DNA of 64,000 nt from the NCBI RefSeq assembly GCF_012516395.1, contig NZ_CP051206.1:186001-250000 (forward strand), written 5' to 3'. Shown here one piece after another: positions 1-64,000 of the stretch. The notes beneath the pieces are model-generated. The model made no database searches. It was not told the DNA's origin and saw nothing but the letters and a program-made list of their open reading frames with translations. The stretch is from Dolichospermum flos-aquae CCAP 1403/13F. GTDB lineage: Bacteria; Cyanobacteriota; Cyanobacteriia; Cyanobacteriales; Nostocaceae. Both the position numbers and the translations under genes were made by a program. Position 1 is the first letter of the stretch. Every line of letters starts with the position of its first letter.

Positions 1-623
1 AAGCATACTTAGCCGGTTATGATGTGACTCGTCAACCTGATGCAGTCAGAAGAGTCATAGGTTATGTACCCCAGGCTTTATCGGCAGATGGGACTTTAAC
101 AGGTTATGAAAATCTGTTAATATTCTCTAAATTGTATGATATTCCCCCTCGACGCAGAAAACAGCAAATCGCGGAAGTGCTAGAATTTATGGGTTTAGAG
201 GATGTAGCACATCGTTTAGTGAGAACTTTTTCTGGGGGAATGATTCGGAAACTGGAAATTGCTCAAGCTATCTTACATCAACCCCAAATCTTATTTCTAG
301 ATGAGCCAACAGTCGGATTAGATCCAGTTGCAAGAACACAAGTATGGCAACTTGTACAGCAACTGCGGATTGAGTACGGTACAACCATCTTTTTAACCAC
401 CCACTTTTTAGAAGAAGCGGATAATCTTTGTAATCGAGTCGTGATTATGAACCAAGGTAAAGAAATTATCACCGGTTCACCCGCAGACTTAAAAACCGCT
501 ATCGGTAAACCAGAAGCAACTTTAGATGATGTCTTCATCCATTACGCAGGAAATCAATTAGTATCAGGAGTGAGTTACAGTGAAACTGCAAGAACCAGAC
601 GTACCTCTCAACGGTTGGGCTGA
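1..623 (+). CDS. ABC exporter ATP-binding subunit, DrrA-like (5' end outside window)
   Basis: Nucleotide-binding subunit of an ABC exporter of the daunorubicin-resistance type; it would hydrolyse ATP on the cytoplasmic face to power the permease that follows. The frame is open to the left edge, so the N-terminus and Walker A are missing from view. Visible in order: Q-loop GYVPQ (about base 60), signature FSGGM (about 230), Walker B ILFLDEPT with D-loop GLD (about 285-325) and the switch histidine in TTHFLEEAD (about 400). The stop lies 44 bases inside the permease gene, so the two are almost certainly cotranslated. The substrate cannot be read from the sequence; a drug or lipid-like compound is usual for the family. 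Confidence 0.9.
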   Translation, partial: AYLAGYDVTRQPDAVRRVIGYVPQALSADGTLTGYENLLIFSKLYDIPPRRRKQQIAEVLEFMGLEDVAHRLVRTFSGGMIRKLEIAQAILHQPQILFLDEPTVGLDPVARTQVWQLVQQLRIEYGTTIFLTTHFLEEADNLCNRVVIMNQGKEIITGSPADLKTAIGKPEATLDDVFIHYAGNQLVSGVSYSETARTRRTSQRLG

Positions 624-1434
624 ACCCAGATATAATCGCCCCAAAGGGATTTTTTCTGGCATCAAAGAACTATTTACTAAAACCCTGGTAATTACTGAAT
701 TAGAGGTGCGGAAACTCCGCCATGATCCTAGTGATTTAATTATCAGGGCTGTACAACCGGCTTTATGGTTGCTGATATTCGGGCAAGTATTTACCCGGAC
801 TCGCGCTATCCCTACAGGTAATTTACCTTACTTGGATTTTATGACTCCCGGTATTTTGGCTCAAAGTGCGCTGTTTGTTGCTATTTTTGCTGGGGGAATG
901 ACGTTAATTTGGGAACGTGATGTAGGGATTTTGCAGAAATTCTTAGTAGCACCCATACCCCGTGCAGCGATTGTCTTGGGTAAAGCATTTGCGGCTGGGA
1001 TTCGTTGTTTTTCCCAAGTTGTATTTATTTACCTTTTAGCGTTTTTGTTGGGTGTACACCTCAATCTCAATCCTTTGGCTTTCCTGCAAGTTGTGCTAGT
1101 CATATTTTTGGGAGCAGCTTGTTTTTGTACATTTTCACTCATCATTGGTTGTTTGGTGAAATCGCGGGAAAGGTTTACGGGAATTGGGCAATTAATCACC
1201 ATGCCGTTGTTTTTTGCCAGTAATGCCATCTATCCTATTTCATTGATGCCAACTTGGTTAAAGCTCATTTCCCACTTGAATCCTTTAACTTATGAAGTGG
1301 ATGCTTTACGGGGTGCAATGCTGGCACAGGGTTCAAGTATTTATGGGTTCGGGTTAGATTGTACAATTCTCTTGCTAACATTAATAGGTTTAACCTACAT
1401 CTGTGGACGACTTTATCCACGGGTGGCAATGTAA
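580..1434 (+). CDS. ABC-2 type exporter permease, DrrB-like
   Basis: Membrane subunit (284 aa) of the exporter whose ATPase precedes it. After a soluble N-terminus of about 55 residues come the charged segment before the first helix and about six hydrophobic segments, the layout of ABC-2 permeases, with the family-type stretch FMTPGIL near residue 90. The start is GTG at 580, chosen because CAGGAG lies ten bases upstream and no ATG fits. The gene overlaps the ATPase by 44 bases and ends 19 bases before the probable MarR start, so transporter and regulator form one unit. Length is normal for the family. Substrate unknown. Confidence 0.88.
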   Translation: MKLQEPDVPLNGWAEPRYNRPKGIFSGIKELFTKTLVITELEVRKLRHDPSDLIIRAVQPALWLLIFGQVFTRTRAIPTGNLPYLDFMTPGILAQSALFVAIFAGGMTLIWERDVGILQKFLVAPIPRAAIVLGKAFAAGIRCFSQVVFIYLLAFLLGVHLNLNPLAFLQVVLVIFLGAACFCTFSLIIGCLVKSRERFTGIGQLITMPLFFASNAIYPISLMPTWLKLISHLNPLTYEVDALRGAMLAQGSSIYGFGLDCTILLLTLIGLTYICGRLYPRVAM

Positions 1435-1453
1435 TCTGGAGAAAAACGGTCTT

Positions 1454-1912
1454 ATGAGTTTGGATAAACCCTCTGAAGAATGTGCCGCTAGGGTGATGGA
1501 AACTGTCCCCTTATTGATGCGGTTTATCCGATCTGAAATGCGATCGCACAGTTCTGACTCTTTATCTATACCACAATTGCGATCGCTTGCTTTTCTGAAT
1601 CGCAATCCTGGTGCTTCCTTGTCTGAGGTAGCAGATCATCTCGGAGTCACCTGTGCTACAGCATCCACAACTATAGAAAAATTAGTCCAACGTAATCTGG
1701 TGCAACGGACAGATAATCCTCAAGAACGACGACGAGTAGTCCTGAATTTGACGAGAGAGGGAAAACTGCTTTTAGAGCAATCCCAGGAAAAAACTCGCGG
1801 GGAAATTGCGGAGATTCTAGGGAGTTTGACACCAGAGCAAGTATCACATATTGAATCAGGCTTGACTCTACTAAAAAATGTCTTCGAGCAAACAGAAACC
1901 AACTCACCATAA
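1454..1912 (+). CDS. MarR-family transcriptional regulator
   Basis: Winged-helix regulator of about 152 aa. The helix-turn-helix is seen at LSEVADHLGVTCATASTTIE, followed by the wing with the family-typical DPxDxR-like stretch TDNPQERRRVVLNLT. ATG at 1454 is preferred over the longer frame from 1403 because GGAG sits 12 bases upstream and the longer version would overlap the permease. It lies between an ABC exporter and an MFS exporter on the same strand; MarR proteins commonly repress neighbouring efflux genes and are released by a ligand, so local control of both exporters is likely (inference). The last 35 bases overlap the MFS gene. Confidence 0.88.
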   Translation: MSLDKPSEECAARVMETVPLLMRFIRSEMRSHSSDSLSIPQLRSLAFLNRNPGASLSEVADHLGVTCATASTTIEKLVQRNLVQRTDNPQERRRVVLNLTREGKLLLEQSQEKTRGEIAEILGSLTPEQVSHIESGLTLLKNVFEQTETNSP

Positions 1913-3146
1913 CAGTAAGGCTGCACAACACGATCCTTTGGCAGCCATGAGATTTCGAGATTATCGGCTCTTTACCATTGGGCGTGTAGTCCTCTTCACA
2001 GGGGGACAAATGCAGACCGTCGCGCTGGGCTGGGAGCTATATGAGCGAACAAATTCAGCGATGGCCTTAGGGGGAATCGGGTTGGCGCAGGTTCTCCCCA
2101 TGATTGCCCTAACTTTGATTACGGGACACGTTGCTGATAAAAGCGATCGCAAAAAGATTACTTTATTGGCAATGCTGCTATTAATGTTTTGTTCTCTAAC
2201 TTTAGCGGCTATTTCCTATTATCAAGGTGCAGTTTTTCTAATTTATGCTTGCTTATTATTAACAGGTGTAGCCAGGGCATTTCTCAAACCTGCGGGTGAT
2301 GCGCTGATGTGGCAGTTAATACCGATGAGTGCTTTTACCAATGCAGCGACTTGGAATAGTAGTAGTTTTCAATTAGCGTCGGTAATTGGGCCAGCTTTGG
2401 GAGGATTGAGTATTGCTGTTTTTAAGAGTGCGACGGGAGTATATATATTATCGGCGATCGCTGCACTATCGTGTTTTTTCCTCACCGCAGCCATTAAACC
2501 CCAAAAAACTAACTTTAAGAAAGAACCAATATCCCTAAAAACCCTAGCTGCTGGGGCTGAATTTGTGTGGAATAATCAACTAATTCTCGCAGCTATCACC
2601 CTAGATTTATTTGCTGTTTTGCTGGGTGGTGCAGTCGCATTATTACCCGTTTTTGCTAAAGATATTCTGCACGTTGGTCCGGTGGAATTAGGTTATTTAC
2701 AAGCCGCCCCATCAATAGGTGCATTAATTATGGCAGCATTGTTGGTATATTTGCCACCTATCCGCAAAGCTGGGCCGGCCTTACTTTGGTCGGTTGTCGG
2801 GTTTGGGATTGTAACAATTATTTTTGGTTTATCCCGTTGGGTGTGGCTGTCGTTGTTGATGTTGGTATTAAGTGGGGCGTTAGACAGCATTAGCGTGGTG
2901 ATTCGTCATACTTTGGTGCAAATTCGCACTCCTGACCATTTACGGGGTCGAGTTGCGGCTATCAATAGTGTGTTTATCAGTGCTTCTAATGAGTTGGGAG
3001 GTTTTGAGTCTGGTTTGACTGCGGCTTTATTTGGTCCGGTGTTTTCTGTGGTTGGTGGGGGTATTGGGACGATTTTGGTGGTGGTAGCTACGGCGATGAT
3101 TTGGCCGGAGATTAGGAAGTTGGGGGCGTTGCATGAGGATTTATAA
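1878..3146 (+). CDS. MFS exporter, EntS-like (MFS_3)
   Basis: Inner-membrane major facilitator protein of 422 aa with twelve hydrophobic segments predicted by eye. The N-terminal FRDYRLFTIGR and the loop DKSDRKK after helix 2 are typical of the enterobactin-exporter-like group, and PDHLRGRVAAINSVF marks the C-terminal half. Start ATG 1878 lies inside the marR gene (35-base overlap), which points to translational coupling; ATG 1948 is not excluded because the first 23 residues are polar and unconserved in look. The group exports siderophores, macrolides or other small molecules; the cargo here is unknown. A related but shortened protein is encoded at 7264-8391. Confidence 0.85.
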   Translation: MSSSKQKPTHHNSKAAQHDPLAAMRFRDYRLFTIGRVVLFTGGQMQTVALGWELYERTNSAMALGGIGLAQVLPMIALTLITGHVADKSDRKKITLLAMLLLMFCSLTLAAISYYQGAVFLIYACLLLTGVARAFLKPAGDALMWQLIPMSAFTNAATWNSSSFQLASVIGPALGGLSIAVFKSATGVYILSAIAALSCFFLTAAIKPQKTNFKKEPISLKTLAAGAEFVWNNQLILAAITLDLFAVLLGGAVALLPVFAKDILHVGPVELGYLQAAPSIGALIMAALLVYLPPIRKAGPALLWSVVGFGIVTIIFGLSRWVWLSLLMLVLSGALDSISVVIRHTLVQIRTPDHLRGRVAAINSVFISASNELGGFESGLTAALFGPVFSVVGGGIGTILVVVATAMIWPEIRKLGALHEDL

Positions 3147-3230
3147 AGGAAATAGTCTCACGCAGAGGCGCAAAGAAAGAAATGCGTTAATATCGTAATA
3201 TCTATGTAGGAAATATAATTAGGGATAAGT

Positions 3231-3650
3231 ATGTCGGCTAAAGATGTCTTTCATGAAGTTGTCAAAAAAGCTCTACAGAAGGACGGTTGGCAGATTACTC
3301 ATGATCCCCTATCAATTAGTGTAGGCGGGGTAAATCTATCTATTGATTTAGCCGCTGAAAAGCTGATTGCGGCGGAAAGAGAAGGAGAAAAAATTGCTGT
3401 TGAGATCAAAAGTTTTTTGGAGAGGTCGTCTGCAATTTCGGAATTTCATACAGCGTTAGGACAGTTTATTAATTATAGAGGTGCATTAAAGAGACGACAG
3501 CCAGAGCGGGTTTTGTATTTAGCAGTACCTTTAACAACCTATAAGACTTTTTTTAATCTTGATTTTCCTAGAGATATGATTGAAGAGAATCAAGTCAAAA
3601 TGATTATTTATGATGTAGAGCATGAGGTGATTGCAGAATGGATAAACTAA
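3231..3650 (+). CDS. xisH: XisH-like protein (fdxN-element excision controlling factor family)
   Basis: 139-aa protein of the XisH family. In Anabaena, XisH and XisI are needed together with the recombinase XisF for excision of the fdxN element in heterocysts; most cyanobacteria carry several xisHI pairs with no element nearby, and the biochemical role is unknown. The sequence shows the family opening MSAKDVFHE, the core AEREGEKIAVEIKSF and the C-terminal stretch IIYDVEHEVIAEWI. The EIK motif with preceding acidic residues resembles a PD-(D/E)XK endonuclease-like core (inference). The stop overlaps xisI by 13 bases, so the pair is cotranslated. No XisF-like recombinase is seen in this window. 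Confidence 0.9.
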   Translation: MSAKDVFHEVVKKALQKDGWQITHDPLSISVGGVNLSIDLAAEKLIAAEREGEKIAVEIKSFLERSSAISEFHTALGQFINYRGALKRRQPERVLYLAVPLTTYKTFFNLDFPRDMIEENQVKMIIYDVEHEVIAEWIN

Positions 3651-3973
3651 CTAAATATCGCCAGCTTGTACAGCAGATTTTACAAGAATATAGCGAACAA
3701 AAACCTGCTAATGGAAATATAGAAGTTGAGACAATTTTTGATACACAACGTGACCACTATCAAATAGTTCATGTAGGTTGGGAAGGTCAAGAATGGATAC
3801 ATAGTTGTATTATTCATATTGATATTAAGGGTGAAAAAATTTGGTTGCAATGGAATGGTACTGAAGATGATATTGCAGAGAATTTAGTTGCTGTGGGAGT
3901 TCCAAAGGAGGATATTGTATTGGGTTTTCAGTCTCCTTTTATGAGGAAGTTTACAGAATATGCTGTGGGTTAG
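3638..3973 (+). CDS. xisI: XisI-like protein
   Basis: 111-aa partner of the preceding XisH protein. It shows the family features: an N-terminal helix LTKYRQLVQQIL, the block HYQIVHVGWEGQEWIHSCI and the C-terminal IVLGFQSPFMRKFTEYAV. It starts 13 bases inside xisH in another frame, the arrangement seen in other xisHI pairs. Function outside fdxN-element excision is unknown; the constant pairing with a nuclease-like XisH suggests a two-protein module (inference). No attachment-site repeats or recombinase were seen near it. Confidence 0.9.
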   Translation: MDKLTKYRQLVQQILQEYSEQKPANGNIEVETIFDTQRDHYQIVHVGWEGQEWIHSCIIHIDIKGEKIWLQWNGTEDDIAENLVAVGVPKEDIVLGFQSPFMRKFTEYAVG

Positions 3974-4027
3974 GGAATTATTGATGATTATCAATTAAGT
4001 CTATGCTCTACCTTGGTAAGTATGGCG

Positions 4028-4258
4028 TTATTGGTCAATTTCTGCAAATATTTCTGTTAAATCTGGTTGATTTTTCCATGCACCAAATAATTTATTTAAT
4101 TTAGCTAATTTCTCTTCTTCTGTTAAATGTATTTTTGGTTCTGGTATTTGCTTTTCAATAAATTCTAAGTCAATTATTATTTCTGTTCCATCTGGAATGT
4201 TATTAAGTTGTTCTAATAGCTCAATATTTTGACCACGTTTTATTCCTTTAATTTTCAT
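4028..4258 (-). CDS. Small protein, possible antitoxin-like
   Basis: 76-aa protein reading MKIKGIKRGQNIELLEQ at its start, a short beta-rich N-terminus followed by a charged helical tail ending in LTEIFAEIDQ. This architecture occurs in cyanobacterial antitoxin-like proteins, but no toxin partner of PIN or MazF type follows. An in-frame ATG at 4279 would add seven residues and overlap the upstream gene more (32 rather than 11 bases); the shorter start is preferred because the conserved-looking block begins there. No clear ribosome binding site is visible for either. It is transcribed after the putative nuclease-TPR gene and may be its small partner (inference). Confidence 0.5.
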   Translation of the reverse strand: MKIKGIKRGQNIELLEQLNNIPDGTEIIIDLEFIEKQIPEPKIHLTEEEKLAKLNKLFGAWKNQPDLTEIFAEIDQ

Positions 4259-5378
4259 GTTGATTAAGCTGTTTTGCATTAGCTAAATAGTTGGATAAAT
4301 TTGGGTTGCCTGGATTTAACCCAAGTGCCAGTTGAAAATTTATGATTGATTCTTCAATATTCTTACTAAATTTTTCTGAATTGGCTTTTGCAAGATTATA
4401 ATAAGAAATACCTAATCTTTCAAACAACCTGTAATCGTGTTTTAAGTCATTATCTAATTCGATAGCTTTGCTTAAATATTTCACATTCCCAGTTGCATCT
4501 AACGTTTCCATTCCAAATTTAACTAAAAATGAAGCCAATTTTTTTTGATCCAAAATAACCTTTGAAAAACAATCAATTGCCATTTCATGATTACCATTAG
4601 AATACTCTCTATGTCCAGCAGTAAACTCTTCTGAGTTTTCAAAAGTAATCACAAAATTTCTAACAAAATCTTTGTAATAAATAATTTTCCGATTATATCC
4701 GTTATTTATAACATAATAGCCAAATTTTTGTTGAGGATTAATTGTATTAACTACTCCAGATAGAAATAACCCTACTTCAAAATTGTTGTTTTCTGCTTCA
4801 AAAAAATGCCACCCAATTGAATCAGGTGTTTTAATATTAAACCAATATCCTTTACCAATAATGCATATAACGTCAATTAATGGATTATTATCAAAGTTTT
4901 TATCATATTTTTTATATCTTTCAAATTCTGATTGTGATGTTAAATCTGTATTATAAGCAAAATATACTGTAATAGGTTTTATTTTTGAATTTAATGATTG
5001 CAGATTTCTTAGACTTCTAAATTTTTCCAATGTTGTTTGAATTTCTTGAGCAGTAGATGTAGTTTTTATTTCAAATACATAATAACAACTCTCAATAGGG
5101 TAGCAACCTTCTGATTCAGAAAATAGCGCCGGAGGAATTGCTGATTTATTATAAATTAATAAATCTACTTCCGATGATGAATTTCCTACAGAATCAACGA
5201 TTTCACCACTACCCAAATCCCAACCAAATGGCAAATATTTTCTAATGACTTGACCTAAAATACTTTCTCGAAATGCTCCTCTAAGTCCCCTATGTTTTAT
5301 AGATTCTACTTCAAATGAAGTAGAAACTAACAGCTTAATGTCATTTTCAATTCTTTTCTGATATAAAGGATGAGCCAT
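4248..5378 (-). CDS. DUF6602-like N-terminal domain with C-terminal TPR-like repeats
   Basis: Protein of about 376 aa. The N-terminal 150 residues resemble DUF6602: GAFRESILGQVIRKYLP, then GEIVDSVG, SSEVDLLIYNK and YYVFEIKTT. The spacing of the Asp in EVDLLIYN and the E-x-K in FEIKTT fits a PD-(D/E)XK nuclease-like core (inference from motif). The last 110 residues carry TPR-like helical pairs, for example YSNGNHEMAIDCFSKVILD and SIINFQLALGLNPGN. An upstream in-frame ATG at 5417 would add thirteen hydrophobic residues; 5378 is chosen because MAHPLYQKR starts the conserved-looking part. Its stop overlaps the following small gene. A role in defence or DNA processing is possible but not shown. 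Confidence 0.6.
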   Translation of the reverse strand: MAHPLYQKRIENDIKLLVSTSFEVESIKHRGLRGAFRESILGQVIRKYLPFGWDLGSGEIVDSVGNSSSEVDLLIYNKSAIPPALFSESEGCYPIESCYYVFEIKTTSTAQEIQTTLEKFRSLRNLQSLNSKIKPITVYFAYNTDLTSQSEFERYKKYDKNFDNNPLIDVICIIGKGYWFNIKTPDSIGWHFFEAENNNFEVGLFLSGVVNTINPQQKFGYYVINNGYNRKIIYYKDFVRNFVITFENSEEFTAGHREYSNGNHEMAIDCFSKVILDQKKLASFLVKFGMETLDATGNVKYLSKAIELDNDLKHDYRLFERLGISYYNLAKANSEKFSKNIEESIINFQLALGLNPGNPNLSNYLANAKQLNQHEN

Positions 5379-5657
5379 ATTACACTGGTTTAAAACCAAA
5401 AATATTACAATAAACAATTATACCAAATAAAGTAAAAATTTACAATGAATGGTTAGCAGCTATAAAATGACGTTTATTATTTCGAGGAAAAATTGTTCAA
5501 ACCCCTTACTACATCTCTTTCTAGAAGATTTCATGACCCCAAACTGGTAGTTTATTTTATCAATAGGATTTATCTAAATTCAGTTCAATAAAAAATGTAG
5601 AGACGTTCCCTAAAACATCTTTACATTAATTAACAGTTTTCTCCAAAAAATCCCTAA

Positions 5658-6257
5658 CTACCCAACTGCTACCGGAACTTTATAATAAACCGGCTCATTC
5701 CCTGCTTTCCATTTGATATTGCACCCAATACTCGGCTTTTGCTGCCAAGTAATGTCCTCATCAGCTAAAACATAATTAATCGCTTTTCGCAAATCTTGTC
5801 CAGTCACAGGTAAATCATTTTTTGGACGACTATCATCTAATTGTCCTCGATAAGCCAGCTTTCTATTAGCATTAAATACAAAAAAGTCGGGAGTACAAGC
5901 TGCAAAAAAATCTTTAGCCGCTTTTTGACTTTCATCATAAAGCAAAGGATAGGATAAATCTAATTCCTCAGCAAAATCTTTAAGTAGTTCTGGTGCATCA
6001 TTAGGATGAGTATTAATATCATTAGAACTAATTGCTAAAATACCTACATTTCTATTTTTGTAATCTTGTCCTAACTTTGCTAATTCAAATTTGATATGTT
6101 GCACAAAAGGACAATGACGACTAACAAAGATAACTACTAATACTTTTTTATCAGCAAAATTTGCCAATGAAATTGTTTTACCTGTTACTACATCTGGGAG
6201 ATTAAATTTAGGTGCTAAAGTTCCCAAAGGTAACATTGTCGAAGGTGTTAAGGCCAT
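5658..6257 (-). CDS. Thioredoxin-fold redoxin family protein
   Basis: 199-aa soluble protein of the AhpC/TSA-redoxin superfamily. The fold is seen from LGTLAPKFNLPDVVTGKT (strand before the core), VLVVIFVSRHCPFVQH (active-site strand with a single Cys, CPFV instead of CxxC), AISSNDINTHPNDAPELL and the cis-Pro region PDFFVFNANRKLAYRGQ, ending SIGCNIKWK with a second Cys. Proteins of this shape are annotated as thioredoxin-family or peroxiredoxin-like in cyanobacteria; substrate and electron donor are unknown. ATG 6257 is chosen over TTG 6266 because AAGGAA precedes it. It stands alone on its strand. Confidence 0.75.
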   Translation of the reverse strand: MALTPSTMLPLGTLAPKFNLPDVVTGKTISLANFADKKVLVVIFVSRHCPFVQHIKFELAKLGQDYKNRNVGILAISSNDINTHPNDAPELLKDFAEELDLSYPLLYDESQKAAKDFFAACTPDFFVFNANRKLAYRGQLDDSRPKNDLPVTGQDLRKAINYVLADEDITWQQKPSIGCNIKWKAGNEPVYYKVPVAVG

Positions 6258-6329
6258 AAAATCCAATTCCTTAAATTTTTGAAATTACAGTTAGTGAAAT
6301 TAATTAAATGGTGTAACTAAATTAAACCT

Positions 6330-6404
6330 AAAACCTCTCTCCTTGTAGGAGAGAGGTTTTAATTTCCCCCCTTCCCTCTTAGGGAAGGGGGTTAGGGGGT
6401 TAGG
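6330..6404. repeat. 13-bp perfect hairpin plus C/G tract, repeat found twice
   Basis: AAAACCTCTCTCC and its exact complement GGAGAGAGGTTTT are separated by five bases (6330-6360), followed by a C-tract and GGGAAGGGGG tract ending TTAGGGGGTTAGG. A related copy lies at about 10116-10201. The hairpin can act as a terminator on the minus strand after the dioxygenase remnant; the motif is a common dispersed repeat in Nostocales. Confidence 0.6.
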
Positions 6405-6800
6405 TTAAGCTGCTACAAGACTGGGAATATATGTCGCAGAATCTCCTTTAATGGCTTGACTATACTTACCGTCAATACCTAAAGGAATATCACCAGCAAT
6501 GGTTACACGCTGCACCCGACGGGGTTGATCTCCATAATCTGCGATAGCTGCGCTCGCCGAAGGCATCGCATAATGTTGAGTAGCGCGGTTATCCCAAAAT
6601 GCCACATCACCAACTTGCCAGCGCCAACGCACTGTATTCTCAGGTCGTGTAATATAAGATTGCAACAAGCGAATAATATCGGTTGATTCGGTGGGAGATA
6701 AACCGCGAATTTGCCGCACAAAACCACCAATAAATAAACCCGTTTCCCCAGATTCAGGATGTCGTCACTGAGGTTTGCACTCAGATCAACACCTTTAATT
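6405..6800 (-). pseudogene. Collapsed TauD/TfdA dioxygenase with large internal deletion
   Basis: Remnant of a second Fe(II)/2-oxoglutarate dioxygenase. Reading the minus strand from about 6800, one frame gives IKGVDLSANLSDD, matching residues of the GAEISGVDLSQ block near position 20 of the intact copy at 11392-12360. The frame then changes at the GACGACATC junction (about 6760) and gives HPESGETGLFIGG, matching the HPETGERALYVNPGF block near residue 196, and continues through FWDNRATQHYA to the normal C-terminus. About 165 residues, including the metal-binding HxD, are therefore missing. A palindromic element (6541-6569) inserts in frame after the distal His region. It cannot be an active dioxygenase. 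Confidence 0.85.
6541..6569. repeat. Palindromic element GCGAT...ATCGC inside the dioxygenase remnant
   Basis: A 29-base element with ends GCGAT and ATCGC and interior GCGCTCGCCGAAGG. Reading with the gene it adds PSASAAIADYG-like residues not present in the intact homologue. Nearly the same element is at 20952-20980, and longer relatives are at 22203, 23127, 36769 and 43760. Confidence 0.75.
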
Positions 6801-7035
6801 TTCCTTGAAAGCTTTAGTTTAATTGCCAGTATCAGTGTCAAAGAATATAAGTGGTTAATTCGTGCGGTAATATACCCAAAGGTTAAATCTACTGTTTGTC
6901 TACCGACTTACCGTAGATTAATATTATAATTACATAAATCTAGCTAAAAAGCAAGTACTTAGCCAAGGAAATATACCATAACCTAAATTTATTAATGACT
7001 AATGATTAGGTAGTCTAACTACCTCATCCCTTAAA

Positions 7036-7158
7036 CTAATTTTTGGGTTTTTTACCCTTCTTGGATGCAATTGCTTTGACTGGTTTACCATCTTGGAGAG
7101 AATCAGTAGGATTAGTAATTAACTTAGCATTAGGATTTAACCCAGAAACTACTTCCAC
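7036..7158 (-). pseudogene. C-terminal remnant of an HlyD/RND-type membrane fusion protein
   Basis: The minus strand from 7158 to the stop at 7036 reads VEVVSGLNPNAKLITN, PTDSLQDGKPV and a basic tail, which matches the last 40 residues of periplasmic adaptor subunits of RND or ABC efflux pumps (the SGLxPxxxVIxNPxDxLxDG block). Nothing upstream continues the gene: the similarity stops at a dispersed repeat (7159-7240). It is the tail of a lost efflux adaptor gene. Confidence 0.6.
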
Positions 7159-7240
7159 CTACGCGGATTACGGGAACTTCAAACCCACGGAGGTGGGTTT
7201 TGCCTGTGCAGCCGTGACTTCCAGTTGCCCGAATTTTGTT
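7159..7240. repeat. Dispersed repeat with AAACCCAC hairpin
   Basis: Contains the hairpin AAACCCACGGAGGTGGGTTT (7181-7200) followed by GCCTGTGCAGCCGTGACTTCC. This is a familiar type of intergenic repeat in Nostoc/Anabaena genomes. It sits exactly between two truncated genes (adaptor remnant and shortened MFS gene), so it probably marks the recombination point. Confidence 0.55.
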
Positions 7241-7263
7241 ATCCATTTTCTTGGTATTTTAAG

Positions 7264-8391
7264 TTAATTTGCTAATAAATTACCAAAAGGAGCCATTCCC
7301 ATAAAGCACATCGCATAAAAACCCATAACTCTACCTCGTTTACTATTTTCTACAATTAATTGCAATACTGTGTTACTAGCAGCTATTTGTAAAGTGGAAC
7401 TCCAACCAACTAAGACTAAAATTAACTGAGAAATCCAGAAAACATGAGATTGAGAAAATAATATCAGACCAATTCCCATCATGAATGGACCAAAAGCAAT
7501 GAGTTTATCTAAACCTGTGACATGATGACGAAAACTAAGGTAAATACAGGCTAAAATTGAGCCAGTTGCACCGGAAGCTGATAAAAAACCTAAAGTGTCC
7601 GCTCCTCCTTTTAATATTTCAACTGCGAAGATGGGTAAAAGTGTAATATAACCAGTTGTGACTAAGCTGGCTGTAGCTAGAAGTAAGAGAATGGAACGAA
7701 TTGGTAAGTATTGATAAGCATATTCAAAACCTTCTTTTAGTTTTTGTAAAGGATTACTGGTTTGTGGTTCGATAGTTTGGGGTGTGATTCGCATTGCTAA
7801 TATGGCGATAATTGCCGCAATGTAGCTCAAACTATCGTACAAAAAGCAATATTTAGCTCCGAATTTGGCAATGATAATTCCCCCTAAAGCGGGTCCAAGG
7901 AGACGCGCACCATGCAGGAAACCAGCATTGAGAGCGATCGCATTACTCATCAATTCCCGACTTACCATATCAGTCACAAAAGCATGACGGACAGGTACAT
8001 CTAAGCCTTTGAGCAACCCTGAAAACATACTCAAAATTAGCAATGTCCAAAAATTTGCCCAATCTAAAAATGTGATCAGTGTCAGAATTAGGGAAATAGA
8101 AATTCCTATCCATTGAAATAATAGTAACAGCCGATAACGGTTATAACGATCTGCCAGAATACCGGAAATTGGAGCTAATAAAAAAACTGGTAACTGTCCT
8201 AAAAATCCGGCAATTCCTAACAATAAAGCCGAATCAGTTAAACGATAAATTAACCAAAGTGTAGCAACTTGAGTCATAAAGTTGCCAGTCATTGATAGTC
8301 CTTGTCCGGTAAAATAAAGACGATAATTGCGGGATTTAAAAGCGGGAAGATCAAACTGCCAAGGAAACCCAAGTTTTTGTATTAATTTCAT
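7264..8391 (-). CDS. MFS transporter, C-terminally shortened
   Basis: EntS-like MFS protein of 375 aa. The start is typical: FDLPAFKSRNYRLYFTGQGLS, first helices, and the loop DRYNRYRL after helix 2; the middle has PVRHAFVTDMVSRELM. It ends at GFYAMCFMGMAPFGNLLAN, within what should be helix 11, where relatives continue for 30-50 residues. The missing end coincides with the adaptor remnant and dispersed repeat downstream, so the gene was probably cut by recombination. Whether the shortened protein still folds and transports is doubtful. The nearest relative in the window is the full-length 1878-3146 protein. Confidence 0.75.
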   Translation of the reverse strand: MKLIQKLGFPWQFDLPAFKSRNYRLYFTGQGLSMTGNFMTQVATLWLIYRLTDSALLLGIAGFLGQLPVFLLAPISGILADRYNRYRLLLLFQWIGISISLILTLITFLDWANFWTLLILSMFSGLLKGLDVPVRHAFVTDMVSRELMSNAIALNAGFLHGARLLGPALGGIIIAKFGAKYCFLYDSLSYIAAIIAILAMRITPQTIEPQTSNPLQKLKEGFEYAYQYLPIRSILLLLATASLVTTGYITLLPIFAVEILKGGADTLGFLSASGATGSILACIYLSFRHHVTGLDKLIAFGPFMMGIGLILFSQSHVFWISQLILVLVGWSSTLQIAASNTVLQLIVENSKRGRVMGFYAMCFMGMAPFGNLLAN

Positions 8392-8462
8392 GAATTAGAT
8401 TTATTTATTTTGATTTAATTAGGTTTTTTGGAAATAAACATATTTGTTTGGCTTCCAAACCC

Positions 8463-8595
8463 GCCCGGAACTTAAGTTCCGGTCTAATAGCCAAAGTAAA
8501 CTGAAGTTTACTAAAGAATTTAAAATTTTTTATGGTTATTTAGTCATCTTTAGATGACTTTCGCTATTAGACTGGGAATTCATTCCCAGTCGGGC
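8463..8595. repeat. 133-bp dispersed element made of four hairpins in mirror order
   Basis: The ends are GCCCG and CGGGC. Inside are four perfect hairpins: GGAACTTAAGTTCC, AGTAAACT/AGTTTACT, AGTCATCT/AGATGACT and CTGGGAAT/ATTCCCAG. The outer and inner hairpins on each side are separated by TCTAATAGC on the left and its complement GCTATTAGA on the right, so the whole element is an imperfect inverted repeat. No coding potential. It lies between the MFS gene and an LLM monooxygenase gene. It is best regarded as a non-autonomous mobile or structured-RNA repeat. Confidence 0.75.
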
Positions 8596-8632
8596 TATGG
8601 ATTTTACTACTAAACCCTATTTCATAATAAAA

Positions 8633-10003
8633 CTATGTACCCACACTTGCCAATTCAGGAGCATTAACAGCTTGACTAAATTGATTTACCGGACGGGGTA
8701 AACCGAGATTTTCGCGCAAGGTATTGGCTTCGTATTCAGTGCGGAAAAGTCCGCGACGTTGCAGATCAGGAATTACCAAATCTACAAACTCATCTAACCC
8801 TCCTGGCAACCAAGGCGGCATAATATTAAAACCATCAGCAGCATCATTTACAAACCAATCTTCTAACTGGTCAGCAATTTGCGCTGGAGTACCCAATATT
8901 TGCCGATGTCCCCGCGCCCCTGCAATAGATAAATATAGTTGTCTGATGGTTAAATTCTCTCTATGGGCAAGGTCAGTAAGCAGTTTTTGACGACTTTTCC
9001 CACCGTTGGTTTCTGGTAGTTCGGGTAATGGACCATCTAACGGGTAGCCAGAAAGGTCAAACCCACCAATCATTCCCCCAAGTAAATTTAAACCAACAAC
9101 AGGATCAATTAATTCTTGAATTTGATCAAATTTATCCTTGGCTTCCTGTTCAGTTTTACCGATAACAGGGAATATACCTGGCATAATTTTGAGATGATCA
9201 GGCGATCGCCCATATTGAGCTAATCTACCTTTGACATCAGTATAAAATTCCTGTGCCTCTTGCAGAGTCTGCTGGGCTGTAAAAATCACTTCTGCCGTTT
9301 GTGCAGCCAGATTTCTACCATCTTCAGAAGCCCCAGCTTGAATAATTACCGGATAACCTTGGATTGGTCGAGCGACATTCAATGGCCCCCTCACTGAAAA
9401 ATGTTCTCCTTTGTGATGAGGAATATGCAATTTATCAGGGTCGAAGTAAATACCAGACTCTTTATCATGTAAAAAAGCGTCATCCTCCCAACTATCCCAA
9501 AGTTTGGTGACAACATCTACAAATTCTTTAGCCCGCTCATAGCGCAGTGTATGCTCCATGTGCTTTTCCCGGTTGAAGTTGAGGGCTTCGGCTTCTGTGG
9601 CAGAAGTCACAAGATTCCAACCTGCACGGCCACCACTAAGATGGTCTAGGGAAGCAAATTTACGAGCTAGATGAAAGGGTTCGTTATAGGTGCTGGAAAC
9701 TGTCGCTGTTAACCCAATGTTTTCCGTCACTACAGACAAAGCTGACAGTAGAGTGAGGGGTTCAAAATGCACAAGTTTACCATTTCGGCTCAAAACTTCA
9801 GGATTTTGACCCCTATATCTAACAGCCACACCATCAGCGAGGAAAATCATGTCAAATTTGCCTCGTTCTGCTGTCTTTGCCAATTGTTTGTAATGTTGAA
9901 AATTCAAACCATCAGCTTGAGCATTGGGGTATCGCCAAGCCGCTACGTGATGTCCGGTAACTGACAGAAATGCACCTAATCTTAGTTGTTTTTTCTGAGT
10001 CAT
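8633..10003 (-). CDS. LLM flavin-dependent monooxygenase, NtaA/SnaA/DszA group (copy 1)
   Basis: Luciferase-like FMN-dependent monooxygenase of 456 aa, of the two-component group that oxidises sulfonates, dibenzothiophene sulfone, nitrilotriacetate or alkyl sulfones with reduced flavin and O2. The group's opening KQLRLGAFL...HHVAAWR is present, then FDMIFLADG, SALSVVTENIGLTATVSSTY, HLSGGRAGWNLVTS, the loop WDSWEDDAF and GPLNVARPIQGYPVIIQAGAS, ending NTLRENLGLPRPV. ATG 10003 is chosen because the 34 extra residues of the longer frame run through a dispersed GTTGGGT repeat. Two close paralogues are at 26579 and 28030 on the other strand. The partner flavin reductase is not seen nearby. Substrate: probably an organosulfur compound, from context. 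Confidence 0.9.
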   Translation of the reverse strand: MTQKKQLRLGAFLSVTGHHVAAWRYPNAQADGLNFQHYKQLAKTAERGKFDMIFLADGVAVRYRGQNPEVLSRNGKLVHFEPLTLLSALSVVTENIGLTATVSSTYNEPFHLARKFASLDHLSGGRAGWNLVTSATEAEALNFNREKHMEHTLRYERAKEFVDVVTKLWDSWEDDAFLHDKESGIYFDPDKLHIPHHKGEHFSVRGPLNVARPIQGYPVIIQAGASEDGRNLAAQTAEVIFTAQQTLQEAQEFYTDVKGRLAQYGRSPDHLKIMPGIFPVIGKTEQEAKDKFDQIQELIDPVVGLNLLGGMIGGFDLSGYPLDGPLPELPETNGGKSRQKLLTDLAHRENLTIRQLYLSIAGARGHRQILGTPAQIADQLEDWFVNDAADGFNIMPPWLPGGLDEFVDLVIPDLQRRGLFRTEYEANTLRENLGLPRPVNQFSQAVNAPELASVGT

Positions 10004-10038
10004 TATGCTATTTTTTGGTAAATATAAACTGGGTTTAC

Positions 10039-10070
10039 GTAGGTTGGGTAGAACGAAGTGAAACCCAACA
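10039..10070. repeat. Dispersed GGTTGGGT...AACCCAAC repeat
   Basis: GTAGGTTGGGTAGAACGAAG continuing to AACCCAACA, an inverted GGTTGGGT/AACCCAAC motif common between genes in filamentous cyanobacteria. Related pieces occur near 43962-43993 and 48069-48081. Confidence 0.6.
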
Positions 10071-10226
10071 TTTCTGAGATTTTGGTTGGGTAGGTAGCTT
10101 GGCACAATTAAATATAAAACCTCTCTCCAAACCTCTCCCCTGCCAGGGAAGAGGCTTTGACTCCCCCTTCCCTAGTAGGGAAGGGGGTTGGGGGGTTAGG
10201 TTTGTATTATATTTTTTAGGAGGTTG

Positions 10227-11039
10227 TTAACTCTTTTTCCAAGCCACTACGGCTGTAAATGGCAACTCTTCGGTAAACTCTCCAGAGGGTTCAACTTCTA
10301 GCAAAGAGGCTCTTAAATCTGCCTCAAATTGCTCGCGGTTTTCACCAAAGAAAGAGGGTAAACCAAAGGCTGTGGAATAGATGTAGCCAATGTAAGAATC
10401 AATTGTCCAAGATAGAGAAGATCTCACTTCGTAGGTTTCTATCCGAGAGAAAGATGACTGTTTGAGGACTTCTTGATGAGGTACATCTAAAGGTTTCCAT
10501 TCACCTTCTCCACCTTTACCTGTGCGTCTCCGTTCTCCTAACCAGCGTTTAACTACTTTTATTACTGTAGTTTTCCAGGGATGATCGCTTTCCCAAACGT
10601 TTTCGTTAGTTTGCAGGATAACAATAGCACCACCATCAACCACTAAAGAATCTAGTTTTGACAGCACCAATTCCCGTTCCATCCAGTGAAAAGAACGTCC
10701 CATTGTGACTAATTGAAATTTACCCAATTCATCGGAAATTGATTCTGCTCTGTCATGAATCCAGCGAATATTAGTAGCTCCCGCTTCTCCGGCTTGCTCT
10801 TGGGCTTCTTTGAGCATTTCTGCATCAGGATCAAGTCCCACAACTTCCGCAAAGCGTTTATGAAAGGGAATCCCCACTAATCCTGCACCACAGCCAAGAT
10901 CAAGTAGCCGTCCTGTACCATCTAGTTTAAAGACATCTGTTAGTAAATCAAACAACGCTTGGGGATATTTGGCACGATAACGAGCATAGTACCAAGCAGC
11001 ACCTTGAAATAAAGTGGGATCGTAGGTTGTTGTTACCAT
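10227..11039 (-). CDS. Class I SAM-dependent methyltransferase
   Basis: 270-aa methyltransferase. Motif I LLDLGCGAGLVG is followed by the acidic end of strand 2 in VVGLDPDAEML, then the motif IV region FQLVTMGRSFHWME and the strand GGAIVILQTNE. The short helical N-terminus LFQGAAWYYARYRAKYPQ is typical of the Methyltransf_11 type. The acceptor cannot be told from the sequence. It lies between two organosulfur oxygenase genes and could methylate a sulfur or carboxyl group in the same pathway (inference). It has its own intergenic region of 352 bases upstream, so it may be transcribed alone. Confidence 0.85.
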   Translation of the reverse strand: MVTTTYDPTLFQGAAWYYARYRAKYPQALFDLLTDVFKLDGTGRLLDLGCGAGLVGIPFHKRFAEVVGLDPDAEMLKEAQEQAGEAGATNIRWIHDRAESISDELGKFQLVTMGRSFHWMERELVLSKLDSLVVDGGAIVILQTNENVWESDHPWKTTVIKVVKRWLGERRRTGKGGEGEWKPLDVPHQEVLKQSSFSRIETYEVRSSLSWTIDSYIGYIYSTAFGLPSFFGENREQFEADLRASLLEVEPSGEFTEELPFTAVVAWKKS

Positions 11040-11391
11040 TAGACATCTCCAAAATTTAATATTGATTGATATTTGCCATAGAAAAACTAGCGCAGATATG
11101 ACTGATAAAGGTTATCTGTGCATCGCCCTTGCGATTTATATTTGGGTACTAATTAGGACAAAATAGAAACTACAGTTTTTTGATTGGGTTAAGGGTGATT
11201 CATTTAGCAGTATTGCATGACCTCAAAAAAAATTCAAGCCCTTAGACGAAAAAATATATGTTGGACTAATAGTTAGTATATCTAAATATATATTCAAAGG
11301 GGAAATTAGACTCTACTTAAGCCTACGCAATGTGTATTGATGTAAACCGGGTTGCAGAATATAACCACAGCCCAGTTTACAATTTTCTAGC
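11040..11391. other. 352-bp intergenic region, no gene seen
   Basis: AT-rich spacer between the methyltransferase start and the stop of the TauD-type gene, both on the minus strand. It must carry the methyltransferase promoter. I see no ORF of interest, no clear hairpin terminator and no repeat shared with other parts of the window. Confidence 0.6.
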
Positions 11392-12360
11392 TTAGGAAAG
11401 CACTGGTTCTGCTACCAATTTTTCGGATCTCTCTTTCAAGACGGTTGGTAATTCGCTGTTAAACACCTCACCTTCAACGACTTGGGAACGGAAACCATCT
11501 ACCCCAACGGGAATATCTCCGGTGATGGTGGTGCGATACAATACACGCTCTACTTCTACATGATCCAAGTCCTGGGGAGCTAAATGTGAGGTTGCACGGT
11601 TGTCCCAGAATGCTATGTCACCGTTATTCCAACGGAAGCGGGTGGTGTAAGCAGGTTTGGTAATTTGATTAAAGAACAATTCCAGCAATAGGTCGCTTTC
11701 TTGTCGAGACACATCAAGAATATGAGAAGTAAAGCCGGGGTTCACGTACAATGCGCGTTCTCCTGTTTCTGGATGCACTCTCACTACTGGGTGAATGGAA
11801 ACTATGGGATTGGCAGCAATGCGTTGGGCAAGTTTGCTGTCGCTAGGTATATTCAACCGGGCATTAAACCGATGTTCGGCTTTTAATGTGTCTGCTAAGG
11901 CACGCAGAGGGGCTGATAAACCTTCGTAGGCTGCAACCAAATTAGTCCACTGGGTATCACCACCAAAACTGGGAACGTTAACCGCTCGCAAAATTGAAGC
12001 CGCAGGTGGATTAATAGCTGCGGTTACATCGGTGTGCCAGCGACTTTCGTAGCTAGAACGACGCAAGCCATTACGACGCTCATAGCGGCTGCGGTCAATG
12101 GGGAGGATTTGGGAGAAACCTTCGATTGGCTCATCTTCGTGGGGGTGTGCATAAGTGACTTCTCCGAAGCGACCGGTAAAGGCAATCTGGGCTGCATGAT
12201 CAATATTCTGACCTCGGAAGAATATTACTTTCCACTTCAATAATGCTTCACGAATTTCTTTGACTGCATCATCGTGTAGGGTTTGTGAAAGGTCTACACC
12301 GCTGATTTCTGCACCAATAAAACCAGCTACTTGTTTGACTTCAATATATTTGTTGCTCAT
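11392..12360 (-). CDS. tauD: TauD/TfdA-family Fe(II)/2-oxoglutarate dioxygenase
   Basis: 322-aa alpha-ketoglutarate-dependent dioxygenase. The family oxidises taurine, alkyl sulfates/sulfonates or aryloxyacetates, releasing sulfite or the corresponding product with succinate and CO2. Iron ligands are visible: H109-x-D111 in SRWHTDVTAA and the distal H259 in FWDNRATSHLAP; the 2-oxoglutarate-binding arginine is probably R276 in RVLYRTT. Length and blocks are complete, in contrast to the collapsed copy at 6405-6800. Neighbouring LLM monooxygenases and the TauE/SafE exporter support a sulfur-scavenging role; taurine specificity cannot be claimed, so the symbol marks the family only. Confidence 0.85.
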   Translation of the reverse strand: MSNKYIEVKQVAGFIGAEISGVDLSQTLHDDAVKEIREALLKWKVIFFRGQNIDHAAQIAFTGRFGEVTYAHPHEDEPIEGFSQILPIDRSRYERRNGLRRSSYESRWHTDVTAAINPPAASILRAVNVPSFGGDTQWTNLVAAYEGLSAPLRALADTLKAEHRFNARLNIPSDSKLAQRIAANPIVSIHPVVRVHPETGERALYVNPGFTSHILDVSRQESDLLLELFFNQITKPAYTTRFRWNNGDIAFWDNRATSHLAPQDLDHVEVERVLYRTTITGDIPVGVDGFRSQVVEGEVFNSELPTVLKERSEKLVAEPVLS

Positions 12361-12852
12361 TATGAATTCTCTACTTAATCCATGAGGGCTGTTTTGCTTT
12401 TTTGGTATGTGTTGATGGACACATACCAGAGGAGGCGATTGTAACTAATTATTATTCTACACTAAATCTACTGTAAATCTATCAATTTACAGTATTATAA
12501 AATTTACATATATGAAAAACATAATCAATATGATTATATTATGTAAAAATAATCCAGAAATTGAGGATTTACGTAACTTGCACATTAGGAGGGTGCGTCA
12601 GACCTGATAATTTGGTAAAAAACGGATTTTTGATATCTGACGCACCCTACACCAGATGTTTAGTGTGACACTTGACTATATTAATTAGGTCATCAAATAA
12701 TTAGTGCTACATATTTTTTGGATTGCTAAGGTTAACTGGGGAGGAAAGTTTGTATAATAAACTAAATTACGATAACTTGACCGATAAACCGTACTTTATT
12801 GATCGCGCAAATATTCATTAGTGCAATTGTTAGTTAATCAAGGATGTAATCT
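12361..12852. other. 492-bp divergent intergenic region between dioxygenase and CmcJ-like gene
   Basis: Holds the promoters of two divergent genes. A perfect 9-bp hairpin GGTATGTGT/ACACATACC (12404-12427) lies 44 bases before the minus-strand dioxygenase start, a possible leader or operator structure. An inverted pair AGGGTGCGTCAGA (12590-12602) and TCTGACGCACCCT (12636-12648) forms a 59-bp dispersed palindromic repeat of the GGTGCGTCA type. The rest is AT-rich with no ORF. Confidence 0.6.
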
Positions 12853-13719
12853 ATGAGTTTAAATACTCAAGTTCTAGACAAACCGATTGTTGAGGAACTG
12901 CCTTATGTTGAGGCTAATCTTCATTACTTAGTGCCAATGGCAGAAAAACCTGTTAACTATACTTATGAACCACCAGCAGGTATTCCTAGACAGAATGGGA
13001 TTTATCAGCCGCAAAGTTTACCCATACGCAATGCTCGATCTATTGTAGAAAATCTATCTTTGGATAGAGAAGGTTTTGCTCTGACTGAGCATCGTACGAA
13101 AGTCCGCAACTTCTATGATGAAGATGAGTTACGGAATGTTTACTATCTGGAAGCGGAGCAATTATTAAAAGAGGTAACAGGGGCAACTCAGGTGGTAATA
13201 TTTGACCATACTTTGCGTAATGCTCAAGAGTCAAAACCGAGTGAAAATAGTATTAAAGAGCCTGTGAAGCGTGTACACAATGATTTCACGGCTAAATCTG
13301 GCTATGCTCGTGCGCGTAAAGAGTTAGAAGCACGGGGGGTAGAGAATATTGAAGAGTTGTTACAACAACGTTTTGCAATTATCAATATTTGGCGGGCGAT
13401 TGCAGATATAATTCAAGAGTCACCATTGGCTGTGTGTGATGCTCAAAGTATTGCCCCAACAGACTTAGTAGCTGGTGATTTAGTGTACCGCAATCGCATT
13501 GGTGAAACCTACGCAGTTACTTACAATCCAGAACATAAGTGGTACTATTTTCCACAAATGCAAAGGGATGAAGCTTTATTTATCAAATGTTTCGATTCCG
13601 CAGAAGATGGAATTGCCCGTTTTGCAGCCCATACAGCATTTGCAGATCCAACTAGCCCAACAGATGCACCACCAAGGCAAAGTATTGAGTTGCGGACATT
13701 CGTTTTTTATCCTGCGTAG
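12853..13719 (+). CDS. CmcJ/NvfI-family oxidoreductase (putative 2OG-Fe(II) oxygenase)
   Basis: 288-aa protein of the family that includes the cephamycin 7-alpha-methoxylation protein CmcJ and the fungal oxygenase NvfI. Visible blocks are VEANLHYLVPMAEKP near the N-terminus, DFTAKSGYARARKEL after VHNDF (the H-x-D iron pair), INIWRAI, SPLAVCDAQS and the C-terminal IELRTFVFYP with the arginine expected to hold 2-oxoglutarate. Many bacterial members are annotated only as methyltransferase-like or oxygenase-like. It is divergent from the TauD-type gene across a 492-bp region and followed by a hairpin terminator, so it is probably a single-gene unit. The substrate is unknown. Confidence 0.8.
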   Translation: MSLNTQVLDKPIVEELPYVEANLHYLVPMAEKPVNYTYEPPAGIPRQNGIYQPQSLPIRNARSIVENLSLDREGFALTEHRTKVRNFYDEDELRNVYYLEAEQLLKEVTGATQVVIFDHTLRNAQESKPSENSIKEPVKRVHNDFTAKSGYARARKELEARGVENIEELLQQRFAIINIWRAIADIIQESPLAVCDAQSIAPTDLVAGDLVYRNRIGETYAVTYNPEHKWYYFPQMQRDEALFIKCFDSAEDGIARFAAHTAFADPTSPTDAPPRQSIELRTFVFYPA

Positions 13720-13765
13720 TTGAGAATTGCACACACTTTCAAGTGGTTAAAGCGTTGTAGCGATT

Positions 13766-13807
13766 AAAGTTGGAGCTTTTCTTCATTGTGGAAGCTCCAC
13801 CAACTTT
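13766..13807 (+). terminator. Hairpin terminator after the CmcJ-like gene
   Basis: AAAGTTGGAGCTT pairs with AAGCTCCACCAACTTT, leaving a three-base bulge and a 13-base loop, 46 bases after the stop at 13719. There is only a short T-run, so termination strength is uncertain. Confidence 0.55.
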
Positions 13808-13905
13808 AAACAACAAGATACCTAAATGTAGTGCGGTTTAAACCCAAAACCTCTTATCTGTTCCCGATTCCGTTGTCATAACGACAATTTTTAACGCCAA
13901 CTTAC

Positions 13906-14064
13906 TTAAGCACCTGAGCGATCGCCTTTATAATCATCTGGAGGTGCGTCTTTACTCCTTCTACAACTGATTAAGTTATCTTGTTTTAGATTGTTTTGTG
14001 CAAATACAAATATTGGACTAAAGATAAAAATTGAGGCAGTAATTAACAAAATTGTATATTTCAT
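13906..14064 (-). CDS. Small secreted protein, 52 aa
   Basis: ATG at 14064 opens a 52-codon frame that begins MKYTILLITASIFIFSPIFV and FAQ, a clear signal peptide with a probable cleavage after VFA, leaving about 30 residues: QNNLKQDNLISCRRSKDAPP then DDYKGDRSGA. The mature part has one Cys and a PPDDYKGDRSGA tail that resembles the Pro/Arg/Gly-rich tails of small exported cyanobacterial proteins and the N-termini of DUF928 proteins (weak resemblance). It lies alone between the CmcJ-like terminator and the rhodanese gene. Function unknown. Confidence 0.55.
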   Translation of the reverse strand: MKYTILLITASIFIFSPIFVFAQNNLKQDNLISCRRSKDAPPDDYKGDRSGA

Positions 14065-14164
14065 CTGTTTATTTTTGAATGTTAACTGTAAACACTACTA
14101 CTATTTTATATTACCAATAGAAAAAATTTAATAATTTACTTGGTTTAACAAAAGCTTGGATAAA

Positions 14165-14225
14165 ATCCCCGACTTCTTGCCATTAGTTATAATTTTTTGA
14201 CACCATCAAAACAGAAGTCGGGGAT
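14165..14225. repeat. Inverted ATCCCCGACTTCT repeat, terminator-like
   Basis: ATCCCCGACTTCT (14165-14177) and its exact complement AGAAGTCGGGGAT (14213-14225) bracket a 35-base AT-rich loop just downstream of the rhodanese stop. The same arms form a tight hairpin at 29406-29438 and a decayed copy lies near 29576-29637. It is a dispersed repeat that may also end transcription. Confidence 0.7.
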
Positions 14226-14247
14226 CTAAGTTCTATTAATACTGATT

Positions 14248-15213
14248 TTAGACGGCTCTTTCTGGTCCAGTTTCTACTGGTAAGTCTTTTTGAGTGCTAT
14301 ATTCTGTCCAAGAACCTTCATAAATTCTCACTTTAGGATATCCCAGCAGATGCTTTAAGACGACATATTGTAATGTTGCTTCTCTTCCAGTGCTGCAAGA
14401 AACAATAACATCATTGGCAGGAGTAATTTTTTTATCTGCTAAAATTTGCTTAATCTCATCTAATGACTTGAGTTTGTGAGGATTTTTCCCATCGGTAAAT
14501 GTTACCCAAGGGATATTCCGCGCACCAGGGATATGTCCGTTGCGTATCCAAATATCTTCTTCACCCCGGAACAATTTTTCTGGTCTGGGATCAATAAAGG
14601 TAACTCCTGGTTTATTTATGAGTTTTCTAACATCATTTAAGGTTACACGAATTGAGGGGTTATCCTGAACTGTGAACTTACCAACTGAATATTTAGGAAA
14701 TTCTTTGGTGACATTTCCAGCAGCTTTGTAACCTGCATAACCACCATCTAATACAGCAATATTTTTCACTCCAGAACGTTCTAGTAGATAAGCAACCATT
14801 GTTGCGCCTAAAACATCTCTACCATCTGAATATACAAGTACACGAGTGTTATTTGTTAATCCTGAACTGGCAAAGATTTGTCCTAATTTTTGAGTATTCC
14901 AATACTGTACCGGTAAACCAGGTTTTGGTCCTCTAAAAACAGTGTCAGCAACGTTTATAGCGTTAGGAAGATGTCCTTCTATATAGTCGAGGGGAAAATT
15001 ACGTACATCCAAGATTCGCAGATTCGGATCTTTGGCATTTTCCGCTACCCAATTTGGTGAAACGAACTGAATATTAGCGCGAGTATTATTTGATAATGCT
15101 GGTAAAGGTAATAGGGGAATACTCACCAAAAAGGCGAAAAATACTGCTACTAAAGCAAATATTTGAGGTTTTTTGAACTTTCTCAAGGAGAAATTTTTAA
15201 AATTCATGTTCAT
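14248..15213 (-). CDS. Exported two-domain rhodanese (thiosulfate/3-mercaptopyruvate sulfurtransferase type)
   Basis: 321-aa sulfurtransferase. Residues 15-42 form an N-terminal membrane or signal segment (FALVAVFFAFLVSIPLLPLP, ending ALS), so the enzyme is periplasmic, thylakoid-lumenal or membrane-anchored. Two rhodanese domains follow: the first has LRILDVRNFPLDYIEGHLP but carries VYSDGRDV where the catalytic Cys would be, so it is inactive; the second has the active loop VSCSTGREA with the persulfide-forming Cys. It sits downstream of a persulfide-dioxygenase-like gene on the same strand (243-bp gap), a natural pair for handling sulfane sulfur. Confidence 0.88.
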   Translation of the reverse strand: MNMNFKNFSLRKFKKPQIFALVAVFFAFLVSIPLLPLPALSNNTRANIQFVSPNWVAENAKDPNLRILDVRNFPLDYIEGHLPNAINVADTVFRGPKPGLPVQYWNTQKLGQIFASSGLTNNTRVLVYSDGRDVLGATMVAYLLERSGVKNIAVLDGGYAGYKAAGNVTKEFPKYSVGKFTVQDNPSIRVTLNDVRKLINKPGVTFIDPRPEKLFRGEEDIWIRNGHIPGARNIPWVTFTDGKNPHKLKSLDEIKQILADKKITPANDVIVSCSTGREATLQYVVLKHLLGYPKVRIYEGSWTEYSTQKDLPVETGPERAV

Positions 15214-15456
15214 GCTTCCATTTATTCAATAAAAATTTTGTGTCAATTATTTCCAAAATTGATCCGTATTTTTGGCTTAAAGTCCTGTAACCCGATGGAT
15301 TAACAGTAGTTAATATGAAGAATTATGTCATGTTTAAAAACAGAATACAAGCAATAAAGTTATTTTAAGTATCAAATTTTCTTATGCTTATGATGGAATG
15401 ACGTAGATCACTTCGATGATGTATCTCATTCAAGGAAAACTTTCTGGTTTTTTGTT

Positions 15457-16509
15457 CTAAATATACATAGCAAAGTAATCATTGTAGATATCTGTATTTG
15501 CTGTAACTGTGAGTTCTATTTGTTTTTGTTCTTCATCTTTTGCCGAAGTTGTCGAGAGATTTAAGCTATCTTGGGGGATAAAATCACCACAGTATTCATT
15601 TGCCGGTACTGCTGTATTCATCTGTTGGGGATAACTTAATTTGAGATTATTCATAATAGTGATAAATTGACTACGGCTGCGGCTAAATCTGGGGTTGAGA
15701 CGTTTTTCCTCACCAATTGTGGAAACTGTACGCCCTTTGTAGTCATGGGCAGGATATACAAAAGTATCATCTGGTAAGGTGAATAGGCGTTCTGTCACCA
15801 CATCATAGAGAGTTCCCGGATCACCTCCCTGAAAATCTGTGCGTCCACAACCACGAATAAATAAGGCATCACCAGTTAACAGATGGGTTTTATTCACTAA
15901 ATAGGCTATGTGACTGGCACTGTGTCCTGGTGTGAAAATTGCTTCAATAATTACTGATCCTACCTCTAAAATTTCCCCACCAACAAGAGAACGATCAGCT
16001 TTTGTTACCGCAGGATTTTTAGGAACGATCACCTGACAGCCTGTTTGTTGCCTAAGTTTACCCGCCCCTGTAATGTGATCAGCATGGAGATGGGTTTCTA
16101 GACAGTAGCGCAGCTTTAATCCCAGTTCCTCTAATGATTCTAAATCACGATCAACTTGCTCTAATACAGGATCAACCAAAATAGCATCTCCTAGTTGTTG
16201 ATCAGCAATGAGGTAAGTATAGCTACTGGTTTGATGGTCAAAAAATTTGCGAAATAGAAAGTTTGACTGGAGTATTTCTGAAGTCCGCTCGCTCAATATA
16301 GCAGGAAGAGGACGCACACGCAATGGTAGGGATTGCAATAACTCCTGGGATAATGCCTGTGCCTGTCCCCGTAGTTCTGGAACAGCTATAGTTTCCCACA
16401 AGTCCCCTTTGCGCGGTGTTCCCAAGGTATAAAGCAGTGAAGAAACCGTGCCATCTGCCTCAATAGCGATGGTAGTTGAAGTATGAGTAGTCAAAAAACT
16501 AGAAGTCAT
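15457..16509 (-). CDS. Metallo-beta-lactamase-fold hydrolase, persulfide dioxygenase (ETHE1)-like
   Basis: 350-aa protein. Residues 85-290 form an MBL-fold domain with ETHE1 features: YTYLIADQQLGDAILVDPV, the metal motif THLHADH, VIFTPGHS-like EAIFTPGHSASHIAYLV, GDALFIRGCGRTDFQGGD and YPAHDYKGRTVSTIGEE. ETHE1 enzymes oxidise glutathione persulfide to sulfite. The N-terminal 75 residues (LLYTLGTPRKGDLWETIAVP region) are an extension that I cannot assign with confidence; it resembles a piece of a cysteine-metabolism regulator domain only loosely. The C-terminal 40 residues are also extra. Expected to act in the cytoplasm and feed sulfite to assimilation or export. Confidence 0.85.
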   Translation of the reverse strand: MTSSFLTTHTSTTIAIEADGTVSSLLYTLGTPRKGDLWETIAVPELRGQAQALSQELLQSLPLRVRPLPAILSERTSEILQSNFLFRKFFDHQTSSYTYLIADQQLGDAILVDPVLEQVDRDLESLEELGLKLRYCLETHLHADHITGAGKLRQQTGCQVIVPKNPAVTKADRSLVGGEILEVGSVIIEAIFTPGHSASHIAYLVNKTHLLTGDALFIRGCGRTDFQGGDPGTLYDVVTERLFTLPDDTFVYPAHDYKGRTVSTIGEEKRLNPRFSRSRSQFITIMNNLKLSYPQQMNTAVPANEYCGDFIPQDSLNLSTTSAKDEEQKQIELTVTANTDIYNDYFAMYI

Positions 16510-16759
16510 GGCAATGTCAATTTAAATATGTAATAACGCTAATTTAATCAAGTCTATCTACCAATCCAAAATTATTTCTAATTCAGCTAAAAGCACAGAA
16601 GACTTGGTTTCGGATGAAATATATGATACTCTGAATTTATCTATAAACTACATTTACTTGATAAAGTTATCGTAGTTTGTATTATACAATTAGCAATAAA
16701 AATCTCTCTTATACAATATATATACAGCAAATTCTCATCCTCCCGCCCCAAAAACCACT

Positions 16760-16939
16760 ATGACACAAATCACCCTTTCGGAACTTCCCCAAGCCCTGCA
16801 AACCCTAATTAACCATAGTAATGTATATGCCTTTTGGGGAGAACCTGTGGAACATGCAATCTCCTATGGTCGAGATGTAATTCCTTTAGTCCGTCAACAA
16901 GTAGAACGAGAAGAACGACAAACCGCAACCGCCGCTTGA
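16760..16939 (+). CDS. Small protein upstream of cysteine-dioxygenase-like gene, 59 aa
   Basis: ATG 16760 opens a 59-codon frame that begins MTQITLSELPQALQTLI and runs through NVYAFWGEPVEHAISYGRDV to a charged helix QQVEREERQ and TATAA. It ends 13 bases before the next start, the same spacing that separates the next three genes, so it is the first gene of a four- or five-gene operon. It is soluble, helical in look and not recognised. The regular spacing and sensible composition argue that it is real. Confidence 0.6.
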   Translation: MTQITLSELPQALQTLINHSNVYAFWGEPVEHAISYGRDVIPLVRQQVEREERQTATAA

Positions 16940-16952
16940 GGAAACCCAAATT

Positions 16953-17597
16953 ATGACTCAAACAACTTTTATTGAATCTTTATCAACAGACGAATGGTTT
17001 GTGGATAGTCCTGATCTACGTGAGTTTGTAGGTATTGCTAAAGAAATTATCTCTAGCACCACTCATAACCGCGCCCAAACCCTGAAAGCCCTAGAACCTG
17101 ACTTTGCAGCACTATTGAAAAAAGAGAATTGGTTGCCAAAACATTTTGCCCAGTCTAATCTGAGCAGTGGTTTAGGTAGTGGAATTGGACAATGGTTATT
17201 GTATCGTTCCCAAGATCGCACCCTCACTATCTTTAGTTTGGTAATTCCTCCCCATGAAACCACACCTGTCCACGATCATTTATCTTGGGGATTAGTGGGT
17301 TTATACCAAGGTAAACAGGAAGAAATAGTTTATCGGCGTGTAGATAGCGGTGAAATAGAAGGACAAGCCCAACTGGAAATTGTAGGAACATATCAAGTGA
17401 AAAAAGGTGATATTTACCATTTATTACCTCCAGACAATGATATTCACTCCGTCAAAGCCACTACAGTATTCTCTCCATCCATCTCAATTCATGTCATGGG
17501 CAATGATACTGGCAGTATTTGGCGACATCATTATCAGCCCGAAAACAATAGTGTGCGAGCTTTTCGCTCTGGATATTCTAATGTACTTGTAAAATAA
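16953..17597 (+). CDS. Cysteine dioxygenase-like cupin
   Basis: 214-aa cupin of the cysteine dioxygenase type I superfamily, which oxidises a thiol (cysteine, 3-mercaptopropionate or similar) to a sulfinate with O2 and Fe(II). The metal site is seen at PPHETTPVHDHLSWGLVGL (HxH) with the downstream strand KKGDIYHLLPPDNDIHSVK giving the third His. GAGGAAA precedes the ATG by seven bases. It starts 13 bases after a 59-aa gene and ends 13 bases before a class II aldolase gene, so all are one transcript. Which thiol it uses is not readable. Confidence 0.85.
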   Translation: MTQTTFIESLSTDEWFVDSPDLREFVGIAKEIISSTTHNRAQTLKALEPDFAALLKKENWLPKHFAQSNLSSGLGSGIGQWLLYRSQDRTLTIFSLVIPPHETTPVHDHLSWGLVGLYQGKQEEIVYRRVDSGEIEGQAQLEIVGTYQVKKGDIYHLLPPDNDIHSVKATTVFSPSISIHVMGNDTGSIWRHHYQPENNSVRAFRSGYSNVLVK

Positions 17598-17610
17598 GAA
17601 AGAAAAAATC

Positions 17611-18372
17611 ATGCCTAATTTTACTAGACCGCAACCCCCAGTCTTTCAAACAGTTGAAGAAGAACGACTCCACCGCAAACAACGCCTTGCGGCTGCATTT
17701 CGGCTATTTGGTCGTTTCGGCTTTAGTGAAGGAATAGCAGGCCACATTACCGCCCGTGATCCTGAGTTCACCGACCATTTTTGGGTGAATCCCTTGGGCA
17801 AATACTTTGGTCACATCCGTGTTTCTGACTTGCTTTTAGTCAATAGCGAAGGCGAAATTGTCAAAGGTGATGCTCCTGTCAATCGCGCGGCCTTTGCCAT
17901 TCATTCACAAGTTCATGAAGCCCGACCTGATATAGTTGCAGCCGCTCATGCTCATTCCCTGCATGGGAAAGCTTGGTCAAGTTTGGGTCGTCTGCTTGAT
18001 CCTCTAACTCAAGATGCTTGCATTTTCTATCAAGATCATGCTCTATTTAATGACTATAAAGGAGTGGTTTTAGATACTTCTGAGGGTAAAAGAATTGGCG
18101 AATCTTTGGGAGATAAAAAAGCTGTCATCCTGCGGAATCATGGCTTTTTGACAGTGGGACAGACGGTAGATGAGGCTGCTTTTTGGTATATTTCTTTTGA
18201 AAGATCCGCTCAAGCCCAACTCCTCGCAGAAGCAGCAGGTAAACCCATCTCCATAGACCATGAAACCGCAGCTTTTACCCATGGTCAAGTGGGAACACCT
18301 GCCGCTGGTTGGTTTAGCTTTCAACCACTTTATGACCGAATTTTGCGGGAAGAACCAGATTTCTTAGAGTAG
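17611..18372 (+). CDS. Class II aldolase/adducin-family protein
   Basis: 253-aa zinc-dependent aldolase/epimerase fold. The metal-binding block AAAHAHSLHGKAWSSLG contains the HxH pair, with a third His in VILRNHGFLTVG; the N-terminal LAAAFRLFGRFGFSEGIAGH and TARDP stretch is the phosphate or carboxylate-binding region of the family. Members cleave or epimerise sugar phosphates and also act on sulfo-sugar intermediates; some stand in cysteine or sulfonate clusters without known substrate. It is the third gene of the operon that begins at 16760, with 13-base gaps on both sides. Cytoplasmic. Confidence 0.88.
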   Translation: MPNFTRPQPPVFQTVEEERLHRKQRLAAAFRLFGRFGFSEGIAGHITARDPEFTDHFWVNPLGKYFGHIRVSDLLLVNSEGEIVKGDAPVNRAAFAIHSQVHEARPDIVAAAHAHSLHGKAWSSLGRLLDPLTQDACIFYQDHALFNDYKGVVLDTSEGKRIGESLGDKKAVILRNHGFLTVGQTVDEAAFWYISFERSAQAQLLAEAAGKPISIDHETAAFTHGQVGTPAAGWFSFQPLYDRILREEPDFLE

Positions 18373-18385
18373 TGAGAAAACCTCA

Positions 18386-19534
18386 ATGTCAAAATCACTT
18401 GTTTTAGAAACACCCTCAACTACAACAACATCTTTCTCCGATATTTTGGCGAAAGTTGATACTCTTGCGGCTGATTTTGCCACCCGTGCCTCCATCTACG
18501 ATCGCAATAGTTCCTTTCCCTTTGAAAACTTTGAGGCGCTGCACAAAGCACAATTATTGAGTCTAACTATACCAGTGGAGTTTGGTGGCTTGGCGGTAGG
18601 GTACACTACAGCCTGTCAAGTGATTGAAAAGATAGCCAGTGGAGATGCTTCTACTGCTTTGGTGCTGACAATGCACTACCTACAACACGCTAACGCTGCT
18701 AGACACCGACGCTGGCATTCCTCTATCTATGAAAGGCTGTGTCGAGAATCTGTGGAAGGTATAGCTTTGCTCAATGCTGCCCGTGTAGAGCCAGAATTAG
18801 GTACACCAGCCAGGGGAGGATTACCTGCAACCATCGCCAAACGGACATCCGATGGTTGGTCAATAACAGGTCATAAACAATACACTACTGGTAGCCCAAT
18901 TTTGCGTTACTTTGTAGTTTGGGCGCGGACAGATGATGAAGAAGCGCAAGTAGGGAGTTTTTTAGTACCCCGTTACATTCCAGGGGTGAAGATTGTGGAA
19001 ACTTGGGATCATTTGGGAATGAGAGCTACAGGCAGTCACGACCTGATTTTAGAGAATGTCTGCATTCCCCTAGAGTATGCCTTAGATGTGCATCCTGTCA
19101 AGGCTGAGTCAAAACCTGATCCCTTAATGCTGGCAGGTGGGAGTTTATTTTTAAGTGCTTTGTATCAAGGGGTATCAACAGCAGCACGGAATTGGTTAGT
19201 TAAATATTTGAATGAGCGCTCGCCTAGCAATCTAGGTACAAGTTTAGCAAGTTTACCACACTTTCAAGCATCTGTTGGTGAAATTGAAGCCTTACTATAT
19301 GCCAACCATCGCCTAATTTACAGTCTCACAAAAGACATTGATCAAGGTGAATATGACTCGAATATTAGTTTGCACGCACAAACAGTAAAATATTTGGCAA
19401 CAAGTAATGCCATTCGATCCGTAGAAATTGGTTTGCAACTGATTGGTAATCCAGGTTTATCTAAAAAAATCCGCTGGAAAGACATTATCGAGATGTTCTT
19501 TGTAGTCGGGTTCATACACCCCAAAATGATGTAG
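18386..19534 (+). CDS. Acyl-CoA dehydrogenase-like flavoprotein, SfnB/DszC type
   Basis: 382-aa flavoprotein with the acyl-CoA dehydrogenase fold. N-terminal helices (FPFENFEALHKAQLLSLTIP), the middle beta-domain (GWSITGHKQYTTGSPILRYF then VPRYIPGVKI) and the C-terminal helical bundle are present. The block DHLGMRATGSHDLILENV is typical. In sulfur clusters, members of this fold (SfnB, DszC) are FMNH2-dependent monooxygenases rather than dehydrogenases, and no catalytic Glu of true dehydrogenases is evident, so a monooxygenase role is inferred. It closes the 16760-19534 operon. The flavin reductase partner is not seen. Confidence 0.82.
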   Translation: MSKSLVLETPSTTTTSFSDILAKVDTLAADFATRASIYDRNSSFPFENFEALHKAQLLSLTIPVEFGGLAVGYTTACQVIEKIASGDASTALVLTMHYLQHANAARHRRWHSSIYERLCRESVEGIALLNAARVEPELGTPARGGLPATIAKRTSDGWSITGHKQYTTGSPILRYFVVWARTDDEEAQVGSFLVPRYIPGVKIVETWDHLGMRATGSHDLILENVCIPLEYALDVHPVKAESKPDPLMLAGGSLFLSALYQGVSTAARNWLVKYLNERSPSNLGTSLASLPHFQASVGEIEALLYANHRLIYSLTKDIDQGEYDSNISLHAQTVKYLATSNAIRSVEIGLQLIGNPGLSKKIRWKDIIEMFFVVGFIHPKMM

Positions 19535-19691
19535 TTTTCACGTCGTTGGGTAAGTCGGCATTAAGCCTTAAAAGTTAAAAATATCAAAAATAAACATTCT
19601 GGTAATTATTATTCCATCAATTAGATACCAAGATTCATAAGTTTTTAATTTAAGATTCACACAAAATAGGAAAATTGTTGGAGGTGATTTT

Positions 19692-19949
19692 ATGTTTGAT
19701 CAAATAGAAAGAGAATTACTAAATGGAGAGCCTTGGTTAATTGGGCATCATTCTCAACTACTACTTCCTTGCCAATTATTAGATGAAAAAGAACAGGAAA
19801 TAGTTGATATATGGGAATTACAGCCACAAGAATTACCTCATCGTGAGGGGGTTATAAAACGGAATTTTAACCTGTTTGGGTTTTTGGGCAAACTAAATTT
19901 CTTTTCTGTAAAAGCTATCGCTAACAAAACTAAGAAAAGATTGATTTGA
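19692..19949 (+). CDS. Hypothetical protein, 85 aa
   Basis: Not recognised. The start ATG 19692 has an excellent ribosome binding site (GGAGGTGA seven bases upstream), which is the main reason to accept it. The first half is acidic (IERELLNGEPWLIGHHSQLL, then LDEKEQEIVDIWELQPQEL), the second half basic and partly hydrophobic (NLFGFLGKLNFFSVKAIANK). No membrane protein or known motif is evident. It follows the acyl-CoA-dehydrogenase-like gene after 157 bases. Confidence 0.5.
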   Translation: MFDQIERELLNGEPWLIGHHSQLLLPCQLLDEKEQEIVDIWELQPQELPHREGVIKRNFNLFGFLGKLNFFSVKAIANKTKKRLI

Positions 19950-20142
19950 CTTTACTGCCTACCTAATGTAGAATATTTCTGGATACCTGAACCTCTTTCC
20001 ACCTCTTTATCTCCAAAAAAATGCGCGAACCGGGAGTAACCGCTTTTTCAAATAAAATTTTTTAGATCGCTCCGTTCCACTACGCTTTGAAGGGTAAAGA
20101 AAATAAGAGCAAAGAGCAAAAGTGCAAGAGTACAAAGGGCTA

Positions 20143-20430
20143 CTAAGTCCTCGCCGCACCACTACATACAACCCGAAAACCAACAGTGTAGTTGTAGTCA
20201 TCGAGGTCGTCGGTGTCGCGAGAAGCAGAACGGCAATTCCCAGGATTGTTGCTCCACGAACCACCAAGCAGTATCTTAATATTACCGCTTTGACTTGTCC
20301 AAACACTGTCATCTTTAGGCGCATCTATATAATTATTATGCCAATCGTCTTGACACCATTCCCAAATATTCCCGTGCATATCGTATAAACCAAAAGCATT
20401 AGGAGGAAAACTACCTACATCTGTAAATAT
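20143..20430 (-). pseudogene. C-terminal remnant of a formylglycine-generating-enzyme family protein
   Basis: The minus strand gives about 95 residues: TDVGSFPPNAFGLYDMHGN, IWEWCQDDW, then LLGGSWSNNPGNCRSASRD and YTVGFRVV. This is the conserved C-terminal third of SUMF1/EgtB-type FGE-sulfatase domains (about 250-300 aa normally). The similarity stops abruptly at about 20430, where an IS200/IS605-like end begins, so the front of the gene was lost with that insertion or a later deletion. There is no credible start codon (first candidate is TTG). Confidence 0.8.
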
Positions 20431-20560
20431 CAAGAACCGTGGGACACACGGTCTTAAAGCTCAATCAATGTCCGGATTAGGAGTCGTTGAGAAGCCCACA
20501 CTCACCTGTTCGCGCAAGCGTGCCGCAAGGCATAAGTGAGTATGTGAAATATGTCACCAT
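20431..20560 (+). mobile_element. Solo right-end remnant resembling IS200/IS605 (TnpB-type) element
   Basis: About 130 bases without a gene: a hairpin ACCGTG...CACGGT (20436-20452), then CTTAAAGCTC, GGAGTCGTTGAGAAGCC and the arms CTCAC (20501-20505) and GTGAG (20536-20540) enclosing a TTCGCGCAAGCGTGCCGCAA palindromic insert. From memory this order resembles the 3' end of cyanobacterial tnpB elements, the part that also forms the guide (omega) RNA. No tnpB reading frame remains. It separates two truncated genes. The assignment is by resemblance and needs a covariance or BLAST check. Confidence 0.4.
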
Positions 20561-20572
20561 AAGTCATGATAT

Positions 20573-21823
20573 TTACACTGTTTGTAGTTGTTTGTGAAAT
20601 AGTTCTTTAACTTTGAGCCAAGCATCAGCAGCAGCTTCGGCGTTGTAACTAGCTCGATGGTTGCAGAAAAATCCGTGTTCAGCAGGATAGCGAAAAACTT
20701 GGTGAGGAATGTTGTGTTTTTGTAACTCTGCTTCAACTTGTTCTGTTTGTTCTGGAGGAATGCCTTGATCTTCAGTCCCAAAAAAGGCGTAAAGAGTCCC
20801 TTTGATATCTGGGGTATGAGTAATTGTCGGTTCACCACCACCGGGAGTAGAGTTAGGAATACCGCCACCGTAGAAAGAGGCTGTAGCTTTAATTTCTGGG
20901 AGAGTGGCTGCTAAATAAACAATGTGTCCACCAAAGCAAAAACCAATAGATGCGATAGCTTCGCTCGCCGCAGGCATCGCATCAGCATTAACGTTAGGCA
21001 GGGTTTTTAGATAAGCAATTGTGGACTGAATATCGCTTAATATTTCCTCGGCTTTGGTCTGTTCTTTGTATTGTCTGCCTAATTGAATATCTTCAGGGGT
21101 GTATTTAGCCTCAAAACCGGGCGCTTGGCGTTGGAAGATAGCAGGAGCGATCGCAACATATCCTTGTTGTGCTAATCTCTCTGTTACTTCCCGAATATGA
21201 ATATTCACCCCGAAAATTTCCTGTACCACAATCACAGCCGGAAATTTCCCGGCATTCTCTGGACGTTTACCCACCTGAATCGCTGCCCACAAGGCTGCTC
21301 CAGAAGAAATGCCCGATAGTAATCCTTCTTCTGTAGCTAAACAGCGACTGAAGGCGATCGCATCTTCATCGGTGACAGAAATCACTTCATCAATCAGTTC
21401 CAAGCGCAGCACTTTGGGAATAAACCCAGCGCCTATCCCTTGAACTTGATGCCCCCCTGGCGAACCACCAGTCAAGACATGACTAGCGGACGGTTCGACA
21501 GCAATAGCTTGAAAACTGGGTTTACGGGGCTTGATGACTTCTGCTATCCCGGTAATTGTGCCTCCAGTACCAACACCAGACACCACAATGTCAATTTCTC
21601 CATCGGTATCTGCCCAAAGTTCCTCGGCTGTTGTCTCTCGGTGAATTTTCGGATTGGCAGGATTAACGAATTGTTGGGGGATAAAGGCATGGGGGAGGGA
21701 GGCAACAATTTCTTCTGCCCGTCGGATAGCTCCTATCATCCCTTCAATACCCGGAGTTAGTTCCAACTGTGCGCCGTAGGCTTTGAGCATCGCTCGCCGT
21801 TCTAAGCTCATAGTATCTGGCAT
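20573..21823 (-). CDS. Fusion: headless cysteine synthase joined in frame to dienelactone hydrolase
   Basis: 416-aa frame made of two known proteins. Residues 1-196 match the latter two thirds of cysteine synthase [48 protein letters not shown] and [17 protein letters not shown]. The usual first 110 residues, with the PLP-binding lysine, are absent, so the synthase part cannot be catalytic. From [20 protein letters not shown] onward it is a dienelactone hydrolase with nucleophile Cys in IGFCFGGH, Asp in [10 protein letters not shown] and His in YPAEHGFFC; only about 20-30 residues of its normal N-terminus are missing. A 29-base palindromic element inside adds residues near [12 protein letters not shown]. 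Whether it is expressed is unknown; the hydrolase half could be active. Confidence 0.8.
20952..20980. repeat. Palindromic element in frame within the hydrolase coding region
   Basis: GCGATAGCTTCGCTCGCCGC to ATCGC, 29 bases with GCGAT/ATCGC ends. On the coding strand it encodes MPAASEAIA just before the nucleophile motif IGFCFGGH and keeps the frame. It differs by three bases from the element at 6541-6569. Confidence 0.8.
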
Positions 21824-21898
21824 GGTGAGAATTAGAGAACTCCACAGAATGATTGATCCTATAATGAGAGAAGATAATTTCAGTGTGCAGCTAACCTA

Positions 21899-22384
21899 AT
21901 GCGTCCAAAATCTATCATTGAACTAACGGAGAACCTAAAATATCTGTACATAAGAACAGCCAAAAAACTCAAGGGAAGCGATCGAAGACAATTCATGGCA
22001 GAAGTAGTTAAAGGATTGGGAATAGGTGGACAGACTTTAGTAGAACGAGAGTTAGGATGGAATAGACGTACCATCAGGAAAGGGATGCAGGAATTGGAGA
22101 GTGGTCAGCCGATAATTGATGGTTTTGACCGGAGTGGACGTAAGGGGGTAGAAACAAAATTACCAAACTTATTATTGGATATGAAATCCTTTGTTATGGT
22201 AGGCGATAGCGAAGCGCTGCTGCAAGCAGATCGCTCTCATGATATCATCGGAGCTAAGAAAAACAATATTGCTTCAATTGGTGTAACTTATGGCTATGGA
22301 ACTAGGGAAGAATTGGAAATTCACAAAGCTGATTTAATTGCTGATTATCCAGATGAAATTCCTACATTGCTGCCTTTGATTTGA
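21899..22384 (+). pseudogene. Chimera: ISAzo13-type transposase N-terminus joined to HAD phosphatase C-terminus
   Basis: A 161-codon frame of mixed origin. Residues 1-97 (for example LGIGGQTLVERELGWNRRTI, GQPIIDGFDRSGRKG, then LPNLLLD) match the N-terminal helix-turn-helix part of ISAzo13-family transposases. From about residue 99 the frame reads FVMVGD, then eight residues from a palindromic element, then RSHDIIGAKKNNIASIGVTY and GYGTREELE, the C-terminal motif and tail of a Gph-like HAD phosphatase. The element sits within the MVGDRxHD catalytic motif. No DDE residues and no HAD nucleophile remain, so it encodes neither enzyme. A second copy of the HAD part lies at 23174-23362. Confidence 0.75.
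22203..22234. repeat. Palindromic element splitting a HAD motif
   Basis: GCGATAGCGAAGCGCTGCTG to AGATCGC, 32 bases. Taking out 24 bases restores MVGDRSHDIIGA, so the insertion point and the duplicated GAT are visible. Close copies: 36769-36802 and 43760-43792. Confidence 0.8.
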
Positions 22385-22451
22385 TCGCTCAACTCTGATC
22401 ATTATTAAAAGCGATACTTACAGAAGATTATGCTATGGCTAATAAACATCA

Positions 22452-22766
22452 TTATGACTCTTCACTTAAATAAGATTGGCGACTATGACGAACATGAAGA
22501 ATGGCGATAACATCTTCTTCGACTACAAACAAAACTCGATATTTTCTTTGTTTTCCAATCCAGAGTTGACGAACTTCACCACCAATTACTTTTGCTTCTG
22601 GTGCTATCATACAGCGATTAGGAAATTTTTGTAATGATGCTATAGCATCTTCAAGTTCATAGTACCAATTGTTTGCTACTTCAGGACTCAGATTATCGCA
22701 CGTCCAACGATAAGCAGTTTCGATTTCTTGAAAAGCTGTAGGTTGAATAATAACTTGGTAATTCAT
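22452..22766 (-). CDS. RelE/ParE-family toxin
   Basis: 104-aa toxin of the type II RelE/ParE superfamily. The pattern is complete: YQVIIQPTAFQEIETAYRW, then the helix NNWYYELEDAIASLQKFPNR, the beta region VIGGEVRQLWIGKQRKYRVLF and the end ILHVRHSRQSYL. RelE members cut mRNA at the ribosome and ParE members inhibit gyrase; which applies is not clear. Its start overlaps the antitoxin stop by four bases, the standard arrangement, so toxin is made after antitoxin from the same transcript. Likely a stabilising module in the scar zone. Confidence 0.85.
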   Translation of the reverse strand: MNYQVIIQPTAFQEIETAYRWTCDNLSPEVANNWYYELEDAIASLQKFPNRCMIAPEAKVIGGEVRQLWIGKQRKYRVLFVVEEDVIAILHVRHSRQSYLSEES

Positions 22767-23029
22767 GAGCGAGGAGGAATATTAAATTTGTTTTTTAGGG
22801 TTGCTAATGCTTGATCTGCTGGTATTCCTTCACCTTGCTTAAATTCATCTAGTCCTTTACGAATACCTACTATTGTTTCTAAGTAATCAATTCGTTCTAA
22901 GAGTTCTTGATATGTACTTAGAGGCTGTTTTTGGGTTGTTTTCAGTGATTGTAAAAAACTCAGCAGATCCTCTAGGAGTTCGTTGGGGGTGTTGTCAATT
23001 TCTTGTAAGAGTAACTCTTTGATAGTCAT
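22763..23029 (-). CDS. Antitoxin partner of the RelE/ParE toxin
   Basis: 88-aa protein upstream of and overlapping the toxin gene by four bases. It has an N-terminal helix MTIKELLLQEIDNTPNELLE and FLQSL, a linker, and a second helical segment YLETIVGIRKGLDEFKQGEG ending PADQALATLKNKFNIPP, a shape common in cyanobacterial ParD-like or addiction antitoxins. It should bind and neutralise the toxin and repress their promoter, which would lie in 23030-23126. Confidence 0.75.
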   Translation of the reverse strand: MTIKELLLQEIDNTPNELLEDLLSFLQSLKTTQKQPLSTYQELLERIDYLETIVGIRKGLDEFKQGEGIPADQALATLKNKFNIPPRS

Positions 23030-23126
23030 TACAGTTAACTGTGAAGATTGATGTTTCTATTATAGTGATATCTTTGCTGTGATCGTGTAAGGAATATGGT
23101 AAGCGTTCGATAACTGTGTAGAAAGT

Positions 23127-23179
23127 GCGATCGCGAAGCGCTCCGTAGGAATCTCGAAACGCTCCTGTAAGCAGATCGC
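23127..23179. repeat. Longer relative of the palindromic element, nested
   Basis: Begins GCGATCGCGAAGCGCTCCGT and ends GTAAGCAGATCGC. It looks like the element at 22203 interrupted by a second piece (AGGAATCTCGAAACGCTCCT), suggesting insertion of one repeat into another. It directly precedes the second HAD remnant. Confidence 0.65.
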
Positions 23180-23362
23180 TCTCATGATATCATTGGGGCT
23201 AATGGGGCTAAGAAAAATAATATTGCTTCAATTGGTGTGACTTATGGCTATGGAAGTAAGGAAGAGTTGGAAACTCACAAGGCTGATTTAATTGCTGATT
23301 GTCCAAAGGAAATTCCTACATTACTACCTTTGATTTGGTCAAAAAATTTGCTATACTGCTGA
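23174..23362 (+). pseudogene. Second HAD phosphatase C-terminal remnant
   Basis: The plus strand reads DRSHDIIGANGAKKNNIASI, then GVTYGYGSKEELETHKADLI and ends PTLLPLIWSKNLLYC before a stop at 23362. It is nearly the same as the HAD part of the chimera at 22232-22384, with an extra NGA from a duplicated GGGGCTAAT. No upstream HAD sequence precedes it, only the palindromic element, so the duplication unit began at the element. Confidence 0.75.
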
Positions 23363-23486
23363 AAATCATCTTTTTTAAGAAAACCATTTGCTGCTTTAAG
23401 TGATCACTAAATGATCAACTTTTGTATAAAGTGTTACAATTTAACGTGATAAACCAAAATGCTAATATTTTATGATTGGTGAATTT

Positions 23487-23777
23487 ATGAGTGATATTCC
23501 CTACAAGTCAAGTAATCTTATCGGGATAGAAAAAAAGTTTCAACCTTATTTTGATAAATTAGTATCTGAATTTGGCAATGATTGCGACATTTTTATTAGA
23601 AAATATGACTATAGAAGAATGATGGCAGCAGGAATAGTTAACCGTTATTCCAACGTAGCTATAACTATTCACTTTATAAAAGGTAATATTCCTCTTGGAG
23701 ATCCATTAAATACAAACTTGCTTAATAAAGTAAAAAACCATTTGATTTCCTTAAATCCAGAAGATTTGATACTTTAA
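23487..23777 (+). CDS. Hypothetical protein, 96 aa
   Basis: Not recognised. ATG 23487 is preferred over 23472 because GGTGA precedes it. The protein begins MSDIPYKSSNLIGIEKKFQP and has an amphipathic helix YFDKLVSEFGND, the beta-rich middle IFIRKYDYRRMMAAGIVN and a C-terminal helix LLNKVKNHLISLNPED. No membrane segment. It is followed 65 bases later by another unrecognised gene on the same strand; they may form a pair, like other two-gene modules in this toxin-antitoxin-rich stretch (inference). Confidence 0.5.
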   Translation: MSDIPYKSSNLIGIEKKFQPYFDKLVSEFGNDCDIFIRKYDYRRMMAAGIVNRYSNVAITIHFIKGNIPLGDPLNTNLLNKVKNHLISLNPEDLIL

Positions 23778-23842
23778 GCAAGCAGGGTGCGTTAAAACTA
23801 CAAATTTTTACTCCAAATAATTCAGTAACCAAGGAAAAGATT

Positions 23843-24211
23843 ATGAGAATTGGCGGAAAAATATCAGAAAACTCTGAAAAAAAACCTCCTAGAATATACA
23901 CCGCGCAAGAGTTTAATGCACAAGTAGACAATGATATTAAAGAGTTTCTTGCTAATCTTGAATACTGGAATTATTTACCAAAGTTAAATGTAATGCGTCA
24001 TAAAAAACATAATTATGATGTTGACTTCGATCAAATTATTGATGATTCTAGTTTATGTAATTGGATTATGCACATATATAACAAGCCCTGGATGGAAGAA
24101 CCTGCTGTTCTGGAGTTTCTTGATTTTGCATCAATTTACCGAGACAGCTATGAACGAAATTATCAATCAGAAAATGTTAAAAAGTATTTGTCAAATGATG
24201 ATGAACTTTAA
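23843..24211 (+). CDS. Hypothetical protein, 122 aa
   Basis: Not recognised. AAGGAAAA lies five bases before ATG 23843. The sequence is acidic and rich in aromatic residues: YTAQEFNAQVDNDIKEFLAN, LEYWNYLPKLNVMRHKKHNY, then DDSSLCNWIMHIYNKPWMEE. No signal peptide or membrane segment. The stop runs four bases into the convergent VapC-like gene. Position next to another orphan gene and two toxin-antitoxin pairs suggests accessory DNA. Confidence 0.5.
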   Translation: MRIGGKISENSEKKPPRIYTAQEFNAQVDNDIKEFLANLEYWNYLPKLNVMRHKKHNYDVDFDQIIDDSSLCNWIMHIYNKPWMEEPAVLEFLDFASIYRDSYERNYQSENVKKYLSNDDEL

Positions 24212-24609
24212 CGAATCAAAGTAATAGTAATTCCCAGAGATAAACTAGTCCAGACTTTATCTGCTGTTAATACAGGCAAATTCAATCGTTTACCTAAAGC
24301 AAGACAAGCACGATCTCCTAATGATAATCCTGCACTTTTAGTTAAAGGTCGAAATTTAGCTATAGTTATAGCATCTTCCTCATTGCAAGCAATAATTTCT
24401 AGACTATTTTCTAATAATCCTTCATCTCTCAATCGTTTAATAATTTCGTCTGGTGATTCTCCTAAATCAACAACTTTTGATAATACCTCTACCCAATTAA
24501 TAATACTGATATAGCATCCATCAATCAACGCATTTTCTACAATTTCTGCTCCTGGTTCATCTCTAAGATAAGCTAAAAAGGCAGAAGCATCTAACACAGA
24601 TTTATTCAC
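24208..24609 (-). CDS. PIN-domain toxin, VapC-like
   Basis: 133-aa PIN-domain ribonuclease toxin. Acidic metal-binding residues are seen in SVLDASAFLAYLRDEPGAE (first Asp and a following Glu), in SLGDRACLALGKRLNLPVLT (GDR motif) and in TADKVW. VapC toxins cut initiator tRNA or rRNA. It overlaps the upstream AbrB-like antitoxin gene by eight bases. Length is normal and no active-site residue appears missing, so it is probably functional. Confidence 0.85.
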   Translation of the reverse strand: MNKSVLDASAFLAYLRDEPGAEIVENALIDGCYISIINWVEVLSKVVDLGESPDEIIKRLRDEGLLENSLEIIACNEEDAITIAKFRPLTKSAGLSLGDRACLALGKRLNLPVLTADKVWTSLSLGITITLIR

Positions 24610-24874
24610 TTAAATACTCCTGTCTGCGTTCCTGGATAAGTTCATCAACCAAGTTTCTATCAGGTGATTTATCTTTTAATAAACCTCTTAATTTTTTAAC
24701 TTGTTGTTTGAGGCTGACTAATTGGAGTTTTCCGTTATCTTCCAGAGTTAAAATTAATCTGTCTCCAGATTCTAAATTGAGTATTTCTTGGATTTCTTGG
24801 GGTAAAGTTAAACGCCCTTCCGGTTCAATATCAAGTGTATAGTGTTGAGGAATTGATGAATTAGCAAGTGTCAT
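24602..24874 (-). CDS. AbrB/MazE-type antitoxin
   Basis: About 90-aa DNA-binding antitoxin. The SpoVT-AbrB swapped-hairpin fold is seen in LDIEPEGRLTLPQEIQEILN and LESGDRLILTLEDNGKLQLV, with a helical C-terminus that should wrap the toxin. ATG 24874 is chosen; the longer frame to 24940 adds 22 basic residues with no family resemblance. It precedes and overlaps the VapC-like gene, so the pair forms one operon and probably represses itself. Confidence 0.82.
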   Translation of the reverse strand: MTLANSSIPQHYTLDIEPEGRLTLPQEIQEILNLESGDRLILTLEDNGKLQLVSLKQQVKKLRGLLKDKSPDRNLVDELIQERRQEYLSE

Positions 24875-25229
24875 AGCTTGGTATTCCCTTTTTTTGTACC
24901 TATATTCTAGTTTAGCAAAAATAAAAGCCTTTCTCGGCAAAATTACCTTGTGCAGTTCCTACTCCTAACACTCTTCGAGTATCAATACCAGAACTACCTA
25001 AAAGATAACCTAAAGAAGAATATTTAATTACCAGAAATAACTAGAAGTTGATAGTCTAATAGTTACAGACTGTGCTTTATATACAGAATCAAATATCAAA
25101 TTAAATTCATTAGTGAATTTAGTATATATAGTTTTGTTGATTTCCACCAAAGCTACAAACGCCCAGACTGATTATAGCCTAAGCGTTTGACCATTGGGTC
25201 GCAGATAAACTTCTGCAAGTAAAAAATAA

Positions 25230-25592
25230 TTAAACAGGCATCATTTGCATGGATTTGCACGATTCTGCACATCTACGGCAAGCAGCAGCACATTCCATCA
25301 TCTTGCTATCATCGCTCATTTTTTCGCAGGTTATTGCACAGCGATCGCACATTTCCGCACATAACATACAAGTGCGATCGCTGAACTCAGAACCAGCCAT
25401 CATCATATTTGTACACATCATGCACATTTCTGCACAATCTCGCAGCATTGTCATCATGGTTATATCCATGTACTTACCACCTTTAGTCATACAGTAAGTC
25501 ATGGTTTCTAGGCACATTTTATGACATTCCATGCAAGCGTTCACGCATATTTGCATTTCATTAGTCATAGATTTAGTCATCATCATCATCAT
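25230..25592 (-). CDS. Csp-like four-helix-bundle copper-binding protein (DUF326)
   Basis: 120-aa protein with 17 cysteines and more than twenty methionines. The Cys fall in CxxxC and CxxC spacings on predicted helices (ICVNACMECHKMC, RDCAEMCMMC, CMLCAEMCDRC, ECAAACRRCAESC), the pattern of copper storage proteins (Csp) that hold Cu(I) inside a four-helix bundle. There is no signal peptide, so it would be the cytosolic type. AAGGAG lies eight bases before the first of five consecutive ATG codons, which fixes the start. It stands alone; no copper ATPase or CopY/CsoR-like gene is nearby. Confidence 0.88.
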   Translation of the reverse strand: MMMMMTKSMTNEMQICVNACMECHKMCLETMTYCMTKGGKYMDITMMTMLRDCAEMCMMCTNMMMAGSEFSDRTCMLCAEMCDRCAITCEKMSDDSKMMECAAACRRCAESCKSMQMMPV

Positions 25593-26004
25593 ACTAAATA
25601 CTCCTTGATTTTTTGATATGTATCTTCAGTCCTGAGCCGGACTAATTACAACGCTAATTAAAAGTTTTTCAAAAATCAATGGGTATGCAACTCTAAATTA
25701 AAATTGATAATTCCGATAGAATTGTCGGAGTTTGTGTAGCATTGCTAGATAAATTAATGATATTTTTTTGATGAAGTTCTGATTAAATAAGGGTTACAAA
25801 CTTTATTTTAAAATTTTTGATTCAGTAAAGTTATCAGCTTTTCAATTAGATATATCTATACATATTGATTTATTAGAAAATATTGATATTTATTATTTCT
25901 TAATATAAGACAAAAAACAGCGTTAATTTTTTCTATAAAAGCAGAAATTATTAACTTTTACTAATACACTTCTGCCTTTTTTCTCTCTATCTTATTGCTG
26001 ATTA
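25593..26004. other. 412-bp intergenic region upstream of the Csp-like gene
   Basis: AT-rich. It must contain the Csp-like promoter near 25600-25680. A short inverted pair CCGATA...TGTCGG lies near 25714-25730. No ORF with recognisable similarity was found. The right end meets the cystathionine-lyase remnant. Confidence 0.5.
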
Positions 26005-26175
26005 TCAAGATAGAGAATTTTCTAAATCAGCTTGCAAATCTAGATAATGCTCAATTCCGACTGACAACCTGACCAAATTATCCTTAATACCCCGTTTAAG
26101 TCTTTCTGGTTCTGGAAGTGAACCATGAGTCATTTTGGCAGGATAGCAAAGAAGTGATTCAACACCTCCCAAACT
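26005..26175 (-). pseudogene. C-terminal remnant of a cystathionine gamma-synthase/lyase family enzyme
   Basis: The minus strand from 26175 to the stop at 26005 reads [20 protein letters not shown], then [20 protein letters not shown] and a short tail ending LENSLS. This is the final 56 residues of PLP-dependent Cys/Met metabolism enzymes (the SLGGxESL, MTH and LxRLSVGIE blocks). Nothing of the first 320 residues, with the PLP lysine, is present upstream. It is one more broken sulfur amino acid gene in this stretch. Confidence 0.85.
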
Positions 26176-26578
26176 CTACTGTATTTGCACTCAGTAGTTA
26201 AATAGTGCATTTGAACTATACGCTGTATTCAAATTGAGCGGTCGTACACACTGCACACTGTAGAGTCATCAAATACTTAGAATATCTAACAATTAGCTGC
26301 TAACAAATTTAGTTAATCAATTTTTTCTTAAAAGGTACTTGCTTTTTCATGAGAGTTGTGAGATTCTACTATTAATGTACGATAAATCAGTCGAGATACA
26401 GTAGTTTATTAATAACCCACCACTAACGCTAATGCGTACAGCTATGGCTAAGGAGTTGAAAAAGCTTTGCTAATAACTAAATATGCAGCAGTTACAGTGG
26501 CATAACTGACAACTGCTATCCCAGAAAATCATTATCATCCTATATTCATTTAGTAAAAAATATTACTTGGAGTCTGAT
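26176..26578. other. 403-bp region upstream of the LLM monooxygenase pair
   Basis: AT-rich noncoding DNA which should carry the promoter for the 26579-31204 run. A sequence GTAAAAAATATTAC (26553-26566) matches the NtcA pattern GTA-N8-TAC but overlaps the ribosome-binding region, so it is probably chance. No gene seen. Confidence 0.5.
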
Positions 26579-27922
26579 ATGGGCAAACAACAAAAACAAC
26601 TAAGACTAGGTGCATTTTTACCCGGAGCAGGTCAGCACGTTGCAGCTTGGCGACATCCCCAAGCACGGAGTAATGGCGCTCTCAATTTTGAGCATTATAA
26701 GCAGATAGCCCAGACAGCCGAGCGCGGTAAATTCGACGCATTTTTTCTCGCCGACGGTTTAGCCTTACAACAACGGCGTGGTGCGGAAGGACGCACAGCC
26801 TTTGGTGGTGACTTTGAACCTGTCACCCTCTTCTCAGCCTTGTCTGCGGTGACAGAAAAGATTGGTTTTATTGCCACTGCCTCTACTACTTATGAAGATC
26901 CGTATATTCTCGCACGCAAATTTGCTTCCTTAGATCATATTTCTGGAGGAAGAGCAGGCTGGAATGTAGTCACAACTGGTAGTAGTGAAACAGCCGGTAA
27001 TTTCGGTTTGGAAAACCATCCTATTCACGCAGATCGCTATATTCGCGCCCATGAATTTATTGATGTAGTCAAAGGTTTGTGGGATAGTTGGGAAGACGAC
27101 GCTTTTGTTCGTGATCAGGAAACAGCTTTTTACTACGACCCTAATAAAATACATGAACTGAACCATAAAGGCAGATTCTTCTCCGTGCGCGGACCATTGA
27201 ATATTGCCCGTCCGCCCCAAGGTTATCCTGTAATTGTCCAAGCAGGTTCTTCTGAAGATGGAAAAGAACTGGCTGGTAGAACCGCCGAAGTTATATTTAC
27301 TGCTCAACAAACTCTAGAAGATGCTCAAGCCTTCTATGCAGATGTTAAAGGTAGATTAGCAAAATATGGACGCACACCAGACCAACTCAAAGTTATGCCC
27401 GGTGTCTTTCCCGTAGTTGGTATCACAGAGGCAGAAGCAAAAGCCAAGTATCAAGAACTGCAAGATTTAATTCATCCCCAGGTTGGTTTGGCTTTATTAC
27501 AGGGACTTATAGGCACGGATCTTTCCTCTTATCCCCTTGATGAACCACTGCCAGATTTACCAGAAACCAATGATAACAAAAGCCGCCAAGCATTATTAAT
27601 TGATATTGCTCGTAAACACAATTTTACCATTCGTGAACTTTATCAATGGATTGCGGGAGCGCGTGGTCATTGGACAATTATCGGTACACCAGTACAAATT
27701 GCAGATCAACTGGAAAGCTGGTTTGTCAATGATGCTGCTGACGGCTTCAACATTATGCCTCCTTATCTTCCTGGTGGACTAGATGATTTTGTTGATTTAG
27801 TAATTCCTGAATTACAACGGCGGGGATTGTTCCGCACTGAGTATGAAGGAACAACTCTGCGTGAAAATCTGGGTTTATCTCGTCCAGTTAATCAATATCA
27901 AAAGGTATTAGCAGCAGTTTAA
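26579..27922 (+). CDS. LLM flavin-dependent monooxygenase, NtaA/SnaA/DszA group (copy 2)
   Basis: 447-aa FMN-dependent monooxygenase, colinear with the copies at 8633 and 28030 along its whole length. Family blocks: KQLRLGAFLPGAGQHVAAWR, FDAFFLADGLAL, FEPVTLFSALSAVTEK, HISGGRAGWNVVTTG, LWDSWEDDAF and GYPVIVQAGSSEDGK, ending TTLRENLGLSRPV. ATG 26579 is chosen over TTG 26567 because GGAG lies six bases before it. Two-component enzymes of this group need reduced flavin from a separate reductase, none of which is seen here. The substrate is inferred to be an organosulfur compound from the surroundings. It is 107 bases upstream of copy 3. Confidence 0.9.
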   Translation: MGKQQKQLRLGAFLPGAGQHVAAWRHPQARSNGALNFEHYKQIAQTAERGKFDAFFLADGLALQQRRGAEGRTAFGGDFEPVTLFSALSAVTEKIGFIATASTTYEDPYILARKFASLDHISGGRAGWNVVTTGSSETAGNFGLENHPIHADRYIRAHEFIDVVKGLWDSWEDDAFVRDQETAFYYDPNKIHELNHKGRFFSVRGPLNIARPPQGYPVIVQAGSSEDGKELAGRTAEVIFTAQQTLEDAQAFYADVKGRLAKYGRTPDQLKVMPGVFPVVGITEAEAKAKYQELQDLIHPQVGLALLQGLIGTDLSSYPLDEPLPDLPETNDNKSRQALLIDIARKHNFTIRELYQWIAGARGHWTIIGTPVQIADQLESWFVNDAADGFNIMPPYLPGGLDDFVDLVIPELQRRGLFRTEYEGTTLRENLGLSRPVNQYQKVLAAV

Positions 27923-28029
27923 ATAATTGGGTTTCGCCCAGAGACGCAAAGGAGCAAAGGCGCAAAGTTTTAGATTTTAAATCTCAGGTTGAGCCAATTT
28001 GCAATTACACCATACAAAGATAAAAATAT

Positions 28030-29394
28030 ATGAGCGCAAAACGTCAGTTTCGATTAGGTGCATTTATTCAAGCTACTGGTCATCATATTTCTGCTTGGCG
28101 ACACCCCAATACACAAATAGATGCAGGTTTGAATTTTGAGCATTACAAGGAAATTACTCAAACTGCGGAACGGGGGTTATTTGATGCTGTTTTTCTAGCA
28201 GATAGTCCAGGCGTTTGGGGTGGTTCTCCTGAAACTCAAATTCGTAATGGGAAAATGGCTCATTTTGAGCCTGTTACTCTATTTTCGGCTTTATCCTCCG
28301 TTACCAAAAACATCGGTTTTATTTCCACTGCTTCCACTACCTACGAAGATCCTTACACATTGGCACGGAAGTTTGCTTCCCTAGACCATTTAAGTAACGG
28401 CCGTGCAGGATGGAATGTAGTCACCACAGGTAATGAGAATGCGGCGGCTAATTTTGGACTGGAACATCATCCAGAACACAGCCAACGTTATGAACGGGCT
28501 GAAGAGTTTGTGGAAGTGGTGCAAGGATTGTGGGATAGTTGGGAGGATGATGCCTTTATCAAAGATAGAGAATCTGGTGTTTATTTTGATGCGGACAAAC
28601 TGCATACATTGAATCACAAGGGCAAACATTTTGCTGTTAGAGGTCCTTTAAATGTTGCTCGTCCACCCCAAGGTTATCCTGTCATTGTCCAAGCTGGTGC
28701 TTCTGAACCAGGAAGAGATTTAGCGGCACGCACTGCTGAGGTAATTTTCACTGCTAATCAAACTTTAGCCGATGCTCAGGAATTTTACGCGGATGTTAAA
28801 GGGCGGTTGGCGAAATATGGACGTTCCCCCGATGATCTTAAAATCATGCCTGGTGCTTTCCCCATTATAGGGCGTACCGAAGAAGAAGCTCAGGAAAAAT
28901 ATGAGTTTTTGCAATCTTTAATTCATCCTGATGTAGCTTGGGGAATTTTAGCTAACTATTACAAAGGTGTGGATTTGTCTAAATATTCTTTAGATGATAT
29001 AGCTCCTGAATTACCCACTGATACCAACAATAACAAGAGTCGTCTGAAACTGGTTAAGGATTTAGCTACTCGTGGCACTCTCACACTGCGTGAGTTATAT
29101 CGTTCTTTGGCGACCGCACGGGGTCATCGTACCATTTTGGGTACTCCTGAAGCCATCGCTGATCAATTAGAAGAATGGTTTATCAATGGTGCGGCGGATG
29201 GTTTTAATATTATGCCACCGATCCTACCTACAGGATTGGATGAGTTTGTGAATTTAGTCGTTCCTGTTCTGCAAAAACGCGGACTCTTTCGTACTGAATA
29301 TGAGGGTAGTACCTTGCGTGAAAACCTTGGTTTACGTCGTCCAGTTAATCGTTTTGCTGTTCAACAACAGGAAAAAACGTTGGCATTTGTGTAA
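28030..29394 (+). CDS. LLM flavin-dependent monooxygenase, NtaA/SnaA/DszA group (copy 3)
   Basis: 454-aa paralogue of the previous gene. It begins MSAKRQFRLGAFIQATGHHI and SAWRHPN, and shows FDAVFLADSPGVWGG, FEPVTLFSALSSVTKN, HLSNGRAGWNVVTTGNENAA and GYPVIVQAGASEPGRD, ending STLRENLGLRRPVNRF. Differences are concentrated in the active-site loop after FLAD and in the segment VDLSKYSLDDIAPELPTD, which suggests different substrates for the copies (inference). A dispersed CGCAAAG repeat lies in the gap before it, and a tight CCCCGACTTCT hairpin follows, so readthrough to the amidohydrolase may be limited. Confidence 0.9.
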   Translation: MSAKRQFRLGAFIQATGHHISAWRHPNTQIDAGLNFEHYKEITQTAERGLFDAVFLADSPGVWGGSPETQIRNGKMAHFEPVTLFSALSSVTKNIGFISTASTTYEDPYTLARKFASLDHLSNGRAGWNVVTTGNENAAANFGLEHHPEHSQRYERAEEFVEVVQGLWDSWEDDAFIKDRESGVYFDADKLHTLNHKGKHFAVRGPLNVARPPQGYPVIVQAGASEPGRDLAARTAEVIFTANQTLADAQEFYADVKGRLAKYGRSPDDLKIMPGAFPIIGRTEEEAQEKYEFLQSLIHPDVAWGILANYYKGVDLSKYSLDDIAPELPTDTNNNKSRLKLVKDLATRGTLTLRELYRSLATARGHRTILGTPEAIADQLEEWFINGAADGFNIMPPILPTGLDEFVNLVVPVLQKRGLFRTEYEGSTLRENLGLRRPVNRFAVQQQEKTLAFV

Positions 29395-29405
29395 ATGATT
29401 CCTAC

Positions 29406-29438
29406 AGATCCCCGACTTCTTTGAGAAGTCGGGGATCT
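29406..29438. terminator. 15-bp perfect hairpin, dispersed-repeat terminator
   Basis: AGATCCCCGACTTCT and its exact complement AGAAGTCGGGGATCT with a three-base TTG loop, twelve bases after the stop at 29394. The same arms occur at 14165-14225. No long T-run follows, so it may be a repeat first and a terminator second. Confidence 0.6.
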
Positions 29439-29665
29439 AAACCATCCCGTCAGCACAGACGTTAAAAGCCTACCGGAGTCTATGCAGACTATCGGAAAGT
29501 TAGGCTTGTCTAAAAGACAAGAATCTCACGTTCAACACTCAAGTCAAAATCAACAGCACAATCTCCCACAGATTCCCGATTTCTTGAAAATTCATAACTT
29601 TTAGATTCTGCAATTGTTTGAGAAGTCAGGGATCTAAGTTGTCTTGTAACTTTTCTAAGGAAAAT

Positions 29666-31204
29666 ATGACTAAATATAGCAAATTGAAAAGCTCCCCCTC
29701 CGCCGCAGTCAGAGCCAATCTTGATTATCCTGTCATTGATACTGATGTTCACACTAATGACTTTACTCCTGCTCTTGAGGATTATATTGCTCACTACGGC
29801 GGTGTGAAGCTGGTAGATGAATTACGCAAAGCTGAATCCTCCCGTCTCAATTCCAAGACTGAAGGTAAAGACTGGTATCAACAAACTCCAGAAGAACGTC
29901 AGAACAACCGCACAATTCGATCGCCTTGGTGGGCTAGAGTTACCCGTAATACCTTAGATTTGGCTACCTATACTCTCCCCGCATTACTCTATGAACGTCA
30001 AGCGGAGCAAGGCTCAGACTATTCTGTACTATTTCCTAATAATGCCTTAGCTGCGGCTGGTGCAAGTAAGGAGAACCGTCAATTATTGCAACGGGCGATT
30101 AATCATTATCATGCTGATATTTACCGCCCATATAGCGATCGCCTGACAGTAGTAGCTGGTATCCCCATGACTACTCCCCAAGAAGCGATTGAAGAGTTAG
30201 AATTTGCGGTAAATACACTAGGTTTGAAAGTTGCAAATATTCCTGGTGGTGTGAAACGTCCAATTAAAGCGATCGCAGATAAATATCCTGCCGATCAATT
30301 CCCCGAAATTGGCAAATATGCCTCTTACATTGACTTTTTCGGTCTAGATAGTGAATACGACTATGATCCCTTCTGGGCTAAAGCCGTCGAATTAGGCGTA
30401 CCTCTCACCACTCATTACGGTAGCCAAGGATGGACTGGACGCTCCTCCATTAGTAACTACATGAACAACCACATCGGTCACTTTGCTGATGGTTCACAAG
30501 CGTTTGCCAAAGCCTTGTTTTTTGGTGGTGTAACTAGACGCTTCCCACAATTGCGTGTTGGGATGCTAGAAGGTGGTGCAGATTGGGGCGCTCACGTCTA
30601 CATTCATTTAGTGGATCGTTTCTCCAAACGGAGTTTAGAAGGACTGCAAAACTACAACCCAGATTTAGCTAATCCTGATGAGTTGTTTGAGTTATTTGCA
30701 CAGTATGGTGGAGAAATTACTCAAGGACATTCCCTCAGCAAAGAAGAATTAACTAAGAGTGTATTGGGAGCTTCCTTCAACCGTCACAGTCGTTCACCTG
30801 TGGGTAGTGAGTTGGAAGATTTTGGTGCAGCAGGTATTCAGTCAATTGAAGATATACGCGATCTTTGGGTGAACAGTTTCTTCTTTGGTTCTGAATCTGA
30901 TGATCGTACCATTGCAGCCGCATTCAACGACAAAGCCAACCCCTTGGGAGTCAAGCTTAATGCCATTTACTCCTCCGATGTTGGTCACTGGGATGTACCC
31001 GATCTCACCGCACCTTTAGCGGAAAGCTGGGATTTGGTAAGAGAAGGCGTGATTTCTGAAGATGACTTCAAGGCTTATGTATTCGGCAATCCTCATAAAT
31101 TCTACACCCAAGCTAACCCCGATTTCTTCAAAGATACAGCAGTAGAATCCAAACTACCTAAGACCGAATCTCAAGTAGAGAACAAAACTTTGGTAAGTGT
31201 GTAA
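29666..31204 (+). CDS. Amidohydrolase family protein (COG2159 type)
   Basis: 512-aa TIM-barrel metal hydrolase of the amidohydrolase-2 type (ACMSD-like). The metal-binding strand 1 reads YPVIDTDVHTND with D and H but lacks a full HxH; later blocks are RLTVVAGIPMTTPQEAIEEL, AVELGVPLTTHYGSQGWTG with the strand-5 or -6 His, RVGMLEGGADWG, and IYSSDVGHWDVPD with a His-Asp pair near the end. ATG 29666 is chosen over 29618 because TAAGGA precedes it and the longer N-terminus overlaps a dispersed repeat. It follows the two monooxygenase genes on the same strand and may hydrolyse their product (inference). Confidence 0.85.
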   Translation: MTKYSKLKSSPSAAVRANLDYPVIDTDVHTNDFTPALEDYIAHYGGVKLVDELRKAESSRLNSKTEGKDWYQQTPEERQNNRTIRSPWWARVTRNTLDLATYTLPALLYERQAEQGSDYSVLFPNNALAAAGASKENRQLLQRAINHYHADIYRPYSDRLTVVAGIPMTTPQEAIEELEFAVNTLGLKVANIPGGVKRPIKAIADKYPADQFPEIGKYASYIDFFGLDSEYDYDPFWAKAVELGVPLTTHYGSQGWTGRSSISNYMNNHIGHFADGSQAFAKALFFGGVTRRFPQLRVGMLEGGADWGAHVYIHLVDRFSKRSLEGLQNYNPDLANPDELFELFAQYGGEITQGHSLSKEELTKSVLGASFNRHSRSPVGSELEDFGAAGIQSIEDIRDLWVNSFFFGSESDDRTIAAAFNDKANPLGVKLNAIYSSDVGHWDVPDLTAPLAESWDLVREGVISEDDFKAYVFGNPHKFYTQANPDFFKDTAVESKLPKTESQVENKTLVSV

Positions 31205-31227
31205 ATGACTTTGTAATGTTGTAGCCA

Positions 31228-31253
31228 TAGAGACGTTATATATAACGTCTCTA
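31228..31253. terminator. 26-bp perfect palindrome, bidirectional terminator
   Basis: TAGAGACGTTATA followed at once by its complement TATAACGTCTCTA. It lies between two convergent genes (amidohydrolase stop 31204, TauE/SafE stop 31264), so it can end both transcripts. Confidence 0.7.
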
Positions 31254-31263
31254 CATTCATTTC

Positions 31264-32064
31264 CTAATGCTTATGTTTTGCCAACTTCAACGCCGACAAC
31301 AAGAGAATGATACCCAAAATTACATATAAGGAAGAACTTGCTACATACCTCAAAAGACTACTGCCAATAAATGCTCCCAATATTGAACCAGATGCCATTG
31401 AAACAATGAATCCTTGTTCTGATTTTACTTCTTTTAATCGTTGCTGACTTTTGTATTTGTATAGACCCATAATGATTGTGGGAATGCTGATTGCCAGACT
31501 CAAACTTCCTGCTAATTTGATGTCAATTGCAAACACCATAATAATTGTCGGGATAATCAACTCACCGCCTGCGACACCAAGCATACTGCTGAATATACCA
31601 ATCACAATTCCCGCTACAAACGCGATACCTATTCTTAGTAAATTTGGAAGTTGCCAACTTTGAAGACTGAAAATAAAATTATGTCCAATTAATACAAAGC
31701 TGAGAAAAAATAGAAAAACAACAACAACTCGATTTAAAGTTTTTTCGTTGATTTTGGTGGCATAGTTAACTCCAACATAAGAACCAATCAGAGAACCTGC
31801 CAAAATATTAATGATTACTGTCAGGTTTGAGAAAACATTCTCAAGACCAATAATGCCACTCCGAAAAATGAAAGAAAAAGTGACAGTAACGAGACTCACC
31901 ATGAGATTAATAATAATTGCTTGTAAAGTTCGATAGTTAAAAATGCTAACTAAAACTGGTAGGCGAAATTCTGCACCACCTAAACCAATTAATCCCCCAA
32001 GAATTCCAACCAAAGCACCCCAAGCAAACGCCCAAATATTCCGCATCAAAATTTTCACACCCAT
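31264..32064 (-). CDS. TauE/SafE-family membrane transporter (sulfite/sulfonate export type)
   Basis: 266-aa integral membrane protein of the TauE/SafE family (formerly DUF81). About eight hydrophobic segments are seen in two halves, with family blocks GALVGILGGLIGLGGAEFRL near the N-terminus and GIFSSMLGVAGGELIIPTII in the middle, each ending in the GxGGGx-type turn. Members export sulfite, sulfoacetate or related anions; in this island the likely role is to remove sulfite or sulfonate formed by the oxygenases (inference). ATG 32064 is annotated; ATG 32046 would drop six residues. Only 15 bases separate it from the divergent aldo/keto reductase start. Confidence 0.88.
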   Translation of the reverse strand: MGVKILMRNIWAFAWGALVGILGGLIGLGGAEFRLPVLVSIFNYRTLQAIIINLMVSLVTVTFSFIFRSGIIGLENVFSNLTVIINILAGSLIGSYVGVNYATKINEKTLNRVVVVFLFFLSFVLIGHNFIFSLQSWQLPNLLRIGIAFVAGIVIGIFSSMLGVAGGELIIPTIIMVFAIDIKLAGSLSLAISIPTIIMGLYKYKSQQRLKEVKSEQGFIVSMASGSILGAFIGSSLLRYVASSSLYVILGIILLLSALKLAKHKH

Positions 32065-32079
32065 AACAAAAACTAGATT

Positions 32080-33090
32080 ATGAGCAATTCTATAACTTTA
32101 CCAACCACCAAACTCGGTCAAACCGGACTCACCGTTTCTCGGCTCGTTCTCGGTACAATGACCTTCGGACTACAAACAGATGAAGAAACATCTATAAAAA
32201 TCCTCGATACCGCAGCCGAAGCTGGAATCAACTTTCTCGATACGGCTGATGTTTATCCCCTTGGTGGTGGACTACCCACTGCTGGAAGGACTGAGGAAAT
32301 TATTGGCCGTTGGTTAAAAGGCAAACGAGAACATTTTATCATTGCTACTAAGGCCGTCGGTAAAGTTGGTCCTGCACCTTGGGACCAGGGATCTTCACGC
32401 AAACATATCTTAGATGCTATTGATGCTTCCCTCAGACGACTGGGAACTGATTATGTTGACCTGTATCAATTGCATTCTGATGATGCTTCAACTCCTCTGG
32501 ATGAAACCCTAGAAGCACTCGATACAATAGTTCGTGCTGGTAAAGTCCGCTATATCGGAGTTTCCAACTTCTTAGCTTACCGATTAGCCCGCGCTTTGGG
32601 TCGTGCAGATGTCCGTCATTTGACTCGCTTTGTCTCCATTCAACCCCGCTATAATCTCTTATTCCGGGAAATTGAGCGAGAATTATTACCCCTAGCGCAA
32701 GAAGAAGGACTGGCTGTAATTCCCTACAATCCCTTAGCAGGGGGACTGCTGACAGGTAAACATAATCTGGCTGAAGGTCCAACATCAGGTACTCGTTTTA
32801 CTTTGGGTGCAGCCGCAGAGCGTTATCAAGACCGTTATTGGCATGACCGCGAATTTAATACTGTGGAACAATTACGCACAGTGGCAGATTTGGCGGGATT
32901 ATCCCTGACTAGTCTAGCAGTAGCTTGGGTTCTGGCTAATCCGATTATTACAGCCCCTATCATTGGTGCTAGTCGTCCAGAACAACTTTTTGACAGTCTC
33001 AAGGCTGTGGAAGTCAAACTTGACGACAATTTGAAACAAAAACTAGATGACATTACCGCCGAATATCGTCGGGGAGATGCTGTGCGTTAG
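32080..33090 (+). CDS. Aldo/keto reductase
   Basis: 336-aa NADPH-dependent aldo/keto reductase with a TIM barrel. Catalytic residues are visible: Asp and Tyr in NFLDTADVYPLGGG, Lys in FIIATKAVGK, and His in DYVDLYQLHSDD. The cofactor-binding end reads IIGASRPEQLFDSLKAVEV. It belongs with the YajO/voltage-channel-beta-like group. It is divergent from TauE/SafE by 15 bases, so its promoter must lie within the start of that gene. A function in removing the aldehyde released by desulfonation is plausible but not shown. Confidence 0.88.
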   Translation: MSNSITLPTTKLGQTGLTVSRLVLGTMTFGLQTDEETSIKILDTAAEAGINFLDTADVYPLGGGLPTAGRTEEIIGRWLKGKREHFIIATKAVGKVGPAPWDQGSSRKHILDAIDASLRRLGTDYVDLYQLHSDDASTPLDETLEALDTIVRAGKVRYIGVSNFLAYRLARALGRADVRHLTRFVSIQPRYNLLFREIERELLPLAQEEGLAVIPYNPLAGGLLTGKHNLAEGPTSGTRFTLGAAAERYQDRYWHDREFNTVEQLRTVADLAGLSLTSLAVAWVLANPIITAPIIGASRPEQLFDSLKAVEVKLDDNLKQKLDDITAEYRRGDAVR

Positions 33091-33202
33091 AACCGAACAT
33101 TAAGCCTTTTCCAAATCTAAGTTTTGGAATTGGTAGTCACTATCTCAAAGCTTAAATTTTCTGTAGATGACCACCAAAAGTTATTTAAATCAGCAATATC
33201 TC

Positions 33203-34258
33203 ATGGATAAAAAAGTTATGATTAAACGCCGTCGTTTTCTCAATTTTGCCACATCAAGTCTATGTGGATTTTCTATGGCATATCTGTTAGGAAGTTGTAG
33301 AGACCAAAGCCAACAGAATTTGGTAAAAAGTCCCAGTTCCTTGGATATCAAAACTAAGGTTCTCCGCATGGGGTATCAGAGTGCAGGGGATCTATTCAGA
33401 AATCGCAAAGTTTTAGAGAAACGCTTAGAGCCGTTGGGAATTAAGGTGGAATGGGCGCAATTTGCCCAAGGACCTCAACTCATGGAAGGGATGCGTGTTG
33501 GCAAAATTGATGTGGGATCAGTGGGAGAAACACCACCAATTTTTGCTCAAGTAGCTGGTTCAAATCTTGTTTATGTTGTGGGTACACAAAGAACCGCAAC
33601 CACGGGAAAAAGTAGTGTTATTGCCGTACCACCGGAATCTCCACTGAAGAAGTTTGAGGATATTAAAGGGCAAGAAGTATATTTTCAAAAAGGCTCGGCA
33701 TCCCACTATTTTATTCTTAGAGCCTTGCAGTCAATTGGCTTAACTATCAAGGATATTAAAATCAAAAGTATACCGACTATTGAGGCGCGGGCTGCGTTTT
33801 TGGAAGGGAGAATTCCCGTTTGGATGACAGGAGATCCCCACTATGCGATCGCTCAAAAAATGGGTCGAATTCGAGTTCTTAGAGATTCTGTAGGGCTAGA
33901 TTCTCCTGGTGGTTACTATATTGCTGATAGACAATTTGCCGAAGATAATCCTGGCTTGCTCAAAATTATTATTGAGGAACTTCATGCTCTCGATCAATGG
34001 GCAGAAAAAAATCGAGATGAAGTAGCTAAATTGATGATTACTGAACAAAAACTCGATGAAGATGTAGTCGCAAAAGTGATGTCTCGTCGTACTTTTGCCG
34101 GACGCAGAGGACTCAGCCCTGCCCTAATTGCTGAACAACAACGCGTGGCCGATTTGTTCTTTCAAGAGGGAGTGATTCCTAAAAAAATTAATATTCAGGA
34201 AGCCTTACTTTCGCCTGATTTATATGCTGCAATCACACCACCAGAAATTATGGTTTAG
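33203..34258 (+). CDS. SsuA-like sulfonate/nitrate-type ABC substrate-binding lipoprotein
   Basis: About 351-aa periplasmic binding protein of the aliphatic-sulfonate (SsuA) family. The N-terminus has a twin-arginine-like RRRFLNF followed by a hydrophobic stretch and the lipobox LLGSC, so it is probably a membrane-anchored lipoprotein. Then come VLRMGYQSAGDLF, RVGKIDVGSVGETPPIFAQV and VAVPPESPLKKFEDIKGQEV-like blocks, all typical. ATG 33203 is a compromise: 33167 and 33218 are also possible. No SsuB ATPase or SsuC permease is in the window, and the next gene encodes an exporter, so its transporter partner must be elsewhere or shared. Confidence 0.83.
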   Translation: MDKKVMIKRRRFLNFATSSLCGFSMAYLLGSCRDQSQQNLVKSPSSLDIKTKVLRMGYQSAGDLFRNRKVLEKRLEPLGIKVEWAQFAQGPQLMEGMRVGKIDVGSVGETPPIFAQVAGSNLVYVVGTQRTATTGKSSVIAVPPESPLKKFEDIKGQEVYFQKGSASHYFILRALQSIGLTIKDIKIKSIPTIEARAAFLEGRIPVWMTGDPHYAIAQKMGRIRVLRDSVGLDSPGGYYIADRQFAEDNPGLLKIIIEELHALDQWAEKNRDEVAKLMITEQKLDEDVVAKVMSRRTFAGRRGLSPALIAEQQRVADLFFQEGVIPKKINIQEALLSPDLYAAITPPEIMV

Positions 34259-34280
34259 GAAATATTACAGCAGGGCGTTA

Positions 34281-34305
34281 AAAAAGCAAATTAAACCTGC
34301 TTTTT
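34281..34305 (+). terminator. Small hairpin terminator after the SsuA-like gene
   Basis: AAAAAGCA and TGCTTTTT form an 8-bp stem with a nine-base loop 22 bases after the stop, ending in five T. It should separate the binding-protein gene from the following ABC exporter. Confidence 0.6.
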
Positions 34306-34388
34306 AATAATTTTTACTTGTTAATTACTTATGCCCTTGGTCGGTTTATGTTGCCGACTATTTTTATTTGACAGAACAACTTACTTCC

Positions 34389-36224
34389 ATGACTAAAAAA
34401 ATCAGACTTTCTAAATCTTTTCAACGCGCTCCCAATGCGCCCGAATTACCAGATACTCCTTTCCTATTTATTTGTTATTTTGTGAATCAGTTTCGCTGGT
34501 GGTATGTGTTAATGGTGCTTCTGGAAATCGCCCACGCCACCTGTGGAATTATGTTACCTTATGCGATTGGTGAAATGATTCGCAGTGTGACACGACACTC
34601 CACGGGGGACAGTAAACTGATTTTTGATATTTTGAGACAACCCTTGATTCTGTTTACGTCCTTGAGTATAGGTGAGGTGGTATTTGGGCGTTCCGCTGGA
34701 CTGTTACAAACTATTCTCCATCCCATCCACAGACAGCATATTGTGCGATCGCTATATGCCTATTTACAGCAGCATTCCCATCGTTATCTCAGCAGTAGTT
34801 TTGCTGGTGCGTTAGCCCATCGCATTGCGGAAACTTCCCTGGGTGTTACCCAAACGATGCAAATGATGATTACGGAATTTATGCCAGTAATTATCGTTTA
34901 TATAGTCTCCACAATTCTACTCTATCGCGCCTATCCTCCCCTAGCGGCATTTGTGGGGATTTGGGCAGTTTTGTTTATCAGTATTTCCTTCTGGTTGGCG
35001 ACTCGTTGTCGAATATATGCACGGAAAGCCGCCGCTGCTAGAAGTGAAACTACAGGTATTATTGTAGATTCTGTGACAAATCTTACTAGTAGTAGACTTT
35101 TTGCCCGTTTGGGTTTTGAACGCCGCTATTTGAATGACCAATTAAAACGCGAACTCAGGGAGGTGAGAAAATCTAACTGGTATTCTGAACGAATTCGCTG
35201 GTTTCAGTTTATTTCAGCAGCAATTCTGAAAATTGGTACTCTATATTACTCACTTTCTCTGTGGAGTCAAGGAAAAATAGCTGCGGCTGACTTTGTTGTT
35301 GCCACCAGTTTGTCACTTTTAATCATTAGTGAAGCCCGCAATTTAAGCAAACGGTTTCTAGAGTTTTTTGAACATATTGGTAATGTAGCTAATGGTGTGA
35401 ATACTATCATTCAACCCCATGAAATTACTGATCGGGATAATGCTATAAATCACGCCATCACTAAAGGTAGTATTGAGTTTCGGCAGGTGCATTTCAGTTA
35501 CTCATCAGAAAAGACTGTATTCACTAATCTTTCTGTCACCATTCAACCAGGAGAGCGCGTCGGATTAGTGGGTTTTTCCGGTTCTGGGAAATCTACTTTT
35601 GTCAATCTGATTTTGCGTTTATTTGACCCTCAATCGGGACAAATATTGATTGATGGGGTGGATATCAAAGATATGACTCAGGAAGCCCTACATTCGCAAA
35701 TTAGTTTGATTCCTCAAGATCCTTCTCTGTTCCATCGGACTTTATTAGAAAATATTCTCTACGGACGTTTAGAAGCATCACAGGCGGAATTGATAGAAGC
35801 AGCACGGAAAGCCTATGCTGACGATTTTATTGTCCAAATGACGGAGGGTTATGATTCTTTGGTGGGTGAACGCGGTGTTAAACTCTCTGGGGGACAAAGA
35901 CAAAGAATTGCTATCGCCCGTGTTATCCTCAAAAATGCACCCATCTTAATCTTAGATGAAGCCACTTCTAGCCTTGATTCCATTACCGAAAAAGCCATTC
36001 AAGATACTCTGGATTCAGCAATGAATGGAAAAACAGTTATTGTAGTAGCCCATCGTTTATCCACTATCGCTCATTTAGACCGGATTTTGGTGTTTGATCA
36101 AGGTCGCATCATTGAAGATGGTACACACTCTAAACTATTGGCTAAGGGTGGAGCTTATCACAGATTATGGCAAATGCAAGCCGGTGGATTTTTGCCAGTA
36201 GCAGCTATAGCAAGTGACAGTTGA
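34389..36224 (+). CDS. ABC exporter, fused membrane and ATPase domains (MsbA/MDR-like)
   Basis: About 611-aa half-transporter that should work as a homodimer. Six hydrophobic segments occupy residues 20-330; the ATPase domain follows with Walker A GFSGSGKST, Q-loop SLIPQDPSLFHR, signature LSGGQRQRIA, Walker B ILILDEATSSLD and the switch His in VAHRLSTIA. ATG 34389 is annotated; the frame is open to TTG 34368 and neither has a good ribosome binding site. It follows the SsuA-like gene after a hairpin and ends with a strong terminator, so it is likely its own unit. Substrate unknown; the family exports lipids, peptides and drugs. Confidence 0.88.
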   Translation: MTKKIRLSKSFQRAPNAPELPDTPFLFICYFVNQFRWWYVLMVLLEIAHATCGIMLPYAIGEMIRSVTRHSTGDSKLIFDILRQPLILFTSLSIGEVVFGRSAGLLQTILHPIHRQHIVRSLYAYLQQHSHRYLSSSFAGALAHRIAETSLGVTQTMQMMITEFMPVIIVYIVSTILLYRAYPPLAAFVGIWAVLFISISFWLATRCRIYARKAAAARSETTGIIVDSVTNLTSSRLFARLGFERRYLNDQLKRELREVRKSNWYSERIRWFQFISAAILKIGTLYYSLSLWSQGKIAAADFVVATSLSLLIISEARNLSKRFLEFFEHIGNVANGVNTIIQPHEITDRDNAINHAITKGSIEFRQVHFSYSSEKTVFTNLSVTIQPGERVGLVGFSGSGKSTFVNLILRLFDPQSGQILIDGVDIKDMTQEALHSQISLIPQDPSLFHRTLLENILYGRLEASQAELIEAARKAYADDFIVQMTEGYDSLVGERGVKLSGGQRQRIAIARVILKNAPILILDEATSSLDSITEKAIQDTLDSAMNGKTVIVVAHRLSTIAHLDRILVFDQGRIIEDGTHSKLLAKGGAYHRLWQMQAGGFLPVAAIASDS

Positions 36225-36318
36225 CAGAGCTGAATAAGTTGTCTGTGAAGGCAGGGAACTCTTAACTGGGAACAGTTTTAGCTATATGGATATCCTCAAT
36301 TTTCCAAATCCGATAAGG

Positions 36319-36367
36319 AAAAATGCACCTATTTTGGCTGATGGTGTCCCAAAATAGGTGCATTTTT
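36319..36367 (+). terminator. Strong rho-independent terminator
   Basis: A 19-bp perfect stem (AAAAATGCACCTATTTTGG with its complement), an 11-base loop and a run of seven T, 95 bases after the ABC exporter stop. The A-tract on the left arm makes it able to work on both strands. Confidence 0.85.
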
Positions 36368-36520
36368 TTGAGATAAAAATCTGTAAAACCTTTATTAATA
36401 AACGGTTTTAGCTTTATTCAGCAAGCCCTACATATACATTTTCGGTATCGGCTCAATAAATAGGGGTAACAGAGGAAAATAAGTGCAACGAGGTACACAC
36501 AGTGTCATAGAATAGGAGAC

Positions 36521-36718
36521 ATGACGCAAAAAATTATTGAGAGTGACAAATTAATATCAAATTTACTGCAAACCATCGAGCCAAAAGGGATTGCAGACGA
36601 ATCAATGCGTCATACAGTAGAGATATTACTAAATTTAATAGAGCAGTTACAATCAGAAGTCAAAGAATTAAGGGCAGAAAATCAGCGCCTACGGGATCAT
36701 TCGTCAATTCTGCGCTAA
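36521..36718 (+). pseudogene. N-terminal remnant of an IS transposase (coiled coil)
   Basis: 65 codons beginning MTQKIIESDKLISNLLQTIE and ending in a leucine-zipper-like coiled coil LIEQLQSEVKELRAENQRL followed by RDHSSILR and a stop. In cyanobacterial insertion sequences, an N-terminus of this kind (ENQRLRDE followed by a Gly/Lys-rich linker) leads into a DDE transposase; here it breaks off after RLRD. The IS family is not certain. A palindromic element follows at 36769. Confidence 0.5.
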
Positions 36719-36768
36719 GTGCAAAGTCATCGTCAACAATATGGGACAAAGATAGTCTACTTTACAGG

Positions 36769-36802
36769 GCGATAGTGAAGCGCTGCTGCAAGCAGTTCCG
36801 CC
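36769..36802. repeat. Palindromic element (GCGATAGTGAAGCGCTGCTG type)
   Basis: About 34 bases, GCGATAGTGAAGCGCTGCTG then CAAGCAGTTCCGCC. It matches the element at 43760-43792 with two or three changes. Here it is intergenic, between the transposase remnant and the TIR module. Confidence 0.75.
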
Positions 36803-36954
36803 TATTCATTACCGAGAACTGCAATTTGATACTCTCGTCTTACCTGTCCACTATCTAAAGTTTGATTTTTAAGTAATATGACATATTTAGCTAAAATCCT
36901 GCGAAATTATGTGATGCTTAACTAAGATTATTGTTTTACATAATTTCACTTATT

Positions 36955-37480
36955 ATGCCTAAATCTGACCCTGCCAAAATCAAAAAAAAAAGTATCATTC
37001 AGTCTTCCTTTTAGTATTGGTTCTGTGGAATGGGAAGCCGATCCAACAGAACGCAAAGCCGCCTGGTCACTTTCTGTTGAACTTGTTACCCGCATTGCAG
37101 TACAGCCTTTAGAAACTGACCAAGGACTTTTACGGGAAGCTTTGACATCTTTATACAACCTGTTTCCTGTAACCAGACAAGTTTTAAAGGAAGCAGGTCC
37201 TGATGTGGGAGCATCAATTGATTCAGTGGGAGGAATTGCGATCGCAGTCTTAAATAACGGTTTGCGTCCTTTCCTTGCTAAGTGGCATCCTCTCTTACAA
37301 ACATGGGAAGCACAGCGTCCTCCTCATCTGAGTGCGAAAGAACATGAGCGCAATTGGTCTGAAGAAACAAAATTGCGGGCTGAGTTAGAATTACTGAGGA
37401 AAGACTTGGAAAAATATGCCAACGCATTAGCGGAAATTGCTGGAGTCAAGGAAAAACAAAAGGAAGTGAACAATGGCTGA
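36955..37480 (+). CDS. Conserved small protein of the TIR module, frame broken at an A10 run
   Basis: The coding sequence appears to begin at ATG 36955 (MPKSDPAKIKKK) and to continue from about 36992 in the next frame (VSFSLPFSIGSVEWEADPTE) to the stop at 37480, about 174 aa in all. The switch falls in a run of ten A (36982-36991); nine A would keep one frame. Without a shift, translation from ATG stops after 19 codons. The remaining option is a GTG start at 37025 giving 151 aa. The protein has ERKAAWSLSVELVTRIAVQP, LLREALTSLYNLFPVTRQVL, IAVLNNGLRPFLAKWHPLLQ and a C-terminal helix LRKDLEKYANALAEIAGV. I recognise it as a conserved bacterial hypothetical often near signalling or conflict genes, without known function. 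It overlaps the TIR gene by eight bases. Confidence 0.65.
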
Positions 37481-38282
37481 ATTTGATGTTTTTTTAGCTC
37501 ACAATAGTATAGATAAGCCTGTAGTTAAAGTTATTTATGAAGCACTTGAAAAGCGTGGTATAACCTCGTGGTTAGATGGAGAAGAAATTCGTCCAGGAAG
37601 TTTATTTCAAGATGCAATACAAAAAGGAATTCCATTAAGTAAATCAGCCGCTATATTTATTGGAAAAAGTGGATTAGGAATGTGGCAAGGACTGGAATTA
37701 AAAGTAATTTTGTCAATGTGTTTAAAACAGAATATACCAGTAATTCCTGTGTTATTGCCAGGAGTGTCCGACTTGCCACAGGATATGCTTTTTTTGAAAG
37801 AATTCAATTATATAAATATTTATGACGGTGAGATAGTCAATAAAATTGTCAATAAACGTGTTTTAGATTTATTACAATGGGGCATAAAAGGCCAGAAACC
37901 AGAAGATTATTCAGCAGAACAGATAAAGATAAAGCCAGGAAAAATACCGAATAAAGAAAAGTTAGTAGACTTAGTAATTCAAGATATTTATGATAGAAAG
38001 GATAATCCCTACGCAGACGCTACAATATGGTTTGATGCTATTGAAAAAATTATTGATGATTTAGTTGATGATTTAGTTGATGCTATTGCAGAAAATAATG
38101 ATAAAAACAAAAATAAAATATTGCCTCGATTGGGTAAAATTCCTATTTTTACTGCATATAGAAATTCTCAAGAATTACTGATAAATAAATACATTATGAA
38201 TCAAATTAAAAATAAGCTAGAAAAAAAAGGAAAAAGTAAAAACGAAATTGTTAATATAATCCAACAACTATTGTTAAATTAA
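37473..38282 (+). CDS. TIR-domain protein with C-terminal helical domain
   Basis: 269-aa protein. Residues 3-130 form a TIR domain: EFDVFLAHNSIDKPVVKVIY, GITSWLDGEEIRPGSLFQDA, KSAAIFIGKSGLGMWQGLEL and IPVIPVLLPGVSDLPQDM. The Glu in WQGLELKV is at the place of the catalytic Glu of NAD-cleaving bacterial TIR domains (inference). The C-terminal 110 residues are helical and charged (KEKLVDLVIQDIYDRKDNPY, IEKIIDDLVDDLVDAI, then MNQIKNKLEKKGKSKNEIVN), resembling an effector-associated death-like adaptor rather than a second enzyme. It lies between the small protein (8-base overlap) and the WD40 gene (9-base gap). Expected role: toxic effector triggered by the WD40 partner. Confidence 0.85.
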   Translation: MAEFDVFLAHNSIDKPVVKVIYEALEKRGITSWLDGEEIRPGSLFQDAIQKGIPLSKSAAIFIGKSGLGMWQGLELKVILSMCLKQNIPVIPVLLPGVSDLPQDMLFLKEFNYINIYDGEIVNKIVNKRVLDLLQWGIKGQKPEDYSAEQIKIKPGKIPNKEKLVDLVIQDIYDRKDNPYADATIWFDAIEKIIDDLVDDLVDAIAENNDKNKNKILPRLGKIPIFTAYRNSQELLINKYIMNQIKNKLEKKGKSKNEIVNIIQQLLLN

Positions 38283-38291
38283 TAAGACACT

Positions 38292-40709
38292 ATGGAAAAA
38301 CATAAATTTCTGAAAAACAACTATACAGCAGGAAATATTCTCAACTTATTGTTGCAATTATACTCGGAAAAAGATTTTCAATACTGGGATCTATCAGAAA
38401 TAGATATTTGGGGTGTTGACTTCCGAGACGCTATCTTAACAGGAGTGGATTTTAATGACTCTGACCTGAAGAACTGTATTTTTACTCAACCTTTAGGATG
38501 TATTCACTCCATTGCTTTTAATGCTGATGGTAATTATTTTGCTACAGGCGATGCTCATGGATTAATTCGAGTACATAATACAGAAAACTTGGCTCTGTGT
38601 TTTTTTGAAAAGGGAGCAGGAAATCAGATTTGGTCAGTGGCTTTTAGTTCAGGGACAAATTCTCAACGATTTGCATTAGCAGCAGAAGATGGTAGCGTTA
38701 AGTTGTTCGAGATTGAAAACCTTGCTTCAGGCAAACTCAATTTTAAGGAAACCAACTCATGGCGTGAAACAGGACGTGTATTATCAGTAGCCTTTAGCCT
38801 TGATCCTGAAAGCAATATTCTGGCATTTGGAGGAGATGGAAATGCAATAACTTTCTACAAAATTAAAGAGAAAGATACAATACGTTTGCCCATCAGTAAT
38901 GTGTATTGTATGACTTTTATTGATGACAGAACTCTTTATAGTTGTAGCCAAGAGGGAGATTTTATTGGTTGGGATTTAAGTACACGTAACCCTCAAATAT
39001 TCTACCAAGAACGTAAGAGGCATGAAAAATTAATACGTTGTATTGCGTTTAATGCAACAAAACAAATTATAGCCACTGGATCTGAAGATGGAAAATTGAA
39101 AATTTTCGATACTAACAATAAACAAGACTTACAATTCCAGCTAGTCTATATTGAAAACGGATCTGAAAAAGACTATGAATATACAAAATATATTAGTGAA
39201 ATACGTACACTAGCATTTAGTTGCGATGGGAGTATTCTTGCAATTGGATGTATTTGTAAGAATCAACCTGATAATAGTGAGCATAAAATTCTACTGTTTG
39301 ATTTAACTGGAGACAAATGGAAACTGATTAGCACATTGGATAATTCTCTTTCAGAAAACCAAGACCAAAATGGTCATACACATTTGATCAGAAGCATTGC
39401 ATTTAGTCCTAACACTGATAAACCTCTATTTTTTATAAGCGGTGGTGATGGACGCACTGTCAAACTCTGGGATTGGGATCAAGACAAAAAAAAATGGAAA
39501 TGTCAAGATAATTTGAGAGGATACGCTAATCGCCTCTGGTCAGTGGCATTTAGTAAGAATGAAAATCAATCAATTTTTGCTTGTGGATGTGAAGATAATA
39601 ACATTCATATTTGGAATTACAATGATCGCACACATATTCCTAGTTACACCCTTTCCAAACATAAGGATTGGGTTTGGTCAGTAGCCTTCAACCATGATGG
39701 AACACTTTTAGCTAGTGCTAGTGAAGATAAGACTATTGGTCTTTGGCAGTTTAAAGATAACAACTGGAATCTTATAAATCCTGAAGCAGAAAATACATCA
39801 CAAACAAACCACTTACTTAACATAAAACATACTAAACGCGTTAGATGTGTTGCTTTTCATCCTACGGAAAATATTTTAGCTAGTACAGGGAATGATAATA
39901 TAGTTATTCTATGGGATCTAAGAAATCTGAATAATATAAAAGTATTATCCAAATTTACGAATCACACCGACCGAGTGTTATCCCTAGCTTTTAGTCCAGA
40001 TGGTCATTTCTTAGCTAGTAGCAGTCGGGATAAGACTATTCGTTTGATAGACATTGTAGATAGTGAACCAAGCAATGACCAGCAGTCAAACTCTTCGGTT
40101 TTGGAAAAACCACTGGAGGGGCATCAAGATCAAGTTCATAGTATTGCTTTTATTAAAAACACTGAAGGTTTAGTTTTTCCAAAAGAACAGGAAAATCCTC
40201 CAGAAACCCAGGAAATTAAACCCTTTTTGGTTAGCAGTGGTTTTGATAGACAACTGATATTATGGGGGATTAATCACAATAATACCTCTGTGGAGAAACT
40301 ATGTTCTGTGAATGAAGGTCAAAGAATACTTTCTGTTGCGTGTCACCCCACAGAACTAATTATTGCTAGTGCCGGGCATGATCGCATTATTATACTATGG
40401 AAAATAGAAAAAAATGAAAAAAATGAATATGTATTCAAAAAAGTCAAGATACTTAAAGGACATAAACGCGCTGTAGAATCTATAGTATTTACTCCTGATT
40501 GCAAGAGGTTAATTAGTTGTGGACAAGACCAGACTATTAGGTTTTGGGATGTAGAGGTAGATAAGAATAAGGAGATTAGTAAAATTAATATTAGTCTTCA
40601 CACCATAGAACTTGGTAAACCATACCAGGGTATGAATATTTCTGGAGTTAAAAATTTAGATCCTGCCCAAATATCTGTTTTAGAAGAATTAGGAGCTTCA
40701 AGAGATTAA
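38292..40709 (+). CDS. WD40-repeat protein with pentapeptide-like N-terminus, 805 aa
   Basis: Scaffold or sensor of the TIR module. Residues 1-70 contain a short pentapeptide-repeat-like stretch (DLSEIDIWGVDFRDAILTG, VDFNDSDLKNCIF). From residue 72 to the end I count fourteen WD40 units, for example SIAFNADGNYFATGDAHG, SVAFNHDGTLLASASEDKT and SLAFSPDGHFLASSSRDKT, which would make two seven-bladed propellers. The ATG follows the TIR stop by nine bases, so the genes are cotranscribed. There is no NACHT/NB-ARC or protease domain. Unlike the near-identical repeats of the 57148 protein, these repeats are strongly diverged, which fits an old and specific binding surface. Confidence 0.88.
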   Translation: MEKHKFLKNNYTAGNILNLLLQLYSEKDFQYWDLSEIDIWGVDFRDAILTGVDFNDSDLKNCIFTQPLGCIHSIAFNADGNYFATGDAHGLIRVHNTENLALCFFEKGAGNQIWSVAFSSGTNSQRFALAAEDGSVKLFEIENLASGKLNFKETNSWRETGRVLSVAFSLDPESNILAFGGDGNAITFYKIKEKDTIRLPISNVYCMTFIDDRTLYSCSQEGDFIGWDLSTRNPQIFYQERKRHEKLIRCIAFNATKQIIATGSEDGKLKIFDTNNKQDLQFQLVYIENGSEKDYEYTKYISEIRTLAFSCDGSILAIGCICKNQPDNSEHKILLFDLTGDKWKLISTLDNSLSENQDQNGHTHLIRSIAFSPNTDKPLFFISGGDGRTVKLWDWDQDKKKWKCQDNLRGYANRLWSVAFSKNENQSIFACGCEDNNIHIWNYNDRTHIPSYTLSKHKDWVWSVAFNHDGTLLASASEDKTIGLWQFKDNNWNLINPEAENTSQTNHLLNIKHTKRVRCVAFHPTENILASTGNDNIVILWDLRNLNNIKVLSKFTNHTDRVLSLAFSPDGHFLASSSRDKTIRLIDIVDSEPSNDQQSNSSVLEKPLEGHQDQVHSIAFIKNTEGLVFPKEQENPPETQEIKPFLVSSGFDRQLILWGINHNNTSVEKLCSVNEGQRILSVACHPTELIIASAGHDRIIILWKIEKNEKNEYVFKKVKILKGHKRAVESIVFTPDCKRLISCGQDQTIRFWDVEVDKNKEISKINISLHTIELGKPYQGMNISGVKNLDPAQISVLEELGASRD

Positions 40710-40751
40710 CAAATAAGCTGGTTGAATCAAAAAAAACGGAACTATTAAGTT

Positions 40752-41528
40752 TTATTCTTCCAAAAATTCAAAATGCCGTAAACCTTCTTCAATTCCAGCA
40801 GCAAACTCAGCTTTTGCTAAGTAACGATTTTTGCTTGGGTTTGCTTTGTGCCAATCTAGTAATTCTTGTTTGGCATTTGCAACAATAATACCTTTTTCTT
40901 TTCTATTGGCAAAGAGGGCAATATCATTACCAGAGTCCCCACACGCAACTGTTTTGGCTGGTTCTATTTCTAAATATTCGCGGACAAAGGTCATGGACAT
41001 ACCTTTGTTGGCTTTACGTGGTAGGATGTCTAGGTCTTTGTTATCACTATAAATAACTTGAATATCTAAACTTTGTTGGAGTAAGGCTTTTTCTAAGTCT
41101 GATACTATTTGTAGAGCCGTTTTTTCTTGGAGAAAATAGCTAACTTTAAAAGGTCTTTGCTCACTTTCCGGCTGTGGTTTTAATTGAGTAAAATTGGCAG
41201 CTATTTTTACAACTAATTCTCTATCCCAATCTTCAGATAGATTCTCTGACCACTGATTATTAATAATCAATTGATCTTGATGATTATAAGAGTAAATTTC
41301 TGTACCTACGGCGCAAATGAGTATATTTGGCTGTAAAAGTGCTGTTCGTTTTTGATTTTGTTGTTGTTCTAGTTGCTGATACAGATATAGCGATCGCCCA
41401 GTAGAGTAAACAATTTTTGTATTGTGTTGCTGACGATATAGTTCTAATTTGCGATTCAGTCCTTCCATTGCTTGATCATCACCCACGAGAGTGTGATCAA
41501 GATCGGTAATGAAAAGAAATTGAGTCAC
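40752..41528 (-). CDS. Sucrose-phosphate phosphatase-like HAD hydrolase
   Basis: 258-aa HAD-superfamily (Cof/SPP type) phosphatase. Motif I FLFITDLDHTLVGDD carries the nucleophile Asp and acid/base Asp, motif II is YSTGRS, the lysine is in RKANKGMSMTF, and motif IV is CGDSGNDIALF. Sucrose-phosphate phosphatase removes the phosphate from sucrose 6-phosphate, the last step of sucrose synthesis in heterocystous cyanobacteria. GTG 41528 is the start because AAGGAG lies six bases before it; the ATG at 41558 would sit upstream of that site. The gene is followed on the other strand by a headless second copy. Confidence 0.82.
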   Translation of the reverse strand: MTQFLFITDLDHTLVGDDQAMEGLNRKLELYRQQHNTKIVYSTGRSLYLYQQLEQQQNQKRTALLQPNILICAVGTEIYSYNHQDQLIINNQWSENLSEDWDRELVVKIAANFTQLKPQPESEQRPFKVSYFLQEKTALQIVSDLEKALLQQSLDIQVIYSDNKDLDILPRKANKGMSMTFVREYLEIEPAKTVACGDSGNDIALFANRKEKGIIVANAKQELLDWHKANPSKNRYLAKAEFAAGIEEGLRHFEFLEE

Positions 41529-41596
41529 AGTATACTCCTTATATATAGTCGTTTTCAAACCAAATTCGCCTGACTATACCACAACTTGAAACCGAG

Positions 41597-41926
41597 TTGC
41601 AAAAAACTCAACTAAATGTAAAGTTAATCTATAGTAGTGAAATTGACCTTGACATTTTACCCCATACCAGCGATAAAGGTCAAGCAATGCAGTTTTTACG
41701 ACAGAAGTGGAAATTTGCAGCCGAGCAGACTGTTGTTTGTGGCGATTCAGGTAATGATATAGCTTTATTCGCTGTCGGTAGGGAACGGGGAATCATTGTC
41801 GGGAATGCTCGTCCAGAGTTACTCCAATGGTATCATCAGCATCCTGCGGACTACCGTTACCTCGCCCAAAACCGTTGTGCTGCTGGGATTATGGAAGGTT
41901 TAAAATATTTTGGTTTCCTAGAATGA
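41597..41926 (+). pseudogene. Headless copy of the sucrose-phosphate phosphatase-like gene
   Basis: A 109-codon frame matching the last 43% of the neighbouring phosphatase: [60 protein letters not shown] and [13 protein letters not shown]. Similarity can be traced a few codons upstream to about 41570 (RLTIPQLETEL). The nucleophile motif DxD is missing, so it cannot be a phosphatase. The frame nevertheless remains open, and its stop TGA overlaps the ruvA start as ATGA, so it may survive because it carries translation into ruvA. Confidence 0.8.
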
Positions 41927-42564
41927 TTAGCTATCTTAAAGGTATCGTTGCTGGTGTCCAAGCCATTACTCCTAATCGCGTCATCTTGACCTTAGAAGTC
42001 AATGGCACAGGTTACGATTTACAAATTCCCCAGCGTTTGTCCAACCAGTTAACATCAACTGGGGATGTGATCCAAATCTTTACCCATTACCAGATTCGAG
42101 AGGAAATCCCCATGCTTTACGGTTTTTCTTCTCCTTCCGAACGGGATTTATTTCGCCATTTGCTCAGTGTTAGCGGTATTGGTGCGGCATTAGCGATCGC
42201 TCTCTTGGATACAATGGAATTACCAGAGTTAGTCCAAGCCATTGTCGCTGCTAACATCCAAATGCTAATTCAAGCCCCTGGAGTGGGCAAGAAGACCGCT
42301 GAACGCATCTGTTTAGAACTAAAGAGTAAACTCATCGAATGGCGCAAATCAGCGGGCTTCTTTGTGGCTACAGGGGGACCCGCACCAGGAATTTTAGAAG
42401 AAGTGCAAATGACTCTTTTCGCTTTGGGATATACTGCCCATGAAGTCAGTCACGCTTTGCACACAGTTAGCGAAAATATTGGTTTACCCAAAAATGCCTA
42501 TGTGGAAGATTGGATTAGACAAGCGATCGCCTATCTTAGCAGTAGTGAAGTAGAGTGTTCCTAA
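41923..42564 (+). CDS. ruvA: Holliday junction branch-migration protein RuvA
   Basis: 213-aa DNA-binding subunit of the RuvAB branch-migration motor. The start [20 protein letters not shown] and [10 protein letters not shown] (OB fold), [20 protein letters not shown] and [20 protein letters not shown] (two helix-hairpin-helix motifs, domain II) and the C-terminal RuvB-binding helices are all present. ATG 41923 begins within ATGA at the end of the preceding remnant. It is followed three bases later by bioF; no ruvB in the window, as usual in cyanobacteria. Confidence 0.95.
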
Positions 42565-42567
42565 TTC

Positions 42568-43740
42568 ATGATCAATAATAATCCCTATGCTTGGATAAAT
42601 GAATCTCTCGCCACTATTCATCGGGCTGACTGGTATCGTTCCGTGCAAACTATTCACAGCCGACCCGGTGCAACTGTGGTCTTATCTGGGCAAGAGGTTA
42701 TTAATTTTGCCAGTAATGATTACTTAGGATTAGCAGGAGATGAACGCTTACAAATAGCCGCCATTACTGCTATTCAACAATTCGGCACTGGTAGTACAGG
42801 TTCTAGATTACTCAGTGGGCATCGAGAAATACATAGAGAATTAGAACAGGCAATAGCATCTACTAAACAAACCCAAGACGCATTAGTATTTAGTTCTGGT
42901 TATTTAGCTAATTTAGGGACAATTGCGGCCATAGTCGGCAAAAGAGACTTAATTTTATCTGATGAATATAATCATTCCAGCTTAAAAAAGGGAGCAATTC
43001 TCAGCGGTGCAACTGTCATGGAATATCCGCACGGTGGTACTGCAGTACTGCAAGAAAAGTTACGGGAACACAGGAAAAATTTTCGCCGCTGTTTGATCAT
43101 CACTGATAGCGTCTTTAGCATGGATGGTGATTTATGTCCATTACCCCAACTGCTAGATTTAGCTGAAGAATTTAACAGTATGCTACTTCTAGACGAAGCT
43201 CATGCTACAGGAGTCATGGGAAAAACTGGCGCTGGCTGTGTAGAACATTTCGGGTGTACGGGTAGAGAATTAATTCAAATTGGTACATTAAGTAAAGCCT
43301 TGGGGAGTTTAGGCGGATATGTCGCCGGAAGTGGCTCTCTAATTGACTTTCTACGCAATCGCGCCCCTAGTTGGATTTATACTACCGCCCTTTCTCCCGC
43401 AGATACAGCAGCAGCCTTAGCAGCGATTAAGATAGTGCAAGAAGAACCGGAAAGGCGATCGCAACTTTGGCAAAATGTCAATTATTTAAAACAATTAATT
43501 ACAGAGAATTTACCTAACTTAAAGTTATTCCCCACAGAATCGCCGATATTATGTTTTCAATTATCTAGTGCAGCAGCAGCATTAACAGCCGGAAAGCATT
43601 TGCGAGAATCAGGAATCTTTGCACCAGCCATTCGTCCCCCCACAGTTAGCACCAGCCGGATTAGAATATCTGTAATGGCTACCCATGAGTTAGCACATCT
43701 TCAGAAATTGGTAGAAGTGATTAAAAGTATGGAAGGGTAA
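42568..43740 (+). CDS. bioF: 8-amino-7-oxononanoate synthase
   Basis: 390-aa PLP enzyme that joins pimeloyl-ACP/CoA with alanine in biotin synthesis. The signature set is complete: [72 protein letters not shown] with the PLP-ring Asp, and [17 protein letters not shown] with the Schiff-base Lys. The end reads [18 protein letters not shown]. It starts three bases after ruvA, so it depends on that transcript. A 52-base near-copy of its 3' end occurs at 48091-48142, evidence for a later rearrangement of the 3' flank. Confidence 0.93.
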
Positions 43741-44052
43741 GGCTTTATTGAGTTTAGCAGCGATAGCGAAGCGCTGCTGCAAGCAGTTCGCCTGGAATGT
43801 TACGATAATGACAATTATTTCGCGCAAAGTCGCAAAGGAGCAAAGACGAAAAGGAAGAGATTTTCTTTTTCAGCCATTATAGGGGTTTGGCAAAAAATTA
43901 AATCCTGTAAATCCTTAAATCCTGGATATCCTGATTCAGACAATTATAATTATAGGAAATGTTGGTTTTCCTTGCGTCAACCCAACCTACTAGCTAATAT
44001 TTGGGCAGGATTCTCCCTATTGGGTATGTTGGGTATGTTTGTGTGTAGAAAT
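43741..44052. other. 312-bp repeat-rich spacer between bioF and the IS element
   Basis: No gene. It carries a palindromic element (43760-43792), a piece of the CGCAAAG dispersed repeat (about 43822-43860) and a GGTTTTCC...AACCCAACC repeat (about 43962-43993). This concentration of repeats fits a junction made by recombination. Confidence 0.65.
43760..43792. repeat. Palindromic element (GCGATAGCGAAGCGCTGCTG type)
   Basis: GCGATAGCGAAGCGCTGCTG then CAAGCAGTTCGCC. Identical to the 22203 element over its first 27 bases. Confidence 0.8.
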
Positions 44053-45867
44053 TTAAACTCAATACCCGTGAATGAAATTGTCAAACTGCTTGTGGGGGAA
44101 GGATTTTCAAGTCTTTTTCTATATCTCTGATTTCAGATTTATGGGAAGAGTTTTTGCGCTTGAATTTGGACATTTTAATTTTGACAACACGGGGATTAAT
44201 ACGTTTTCGTCGGGGGCGATCAATTTCAGACTGGGAAATTAATGATAATAAATATTGATGTTGAATTTCTCGTAATTTTAAGGATGAATGGCTGATGAGT
44301 TGTACTAAATCTATAACTAGTTGCAAAGATTCAAGAAAACTAAGGAGTAAAGGATTTTTATTATATTCGTTAGCAGATTGGTAAATTAAATCGCGGAGTA
44401 GATTATAAGCAATTAACATAGCATAAAGTTCTTGTTCGACTAATTCAGATGTTTTGCTCCGAAAAATAGTGGGCATTTGTCCTTTGAGCGTAGCACATTG
44501 ATGTGTTTTTATTTCACAGAAACTAATTTCCACCTCCCATCTGCAATGATAGTGAATAATTAATTCTTTGGCAGAAATATTAGGGTCAATAATACTAGTA
44601 ACTAAACGACGAGGGAGAAAACCAGGAATTTGATATTCAATAACTCGGACAATGATACTTTCCTGATTCCATTGTTTATGCGATTCTGTAGATTTTTCTA
44701 AATTGAGAATTTTGCCATTAATTTCTGATAAATAACTTCCATCTGGATATCTAGCCATGTATCCATCTGGCAAACGAGAATCAGAGATAACAGGTAGTTT
44801 AACATTAGAAGCTACCCTAAGTAAAAAGTCGCATTCTTTTGTACGAATACTAAAAATAGTTGCAAAGGAATATAAACCAGCATCTAATAAAAATAATAAG
44901 TTTTTCTGGTTAAATTGTGCCAGTAATTTAGTCATTAAAGTCCTTTCACCAGTTCCTTTACCTTGGCTCGAACCATAGGTAAAATCTAGGATCAGGCGTG
45001 TTGATGCTGATATTAATGTGACTATTCTCAGCATGGGAAAAGCACTTTCTCCTCGACCACATTTAGACTTCCCAAATTTATCACGATTACTTTCAGTATC
45101 AGGTGTCGTACCTGTGGAACCATCAAATATTACTGTAGTCCATTTATGAAAGTCATATTTCAATGTTGTCAAACTAGAAGTGAGTTTTTTAAATATTAGT
45201 TGAAAAACTGTTAATCCTATACGAACTCTGGCATGACTCATAGCACCTTCAGAAATAAGTTGTTTTGGTAGACAACAGGATAACCACCTCAATCCTGATA
45301 TCATCCAATCCATTATTCCTAAATAACTTAAATCACGACGGATAGTGGAGAGAATTACAAACCAAATGACAAACGTTGGTACTAGAATCGTTCCTTGACG
45401 ACATTTACTTGATGAAACACTCGCCAAAGATTCTTTGATAATAGTTGATAAATGTTTTGCAATTGGTTGCAGATCATATTCTGTCGTAAACTGAGTAAGC
45501 ATCTGATGATGTTCTTTTTGAATTCCCATACAAAACTGTCAAGGATGACTTGAAATAAACTCTTATAAAGCTTAAATATTCTTTCATATTTTGTCAATAT
45601 ATACTATCAGGCTACTCATTTTGGAGCAGGAATAAAAATTCTCGACGAAAAAAATGACACATTTATGATTTTTTAAATTTGATTTCAAATAATTGACAAG
45701 ATTGATGATTTATAAATTCAAGAAAAATCTCATGATCATATAATTTTAGATACATTTTGCCTGGAGTTTAGACTAAACTGAAGTTATTTTTATGCCTTAA
45801 TATTTGCAGAATTAATATTAGTAATTATTTGTAGGCTATTAATTTCATTCACGGGTATTGAGTTTAA
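44053..45867 (-). mobile_element. IS4-family insertion sequence, 1815 bp
   Basis: The transposase gene is bracketed by a 27-bp perfect terminal inverted repeat: left 44053-44079 (TTAAACTCAATACCCGTGAA and TGAAATT) and right 45841-45867. The left repeat nearly touches the transposase stop; on the right, 312 bases of AT-rich DNA lie between the start codon and the repeat, longer than usual. No clear target-site duplication is seen next to the repeats, so the copy may be old or the exact ends may lie a few bases elsewhere. Confidence 0.85.
44081..45529 (-). CDS. IS4-family transposase
   Basis: 482-aa DDE transposase. The N-terminal helical part (FVIWFVILSTIRRDLSYLG and GAMSHARVRIG) matches the IS4 N-terminal domain; first Asp in TVIFDGSTGTTPDTESN, second Asp in LFLLDAGLYSFA, and Glu in the YREK signature YHCRWEVEISFCEIK. 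The frame is unbroken and full length, so the element may be active. It has its own start at 45529; a promoter should lie in the 312 bases before the right inverted repeat. Confidence 0.93.
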   Translation of the reverse strand: MGIQKEHHQMLTQFTTEYDLQPIAKHLSTIIKESLASVSSSKCRQGTILVPTFVIWFVILSTIRRDLSYLGIMDWMISGLRWLSCCLPKQLISEGAMSHARVRIGLTVFQLIFKKLTSSLTTLKYDFHKWTTVIFDGSTGTTPDTESNRDKFGKSKCGRGESAFPMLRIVTLISASTRLILDFTYGSSQGKGTGERTLMTKLLAQFNQKNLLFLLDAGLYSFATIFSIRTKECDFLLRVASNVKLPVISDSRLPDGYMARYPDGSYLSEINGKILNLEKSTESHKQWNQESIIVRVIEYQIPGFLPRRLVTSIIDPNISAKELIIHYHCRWEVEISFCEIKTHQCATLKGQMPTIFRSKTSELVEQELYAMLIAYNLLRDLIYQSANEYNKNPLLLSFLESLQLVIDLVQLISHSSLKLREIQHQYLLSLISQSEIDRPRRKRINPRVVKIKMSKFKRKNSSHKSEIRDIEKDLKILPPQAV

Positions 45868-45993
45868 GTCCCATAAATAATTTTGTTGGAAATTGGGAGA
45901 AACGGCATTAAAATTATATCCGCGTTCTTGATATATATATACCCAGAAGTTTTTGAAGAATCCCAGGATGAAAAGTTTGATTTAGACGCAATT

Positions 45994-46027
45994 TAGAGAC
46001 GTTGACTAAAACGCCTCTATTTTTTTT
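45994..46027 (+). terminator. Hairpin with T-run, plus strand
   Basis: TAGAGACGT and ACGCCTCTA form a 9-bp stem with one mismatch, followed by eight T. It lies between the IS element and the stop of the minus-strand DUF4351 gene. The GAGACGTT motif resembles the palindrome at 31228. Confidence 0.5.
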
Positions 46028-46035
46028 CAGAACAT

Positions 46036-46944
46036 CTAATCAACTTTAAACCTAGCTAATAATTCCTCACGGGAAAGATTAAGTAATAACTGAGTTCTTT
46101 CTGTGAGAGAAAGTTCCATCAACTGACTGATAATAGAAGATAACTCCTCATCTAAATTACCAAAACGCACCGCTAACAAACTCTCGACCATCAAACGCTG
46201 TCCGTCTTGTTGTCCTTCCTGTCTTCCTTCTTCAAGTCCCTCTTGTTTCCATTCTTCCCGTTGTTTTAGATACGCTGGTGATAAACTCATAATTAACTCC
46301 CTTACTTCTTCATCATTAACATCACTATTCAATTCTAAATTTTTCTGCCAAGATGCGAAAATTTCTACCAGTTTATTCCATTTATCATTCTCTCGTGAAA
46401 GTTCAACAACTTTGCTGATAGCTTCAGTTTGAGTTTTGCCTTTTCCCATTGCCCTTAACCATAGTGTATCCTCTATTATGGGTAATTGGTTAATAGCAAT
46501 AATAGCCGCTTTCTGGTATTTTGGCAGAAAATAAACTCCTTTTTCCCATCCCTCCTTTGTTTTTGCTCCAAACCCTTCCAAGATTCTTTCAGAACAAGTG
46601 GGTGTTAAAATCCATAGAAAGGGTAATTCTTCTTCAGAGATAGAACGTTTTTCTCTTTTCGCTTGTCTTAACAATTCACCCTGAACACTATACAATTTTA
46701 ACAAACAACTCCTAATTTCTACCTCATTAGGTGCATTACGGTAAGGTTCAAAAAGACAGCTTGTAACCGCCATTTTTCCTAATAATCCTAATTCAGAATT
46801 TATAACTGTTGTTGTCGGAACAAACCAAACATCTATTTCCTGAACTTCGCTTTTTACATCTTTACTGGTTTTGACCTCTCCTAAAGGTGCTAATAATTCT
46901 TCTAGATATTCTTTAGCAAGTTGGTCGTGCGGTTGTCTTGTCAT
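46036..46944 (-). CDS. DUF4351/Rpn-type putative nuclease
   Basis: 302-aa member of the large cyanobacterial family related to Rpn recombination-promoting nucleases. The N-terminal DQLAKEYLEELLAPLGEVKT and EVQEIDVWFVPTT form the PD-(D/E)XK-like part (acidic residues in EIDVWF), the middle is helical, and the C-terminus has a Gln/Gly/Arg-rich hinge (EEGRQEGQQDGQ) and the DUF4351 block LLAVRFGNLDEELSS. Members occur in many copies, often near mobile DNA. A second, frameshifted member is encoded on the other strand at 47132-47999. Confidence 0.75.
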   Translation of the reverse strand: MTRQPHDQLAKEYLEELLAPLGEVKTSKDVKSEVQEIDVWFVPTTTVINSELGLLGKMAVTSCLFEPYRNAPNEVEIRSCLLKLYSVQGELLRQAKREKRSISEEELPFLWILTPTCSERILEGFGAKTKEGWEKGVYFLPKYQKAAIIAINQLPIIEDTLWLRAMGKGKTQTEAISKVVELSRENDKWNKLVEIFASWQKNLELNSDVNDEEVRELIMSLSPAYLKQREEWKQEGLEEGRQEGQQDGQRLMVESLLAVRFGNLDEELSSIISQLMELSLTERTQLLLNLSREELLARFKVD

Positions 46945-47131
46945 AAATCAGTATTTTCTTATATCAGTATATAAAGTTTTATCGTCAGCGTGTTCAATAT
47001 CCCGATTCTCAAAGCGTGAGGGAAATTATCAATGATCTGCACAAATCAAGGCATTAGACCTTTATGATACAATAATACTAACTCAATTAAGAACTCTCCT
47101 CTAATTTTTTTCATTTTCCAATCATCAATCC

Positions 47132-47999
47132 ATGACCAAAAAAGTAGATATTGGTAGTAAACGCTTAATCAGTCTCGCCTAATAATTGGGTACAATGGGT
47201 AACACAAAGAAAAGATATTCGGGTGAAAGAGTTTATTTCCTCAGAATTTCAATGGATTAGCCGCGATAACGACGTACTGATTAAAGCCGAAAATCCAGAG
47301 GGTGAATTTTTAATTCTCAATGATCTACAATTGCGTTATAACGAGATAATGCCTCTGAGAATGACGGCTTATATTGCTTTAGCACGGGAACGTTATAAAT
47401 TACCCATATATCCCGTACTTATCAATATTTTACCCCATGTCAAAACACCCAACATTCCCAACTTCTATGAACAGGAGTTTATGGGAATGAAGAGTTATCA
47501 AGAATATCGGGTAATTAATCTCTGGGAAATTGAAGCTAGTTTAGTATTTCAGCAAAACTTAACAACTTTATTACCATTTATACCCATTCTCAAAGGAGGT
47601 GGAGAAGAAGCAATTGTCAGAGAAGCAGTAATTAAACTGCGAGAAAATGAAAAGTTAAGCGATTTAGAACCCTTATTATCGTTTTTTGCATCCTTTGTCC
47701 TAGAAATACCAATAGTTCAACAAATCATGAGGTGGGATATGACAGTATTAAGAGAATCACCCTGGTATAACGAAATCCTCAAACAAGTTTTACAGCAAGG
47801 TTTACAGCAAGGTGAACAACAAGGTGAAGCTAATTTAATTATTCGTTTATTATCAAAGCGGTTTGGTAATTTAGATATAGCAATTGCATCACAAATCCGC
47901 CAGTTATCAATTTCTCAATTAGAAACATTAGGAGAAAGTATCTTTGATTTTTCTGCTATGGCTGATTTAGAAAACTGGTTACAACAAAATACTGATTAA
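47132..47999 (+). pseudogene. Frameshifted Rpn/DUF4351-family gene
   Basis: ATG 47132 opens MTKKVDIGSKRLISLA, the standard N-terminus of this family, then hits TAA at 47180. Reading in the next frame from about 47181 gives NNWVQWVTQRKDIRVKEFIS and the rest of the protein to the stop at 47999, including EFQWISRDNDVLIKAENPEG (acidic catalytic part) and a C-terminal LLSKRFGNLDIAIASQIRQL. Two bases (probably CC of a CCCC run) are missing at the shift point. A 258-aa product from an internal GTG at 47223 is possible but would lack the first 31 residues. Confidence 0.75.
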
Positions 48000-48090
48000 A
48001 AAAGTGAAAATCTGGGAATTGATTACGTCAACACTTTGATTAGTATTCCAATACATGAGCTATTTTTTTAGGTTGGGTTAAGCAAAAGCG

Positions 48091-48168
48091 CATGAGTTAG
48101 GACATATTCAGAAATTGGTAGAAGTGATCAAAAGCATGGAAGAATTAAAGTCAACATCAGATTTTTAA
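48091..48168 (+). pseudogene. Displaced remnant of the bioF 3' end
   Basis: Bases 48091-48142 match bioF 43684-43735 with four differences in 52, in the same codon phase, giving [17 protein letters not shown]; the frame then continues ELKSTSDF to a TAA at 48166-48168. It lies 42 bases before xseA, right after a GGTTGGGTTAAGC repeat. It is most simply the original tail of a bioF gene that once adjoined xseA. Confidence 0.85.
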
Positions 48169-48210
48169 CAAAAATATTCACAATATGTCACCTCATATCC
48201 ACCTACTGCT

Positions 48211-49431
48211 ATGACCTTTGACTTTCCTAATACCGCCCTTTCCGTAGCTGGTTTAACCGACTATCTAAAATTACTCTTAGAACAAGATGAAATTCTCAGA
48301 CAAGTGTGGGTAACTGGAGAAGTTTCCAGCACAAATCATCACCAGAGTGGGTTATTTTTTACATTAAGAGATACTGATAGTGCAGCCGCGATTAAGTGCG
48401 TGGCTTGGAAAAGTCAAGTAGCAAAATTAGCACAAATGCCAGTTCCTGGTGAACAGTTAATTATTTTAGGCAGTATTCGTATTTACCCGCAACGGGGAGA
48501 GTATCAATTAACAGTGTGGCAAGCCTTACCTGCTGGTGTAGGTTTACAGGCATTACGCTATCAACAACTGAAAAATCGCTTACAGGCTGAGGGACTATTT
48601 GATACAGAGAGAAAAAGATACTTTCCCTCACATCCGCAAATTATCGCCGTTATTACGTCCCCAACAGCAGCCGCTTGGGGTGATATTCAAAAAACCCTTA
48701 AACATAGATATCCCGGCTTAAACATCTTATTTTCTCCCGCAACAGTACAAGGTGAACAAGCACCAGCGTCCATTGTAAAAGCCATTGAAAGAGTCAAAAA
48801 AGATGGACGTGCAGAAGTATTAATTTTATCAAGAGGTGGTGGTGCTGTTGAGGAATTAGCTTGTTTTAATGATGAAAGAGTGGTTATGGCTGTTGCTAAT
48901 TGTCCAATTCCCGTTATTACTGGTATCGGACATGAAAGGGATGAATCCTTAACTGATTTGGTGGCCGATTTATGCGTACATACACCAACAGCCGCAGCGG
49001 AAACCGTAGTACCTGCATTGGCTGATTTGCAAATTCAACACCAACAGCGAATTACAGACTTGTGTACAGCCGTAAATTCATCATTAGCAGCTAGGGAAAA
49101 GCAACTTCAAGGATTAAAACATCGGTTGCGTCAATTGCGGTTAGATAGACAAGTAGAACAGGAAAGAGACAAGTTATCTTGGAAACATCGGCAATTATTA
49201 CAGGTAACAACGGGAAAATTACAACAGGCCGACCAACACTTAGAAATGTTACGACAAAAATTGGCCAGTATTGATCCCAAGTCCGTTTTACAGCGTGGCT
49301 ATGCAGTGGTGATAACAGAAAATGGTGTAATTCCTCGTTCTGTATCAGAATTAACTATAGGAGAAAATTTAGTGATTCAGTTGGCACAAGGTAAGGTAAC
49401 AGTTAAAGTTATAGAAGTTACTGAAGGTTGA
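48211..49431 (+). CDS. xseA: Exodeoxyribonuclease VII large subunit
   Basis: 406-aa catalytic subunit of exonuclease VII, which degrades single-stranded DNA from both ends. N-terminal OB fold: LSVAGLTDYLKLLLEQDEIL, VWVTGEVSSTNHHQSGLFFT; catalytic domain: ITSPTAAAWGDIQKTLKHRY, ILSRGGGAVEELACFNDERV, VITGIGHERDESLTDLVADL and HTPTAAAETVVP; then the long coiled coil (residues 270-350) and the C-terminal block SVLQRGYAVV. All are typical and the length is normal. No xseB follows; the next gene is unrelated. The displaced bioF tail sits immediately upstream. Confidence 0.95.
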   Translation: MTFDFPNTALSVAGLTDYLKLLLEQDEILRQVWVTGEVSSTNHHQSGLFFTLRDTDSAAAIKCVAWKSQVAKLAQMPVPGEQLIILGSIRIYPQRGEYQLTVWQALPAGVGLQALRYQQLKNRLQAEGLFDTERKRYFPSHPQIIAVITSPTAAAWGDIQKTLKHRYPGLNILFSPATVQGEQAPASIVKAIERVKKDGRAEVLILSRGGGAVEELACFNDERVVMAVANCPIPVITGIGHERDESLTDLVADLCVHTPTAAAETVVPALADLQIQHQQRITDLCTAVNSSLAAREKQLQGLKHRLRQLRLDRQVEQERDKLSWKHRQLLQVTTGKLQQADQHLEMLRQKLASIDPKSVLQRGYAVVITENGVIPRSVSELTIGENLVIQLAQGKVTVKVIEVTEG

Positions 49432-49498
49432 GTGCTGGAAAATATATTTTCAGACTTGAGGCTTCATACTCAGGATGCTCTACTGTACGCTGTAAGCT

Positions 49499-50854
49499 AT
49501 GTCCTATCATGATTCTGCCTTATTACAAAAAATCTCTGTCGAGATTTGTCAATCAATTATTGCTATTCAAAAACAGCAACCAGAATTCTTGATTGCAAAA
49601 TATCGAACTATTAACTGGCAAATATCTACAAATAAATCGGCTTTAAGTACAAAATTCACAGCCATACTCAGTCAAACTCAAAGCTGGGATGAATTATTAC
49701 AAAAACTGCAATCATCACTTAAAGCGGTGCTTGTTCCCGCAGCCTTTGATTCACAAATACTATCGGATTTAATATCTGCTGTTGAGCAGCTAAATCCAGA
49801 AAATATTGATGTAAATACTAACCATTTACTCCAACGACAATCTGCTAGTATAACTATTTTGCTTTTAGATGCAGAAAACCTGCAACTAAACACGAATACA
49901 GAAAAGTTTTTAAGTACAATTTGTCATTGTCCTGTACAAGTTAAAATTGCTTTTGCTAATTGGTCAAATCGCGGAAAGTTGGATGTAGAATTACATGAAC
50001 GTGGCTATGATTTAATTCATGTTCCTGCTGGTAGAGATAATGCTGATGGTAAAATGATTGCGGTGGGTTCTTCTATTCATGAACGCTATCCTCATGTGAA
50101 GGAGGTGTTTGTTTGTTCGTCAGATAAGGTAATGACAAACTTATGTAATACACTACAACAAAATGGGATATTAGTTTATCAAGTTACTCAGCATGGAGAA
50201 AATATTAAAGTATTCAATAGTTTAACAAGTGAAACTATTAATTATTCTCTTAAACCTTTGCCAGAGATACCATCTATAGAGCAGTTTCTTTTGCAAATGA
50301 AGGGTTTGATTAAATTACAACAAAAACAAACTAAAAGTTATTGGATTAAGCTTTCGATTCTGTCTAAATTATTTAAAAGCAAACATCAATTAACCATTAG
50401 CCAAATTATTGCTCATCACTTTCCCGGTAAGCAAGCCAAAGACGTATTTATTCACTATCCATCTGAGATTGTAGTTCATCAAATTGATGAGAAATCTGAA
50501 TTATATGTCACCCTTTTTGAACATCATCAATCGAAATCAGAAAATACTCAGGATAATTCACAACAGGAAATTCTGACATCAAAAGTATTATCTCCTATTA
50601 ATTCTCCCGCAGATTTAGAGCAAGCAATCAAGAATATTTTGACTAATTTAAGCAAGGTAGATAATCAGAAATCCGTTGATATTAGTATTTTGGCAAGTAA
50701 ATTTTATCAGCAATATGGTAAACCAATAACTGAACAAATCAAACAATTAAAGATTGGGGGTAGTTTTGCTAAATTTCTCCATTCTTGTCATTCTTTGCAA
50801 ATTCAGCAAGTCGGTAAAAAATGGGAAGTGGGTGTGAAAAAATCTGAACTATGA
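49499..50854 (+). CDS. NYN-domain putative RNase with OST-HTH (LOTUS)-like C-terminus
   Basis: 451-aa protein. Residues 115-250 form a NYN (PIN-like, LabA/DUF88) domain: ITILLLDAENLQLN with a metal Asp, KIAFANWSNRGKLDVELHER, VPAGRDNADGKMIAVG with an Asp pair, and VKEVFVCSSDKVMTNLCNT with the last Asp. The C-terminal half has two helix-turn-helix-like units (LTISQIIAHHFPGKQAKDVF, DISILASKFYQQYGKPITEQ with GGSFAKFLHSC), which fit OST-HTH/LOTUS RNA-binding domains. The first 110 residues are helical and unassigned. Such fusions are predicted RNA-processing enzymes; the target is unknown. It follows xseA after 67 bases. Confidence 0.75.
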   Translation: MSYHDSALLQKISVEICQSIIAIQKQQPEFLIAKYRTINWQISTNKSALSTKFTAILSQTQSWDELLQKLQSSLKAVLVPAAFDSQILSDLISAVEQLNPENIDVNTNHLLQRQSASITILLLDAENLQLNTNTEKFLSTICHCPVQVKIAFANWSNRGKLDVELHERGYDLIHVPAGRDNADGKMIAVGSSIHERYPHVKEVFVCSSDKVMTNLCNTLQQNGILVYQVTQHGENIKVFNSLTSETINYSLKPLPEIPSIEQFLLQMKGLIKLQQKQTKSYWIKLSILSKLFKSKHQLTISQIIAHHFPGKQAKDVFIHYPSEIVVHQIDEKSELYVTLFEHHQSKSENTQDNSQQEILTSKVLSPINSPADLEQAIKNILTNLSKVDNQKSVDISILASKFYQQYGKPITEQIKQLKIGGSFAKFLHSCHSLQIQQVGKKWEVGVKKSEL

Positions 50855-50953
50855 TTTGTTGGATTTGGATAATTAATTTGATTTAGAGAATTAAACCCAG
50901 AATACCGAGATAGACTGTACTATAAATATAGTCTGTAAAGAAATGTAAATATT

Positions 50954-51664
50954 ATGATGCTAGAAGATAAAGTTATTGTCATTGTCGGTGCTACTGGTGG
51001 TATTGGTTCTACCTTAACTCGTCAGTTATCCTCCACTGGTGCGAGGTTGGTACTTGTAGCTAGAGACGGGGAAAGTTTAGCAGCATTAGCTAATGAGTTA
51101 TCAGGAGAGGTTCTGACAGTTCCTACTGATATTACTCAACCCCAACAGGTAGACGCATTAATTCAAAGGACAATAGCTCAGTTTGGACAAATTGATGTTT
51201 TGGTAAATGCAGCCGGAGCGGGTATTCTCAAAGCCTACAACACCATTGAATCGGCAGATTTAGATGCAATGCTGGATTTGAATTTAAAAGGCTGTTTTTA
51301 CACCACTCAAGCCGCAGCGAAGGAGATGCAAAAACGGAAATCTGGTCATATTTGTAATGTTGTCGGTATTCTTGGTAAACATTCAATGCCTATGGCTGCG
51401 GCTTATTCTGCGTCTAAGTTCGGTGTGGTGGGTTTTAGTAAATGTATAGCGGAAGAACTGAAACGCTTTGGGGTGAAAATTACGCTTTTTTACTTTGGGG
51501 GGATAGATTCTTCTTTTTGGGATAAGGTAAATTTAAAAGTAGATCGGAGTAAAATGCTTAGTTGTGAAACTGCGGCAAATGCTATTTTTTATGCTTTATC
51601 TGCCGAACCCCAGGCTATACCCATGGAAATTAATATTCAACCTGAGAGTCATTTATTTTTTTAG
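50954..51664 (+). CDS. Short-chain dehydrogenase/reductase
   Basis: 236-aa NAD(P)-dependent SDR. The cofactor loop GATGGIGSTLTRQL, the DITQPQQV acidic strand end, the NAAGAG motif and the catalytic triad Ser (GILGKHSMP region) and YSASK with Tyr and Lys are present. The C-terminus is short. ATG 50954 and 50957 are both possible. It is flanked by an RNA-processing-like gene and HPPD, without operon-like spacing (99 and 236 bases), so the substrate cannot be guessed from neighbours. Confidence 0.88.
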   Translation: MMLEDKVIVIVGATGGIGSTLTRQLSSTGARLVLVARDGESLAALANELSGEVLTVPTDITQPQQVDALIQRTIAQFGQIDVLVNAAGAGILKAYNTIESADLDAMLDLNLKGCFYTTQAAAKEMQKRKSGHICNVVGILGKHSMPMAAAYSASKFGVVGFSKCIAEELKRFGVKITLFYFGGIDSSFWDKVNLKVDRSKMLSCETAANAIFYALSAEPQAIPMEINIQPESHLFF

Positions 51665-51840
51665 TATGTCATAGATTCAGAGGGAATAGGGAACGGGCAA
51701 CTTTCTAACAGGAAAAACTCATGTTTGAGTTAAACATGAGATTGAAATAATGACACTGTTTTTTTGGTGCTTACGCATCTTTTAAAAACATCTTTTTTTT
51801 GACAGAAGCTCTAAACTGCTGCAAATGAGTGTTTCTTATC

Positions 51841-51868
51841 TGTTCCCTGTTCCCTGTTCCCTGTTCCC
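51841..51868. repeat. Seven-base tandem repeat (TGTTCCC)4
   Basis: Four perfect copies of TGTTCCC, 32 bases before the HPPD start. This is the STRR type of heptamer repeat known from heterocystous cyanobacteria. Confidence 0.85.
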
Positions 51869-51900
51869 TTTTTTTGTAAATACTGGATTTAAAATAAATT

Positions 51901-52995
51901 ATGCTGCAAATTGATCACGTTCACTTTTATGTCGAAGATGCCCAAAGGTGGCGAGATTGGTTTGTTTATTGTCTTGGTTTTCAAACAGTAAATGATGGCT
52001 TTTTTCCAAGTCTTTCTCATCATCAAAAATCGTTACATACTCGGACAGAAGTGGTGAAAAGTGGATCTGTCTACTTTTTACTTTCTTCTGCGATTTTACC
52101 GACTAGCCCGGTGGCTGAGTTTTTGCGTCAACATCCTCCTGGTGTGGCTGATATAGCCTTTGTAGTTGATGATGTGGAAGCTTTGACAGCAAGGGCTATA
52201 AGTAATGGGGCTAGGATTCTCCAACCTGTTGAAGATGCTGGATTTTGTCAGTATGCCAAAATTGCTGCTTGGGGTGGTTTAAATCATACGTTAATTACTA
52301 AAAATACCGCAAAAATAGCAGATAACAAAAATATTTTACATGATTCTATTACGGCGATTGATCATCTAGTTTTGAATGTGGGAGTTGGTGAATTAGAAAC
52401 TGCTGTTAATTGGTATCAAAAAATATTTGATTTTCAACCTCAACAAACTTTTAATATTAAAACTGATCGTTCTGGTTTGCATAGTCAGGTAATGATTTCA
52501 CCTCATGGTAATATTCAATTACCAATTAATGAACCGGCTTCGCCTAGTTCGCAAATTCAGGAGTTTTTGGATGTAAATCGAGGGGCAGGTATTCAACATA
52601 TTGCTTTATTAATACCTGATCTTGTGAATGCAATTTCTCGATTTCGCGCTGCTGGTTTATCTTTTCTTTCTGTTCCCCAAAGTTACTATTCCCAGCTACA
52701 ACAACGATATAAATTTTCTCTGTCAACTGAAGAATTACAAGCTATATCTCATCAGGAAATTCTGGTAGACTGGCATGAAAATTCTCACCCAGGTCAGTTA
52801 TTATTGCAAATTTTCAGTCAACCAATTTTTTCAAAACCAACTTTTTTCTTTGAGTTTATTGAACGTCGTTCTTTTGCCCAAGGTTTTGGAGAAGGTAATT
52901 TTCTGGCTTTATTTCAAGCTATTGAACGTGAACAAATTAAACGCGGTATTGATTTCCCTTCAAGCCAGGGAATAAATTCCCTGTCTAAAAGCTAA
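51901..52995 (+). CDS. hppD: 4-hydroxyphenylpyruvate dioxygenase
   Basis: 364-aa Fe(II) enzyme converting 4-hydroxyphenylpyruvate to homogentisate, the entry to tocopherol synthesis in cyanobacteria. Two vicinal-oxygen-chelate domains are visible. The iron ligands are His in TAIDHLVLNVG, His in GIQHIALLIPD and Glu in FFFEFIERRS; the C-terminal FGEGNFLALFQAIEREQIKR and G closes the active site as in plant and bacterial enzymes. The N-terminal domain starts with LQIDHVHFYVEDAQRWRDWF. It seems monocistronic. The STRR heptamers lie in its 5' region. Confidence 0.9.
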   Translation: MLQIDHVHFYVEDAQRWRDWFVYCLGFQTVNDGFFPSLSHHQKSLHTRTEVVKSGSVYFLLSSAILPTSPVAEFLRQHPPGVADIAFVVDDVEALTARAISNGARILQPVEDAGFCQYAKIAAWGGLNHTLITKNTAKIADNKNILHDSITAIDHLVLNVGVGELETAVNWYQKIFDFQPQQTFNIKTDRSGLHSQVMISPHGNIQLPINEPASPSSQIQEFLDVNRGAGIQHIALLIPDLVNAISRFRAAGLSFLSVPQSYYSQLQQRYKFSLSTEELQAISHQEILVDWHENSHPGQLLLQIFSQPIFSKPTFFFEFIERRSFAQGFGEGNFLALFQAIEREQIKRGIDFPSSQGINSLSKS

Positions 52996-53055
52996 AGTCG
53001 GTTAAAACCGACTATTTTATCAGCATAAATAGGATAATTTTTAATCCTCACCTAC

Positions 53056-53541
53056 TTACTGGGAACGTTGAATATTACCTGCTTTTACCCAACCTTCTTT
53101 ATCGGTATCAGCAATGCGAATTTTTTGCCATTTTTTATCGGCGCTTTCTTCTAAAATAATTACTTTTTTATTACCACCAACTCCACCAGTAGTGGAAGAA
53201 TTTGCATCTGGTTCAGACCGCATACTTAGTCCTTGCGCCCAAGTAACTGTTCCTTCGTAAGCATCTGGTGGCAATGCTTTGGGTGATTCTGTGGGAGTGG
53301 GGGTGGGAGTAGCTGTAGGGCTAGATGTGGGGTTGGGAGTAGCTGATTTTTGCGATTGAGATTTGGGAGTGGCTTTGGGCTTTTTAATTTGTTTAGAAGG
53401 ATTATCGTTAGCATACAGTGGCTTGGGAGGAGTTACTGCGGTACGGTTAACAAAATATAGGGCAACTGTTAAGCCAGTACCTAATAAAACTGCGATCGCT
53501 AAAATAAAACCGAGTATAACTTTAAGTAAGTTTGTAAGCAT
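53056..53541 (-). CDS. Membrane-anchored SH3 (SH3b) domain protein
   Basis: 161-aa protein. Residues 5-30 form a membrane segment (VILGFILAIAVLLGTGLTVA), then a basic and Pro/Thr/Ser-rich linker (residues 40-95, with TATPTPTPTES) and a C-terminal bacterial SH3 domain: GTVTWAQGLSMRSEPDANS, KVIILEESADKKWQKIRI and GWVKAGNIQ. The SH3b part probably binds cell-wall peptides, with the linker spanning the periplasm. It is upstream-adjacent to the Ycf46-like gene on the same strand order (that gene lies after its start), separated by tandem repeats. Confidence 0.8.
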   Translation of the reverse strand: MLTNLLKVILGFILAIAVLLGTGLTVALYFVNRTAVTPPKPLYANDNPSKQIKKPKATPKSQSQKSATPNPTSSPTATPTPTPTESPKALPPDAYEGTVTWAQGLSMRSEPDANSSTTGGVGGNKKVIILEESADKKWQKIRIADTDKEGWVKAGNIQRSQ

Positions 53542-53549
53542 ATAGTAGG

Positions 53550-53584
53550 GAATTGGTAATTGGTAATTGGTAATTGGTAATTGG
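53550..53584. repeat. Seven-base tandem repeat (TAATTGG)5
   Basis: Five copies of TAATTGG (the first with G in place of T), in the gap between the SH3 gene start and the Ycf46-like stop; STRR type. Confidence 0.85.
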
Positions 53585-53632
53585 TTAGTTTTTTTCTGCT
53601 TTCTTCTTCCTTCTTTCTTCTTTCTTTTCTTC

Positions 53633-55175
<1,543 letters not shown>

Positions 55176-55358
55176 AAAAGTAATTATGCTTAAATTTTTA
55201 AATTTAGAAATTCAGGATCTTCAAAAAATCTCTAACTTATAATACATGAAGTAGGTTGACGTTGAAAATTGTCTTGATAGCCAGGCAATAGGCAAGAGGC
55301 AAGATAGGTCAGGTATTGTCAATAAGACCAATAAGAATAAAAATGATCCCAACATTCT

Positions 55359-55502
55359 AGGACTAACCCTTTCAAAGTGACTAACGGAAATATGCCTTTG
55401 CAGTGCTATCCTTGTGAATATTTCGCTCATATTTTGTTTTTTTGGAAGGTTGAAACAACCAATCTTCGTTACAAATTTCACCACCTTGAAAGGGCTAGTC
55501 CT
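55359..55502. repeat. 144-bp MITE-like element with 21-bp inverted ends
   Basis: Ends AGGACTAACCCTTTCAAAGTG and CCTTGAAAGGGCTAGTCCT are imperfect inverted copies (two mismatches). The AT-rich interior has no gene; the frame seen there on the minus strand crosses both ends and is rejected. A non-autonomous relative of an IS element is the likely explanation; the full-length IS is not in the window. Confidence 0.7.
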
Positions 55503-55607
55503 AAAATATTAATTTTCAGTGAAAAGACTTGACAAAGAAGCGAAAAAAGCAACTAGATGTTGTATGGTAGTTTTTTACGTAGATTTCAATGACTAATATT
55601 TGAATTT

Positions 55608-56162
55608 ATGCAGCAAAGGTTCTTGACTCAAGTTTTACCAAGACTAGCAGCCGTCACCGTATCTTCCCTTTTGACTTTAGGAATTTCTTTAAATGAACCA
55701 AGTTATGCCAGAGGTAACAAATTTTTCTGTACCCAAGAGGAAAATGTACCAGTTACCAAGGTTCGCGGTTCACGGGGTGCTGAGACTTTTCTGCGTTGGG
55801 TTGTCAAAGATTTTAAGAACTTCCCACCCCAGAAACGCTGTCAAATTGTTACCGCTAAATTACAACGTTATTATGATCAAGGTAAGTTGTTTTTTACTGG
55901 CAGAAAGAAGTTTAACGGCTATCCAGTTGTATGTATTGCCAATAAAGAAGGCGCACCTTGTACAGTCGATAATTTATTAGTCACCCTTAAACCGGGAACT
56001 GATTTTGAAGAAGTGCTGGTAAGAATGACCGATTTCCGTCGAGGTGCAGGTGATTCTCCAATTAATTTAAGTGGATGTAATCTGATCTCCTACAACGATG
56101 AAGGTAATATTTACATAGATGTGAAGAAATTGCTAGATAATGAAACCTGTACTGATAATTAG
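55608..56162 (+). CDS. COP23-domain exported protein
   Basis: 184-aa protein of the COP23 family (named for the circadian oscillating protein of Cyanothece). Signal peptide: LPRLAAVTVSSLLTLGISLN ending near SYA. The mature part has four Cys and the family blocks FFCTQEENVPVTKV, EKRCQIV-like PQKRCQIVTAKLQRYYDQGK, GYPVVCIANKEGAPC and NLLVTLKPGTDFEEVLVRMT. The role is unknown; in Cyanothece abundance follows a daily rhythm. It precedes two trypsin-like proteases on the same strand by 110 bases and may share their exported location. Confidence 0.85.
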   Translation: MQQRFLTQVLPRLAAVTVSSLLTLGISLNEPSYARGNKFFCTQEENVPVTKVRGSRGAETFLRWVVKDFKNFPPQKRCQIVTAKLQRYYDQGKLFFTGRKKFNGYPVVCIANKEGAPCTVDNLLVTLKPGTDFEEVLVRMTDFRRGAGDSPINLSGCNLISYNDEGNIYIDVKKLLDNETCTDN

Positions 56163-56272
56163 GTACTGACAATCATTAAATTCCTTGATATTCACGATTT
56201 ATTTTCTACTTGGGAAATTGGATTAATTTCCTGTCAAAATTCAAAGTTTAGCATTTAACATTTTTGGAATTA

Positions 56273-57148
56273 ATGTCAAACAGGAATTGGTATTGGTTTA
56301 GAAGTAAAATTATTTATACTCTAGGATTAGTGATCTGTCTTGGTGGTGTTTCCCTAGCAATATCAAGACAGCAAAGCATTTCTAGTAATTGCAATATTTC
56401 TGAATGTCCAATACCAACATCCTCTCAGTCTGAACCTACCCTAACTGTAGAGCAAATACAACAATTAGTACAAAATATAACAGTAAAAATATCAACCAAG
56501 CAATTACCCCAAACCTTACTTGGTTCAGGCACTTTACTAAAAAAAACAGACAATATTTATACAGTTATTACTAATGCTCATGTCTTAAGAGCCGCTAAAC
56601 CACCCTATCAAATTCACACCGTTGATGGATCTATTTACAATGCTGCGGTCTTAACCAAGGCGAAATTTACCCAAGAGGATTTAGCTGTTTTGCAGTTTTC
56701 CAGTCATAATGTAGTTTATACAGGAGCTAAGTTAGGAAATACCTCTACGCTGCAAGTTGGGGAGCAGGTATTTGTGGGAGGATTTATATCCAGAGGAACT
56801 GCTGATGATATTCCTGAGTCAGAGGTGAAAACAGTCAAAAATAGCTGGTATAGCTTTGTGTTTACTGCTGGTGAGGTTTCCATTTTACTGACTAAGCCTT
56901 TAGTGGGAGGTTATCAGATTGGCTATACTAATGATGTTCGTAAAGGGATGAGTGGCGCACCATTGTTAAATATAAAGGGTGAAGTTATCGGTATCAATAG
57001 TTTACATAAAAACCCACTGTGGGATAGTTCGGAAGTATATCAAGATGGTTCTCAACCAGAACCACAAGTAGAAAAACTTATTATAGATTCTAGTATGGCT
57101 ATACCTATTAATCAACAGGTTTTACTACGTCATTTGGAGAGTAACTGA
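56273..57148 (+). CDS. Exported trypsin-like serine protease
   Basis: About 291-aa S1-type protease with an N-terminal membrane or signal segment (IIYTLGLVICLGGVSLAI). Catalytic triad: His in VITNAHVLRAAK, Asp in TQEDLAVLQFS, Ser in RKGMSGAPLLNIKG. No PDZ domain follows, so it is not a standard DegP. ATG 56273 is used; the frame is open to TTG 56264. Its TGA overlaps the next ATG by one base (TGATG), so it is translationally coupled to the trypsin-WD40 gene, and the two proteases probably work together outside the cytoplasm. Confidence 0.85.
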   Translation: MSNRNWYWFRSKIIYTLGLVICLGGVSLAISRQQSISSNCNISECPIPTSSQSEPTLTVEQIQQLVQNITVKISTKQLPQTLLGSGTLLKKTDNIYTVITNAHVLRAAKPPYQIHTVDGSIYNAAVLTKAKFTQEDLAVLQFSSHNVVYTGAKLGNTSTLQVGEQVFVGGFISRGTADDIPESEVKTVKNSWYSFVFTAGEVSILLTKPLVGGYQIGYTNDVRKGMSGAPLLNIKGEVIGINSLHKNPLWDSSEVYQDGSQPEPQVEKLIIDSSMAIPINQQVLLRHLESN

Positions 57149-58836
57149 TGAGGTTTGGCCGTATCCTATCATCAGTCTTACTGACTACAACAATTGCCAT
57201 CTTTCCGGTGAATGGTATAGCAGCATTATCAAGTCAAGAAGTTTATGTTATTGCCGAAAAAATAACAGTTCGTATTGATGGTACTAAGTCTGGTTCTGGT
57301 ATTATCATCAAACGCAAAACTAATAGTCAAAGTTCAGCTTATACTTATACAATTTTGACTAACTGGCACGTTGTTAATTTAGAAGGTAACTATACAGTCC
57401 AAATATACAATGGTAGACAATATACCTTTAACCACCGACAAGTAAAACAATTGGGAGATGTGGATTTAGCAGAGTTTACCTTTACCAGTAATCAATATTA
57501 TGAATTAGCAGAAATGGGAGATTCTGACCAAATTACTGGGGGAGAACCTATTTATGTAGGTGGATTTCCAGAACTAGCTGTTGGACTGACTGAACGTAAA
57601 TTTGACTTTGACTCAGGGTTGATTACTGGACCACCACAAAAACCAAATCAAGACGGTTATACTTTGCGGTTAGGTACTAAGGTTCTCAAGGGCAAAAGTG
57701 GTGGACCAATACTTGATGAAAATGGCAAGTTAGTTGGTATTTACGGTCAGTCGTCCAAAAATATTAATAATCGTGATACTGATACTATTCCATTAGGTAT
57801 TGCGTTGAAGACTTATTTACAACTTACTGGGACACGGATAAATCCCAGTCCAGCAGTTACGAAAGTTCCCAGTCGAACTACCACCAAAAATCCTCCTCAA
57901 CCAGTTACTAAAATTTCCAGTCCACCAGTTACAAAAGTTCCTAGCGTTCCTTTCACCCTAGCGAAAACCCTACCTGGAGATTTTTTCTTGGTAACAGCTA
58001 TTGCTTTGAGTCCCAAGGGCGAAATTCTCGCTAGTGGCAGTAAGAATGGAAGTATTGAACTATGGAATATAGCTACAGGAAGCAAAATCCGCACTCTTCA
58101 AGGACACTCCGACCGAATTGAGTCGCTTGCTTTCAGTCCAGATGGTAAAACCTTGGCTAGTGGCAGTAATGACGAGACGATTAAACTGTGGAATGTCGCT
58201 ACAGGAACGGAAATTGGCAGCCTTCAAGGAAGTTTTTTCTCGGTTTATTCTGTCACTTTCAGTCCAAATGGTAAAACCTTGGCTAGTGGCAGTAGTGATG
58301 GGACTATCAAGTTGTGGGATGTGTCCACAACCAAGGAAATACTCACTCTGCCAGGGCATACTACTAAGGTTAGTGCTGTGGCCTTTAGTCCCGATGGCAA
58401 AATTTTGGCTAGTGGCAGTGATGACAGGATAATTAAACTATGGAACGTGGCAACAGGTGGAGAAATTCTGACTTTTGACGGACATTCTGATCGGGTTGGT
58501 TCTGTGGCTTTCAGTCCCGATGGGAGAATTTTAGCCAGTGGCAGTGATGACAATACAATTAAACTATGGAATGTAGCCACAGGAACGGAAATCCGCACTC
58601 TCACAGGTCACTCTAACCGAGTTGGTTCTGTGGCTTTTAGTCCCAATGGGCAAATTTTGGCTAGTGGCAGTGATGACAATACAATTAAATTGTGGAATGT
58701 GGCAACGGGAACACAAATCCACACTTTGACAGGTTATGCTGACACCGTTGATTCTGTTATTTTTAGTTCAGACGGCAAAACTCTAGCTAGTGCGAGTAGA
58801 GAAAGTAATATTAAAGTTTGGCGGGTGTCTGAGTAG
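57148..58836 (+). CDS. Trypsin-like protease fused to a seven-bladed WD40 propeller
   Basis: 562-aa exported protein. A signal peptide (ILSSVLLTTTIAIFPVNGIA) leads to a trypsin-like domain with His in TILTNWHVVNLEG, Asp in LGDVDLAEFTFT and Ser in LKGKSGGPILDENG. A Pro/Thr/Val-rich linker of repeated PPVTKVPS units (residues 230-265) joins seven WD40 repeats, such as SLAFSPDGKTLASGSNDET and SVAFSPDGRILASGSDDNTI. The repeats are almost identical, a sign of recent internal duplication or gene conversion. Coupling to the preceding protease suggests one exported complex. Substrates unknown. Confidence 0.9.
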   Translation: MRFGRILSSVLLTTTIAIFPVNGIAALSSQEVYVIAEKITVRIDGTKSGSGIIIKRKTNSQSSAYTYTILTNWHVVNLEGNYTVQIYNGRQYTFNHRQVKQLGDVDLAEFTFTSNQYYELAEMGDSDQITGGEPIYVGGFPELAVGLTERKFDFDSGLITGPPQKPNQDGYTLRLGTKVLKGKSGGPILDENGKLVGIYGQSSKNINNRDTDTIPLGIALKTYLQLTGTRINPSPAVTKVPSRTTTKNPPQPVTKISSPPVTKVPSVPFTLAKTLPGDFFLVTAIALSPKGEILASGSKNGSIELWNIATGSKIRTLQGHSDRIESLAFSPDGKTLASGSNDETIKLWNVATGTEIGSLQGSFFSVYSVTFSPNGKTLASGSSDGTIKLWDVSTTKEILTLPGHTTKVSAVAFSPDGKILASGSDDRIIKLWNVATGGEILTFDGHSDRVGSVAFSPDGRILASGSDDNTIKLWNVATGTEIRTLTGHSNRVGSVAFSPNGQILASGSDDNTIKLWNVATGTQIHTLTGYADTVDSVIFSSDGKTLASASRESNIKVWRVSE

Positions 58837-58928
58837 AAGGGGTAGATAGTTTGATTGTTTTTTTCTGTTGTAAAAACAGCGATGAGAATAGGTCTTGATT
58901 GTTTAGACAACCCTAAACAAGACCTAGG

Positions 58929-59477
58929 CTACTCTGATATGGGTATGCTGCGAAATACGGCATTGTAGTATCTCTGATAGTCAACATAAGGATTAACTTT
59001 CACTTCAATTGCTGCTATCTCTTTTACTTGTGTTGGTACCTCTTTGAACGTCGCTATTGCTTTCAGAGGAATACCTTTAAGCATCCTTGTATTAGGAGAT
59101 CCTTCTTCTTTACTTTTGCCTATTTGTGCCTGCTTACAAAAATACTCACTTCCATATACATCAAACATCTTGCTTTCACGGCATATAAAAGATACATCAC
59201 TATCTTGTTTAGCAGTTAATAGAAAGTGACAATTCACGGTAGAAGAGGAACGTTTACAGCCTTGCAAAGTTACATTAATATGTTCAAATTCTACAGTTTG
59301 GTTTTTGGCACTGCTAGGTTTTTGAGAATTCTGCTGAAGTCTGCCGCATACAACATTGCCACTATCGGTAACAACGCACGCCCTTTGTGCTGCTACTGGA
59401 GGACTAGAAACGAGTAGACTGGTTAAAGCTACACCTGTGAGAGTGCTAACTTTGGTAAGGTGACGAATGGTACGCAT
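58929..59477 (-). CDS. Exported cysteine-containing protein, 182 aa
   Basis: Not assigned to a named family. The N-terminus is a clear signal peptide (LTGVALTSLLVSSPPVAAQR), followed by ACVVTDSGNVVCGRL, a motif with two Cys seen in other small exported cyanobacterial proteins, then a beta-rich part (FEHINVTLQGCKRSSSTVNC, HFLLTAKQDSDVSFIC) with five more Cys and a C-terminal YVDYQRYYNAVFRSIPI. It is convergent with the trypsin-WD40 gene and followed upstream by the kinase gene on the same strand. It may be a ligand or target of the nearby exported proteases (speculative). Confidence 0.7.
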   Translation of the reverse strand: MRTIRHLTKVSTLTGVALTSLLVSSPPVAAQRACVVTDSGNVVCGRLQQNSQKPSSAKNQTVEFEHINVTLQGCKRSSSTVNCHFLLTAKQDSDVSFICRESKMFDVYGSEYFCKQAQIGKSKEEGSPNTRMLKGIPLKAIATFKEVPTQVKEIAAIEVKVNPYVDYQRYYNAVFRSIPISE

Positions 59478-59717
59478 AATCTAATGATGGTAAACATGGG
59501 ATGATTTGTTAAGTTTATCACTTTTGATTATAGTAATGTATTTTGTTTTTCCTTGATTTTACATAGCTTATTCAATATTTAGTAATACATTAACTAAATT
59601 TATGGTTGCTTTTAAAGACCTTAAACCAAGCATTTCCGCTACTTTTTTAGATTTTTCTCAAGGCAACCTACACAGTGATTTTAACTAACTTTGATTTAAA
59701 CAGGTTGTGTAAACATA

Positions 59718-61214
59718 TTATTTAGCGTCATTTATTTTAAATAACTTAATCATTGCTTCTACCGTTCCTAAGTATTGCTCAAATTCTTTTTCTGTCGCCC
59801 TGAAGGTAAGATAGTAACCATTACCTTTTCTGACTGTGCTAATTTCTAAAACTCGAAATTTACATTCATTATCTTGAAAAAAATAAGCGAGTTTGTAGGC
59901 TGGAAATTCAGATAAAGTTGTTTCTGGTGTAGTTTCGTCTTTAAGGTTTGAATATGAATTATTAGCTTTGATTTTTGTTATAGTTTTGGCTTTAAATTCA
60001 TTGAGAGAGAGAATTTTTTCGCCAAATTCCTCCCTATTAACTGTAAATACTGGAAAACAGGAATTCTCAGAATGGATATTTTCGGGTAAAAAGTTGATTA
60101 ATTCACCGCCAAATTCCCCTGGTGGTTTTTGGGGAGTCCAGTTCTCAGGATATTTAGTATTGGTGTCCTGATATGGATAAGATAAAAAGTTGGGTTGAGG
60201 ATGTATTATTTGAGATTTTAGCCAGAAAATCACAAGGGTAATAACCGCAACTACTCCTACTCCCGCAACTAAGAATATGTTCTGAGGAATTTTTGTGGTT
60301 AGTGGTGGTATTTTTTGCGTTGTTCCTGTAGTTGTTCCTGTAGTTGTTCCTGTAGTTGTTGCTGGTGTTACAAAGAGGAGTTCGTTAACTGCTGCTAATG
60401 CTTCTATTGCTGATGGATAACGCTCCTTGTGATTCCGGCGCACCATTTTATCAATAATCTTAGCTAATTTTGTGCTAACATGAGGAGCGTGATCTAGCCA
60501 AACAATTTCCTCTGTTTCAGGGTCAATAGGTAATGATATAACAGATGGATTTATACCTGTTAAGGCTTGGATAGCAATGACACCAACTGCATAGATATCA
60601 AAACTAAATTGTGGTGGTTTACCATCTTGTTGTTCTTTGGGTGCATAACCATGACTATATATATTAGTAACAACTCGTGGTTGTGCTGGTGGAGTAATTA
60701 ATAGTGTAGGGATTTCTTTAACTGCTCCAAAGTCAATTAAAACTATTTTCCCATCAGATTCACGTCTCAGAATATTCTCAGGTTTGATATCCCTGTGAAT
60801 TAAATCATTTTGGTGAACGAAGCTTAAAACTCCTAAAATATCCCGTAAAAGCTCAATTACGTCAGTTTCACTGAGTTGTTTACCGAGTGTTAACTCCTGA
60901 CTGAGGGCGTGACCTTTAATGTATTCTTGTACTAAATAAAACTCTTGATTTTCCGTAAAGTAATCAAAATATGTAGGAATTTGGTCATGATCACCTAAGT
61001 GTTTCAGGTTTTCTGCTTCCCGTTCAAATAATTCTAAGCCTTTTTTCCAGTTCGTTGGATCTACAGGTTTAAACTGCTTAACAACACAAACAGGATTTCC
61101 TTGTGTTTTTGTATCCTGCGCTTTGAAGGTAACTCCAAATCCACCGCTACCGAGTTCTTCAACAATTTGGAAACGTCCACCAATAATTTGACCTACAGTA
61201 ATTTCGTTTGTCAT
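59718..61214 (-). CDS. Membrane-anchored serine/threonine protein kinase
   Basis: About 498-aa Hanks-type kinase. Gly-rich loop EELGSGGFGVTFKAQD, the ATP-binding Lys in CVVKQFKPVD, catalytic loop HRDIKPENILRR, DFG in IVLIDFGAVKE and the SHGYAPKEQ APE-like region are all present. A Thr/Gly linker (TTGT repeated four times, encoded by 12-base tandem repeats near 60317-60360) leads to a membrane segment (VAGVGVVAVITLVIFW) and an exported C-terminal domain of about 170 residues, which is not recognised and may sense an outside signal. ATG 61214 is preferred to 61232 because relatives begin MTNEITVGQ. Confidence 0.85.
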   Translation of the reverse strand: MTNEITVGQIIGGRFQIVEELGSGGFGVTFKAQDTKTQGNPVCVVKQFKPVDPTNWKKGLELFEREAENLKHLGDHDQIPTYFDYFTENQEFYLVQEYIKGHALSQELTLGKQLSETDVIELLRDILGVLSFVHQNDLIHRDIKPENILRRESDGKIVLIDFGAVKEIPTLLITPPAQPRVVTNIYSHGYAPKEQQDGKPPQFSFDIYAVGVIAIQALTGINPSVISLPIDPETEEIVWLDHAPHVSTKLAKIIDKMVRRNHKERYPSAIEALAAVNELLFVTPATTTGTTTGTTTGTTQKIPPLTTKIPQNIFLVAGVGVVAVITLVIFWLKSQIIHPQPNFLSYPYQDTNTKYPENWTPQKPPGEFGGELINFLPENIHSENSCFPVFTVNREEFGEKILSLNEFKAKTITKIKANNSYSNLKDETTPETTLSEFPAYKLAYFFQDNECKFRVLEISTVRKGNGYYLTFRATEKEFEQYLGTVEAMIKLFKINDAK

Positions 61215-61232
61215 CCCAGTTACGCCCAACAT

Positions 61233-61605
61233 CCGACAATATCTTTATACCATTTATACACCTGGTTACGACTATGGGAGGTGAGGCTTATTAAGATATA
61301 GATTTGGGAAGGGTGCATTGATAATATAAATTTTCCAAAAGCCCTAAAATATTATGAAACATTTTCAAAAGCCAATCTTCTAAATTGCCATCCAGCGCAG
61401 TAAAATTAATTTATTAATCTATGCTCCAGATCAGGAGGTAATTATCCAACGTTCCACCTCATTCTCTGGACATTCCATGACAATTCCATCATAGACAACG
61501 CAGATCAACTTTGCATTAGTCCTAGTTAACGGTTTAAACTCTGTTGATCTAAAATATAAATGATGGTATAATTTTGATAAAACGGATTTTTATTTCTCAA
61601 TCACC
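61233..61605. other. 373-bp region with an unassigned minus-strand remnant
   Basis: Carries the kinase promoter and the start region of the small antitoxin gene. On the minus strand an open stretch ends at a stop near 61436 and reads FKPLTRTNAKLICVVYDGIV and MECPENEVERWIITS; it looks like the tail of a real protein, but I cannot name it and see no start. No other feature recognised. Confidence 0.4.
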
Positions 61606-61863
61606 ATGAATAAAGTTACATTAGAGATTCCTGATCAATTAATGAATCAATTGCAAAATCAATCTGATTCTTTACAAAATATTTTGCTTAAAGCCTTGGA
61701 AGCATATTTAGCGGTAGAACCATCAAATTTAATCAAAACTAAAACTTGGGAACTCTGTGGAAGTTTAGAAATTCCTAATCCTGACCCTGAATTTATAATC
61801 AAAGATCAACAAGCAGAATTATCTACTAACTATGCAGAACATATTGATGATATTTTATATTAA
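61606..61863 (+). CDS. Orphan antitoxin-like protein, 85 aa
   Basis: Small protein with an N-terminal strand-helix (MNKVTLEIPDQLMNQLQNQS then LQNILLKALEAYLAV) of ribbon-helix-helix type and a disordered acidic tail (ELCGSLEIPNPDPEFIIKDQ). This fits antitoxins paired with PIN toxins in cyanobacteria. Directly downstream (61888) only the first 27 codons of a PIN toxin remain, so it appears to be an antitoxin that has lost its toxin. Confidence 0.65.
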   Translation: MNKVTLEIPDQLMNQLQNQSDSLQNILLKALEAYLAVEPSNLIKTKTWELCGSLEIPNPDPEFIIKDQQAELSTNYAEHIDDILY

Positions 61864-61887
61864 AGTCAACTATTTTAATATAAAATC

Positions 61888-61971
61888 ATGAATCAAGAAA
61901 TAATTGTTGATACCTCAGACTTAATTGCTTTTTTCGTTAAAAGTGTACCGATATCTTATGTGATACAATAG
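61888..61971 (+). pseudogene. N-terminal remnant of a PIN-domain toxin
   Basis: ATG 61888 gives MNQEIIVDTSDLIAFFVKS and then diverges to a stop at 61969-61971. The VDTSxLIAFF block with its Asp is the first strand of a PIN domain. The rest of the toxin is missing, replaced by the end of the convergent DUF3368 gene. Confidence 0.7.
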
Positions 61972-61977
61972 TAAAAA

Positions 61978-62469
61978 TTAAGTATTTTTCTCATTAGCTA
62001 ATACTAATACTTCATGATATAAAGATTTATTAAGCCAAAAGCCATTAACCATTAAATCATCTAAAAGTGGTTGAACTAAGTCAATAAATCCTTTTTCTTT
62101 AGCAGCTAAAATAATACCTAAAATACCAGTTATTTTTAAACCTTGTTTTTTTGCTTCATTTCTGCCTTTTCTTTCATCAATAATTAAACGATCTGCATTG
62201 AATTCAACAGCCAGAGTAATTGCAGAAGCTTCACCAGGATCAAGAATTATTTGCAATTGTTTTAGTAAGGTTTCATTGGTGGTAGGATAAATCTTAATCC
62301 AGTCTAAATTTTGAATTGCAAGGGTCGCTGGATCAGTTTGTCCAGAAGCAATAATTTCTTGATAGACCATAATAGGTATCATAATATTGCCATAAAGTTT
62401 TTGTAATAAATTAAGCTGTCCAATAGCGGCTAAATTACTAATAGGCGAAGTATTACTAACAATAATCAT
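61978..62469 (-). CDS. DUF3368 PIN-like protein (toxin)
   Basis: 163-aa PIN-fold protein of the DUF3368 family. Acidic metal site: IIVSNTSPISNLAAIGQL (Asp replaced by Asn-Thr-Ser type start normal for the family), Glu in VYQEIIASGQ, LDPGEASAITLAVEFNADRL and LIIDERKGRNEAK. The C-terminus has the helix DDLMVNGFWLNKSLYHEVL. It overlaps the upstream UPF0175 gene by four bases; such pairs are widespread and are taken to be toxin-antitoxin modules. The remnant PIN gene lies beyond its stop on the other strand. Confidence 0.85.
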   Translation of the reverse strand: MIIVSNTSPISNLAAIGQLNLLQKLYGNIMIPIMVYQEIIASGQTDPATLAIQNLDWIKIYPTTNETLLKQLQIILDPGEASAITLAVEFNADRLIIDERKGRNEAKKQGLKITGILGIILAAKEKGFIDLVQPLLDDLMVNGFWLNKSLYHEVLVLANEKNT

Positions 62470-62711
62470 AGCCAGTTATTAGCCTCTAAACTATCAATAT
62501 CTTCTTTCAACTCTGCTAGATCATAGTGGGGAGAGATTTGACGACTACCTAAGATTTTTTGAAGTTGTAATTGATTCATTTTCGCAAAATTACTCGCTTG
62601 TCCAAGAGTAAATTTTTCTTGTTGAAATAACATAATTGCTATTTCCAGGAGTAATTCATCTTCAGACATGGAAATTGTTTTTAATGTGTCTTCTGTAATT
62701 ACAATACTCAT
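62466..62711 (-). CDS. UPF0175-family antitoxin
   Basis: 81-aa protein of the UPF0175 family. The sequence MSIVITEDTLKTISMSEDEL, LLEIAIMLFQQEKFTLGQAS and FAKMNQLQLQKILGSRQI shows the short N-terminal strand and the helix-turn-helix of the family, and the end SPHYDLAELKEDIDSLEANN is the toxin-contact tail. ATG 62711 is chosen over 62756 since the added residues have no family resemblance. It precedes the DUF3368 gene with a four-base overlap. Confidence 0.85.
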   Translation of the reverse strand: MSIVITEDTLKTISMSEDELLLEIAIMLFQQEKFTLGQASNFAKMNQLQLQKILGSRQISPHYDLAELKEDIDSLEANNWL

Positions 62712-62839
62712 TTTTTCTGAATTGTTGTTAATGAATATGCTATATTTATTATACACAAAATTTTAAAAAATTGCCTGTTATGTGATATAATAACAAAAAC
62801 TTAAATCAATATTGTACTATCCCAACAATAAAAAAATCT

Positions 62840-64000
62840 ATGCTTACCCAAGATAAAAAACAAATCAACTGGAAACCTATTATCAAAAAATTTGTCGCTG
62901 TAGTTGGTGAAAAAGGTGTAGTTCAACGCAAAGAAGAACTTCTCACCTATGAATGCGACGGTTTAACCAGCTATAAACAACGTCCCCCAGTTGCAGTATT
63001 ACCCAGAACCACAGAACAAGTATCAGAAATTGTCAAAATTTGCAATCAATTCTCCGTTCCATTTATTGCGAGAGGTTCAGGAACAGGTTTATCTGGTGGG
63101 GCTTTACCAACGGAAAATTCCGTTTTAATTGTCACTTCTTTAATGCGACAAATCCTCAGTATTGATTTAGAAAATCAACGGGCTGTAGTGCAACCAGGAG
63201 TAATTAATAGTTGGGTGACACAAGCCGTTAGCGGCGCTGGTTTTTATTTTGCACCTGACCCTTCTAGTCAAATTATTTGTTCCATTGGTGGCAATATTGC
63301 CGAAAATTCTGGGGGAGTCCATTGTTTAAAATATGGTGTGACAACAAATCATGTTTTAGGCTTAAAACTTGTGCTTCCTGACGGTGAAATAGTTGATGTT
63401 GGTGGACAAATTCCTGAAATGCCGGGTTATGATTTAACAGGTGTATTTGTCGGTTCAGAAGGAACATTAGGAATTGCCACAGAAATCACTTTAAAAATTC
63501 TCAAAAGTGCGGAATCTATTTGTGTATTACTAGCAGATTTTACCAGCGTAGATGCTGCGGCTGCCACTGTTTCTGATATTATCAGCGCGGGGATTATTCC
63601 CGGTGGCATGGAAATGATGGATAATATTAGTATCAATGCCGTAGAAGATGTTGTTGCTACTAATTGTTATCCTCGTGATGCGACGGCTATTTTGTTAGTA
63701 GAAATTGATGGTTTAGAAGTAGAAGTTTCTGCCAATAAACAGCGAGTTATAGAAATTTGCAAAAAGAATGGGGCGCGAAATGTTACTAGTGCTAGTGACC
63801 CAGAAACTAGATTAAAATTATGGAAAGGTAGAAAAGCAGCTTTTGCCGCAGCGGGACATATTAGCCCAGATTATTATGTGCAAGATGGGGTAATTCCTCG
63901 CACTCAATTACCTTATGTTCTCCAGGAAATTGAGAGATTAAGTTATGAATATGGTTATCCTATTGCTAATGTTTTTCATGCTGGAGATGGTAATTTACAT
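62840..64000 (+). CDS. glcD: Glycolate oxidase subunit GlcD-type FAD-linked dehydrogenase (3' end outside window)
   Basis: 387 codons are visible, running off the right edge. FAD-binding-4 domain: PPVAVLPRTTEQVSEIVKIC, FIARGSGTGLSGGALPTENS, CSIGGNIAENSGGVHCLKYG and GYDLTGVFVGSEGTLGIATE; then the FAD-oxidase C domain with YPRDATAILLVEIDGLEVEV and NVFHAGDGNLH at the edge, which carries the metal/substrate-binding His. In cyanobacteria this enzyme oxidises glycolate from photorespiration (or D-lactate). About 100 residues should remain beyond the window. The start ATG 62840 is the first in frame. Confidence 0.9.
   Translation, partial: MLTQDKKQINWKPIIKKFVAVVGEKGVVQRKEELLTYECDGLTSYKQRPPVAVLPRTTEQVSEIVKICNQFSVPFIARGSGTGLSGGALPTENSVLIVTSLMRQILSIDLENQRAVVQPGVINSWVTQAVSGAGFYFAPDPSSQIICSIGGNIAENSGGVHCLKYGVTTNHVLGLKLVLPDGEIVDVGGQIPEMPGYDLTGVFVGSEGTLGIATEITLKILKSAESICVLLADFTSVDAAAATVSDIISAGIIPGGMEMMDNISINAVEDVVATNCYPRDATAILLVEIDGLEVEVSANKQRVIEICKKNGARNVTSASDPETRLKLWKGRKAAFAAAGHISPDYYVQDGVIPRTQLPYVLQEIERLSYEYGYPIANVFHAGDGNLH

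Follow-up and report, generated by a model that had tools for sequence, protein, structure and literature searches.

A small, conserved, and unnamed protein, g1, is newly recognized here as the constant companion of TIR proteins that differ in their second domain. It was found in the window, i.e., the whole stretch of DNA analysed, which comprises 64,000 nucleotides of the genome of Dolichospermum flos-aquae CCAP 1403/13F (NZ_CP051206.1, positions 186,001–250,000). A previous sequence-only reading of this DNA had proposed a three-gene system consisting of a first conserved protein, a TIR protein, and a WD40 protein. This interpretation is partly supported: a conserved unnamed gene does accompany the TIR gene, but the conserved unit is g1 plus a TIR domain fused to a variable domain, of which WD40 is only one of many.

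Organization of the locus

All parts of the unit are encoded on the forward strand. The ATG of g1 and its N-terminal codons (36955..37014) belong to a frame that runs for 19 codons before a stop; the frame changes across ten consecutive A (36982–36991), and the conserved protein resumes in another frame as a listed ORF of 151 aa starting from GTG (37025..37480). The ATG at 36955 is out of frame with the remainder of the gene, and this ORF lacks most of the N-terminal beta hairpin found in full-length relatives. The TIR protein of 269 aa (37473..38282) is composed of a TIR fold (residues ~1–142) and a helical C-terminal domain (~161–268). The WD40 protein of 805 aa (38292..40709) begins with a linker (~38292–38500), and a pattern count gave 14 repeat cores, the number of repeats reported earlier. 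The ORF coordinates also bear out the 8-base overlap and the 9-base gap between the ORFs. The TIR and WD40 ORFs share one reading frame, 819 nt apart, and are parted by two tandem stop codons (38280..38285); in Dolichospermum sp. LEGE 00240, a member of the same genus (locus L062, which is also L100), the frame is open at this point, and TIR and WD40 form one 1034-aa ORF. Therefore, the "three genes" are a split two-gene unit: the ORFs seen earlier are genuine, but they are not a natural three-gene unit.

Both the palindromic repeat and the IS remnant noticed upstream were found. A 19-nt perfect inverted repeat (36319..36367, arms 36319–36337/36349–36367) follows the ABC transporter gene and precedes a T run, resembling a terminator. 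A 65-aa remnant ORF (36521..36718, forward strand) is similar in sequence to a transposase N-terminus, presumably of the IS66 family. Comparison with relatives, in which a HAD-family gene ahead of the gene we take to be ruvA is uninterrupted, delimited an inserted segment. Its left edge is a remnant of this HAD-family gene (36720..36773, forward strand), and its right edge is the C-terminal part of the interrupted gene (41577..41926, forward strand), located before ruvA. Within the segment, on the reverse strand, lies a further gene (40752..41558), which, from its sequence, we take to be HAD-family phosphatase-like.

Decay of the locus

Lesions were present in all three orthologous copies found, and the locus therefore appears to be a two-component TIR immune module in decay. 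Intact relatives exist, for example the g1 plus TIR-GUN4 pair on plasmid 4 of Calothrix sp. NIES-4101, and the second g1-TIR pair of the source genome is intact as well. We regard it as an evenly balanced question whether the locus in this strain is now a functionless relic, whatever the family does elsewhere. The frame break of g1 and the tandem stops in the window argue for a relic. So do the other two copies: in G286, g1 is truncated, TIR carries a 1.4-kb insertion, and the tandem stops recur; in LEGE 00240, two contig ends suggest insertion-element termini close to the 3' end of WD40. In addition, Y39, at least 90% conserved in the g1 alignment A3, is replaced by Ser in the window. On the other hand, neither the TIR ORF nor the WD40 ORF is interrupted in the window, dN/dS between copies is 0.37–0.75, a run of ten A could allow slippage, and the tandem stops, 6 bases ahead of an ATG, could permit reinitiation. 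In the window, the sensor is split, the partner gene is shifted, and the WD40 region is mosaic, an illustration of how modules of this kind break up.

Association of g1 with TIR genes

The linkage of the first gene to a TIR protein holds in many genomes. A same-strand TIR gene was the neighbor of g1 in 61 of 78 loci vs. 10 of 348 genes further away; these loci are biased to close relatives because only the best 80 of 314 related stretches found were kept (79 loci, one of them without a g1 ORF). A second tally of 122 g1 ORFs, drawn from two overlapping sets, placed TIR downstream in 76 cases and upstream in 15; the 78-locus count is the one relied on here. Usually, g1 is the upstream gene and often overlaps the TIR gene or lies within 20 bp of it. 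These loci also supplied the sequences for the TIR profile, and all 74 members of A4 were confirmed by Pfam; at L168, the TIR assignment comes from this profile (E 2.5e-4). In the source genome (5.2 Mb), which has three TIR_2 matches and two g1 matches, both g1 copies adjoin a TIR gene, which is more than chance.

The g1 gene was present in 24 of 291 genomes of the order and in 22 of 386 genomes of the phylum. The pairing also occurred on Streptomyces, Photobacterium, and rhizobial plasmids (11 records matched, nine examined, two further S. longwoodensis records left out), in a Planctomycetota MAG, and in all three viral contigs. In rhizobia, the g1 domain is part of a fusion with a patatin-like multi-TM protein (TM segments were looked for in two of three patatin fusions; the patatin match of L182 was below the Pfam cut-off), and in Streptomyces and some cyanobacteria g1 is joined to TM segments. 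At the Ruegeria locus L181, five charged g1 residues were missing at once and no TIR was shown, a single case that gives only a hint.

TIR protein and its variable domains

Assignment of the window protein to the TIR family rests on both its predicted fold and its Pfam TIR_2 match (E 2.7e-16, residues 6–118), in agreement with the earlier reading. The helical C-terminus is likewise present in the predicted model, with a block pLDDT of about 50–77 there. Glu75, the conserved Glu that we take to be the catalytic residue, was invariant in all 74 partners and corresponds in the alignment to a Glu in both Cat1 and TIR-STING. In the predicted model it lies on helix 70–85, in keeping with the Glu that NADase-type TIR domains have on the helix following the BB-loop region. 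The TIR protein is a putative NADase.

The domains joined to TIR partners of g1 were GUN4, FGE-sulfatase-like, TPR, WD40, iSTAND, dynamin, HD-CE, and NLR. The ThsB_TIR model matched 5 of 74 partners at 1e-4; it matched strongly at L184, where two TIR genes were scanned for the ThsB type, and at L190. The WD40 protein is likely the sensor part, as was supposed before. Pfam detected no NB-ARC or NACHT in the TIR protein, and the best 25 of 54 Pfam matches of the WD40 protein were propeller families, with no ATPase domain found. The earlier remark that there is no STAND ATPase is supported by Pfam for the window TIR and WD40 proteins but is not general, since the g1 partners include a TIR-NLR (E 9e-277) and a protein with an inactive-STAND domain. 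The WD40 linker resembles the stretch ahead of the WD40 repeats in NB-ARC proteins, and NB-ARC or NACHT was annotated there in 10 of 21 linker-matching plasmid records. The WD40 region of the window appeared mosaic.

The g1 protein and its possible role

The window g1 had no family match in Pfam, PADLOC, or NCBIfam at E up to 1. Its relatives had none in PADLOC or NCBIfam, nor in PHROGs (four relatives); their sole Pfam match was a sub-cut-off hit to DUF3482 (E 0.004), located in the TM region of one Streptomyces protein. A sequence-profile search of the PDB gave no match below E 0.5, and the matches listed in the fold search were generic helical bundles. The predicted model consists of a hairpin and four helices. 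A set of charged and polar residues (E41, R45, R73, N99, R103, H110) is conserved across phyla and includes the near-invariant E41-x3-R45 in helix 1 and R103-x6-H110 in the third helix (90–117), with R in 101 and H in 102 of 102 sequences. The g1 proteins are ~73% identical, while the TIR domains are ~33% identical.

From the fold, the conserved charged set, and the conservation of g1 while the TIRs diverge, we infer that g1 may read, or act on, the TIR product. The whole model, to which we give somewhat less than an even chance, is a sensor-fused TIR enzyme combined with g1. In the first component, a helical linker would connect the TIR enzyme to a fused sensor, which in this locus is a double WD40 propeller; the second would be g1, the small, highly conserved four-helix protein. 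The variable domain would detect infection or stress, whereupon the TIR domain would consume NAD or convert it to a nucleotide signal; as the constant part, g1 would bind the TIR product and carry out or relay the response. If g1 does read TIR products, a single small domain would connect numerous TIR proteins that have different sensors, among them GUN4 proteins, which could couple photosynthetic state to immunity in cyanobacteria, and g1 would be a marker for TIR immune modules that current defence models leave unnamed. A broader version, which we consider unlikely, holds that g1 is a receptor-effector domain for TIR-made nucleotide signals, a third reader beside SLOG and macro, used alone, membrane-tethered, or phospholipase-fused, served by a sensor library including the tetrapyrrole-binding GUN4, and common to Cyanobacteriota, Actinomycetota, Planctomycetota, and Pseudomonadota.

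Rather unlikely, too, is that g1 is a protein adaptor or scaffold which binds the TIR domain and controls assembly without reading a small molecule. That g1 and TIR genes are closely linked in operons of several phyla would fit this role, and four-helix bundles are a common adaptor shape; among the matches listed, the best Foldseek matches of g1 were FAT domains (adaptor bundles), not significant. Nevertheless, the conserved residues are charged and polar, no ORF carried both domains among 123 g1 and 143 TIR ORFs, and the divergence of g1 and TIR was not correlated in 66 cyanobacterial-type pairs, although a correlation appears when 4 divergent pairs are kept, and the partners are so different that weak covariation could be missed. 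Covariation is expected of a fitted g1/TIR pair, and its lack, next to the unequal identity of the two proteins, counts against one. Were g1 no more than an adaptor, the fact that it is conserved next to TIR domains that diverge would still point to a single shared task.

It is very unlikely that g1 is an immunity protein (antitoxin) restraining a TIR toxin. Its small size and close upstream position would suit an antitoxin; however, genome G077 encodes a TIR with a GUN4-like C-terminus but has no g1 match, which makes the restraint proposed in the earlier reading less likely, and further TIR genes have no g1 nearby. Fusion of g1 to a patatin-like protein and to TM segments also argues against it, and so does the G286 TIR, which stayed 99% identical to that of the window before its insertion, although g1 is broken or truncated in these two copies.

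Equally improbable is a distant HEPN-type RNase serving as the killing output of the TIR signal: the four helices, the RxxxxxxH in the third helix, and the ExxxR motif resemble HEPN domains (PMC3710099, in the part consulted), but E41 lies in the first helix instead of the second, Pro follows R103 where HEPN proteins mostly have a polar residue, and a small HEPN profile (6 sequences) showed no similarity to g1 (probability 0.1%), with a HEPN-MNT structure ranking 9th among the fold matches listed (E 1.7, not significant). H110 lies in helix 90–117 but not at its very end; in HEPN proteins the Rx4-6H motif ends helix 3. According to the same source, as far as consulted, the helix-2 acidic residue (in Ex3[KR]) and the polar residue after Arg are common but not universal. 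We do not claim HEPN membership.

Comparison with known systems

As the earlier reading had stated, no described system of this make-up was found in the parts of the literature searched. Matches to Retron-TIR, TIR-SAVED, and SPARTA TIR-APAZ were limited to the TIR part; RT, SAVED, and Argonaute domains were absent from g1, TIR, and WD40 (Pfam, PADLOC, NCBIfam).

The EAD/EACC systems that Kaur et al. (PMC7159879, PMC8195603) describe from multicellular bacteria are similar in that, in the sections consulted, a small component that stays the same is associated with numerous variable partners, and the 2020 paper has GUN4 in one polypeptide with TIR. In those sections, EADs are paired copies in two proteins, whereas the g1 profile found nothing above threshold in TIR or WD40 and none of the 123 g1 ORFs was also a TIR ORF; the same sections describe no g1-like TIR partner.

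TIR-NLR (PADLOC PDLC03015) and TIR/NB-ARC/WD40 STAND proteins also join TIR to a repeat sensor, and the window linker resembles that of NB-ARC/WD40 STAND proteins. In contrast, the P-loop ATPase between effector and repeats was not found in the window TIR and WD40, and g1 was not seen at the two E. coli TIR-NLR loci inspected.

Thoeris, in which the TIR protein ThsB makes the signal and ThsA is the effector, likewise pairs a TIR protein with a separate partner in one operon. Here, however, the partner is g1, the TIR protein itself carries the sensor, the window TIR matched ThsB weakly (PADLOC, E 0.0041), and the ThsA effector (SIR2-SLOG or macro) was not found among g1, TIR, and WD40 (Pfam, PADLOC, NCBIfam) or, of the other window genes, in the ABC transporter scanned. 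One rhizobial locus has a Thoeris-like layout, with a ThsB_TIR gene on either side of a g1-patatin protein.

Linkage of g1 with TIR genes

The first gene of the window module, g1, was recurrently found next to TIR genes, and we regard the g1–TIR module as a new form of TIR-based immunity, of which the window holds a damaged copy. A search of GTDB contigs gave 314 g1-related stretches, from the best 80 of which 78 loci were analyzed. TIR was the same-strand neighbour of g1 in 61 of the 78 (49 downstream, 12 upstream) and the opposite-strand neighbour in two more, compared to 10 of 348 ORFs at least three genes from g1 in the same loci. The gap was ≤50 bp in 48 of the 61 same-strand pairs, and TIR lay within 5 kb of g1 in 70 of 78 loci. 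The same neighbourhood was observed in genomes of the order Cyanobacteriales (20/27 loci; background 1/224), on plasmids (6/9; background 6/36), and on viral contigs (3/3 g1 loci). Counting against linkage, TIR was not adjacent in 15 of the 78 GTDB loci; among the 29 strong TIR matches of the order, 11 lacked a g1 within 4 kb. One genome (G077) encoded a TIR protein with a GUN4-like C-terminus, yet gave zero g1 matches, and inspection of two TIR-NLR loci from E. coli showed no g1 gene at either.

The available portions of Kaur et al. (2020, 2021; PMC7159879, PMC8195603) describe constant components with variable partners, as well as GUN4 and TIR on a single polypeptide; a g1-like TIR partner was not found in these portions. 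Literature searches, with subscription journals mostly outside their scope, listed no paper on the g1–TIR pair.

In L077 (genome G209, 4601–8429), TIR genes stood in a row immediately ahead of g1, with two TIR matches within one 499-aa ORF. In a viral contig (L190, 4324–5432), ThsB_TIR (Thoeris-type) adjoined g1, which suggests that phages or prophages carry this pair.

Structure of the window copy

The ORFs read previously at 37025–37480 (g1), 37473–38282, and 38292–40709 were confirmed, all on the + strand; the product of the second is of the TIR type by its Pfam TIR_2 match (E 2.7e-16), and that of the third has 14 WD40 repeat cores. The ATG at 36955 is out of frame with 37025–37480, and the frame it opens ends after 19 codons. 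The frame breaks across ten A (36982–36991). Full-length relatives have a similar starting peptide in a single frame, so intact g1 copies exist, and the window g1 is evidently broken or else would need slippage. The three-gene organization stood only as three ORFs: TIR and WD40 share a frame and are parted in the window by two tandem stops, but form a single 1034-aa ORF in Dolichospermum sp. LEGE 00240 (89% identity to the window in the TIR part, 77% in the WD40 part). G286, a genome of the same genus, has the same tandem stops, a truncated g1, and a 1.4-kb insertion in the TIR gene. In LEGE 00240, the WD40 3' end leads into probable insertion-element ends, located on two contigs. Thus, all three orthologous copies found were damaged.

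The TIR parts of the window and G286 were 99% identical. Their WD40 parts were 98–100% identical over the first 250 residues and 54–92% in subsequent 50-residue blocks; G286 and LEGE 00240 are identical in blocks in which the window diverges. This mosaic, visible when window 38292–40709 was compared with L066 and the LEGE 00240 locus (L062), suggests recombination within the WD40 repeats. Of the plasmid records, 21 matched the 75-aa WD40 N-terminus, and 10 of these carry an NB-ARC or NACHT annotation at that position; therefore, the window sensor probably derives from a STAND protein that has lost its ATPase.

A HAD-family gene before ruvA was intact in all seven module-free relatives examined (L210–L216). 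Since window 36720–36773 and 41577 onward align to this uninterrupted gene ~260 bp apart, the module, together with an extra HAD gene (− strand), evidently took the place of ~260 bp of it. The interrupted gene housing the module spans 36720–41926, with the second HAD gene within the inserted segment. On its upstream side, the module is preceded by an inverted repeat and the remnant of a transposase-like ORF.

Partners, fusions, and distribution

Among 74 partner TIR proteins (73 non-redundant g1 neighbours and the window TIR), Pfam matches were TIR_2 (74), GUN4 (34), FGE-sulfatase (5), TPR_2 (4), and WD40 (3). iSTAND, dynamin, HD-CE with HATPase, adenosine-deaminase-like, and methyltransferase domains occurred once each, and TIR-NLR was the partner in a single case (Photobacterium). 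The co-occurrence of g1, TIR or TIR-like, and WD40 was seen, beyond Dolichospermum, in Nostoc LPT (L122) and Dulcicalothrix (L160, WD40 first) and, outside cyanobacteria, in L168, from a Planctomycetota MAG, and in two Streptomyces loci, L178 (with an intervening transposase gene) and L179.

In rhizobia, g1 formed the N-terminus of patatin-like (phospholipase-like) proteins of 860–890 aa at 3/3 loci (L182, L184, L186), one patatin match being below the Pfam cut-off; each of two tested fusions had six hydrophobic segments. Located beside TIR genes (both flanking genes tested at L184 were ThsB_TIR), these fusions are similar to Thoeris in layout but with an unlisted effector. Some cyanobacterial and Streptomyces g1 proteins had N-terminal TM segments. 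In L072, L089, L102, and L165, a hydrophobic stretch, a common extra domain, and a TM segment preceded g1 (for L102, a single segment was above threshold), a predicted layout like that of a membrane receptor.

The source genome contains two g1 copies; g1 was detected in 24 of 291 genomes of the order, 22 of 386 of the phylum, and 11 plasmid records (including Streptomyces, Photobacterium, Ruegeria, Sinorhizobium, Vibrio, Mesorhizobium, and Rhizobium). Omnitrophota and Planctomycetota MAGs were among the best 80 of the 314 GTDB stretches. Scans of the window protein and/or relatives gave g1 no name in Pfam, PADLOC, NCBIfam, or PHROGs; a single DUF3482 match was below the cut-off and within the TM part of a Streptomyces g1.

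Possible role of g1

In standard TIR biology, a sensor domain acts on TIR, which yields a NAD-derived product. The same order would apply here, with g1 as the putative reader or output of that product. We favour this role because g1 is conserved (~73% identity vs. ~33% for partner TIR domains) with uncorrelated divergence (66 pairs), its charged residues (E41, R45, R73, N99, R103, H110) persist across phyla, and it is fused to membrane-directed parts. Adding four divergent pairs produced a correlation (r 0.281), which weakens the argument. Alternatively, g1 could act as a TIR adaptor or as an antitoxin, or be a HEPN-like RNase, with R103-x6-H110 and E41-x3-R45 as the motifs in question (cf. 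PMC3710099). On the Ruegeria sp. YS9 plasmid (L181), where no TIR was found within 10.4 kb and a large neighbour had no Pfam match, g1 was the sole relative to lack the charged set, carrying D41, S45, K73, T99, and G103 instead.
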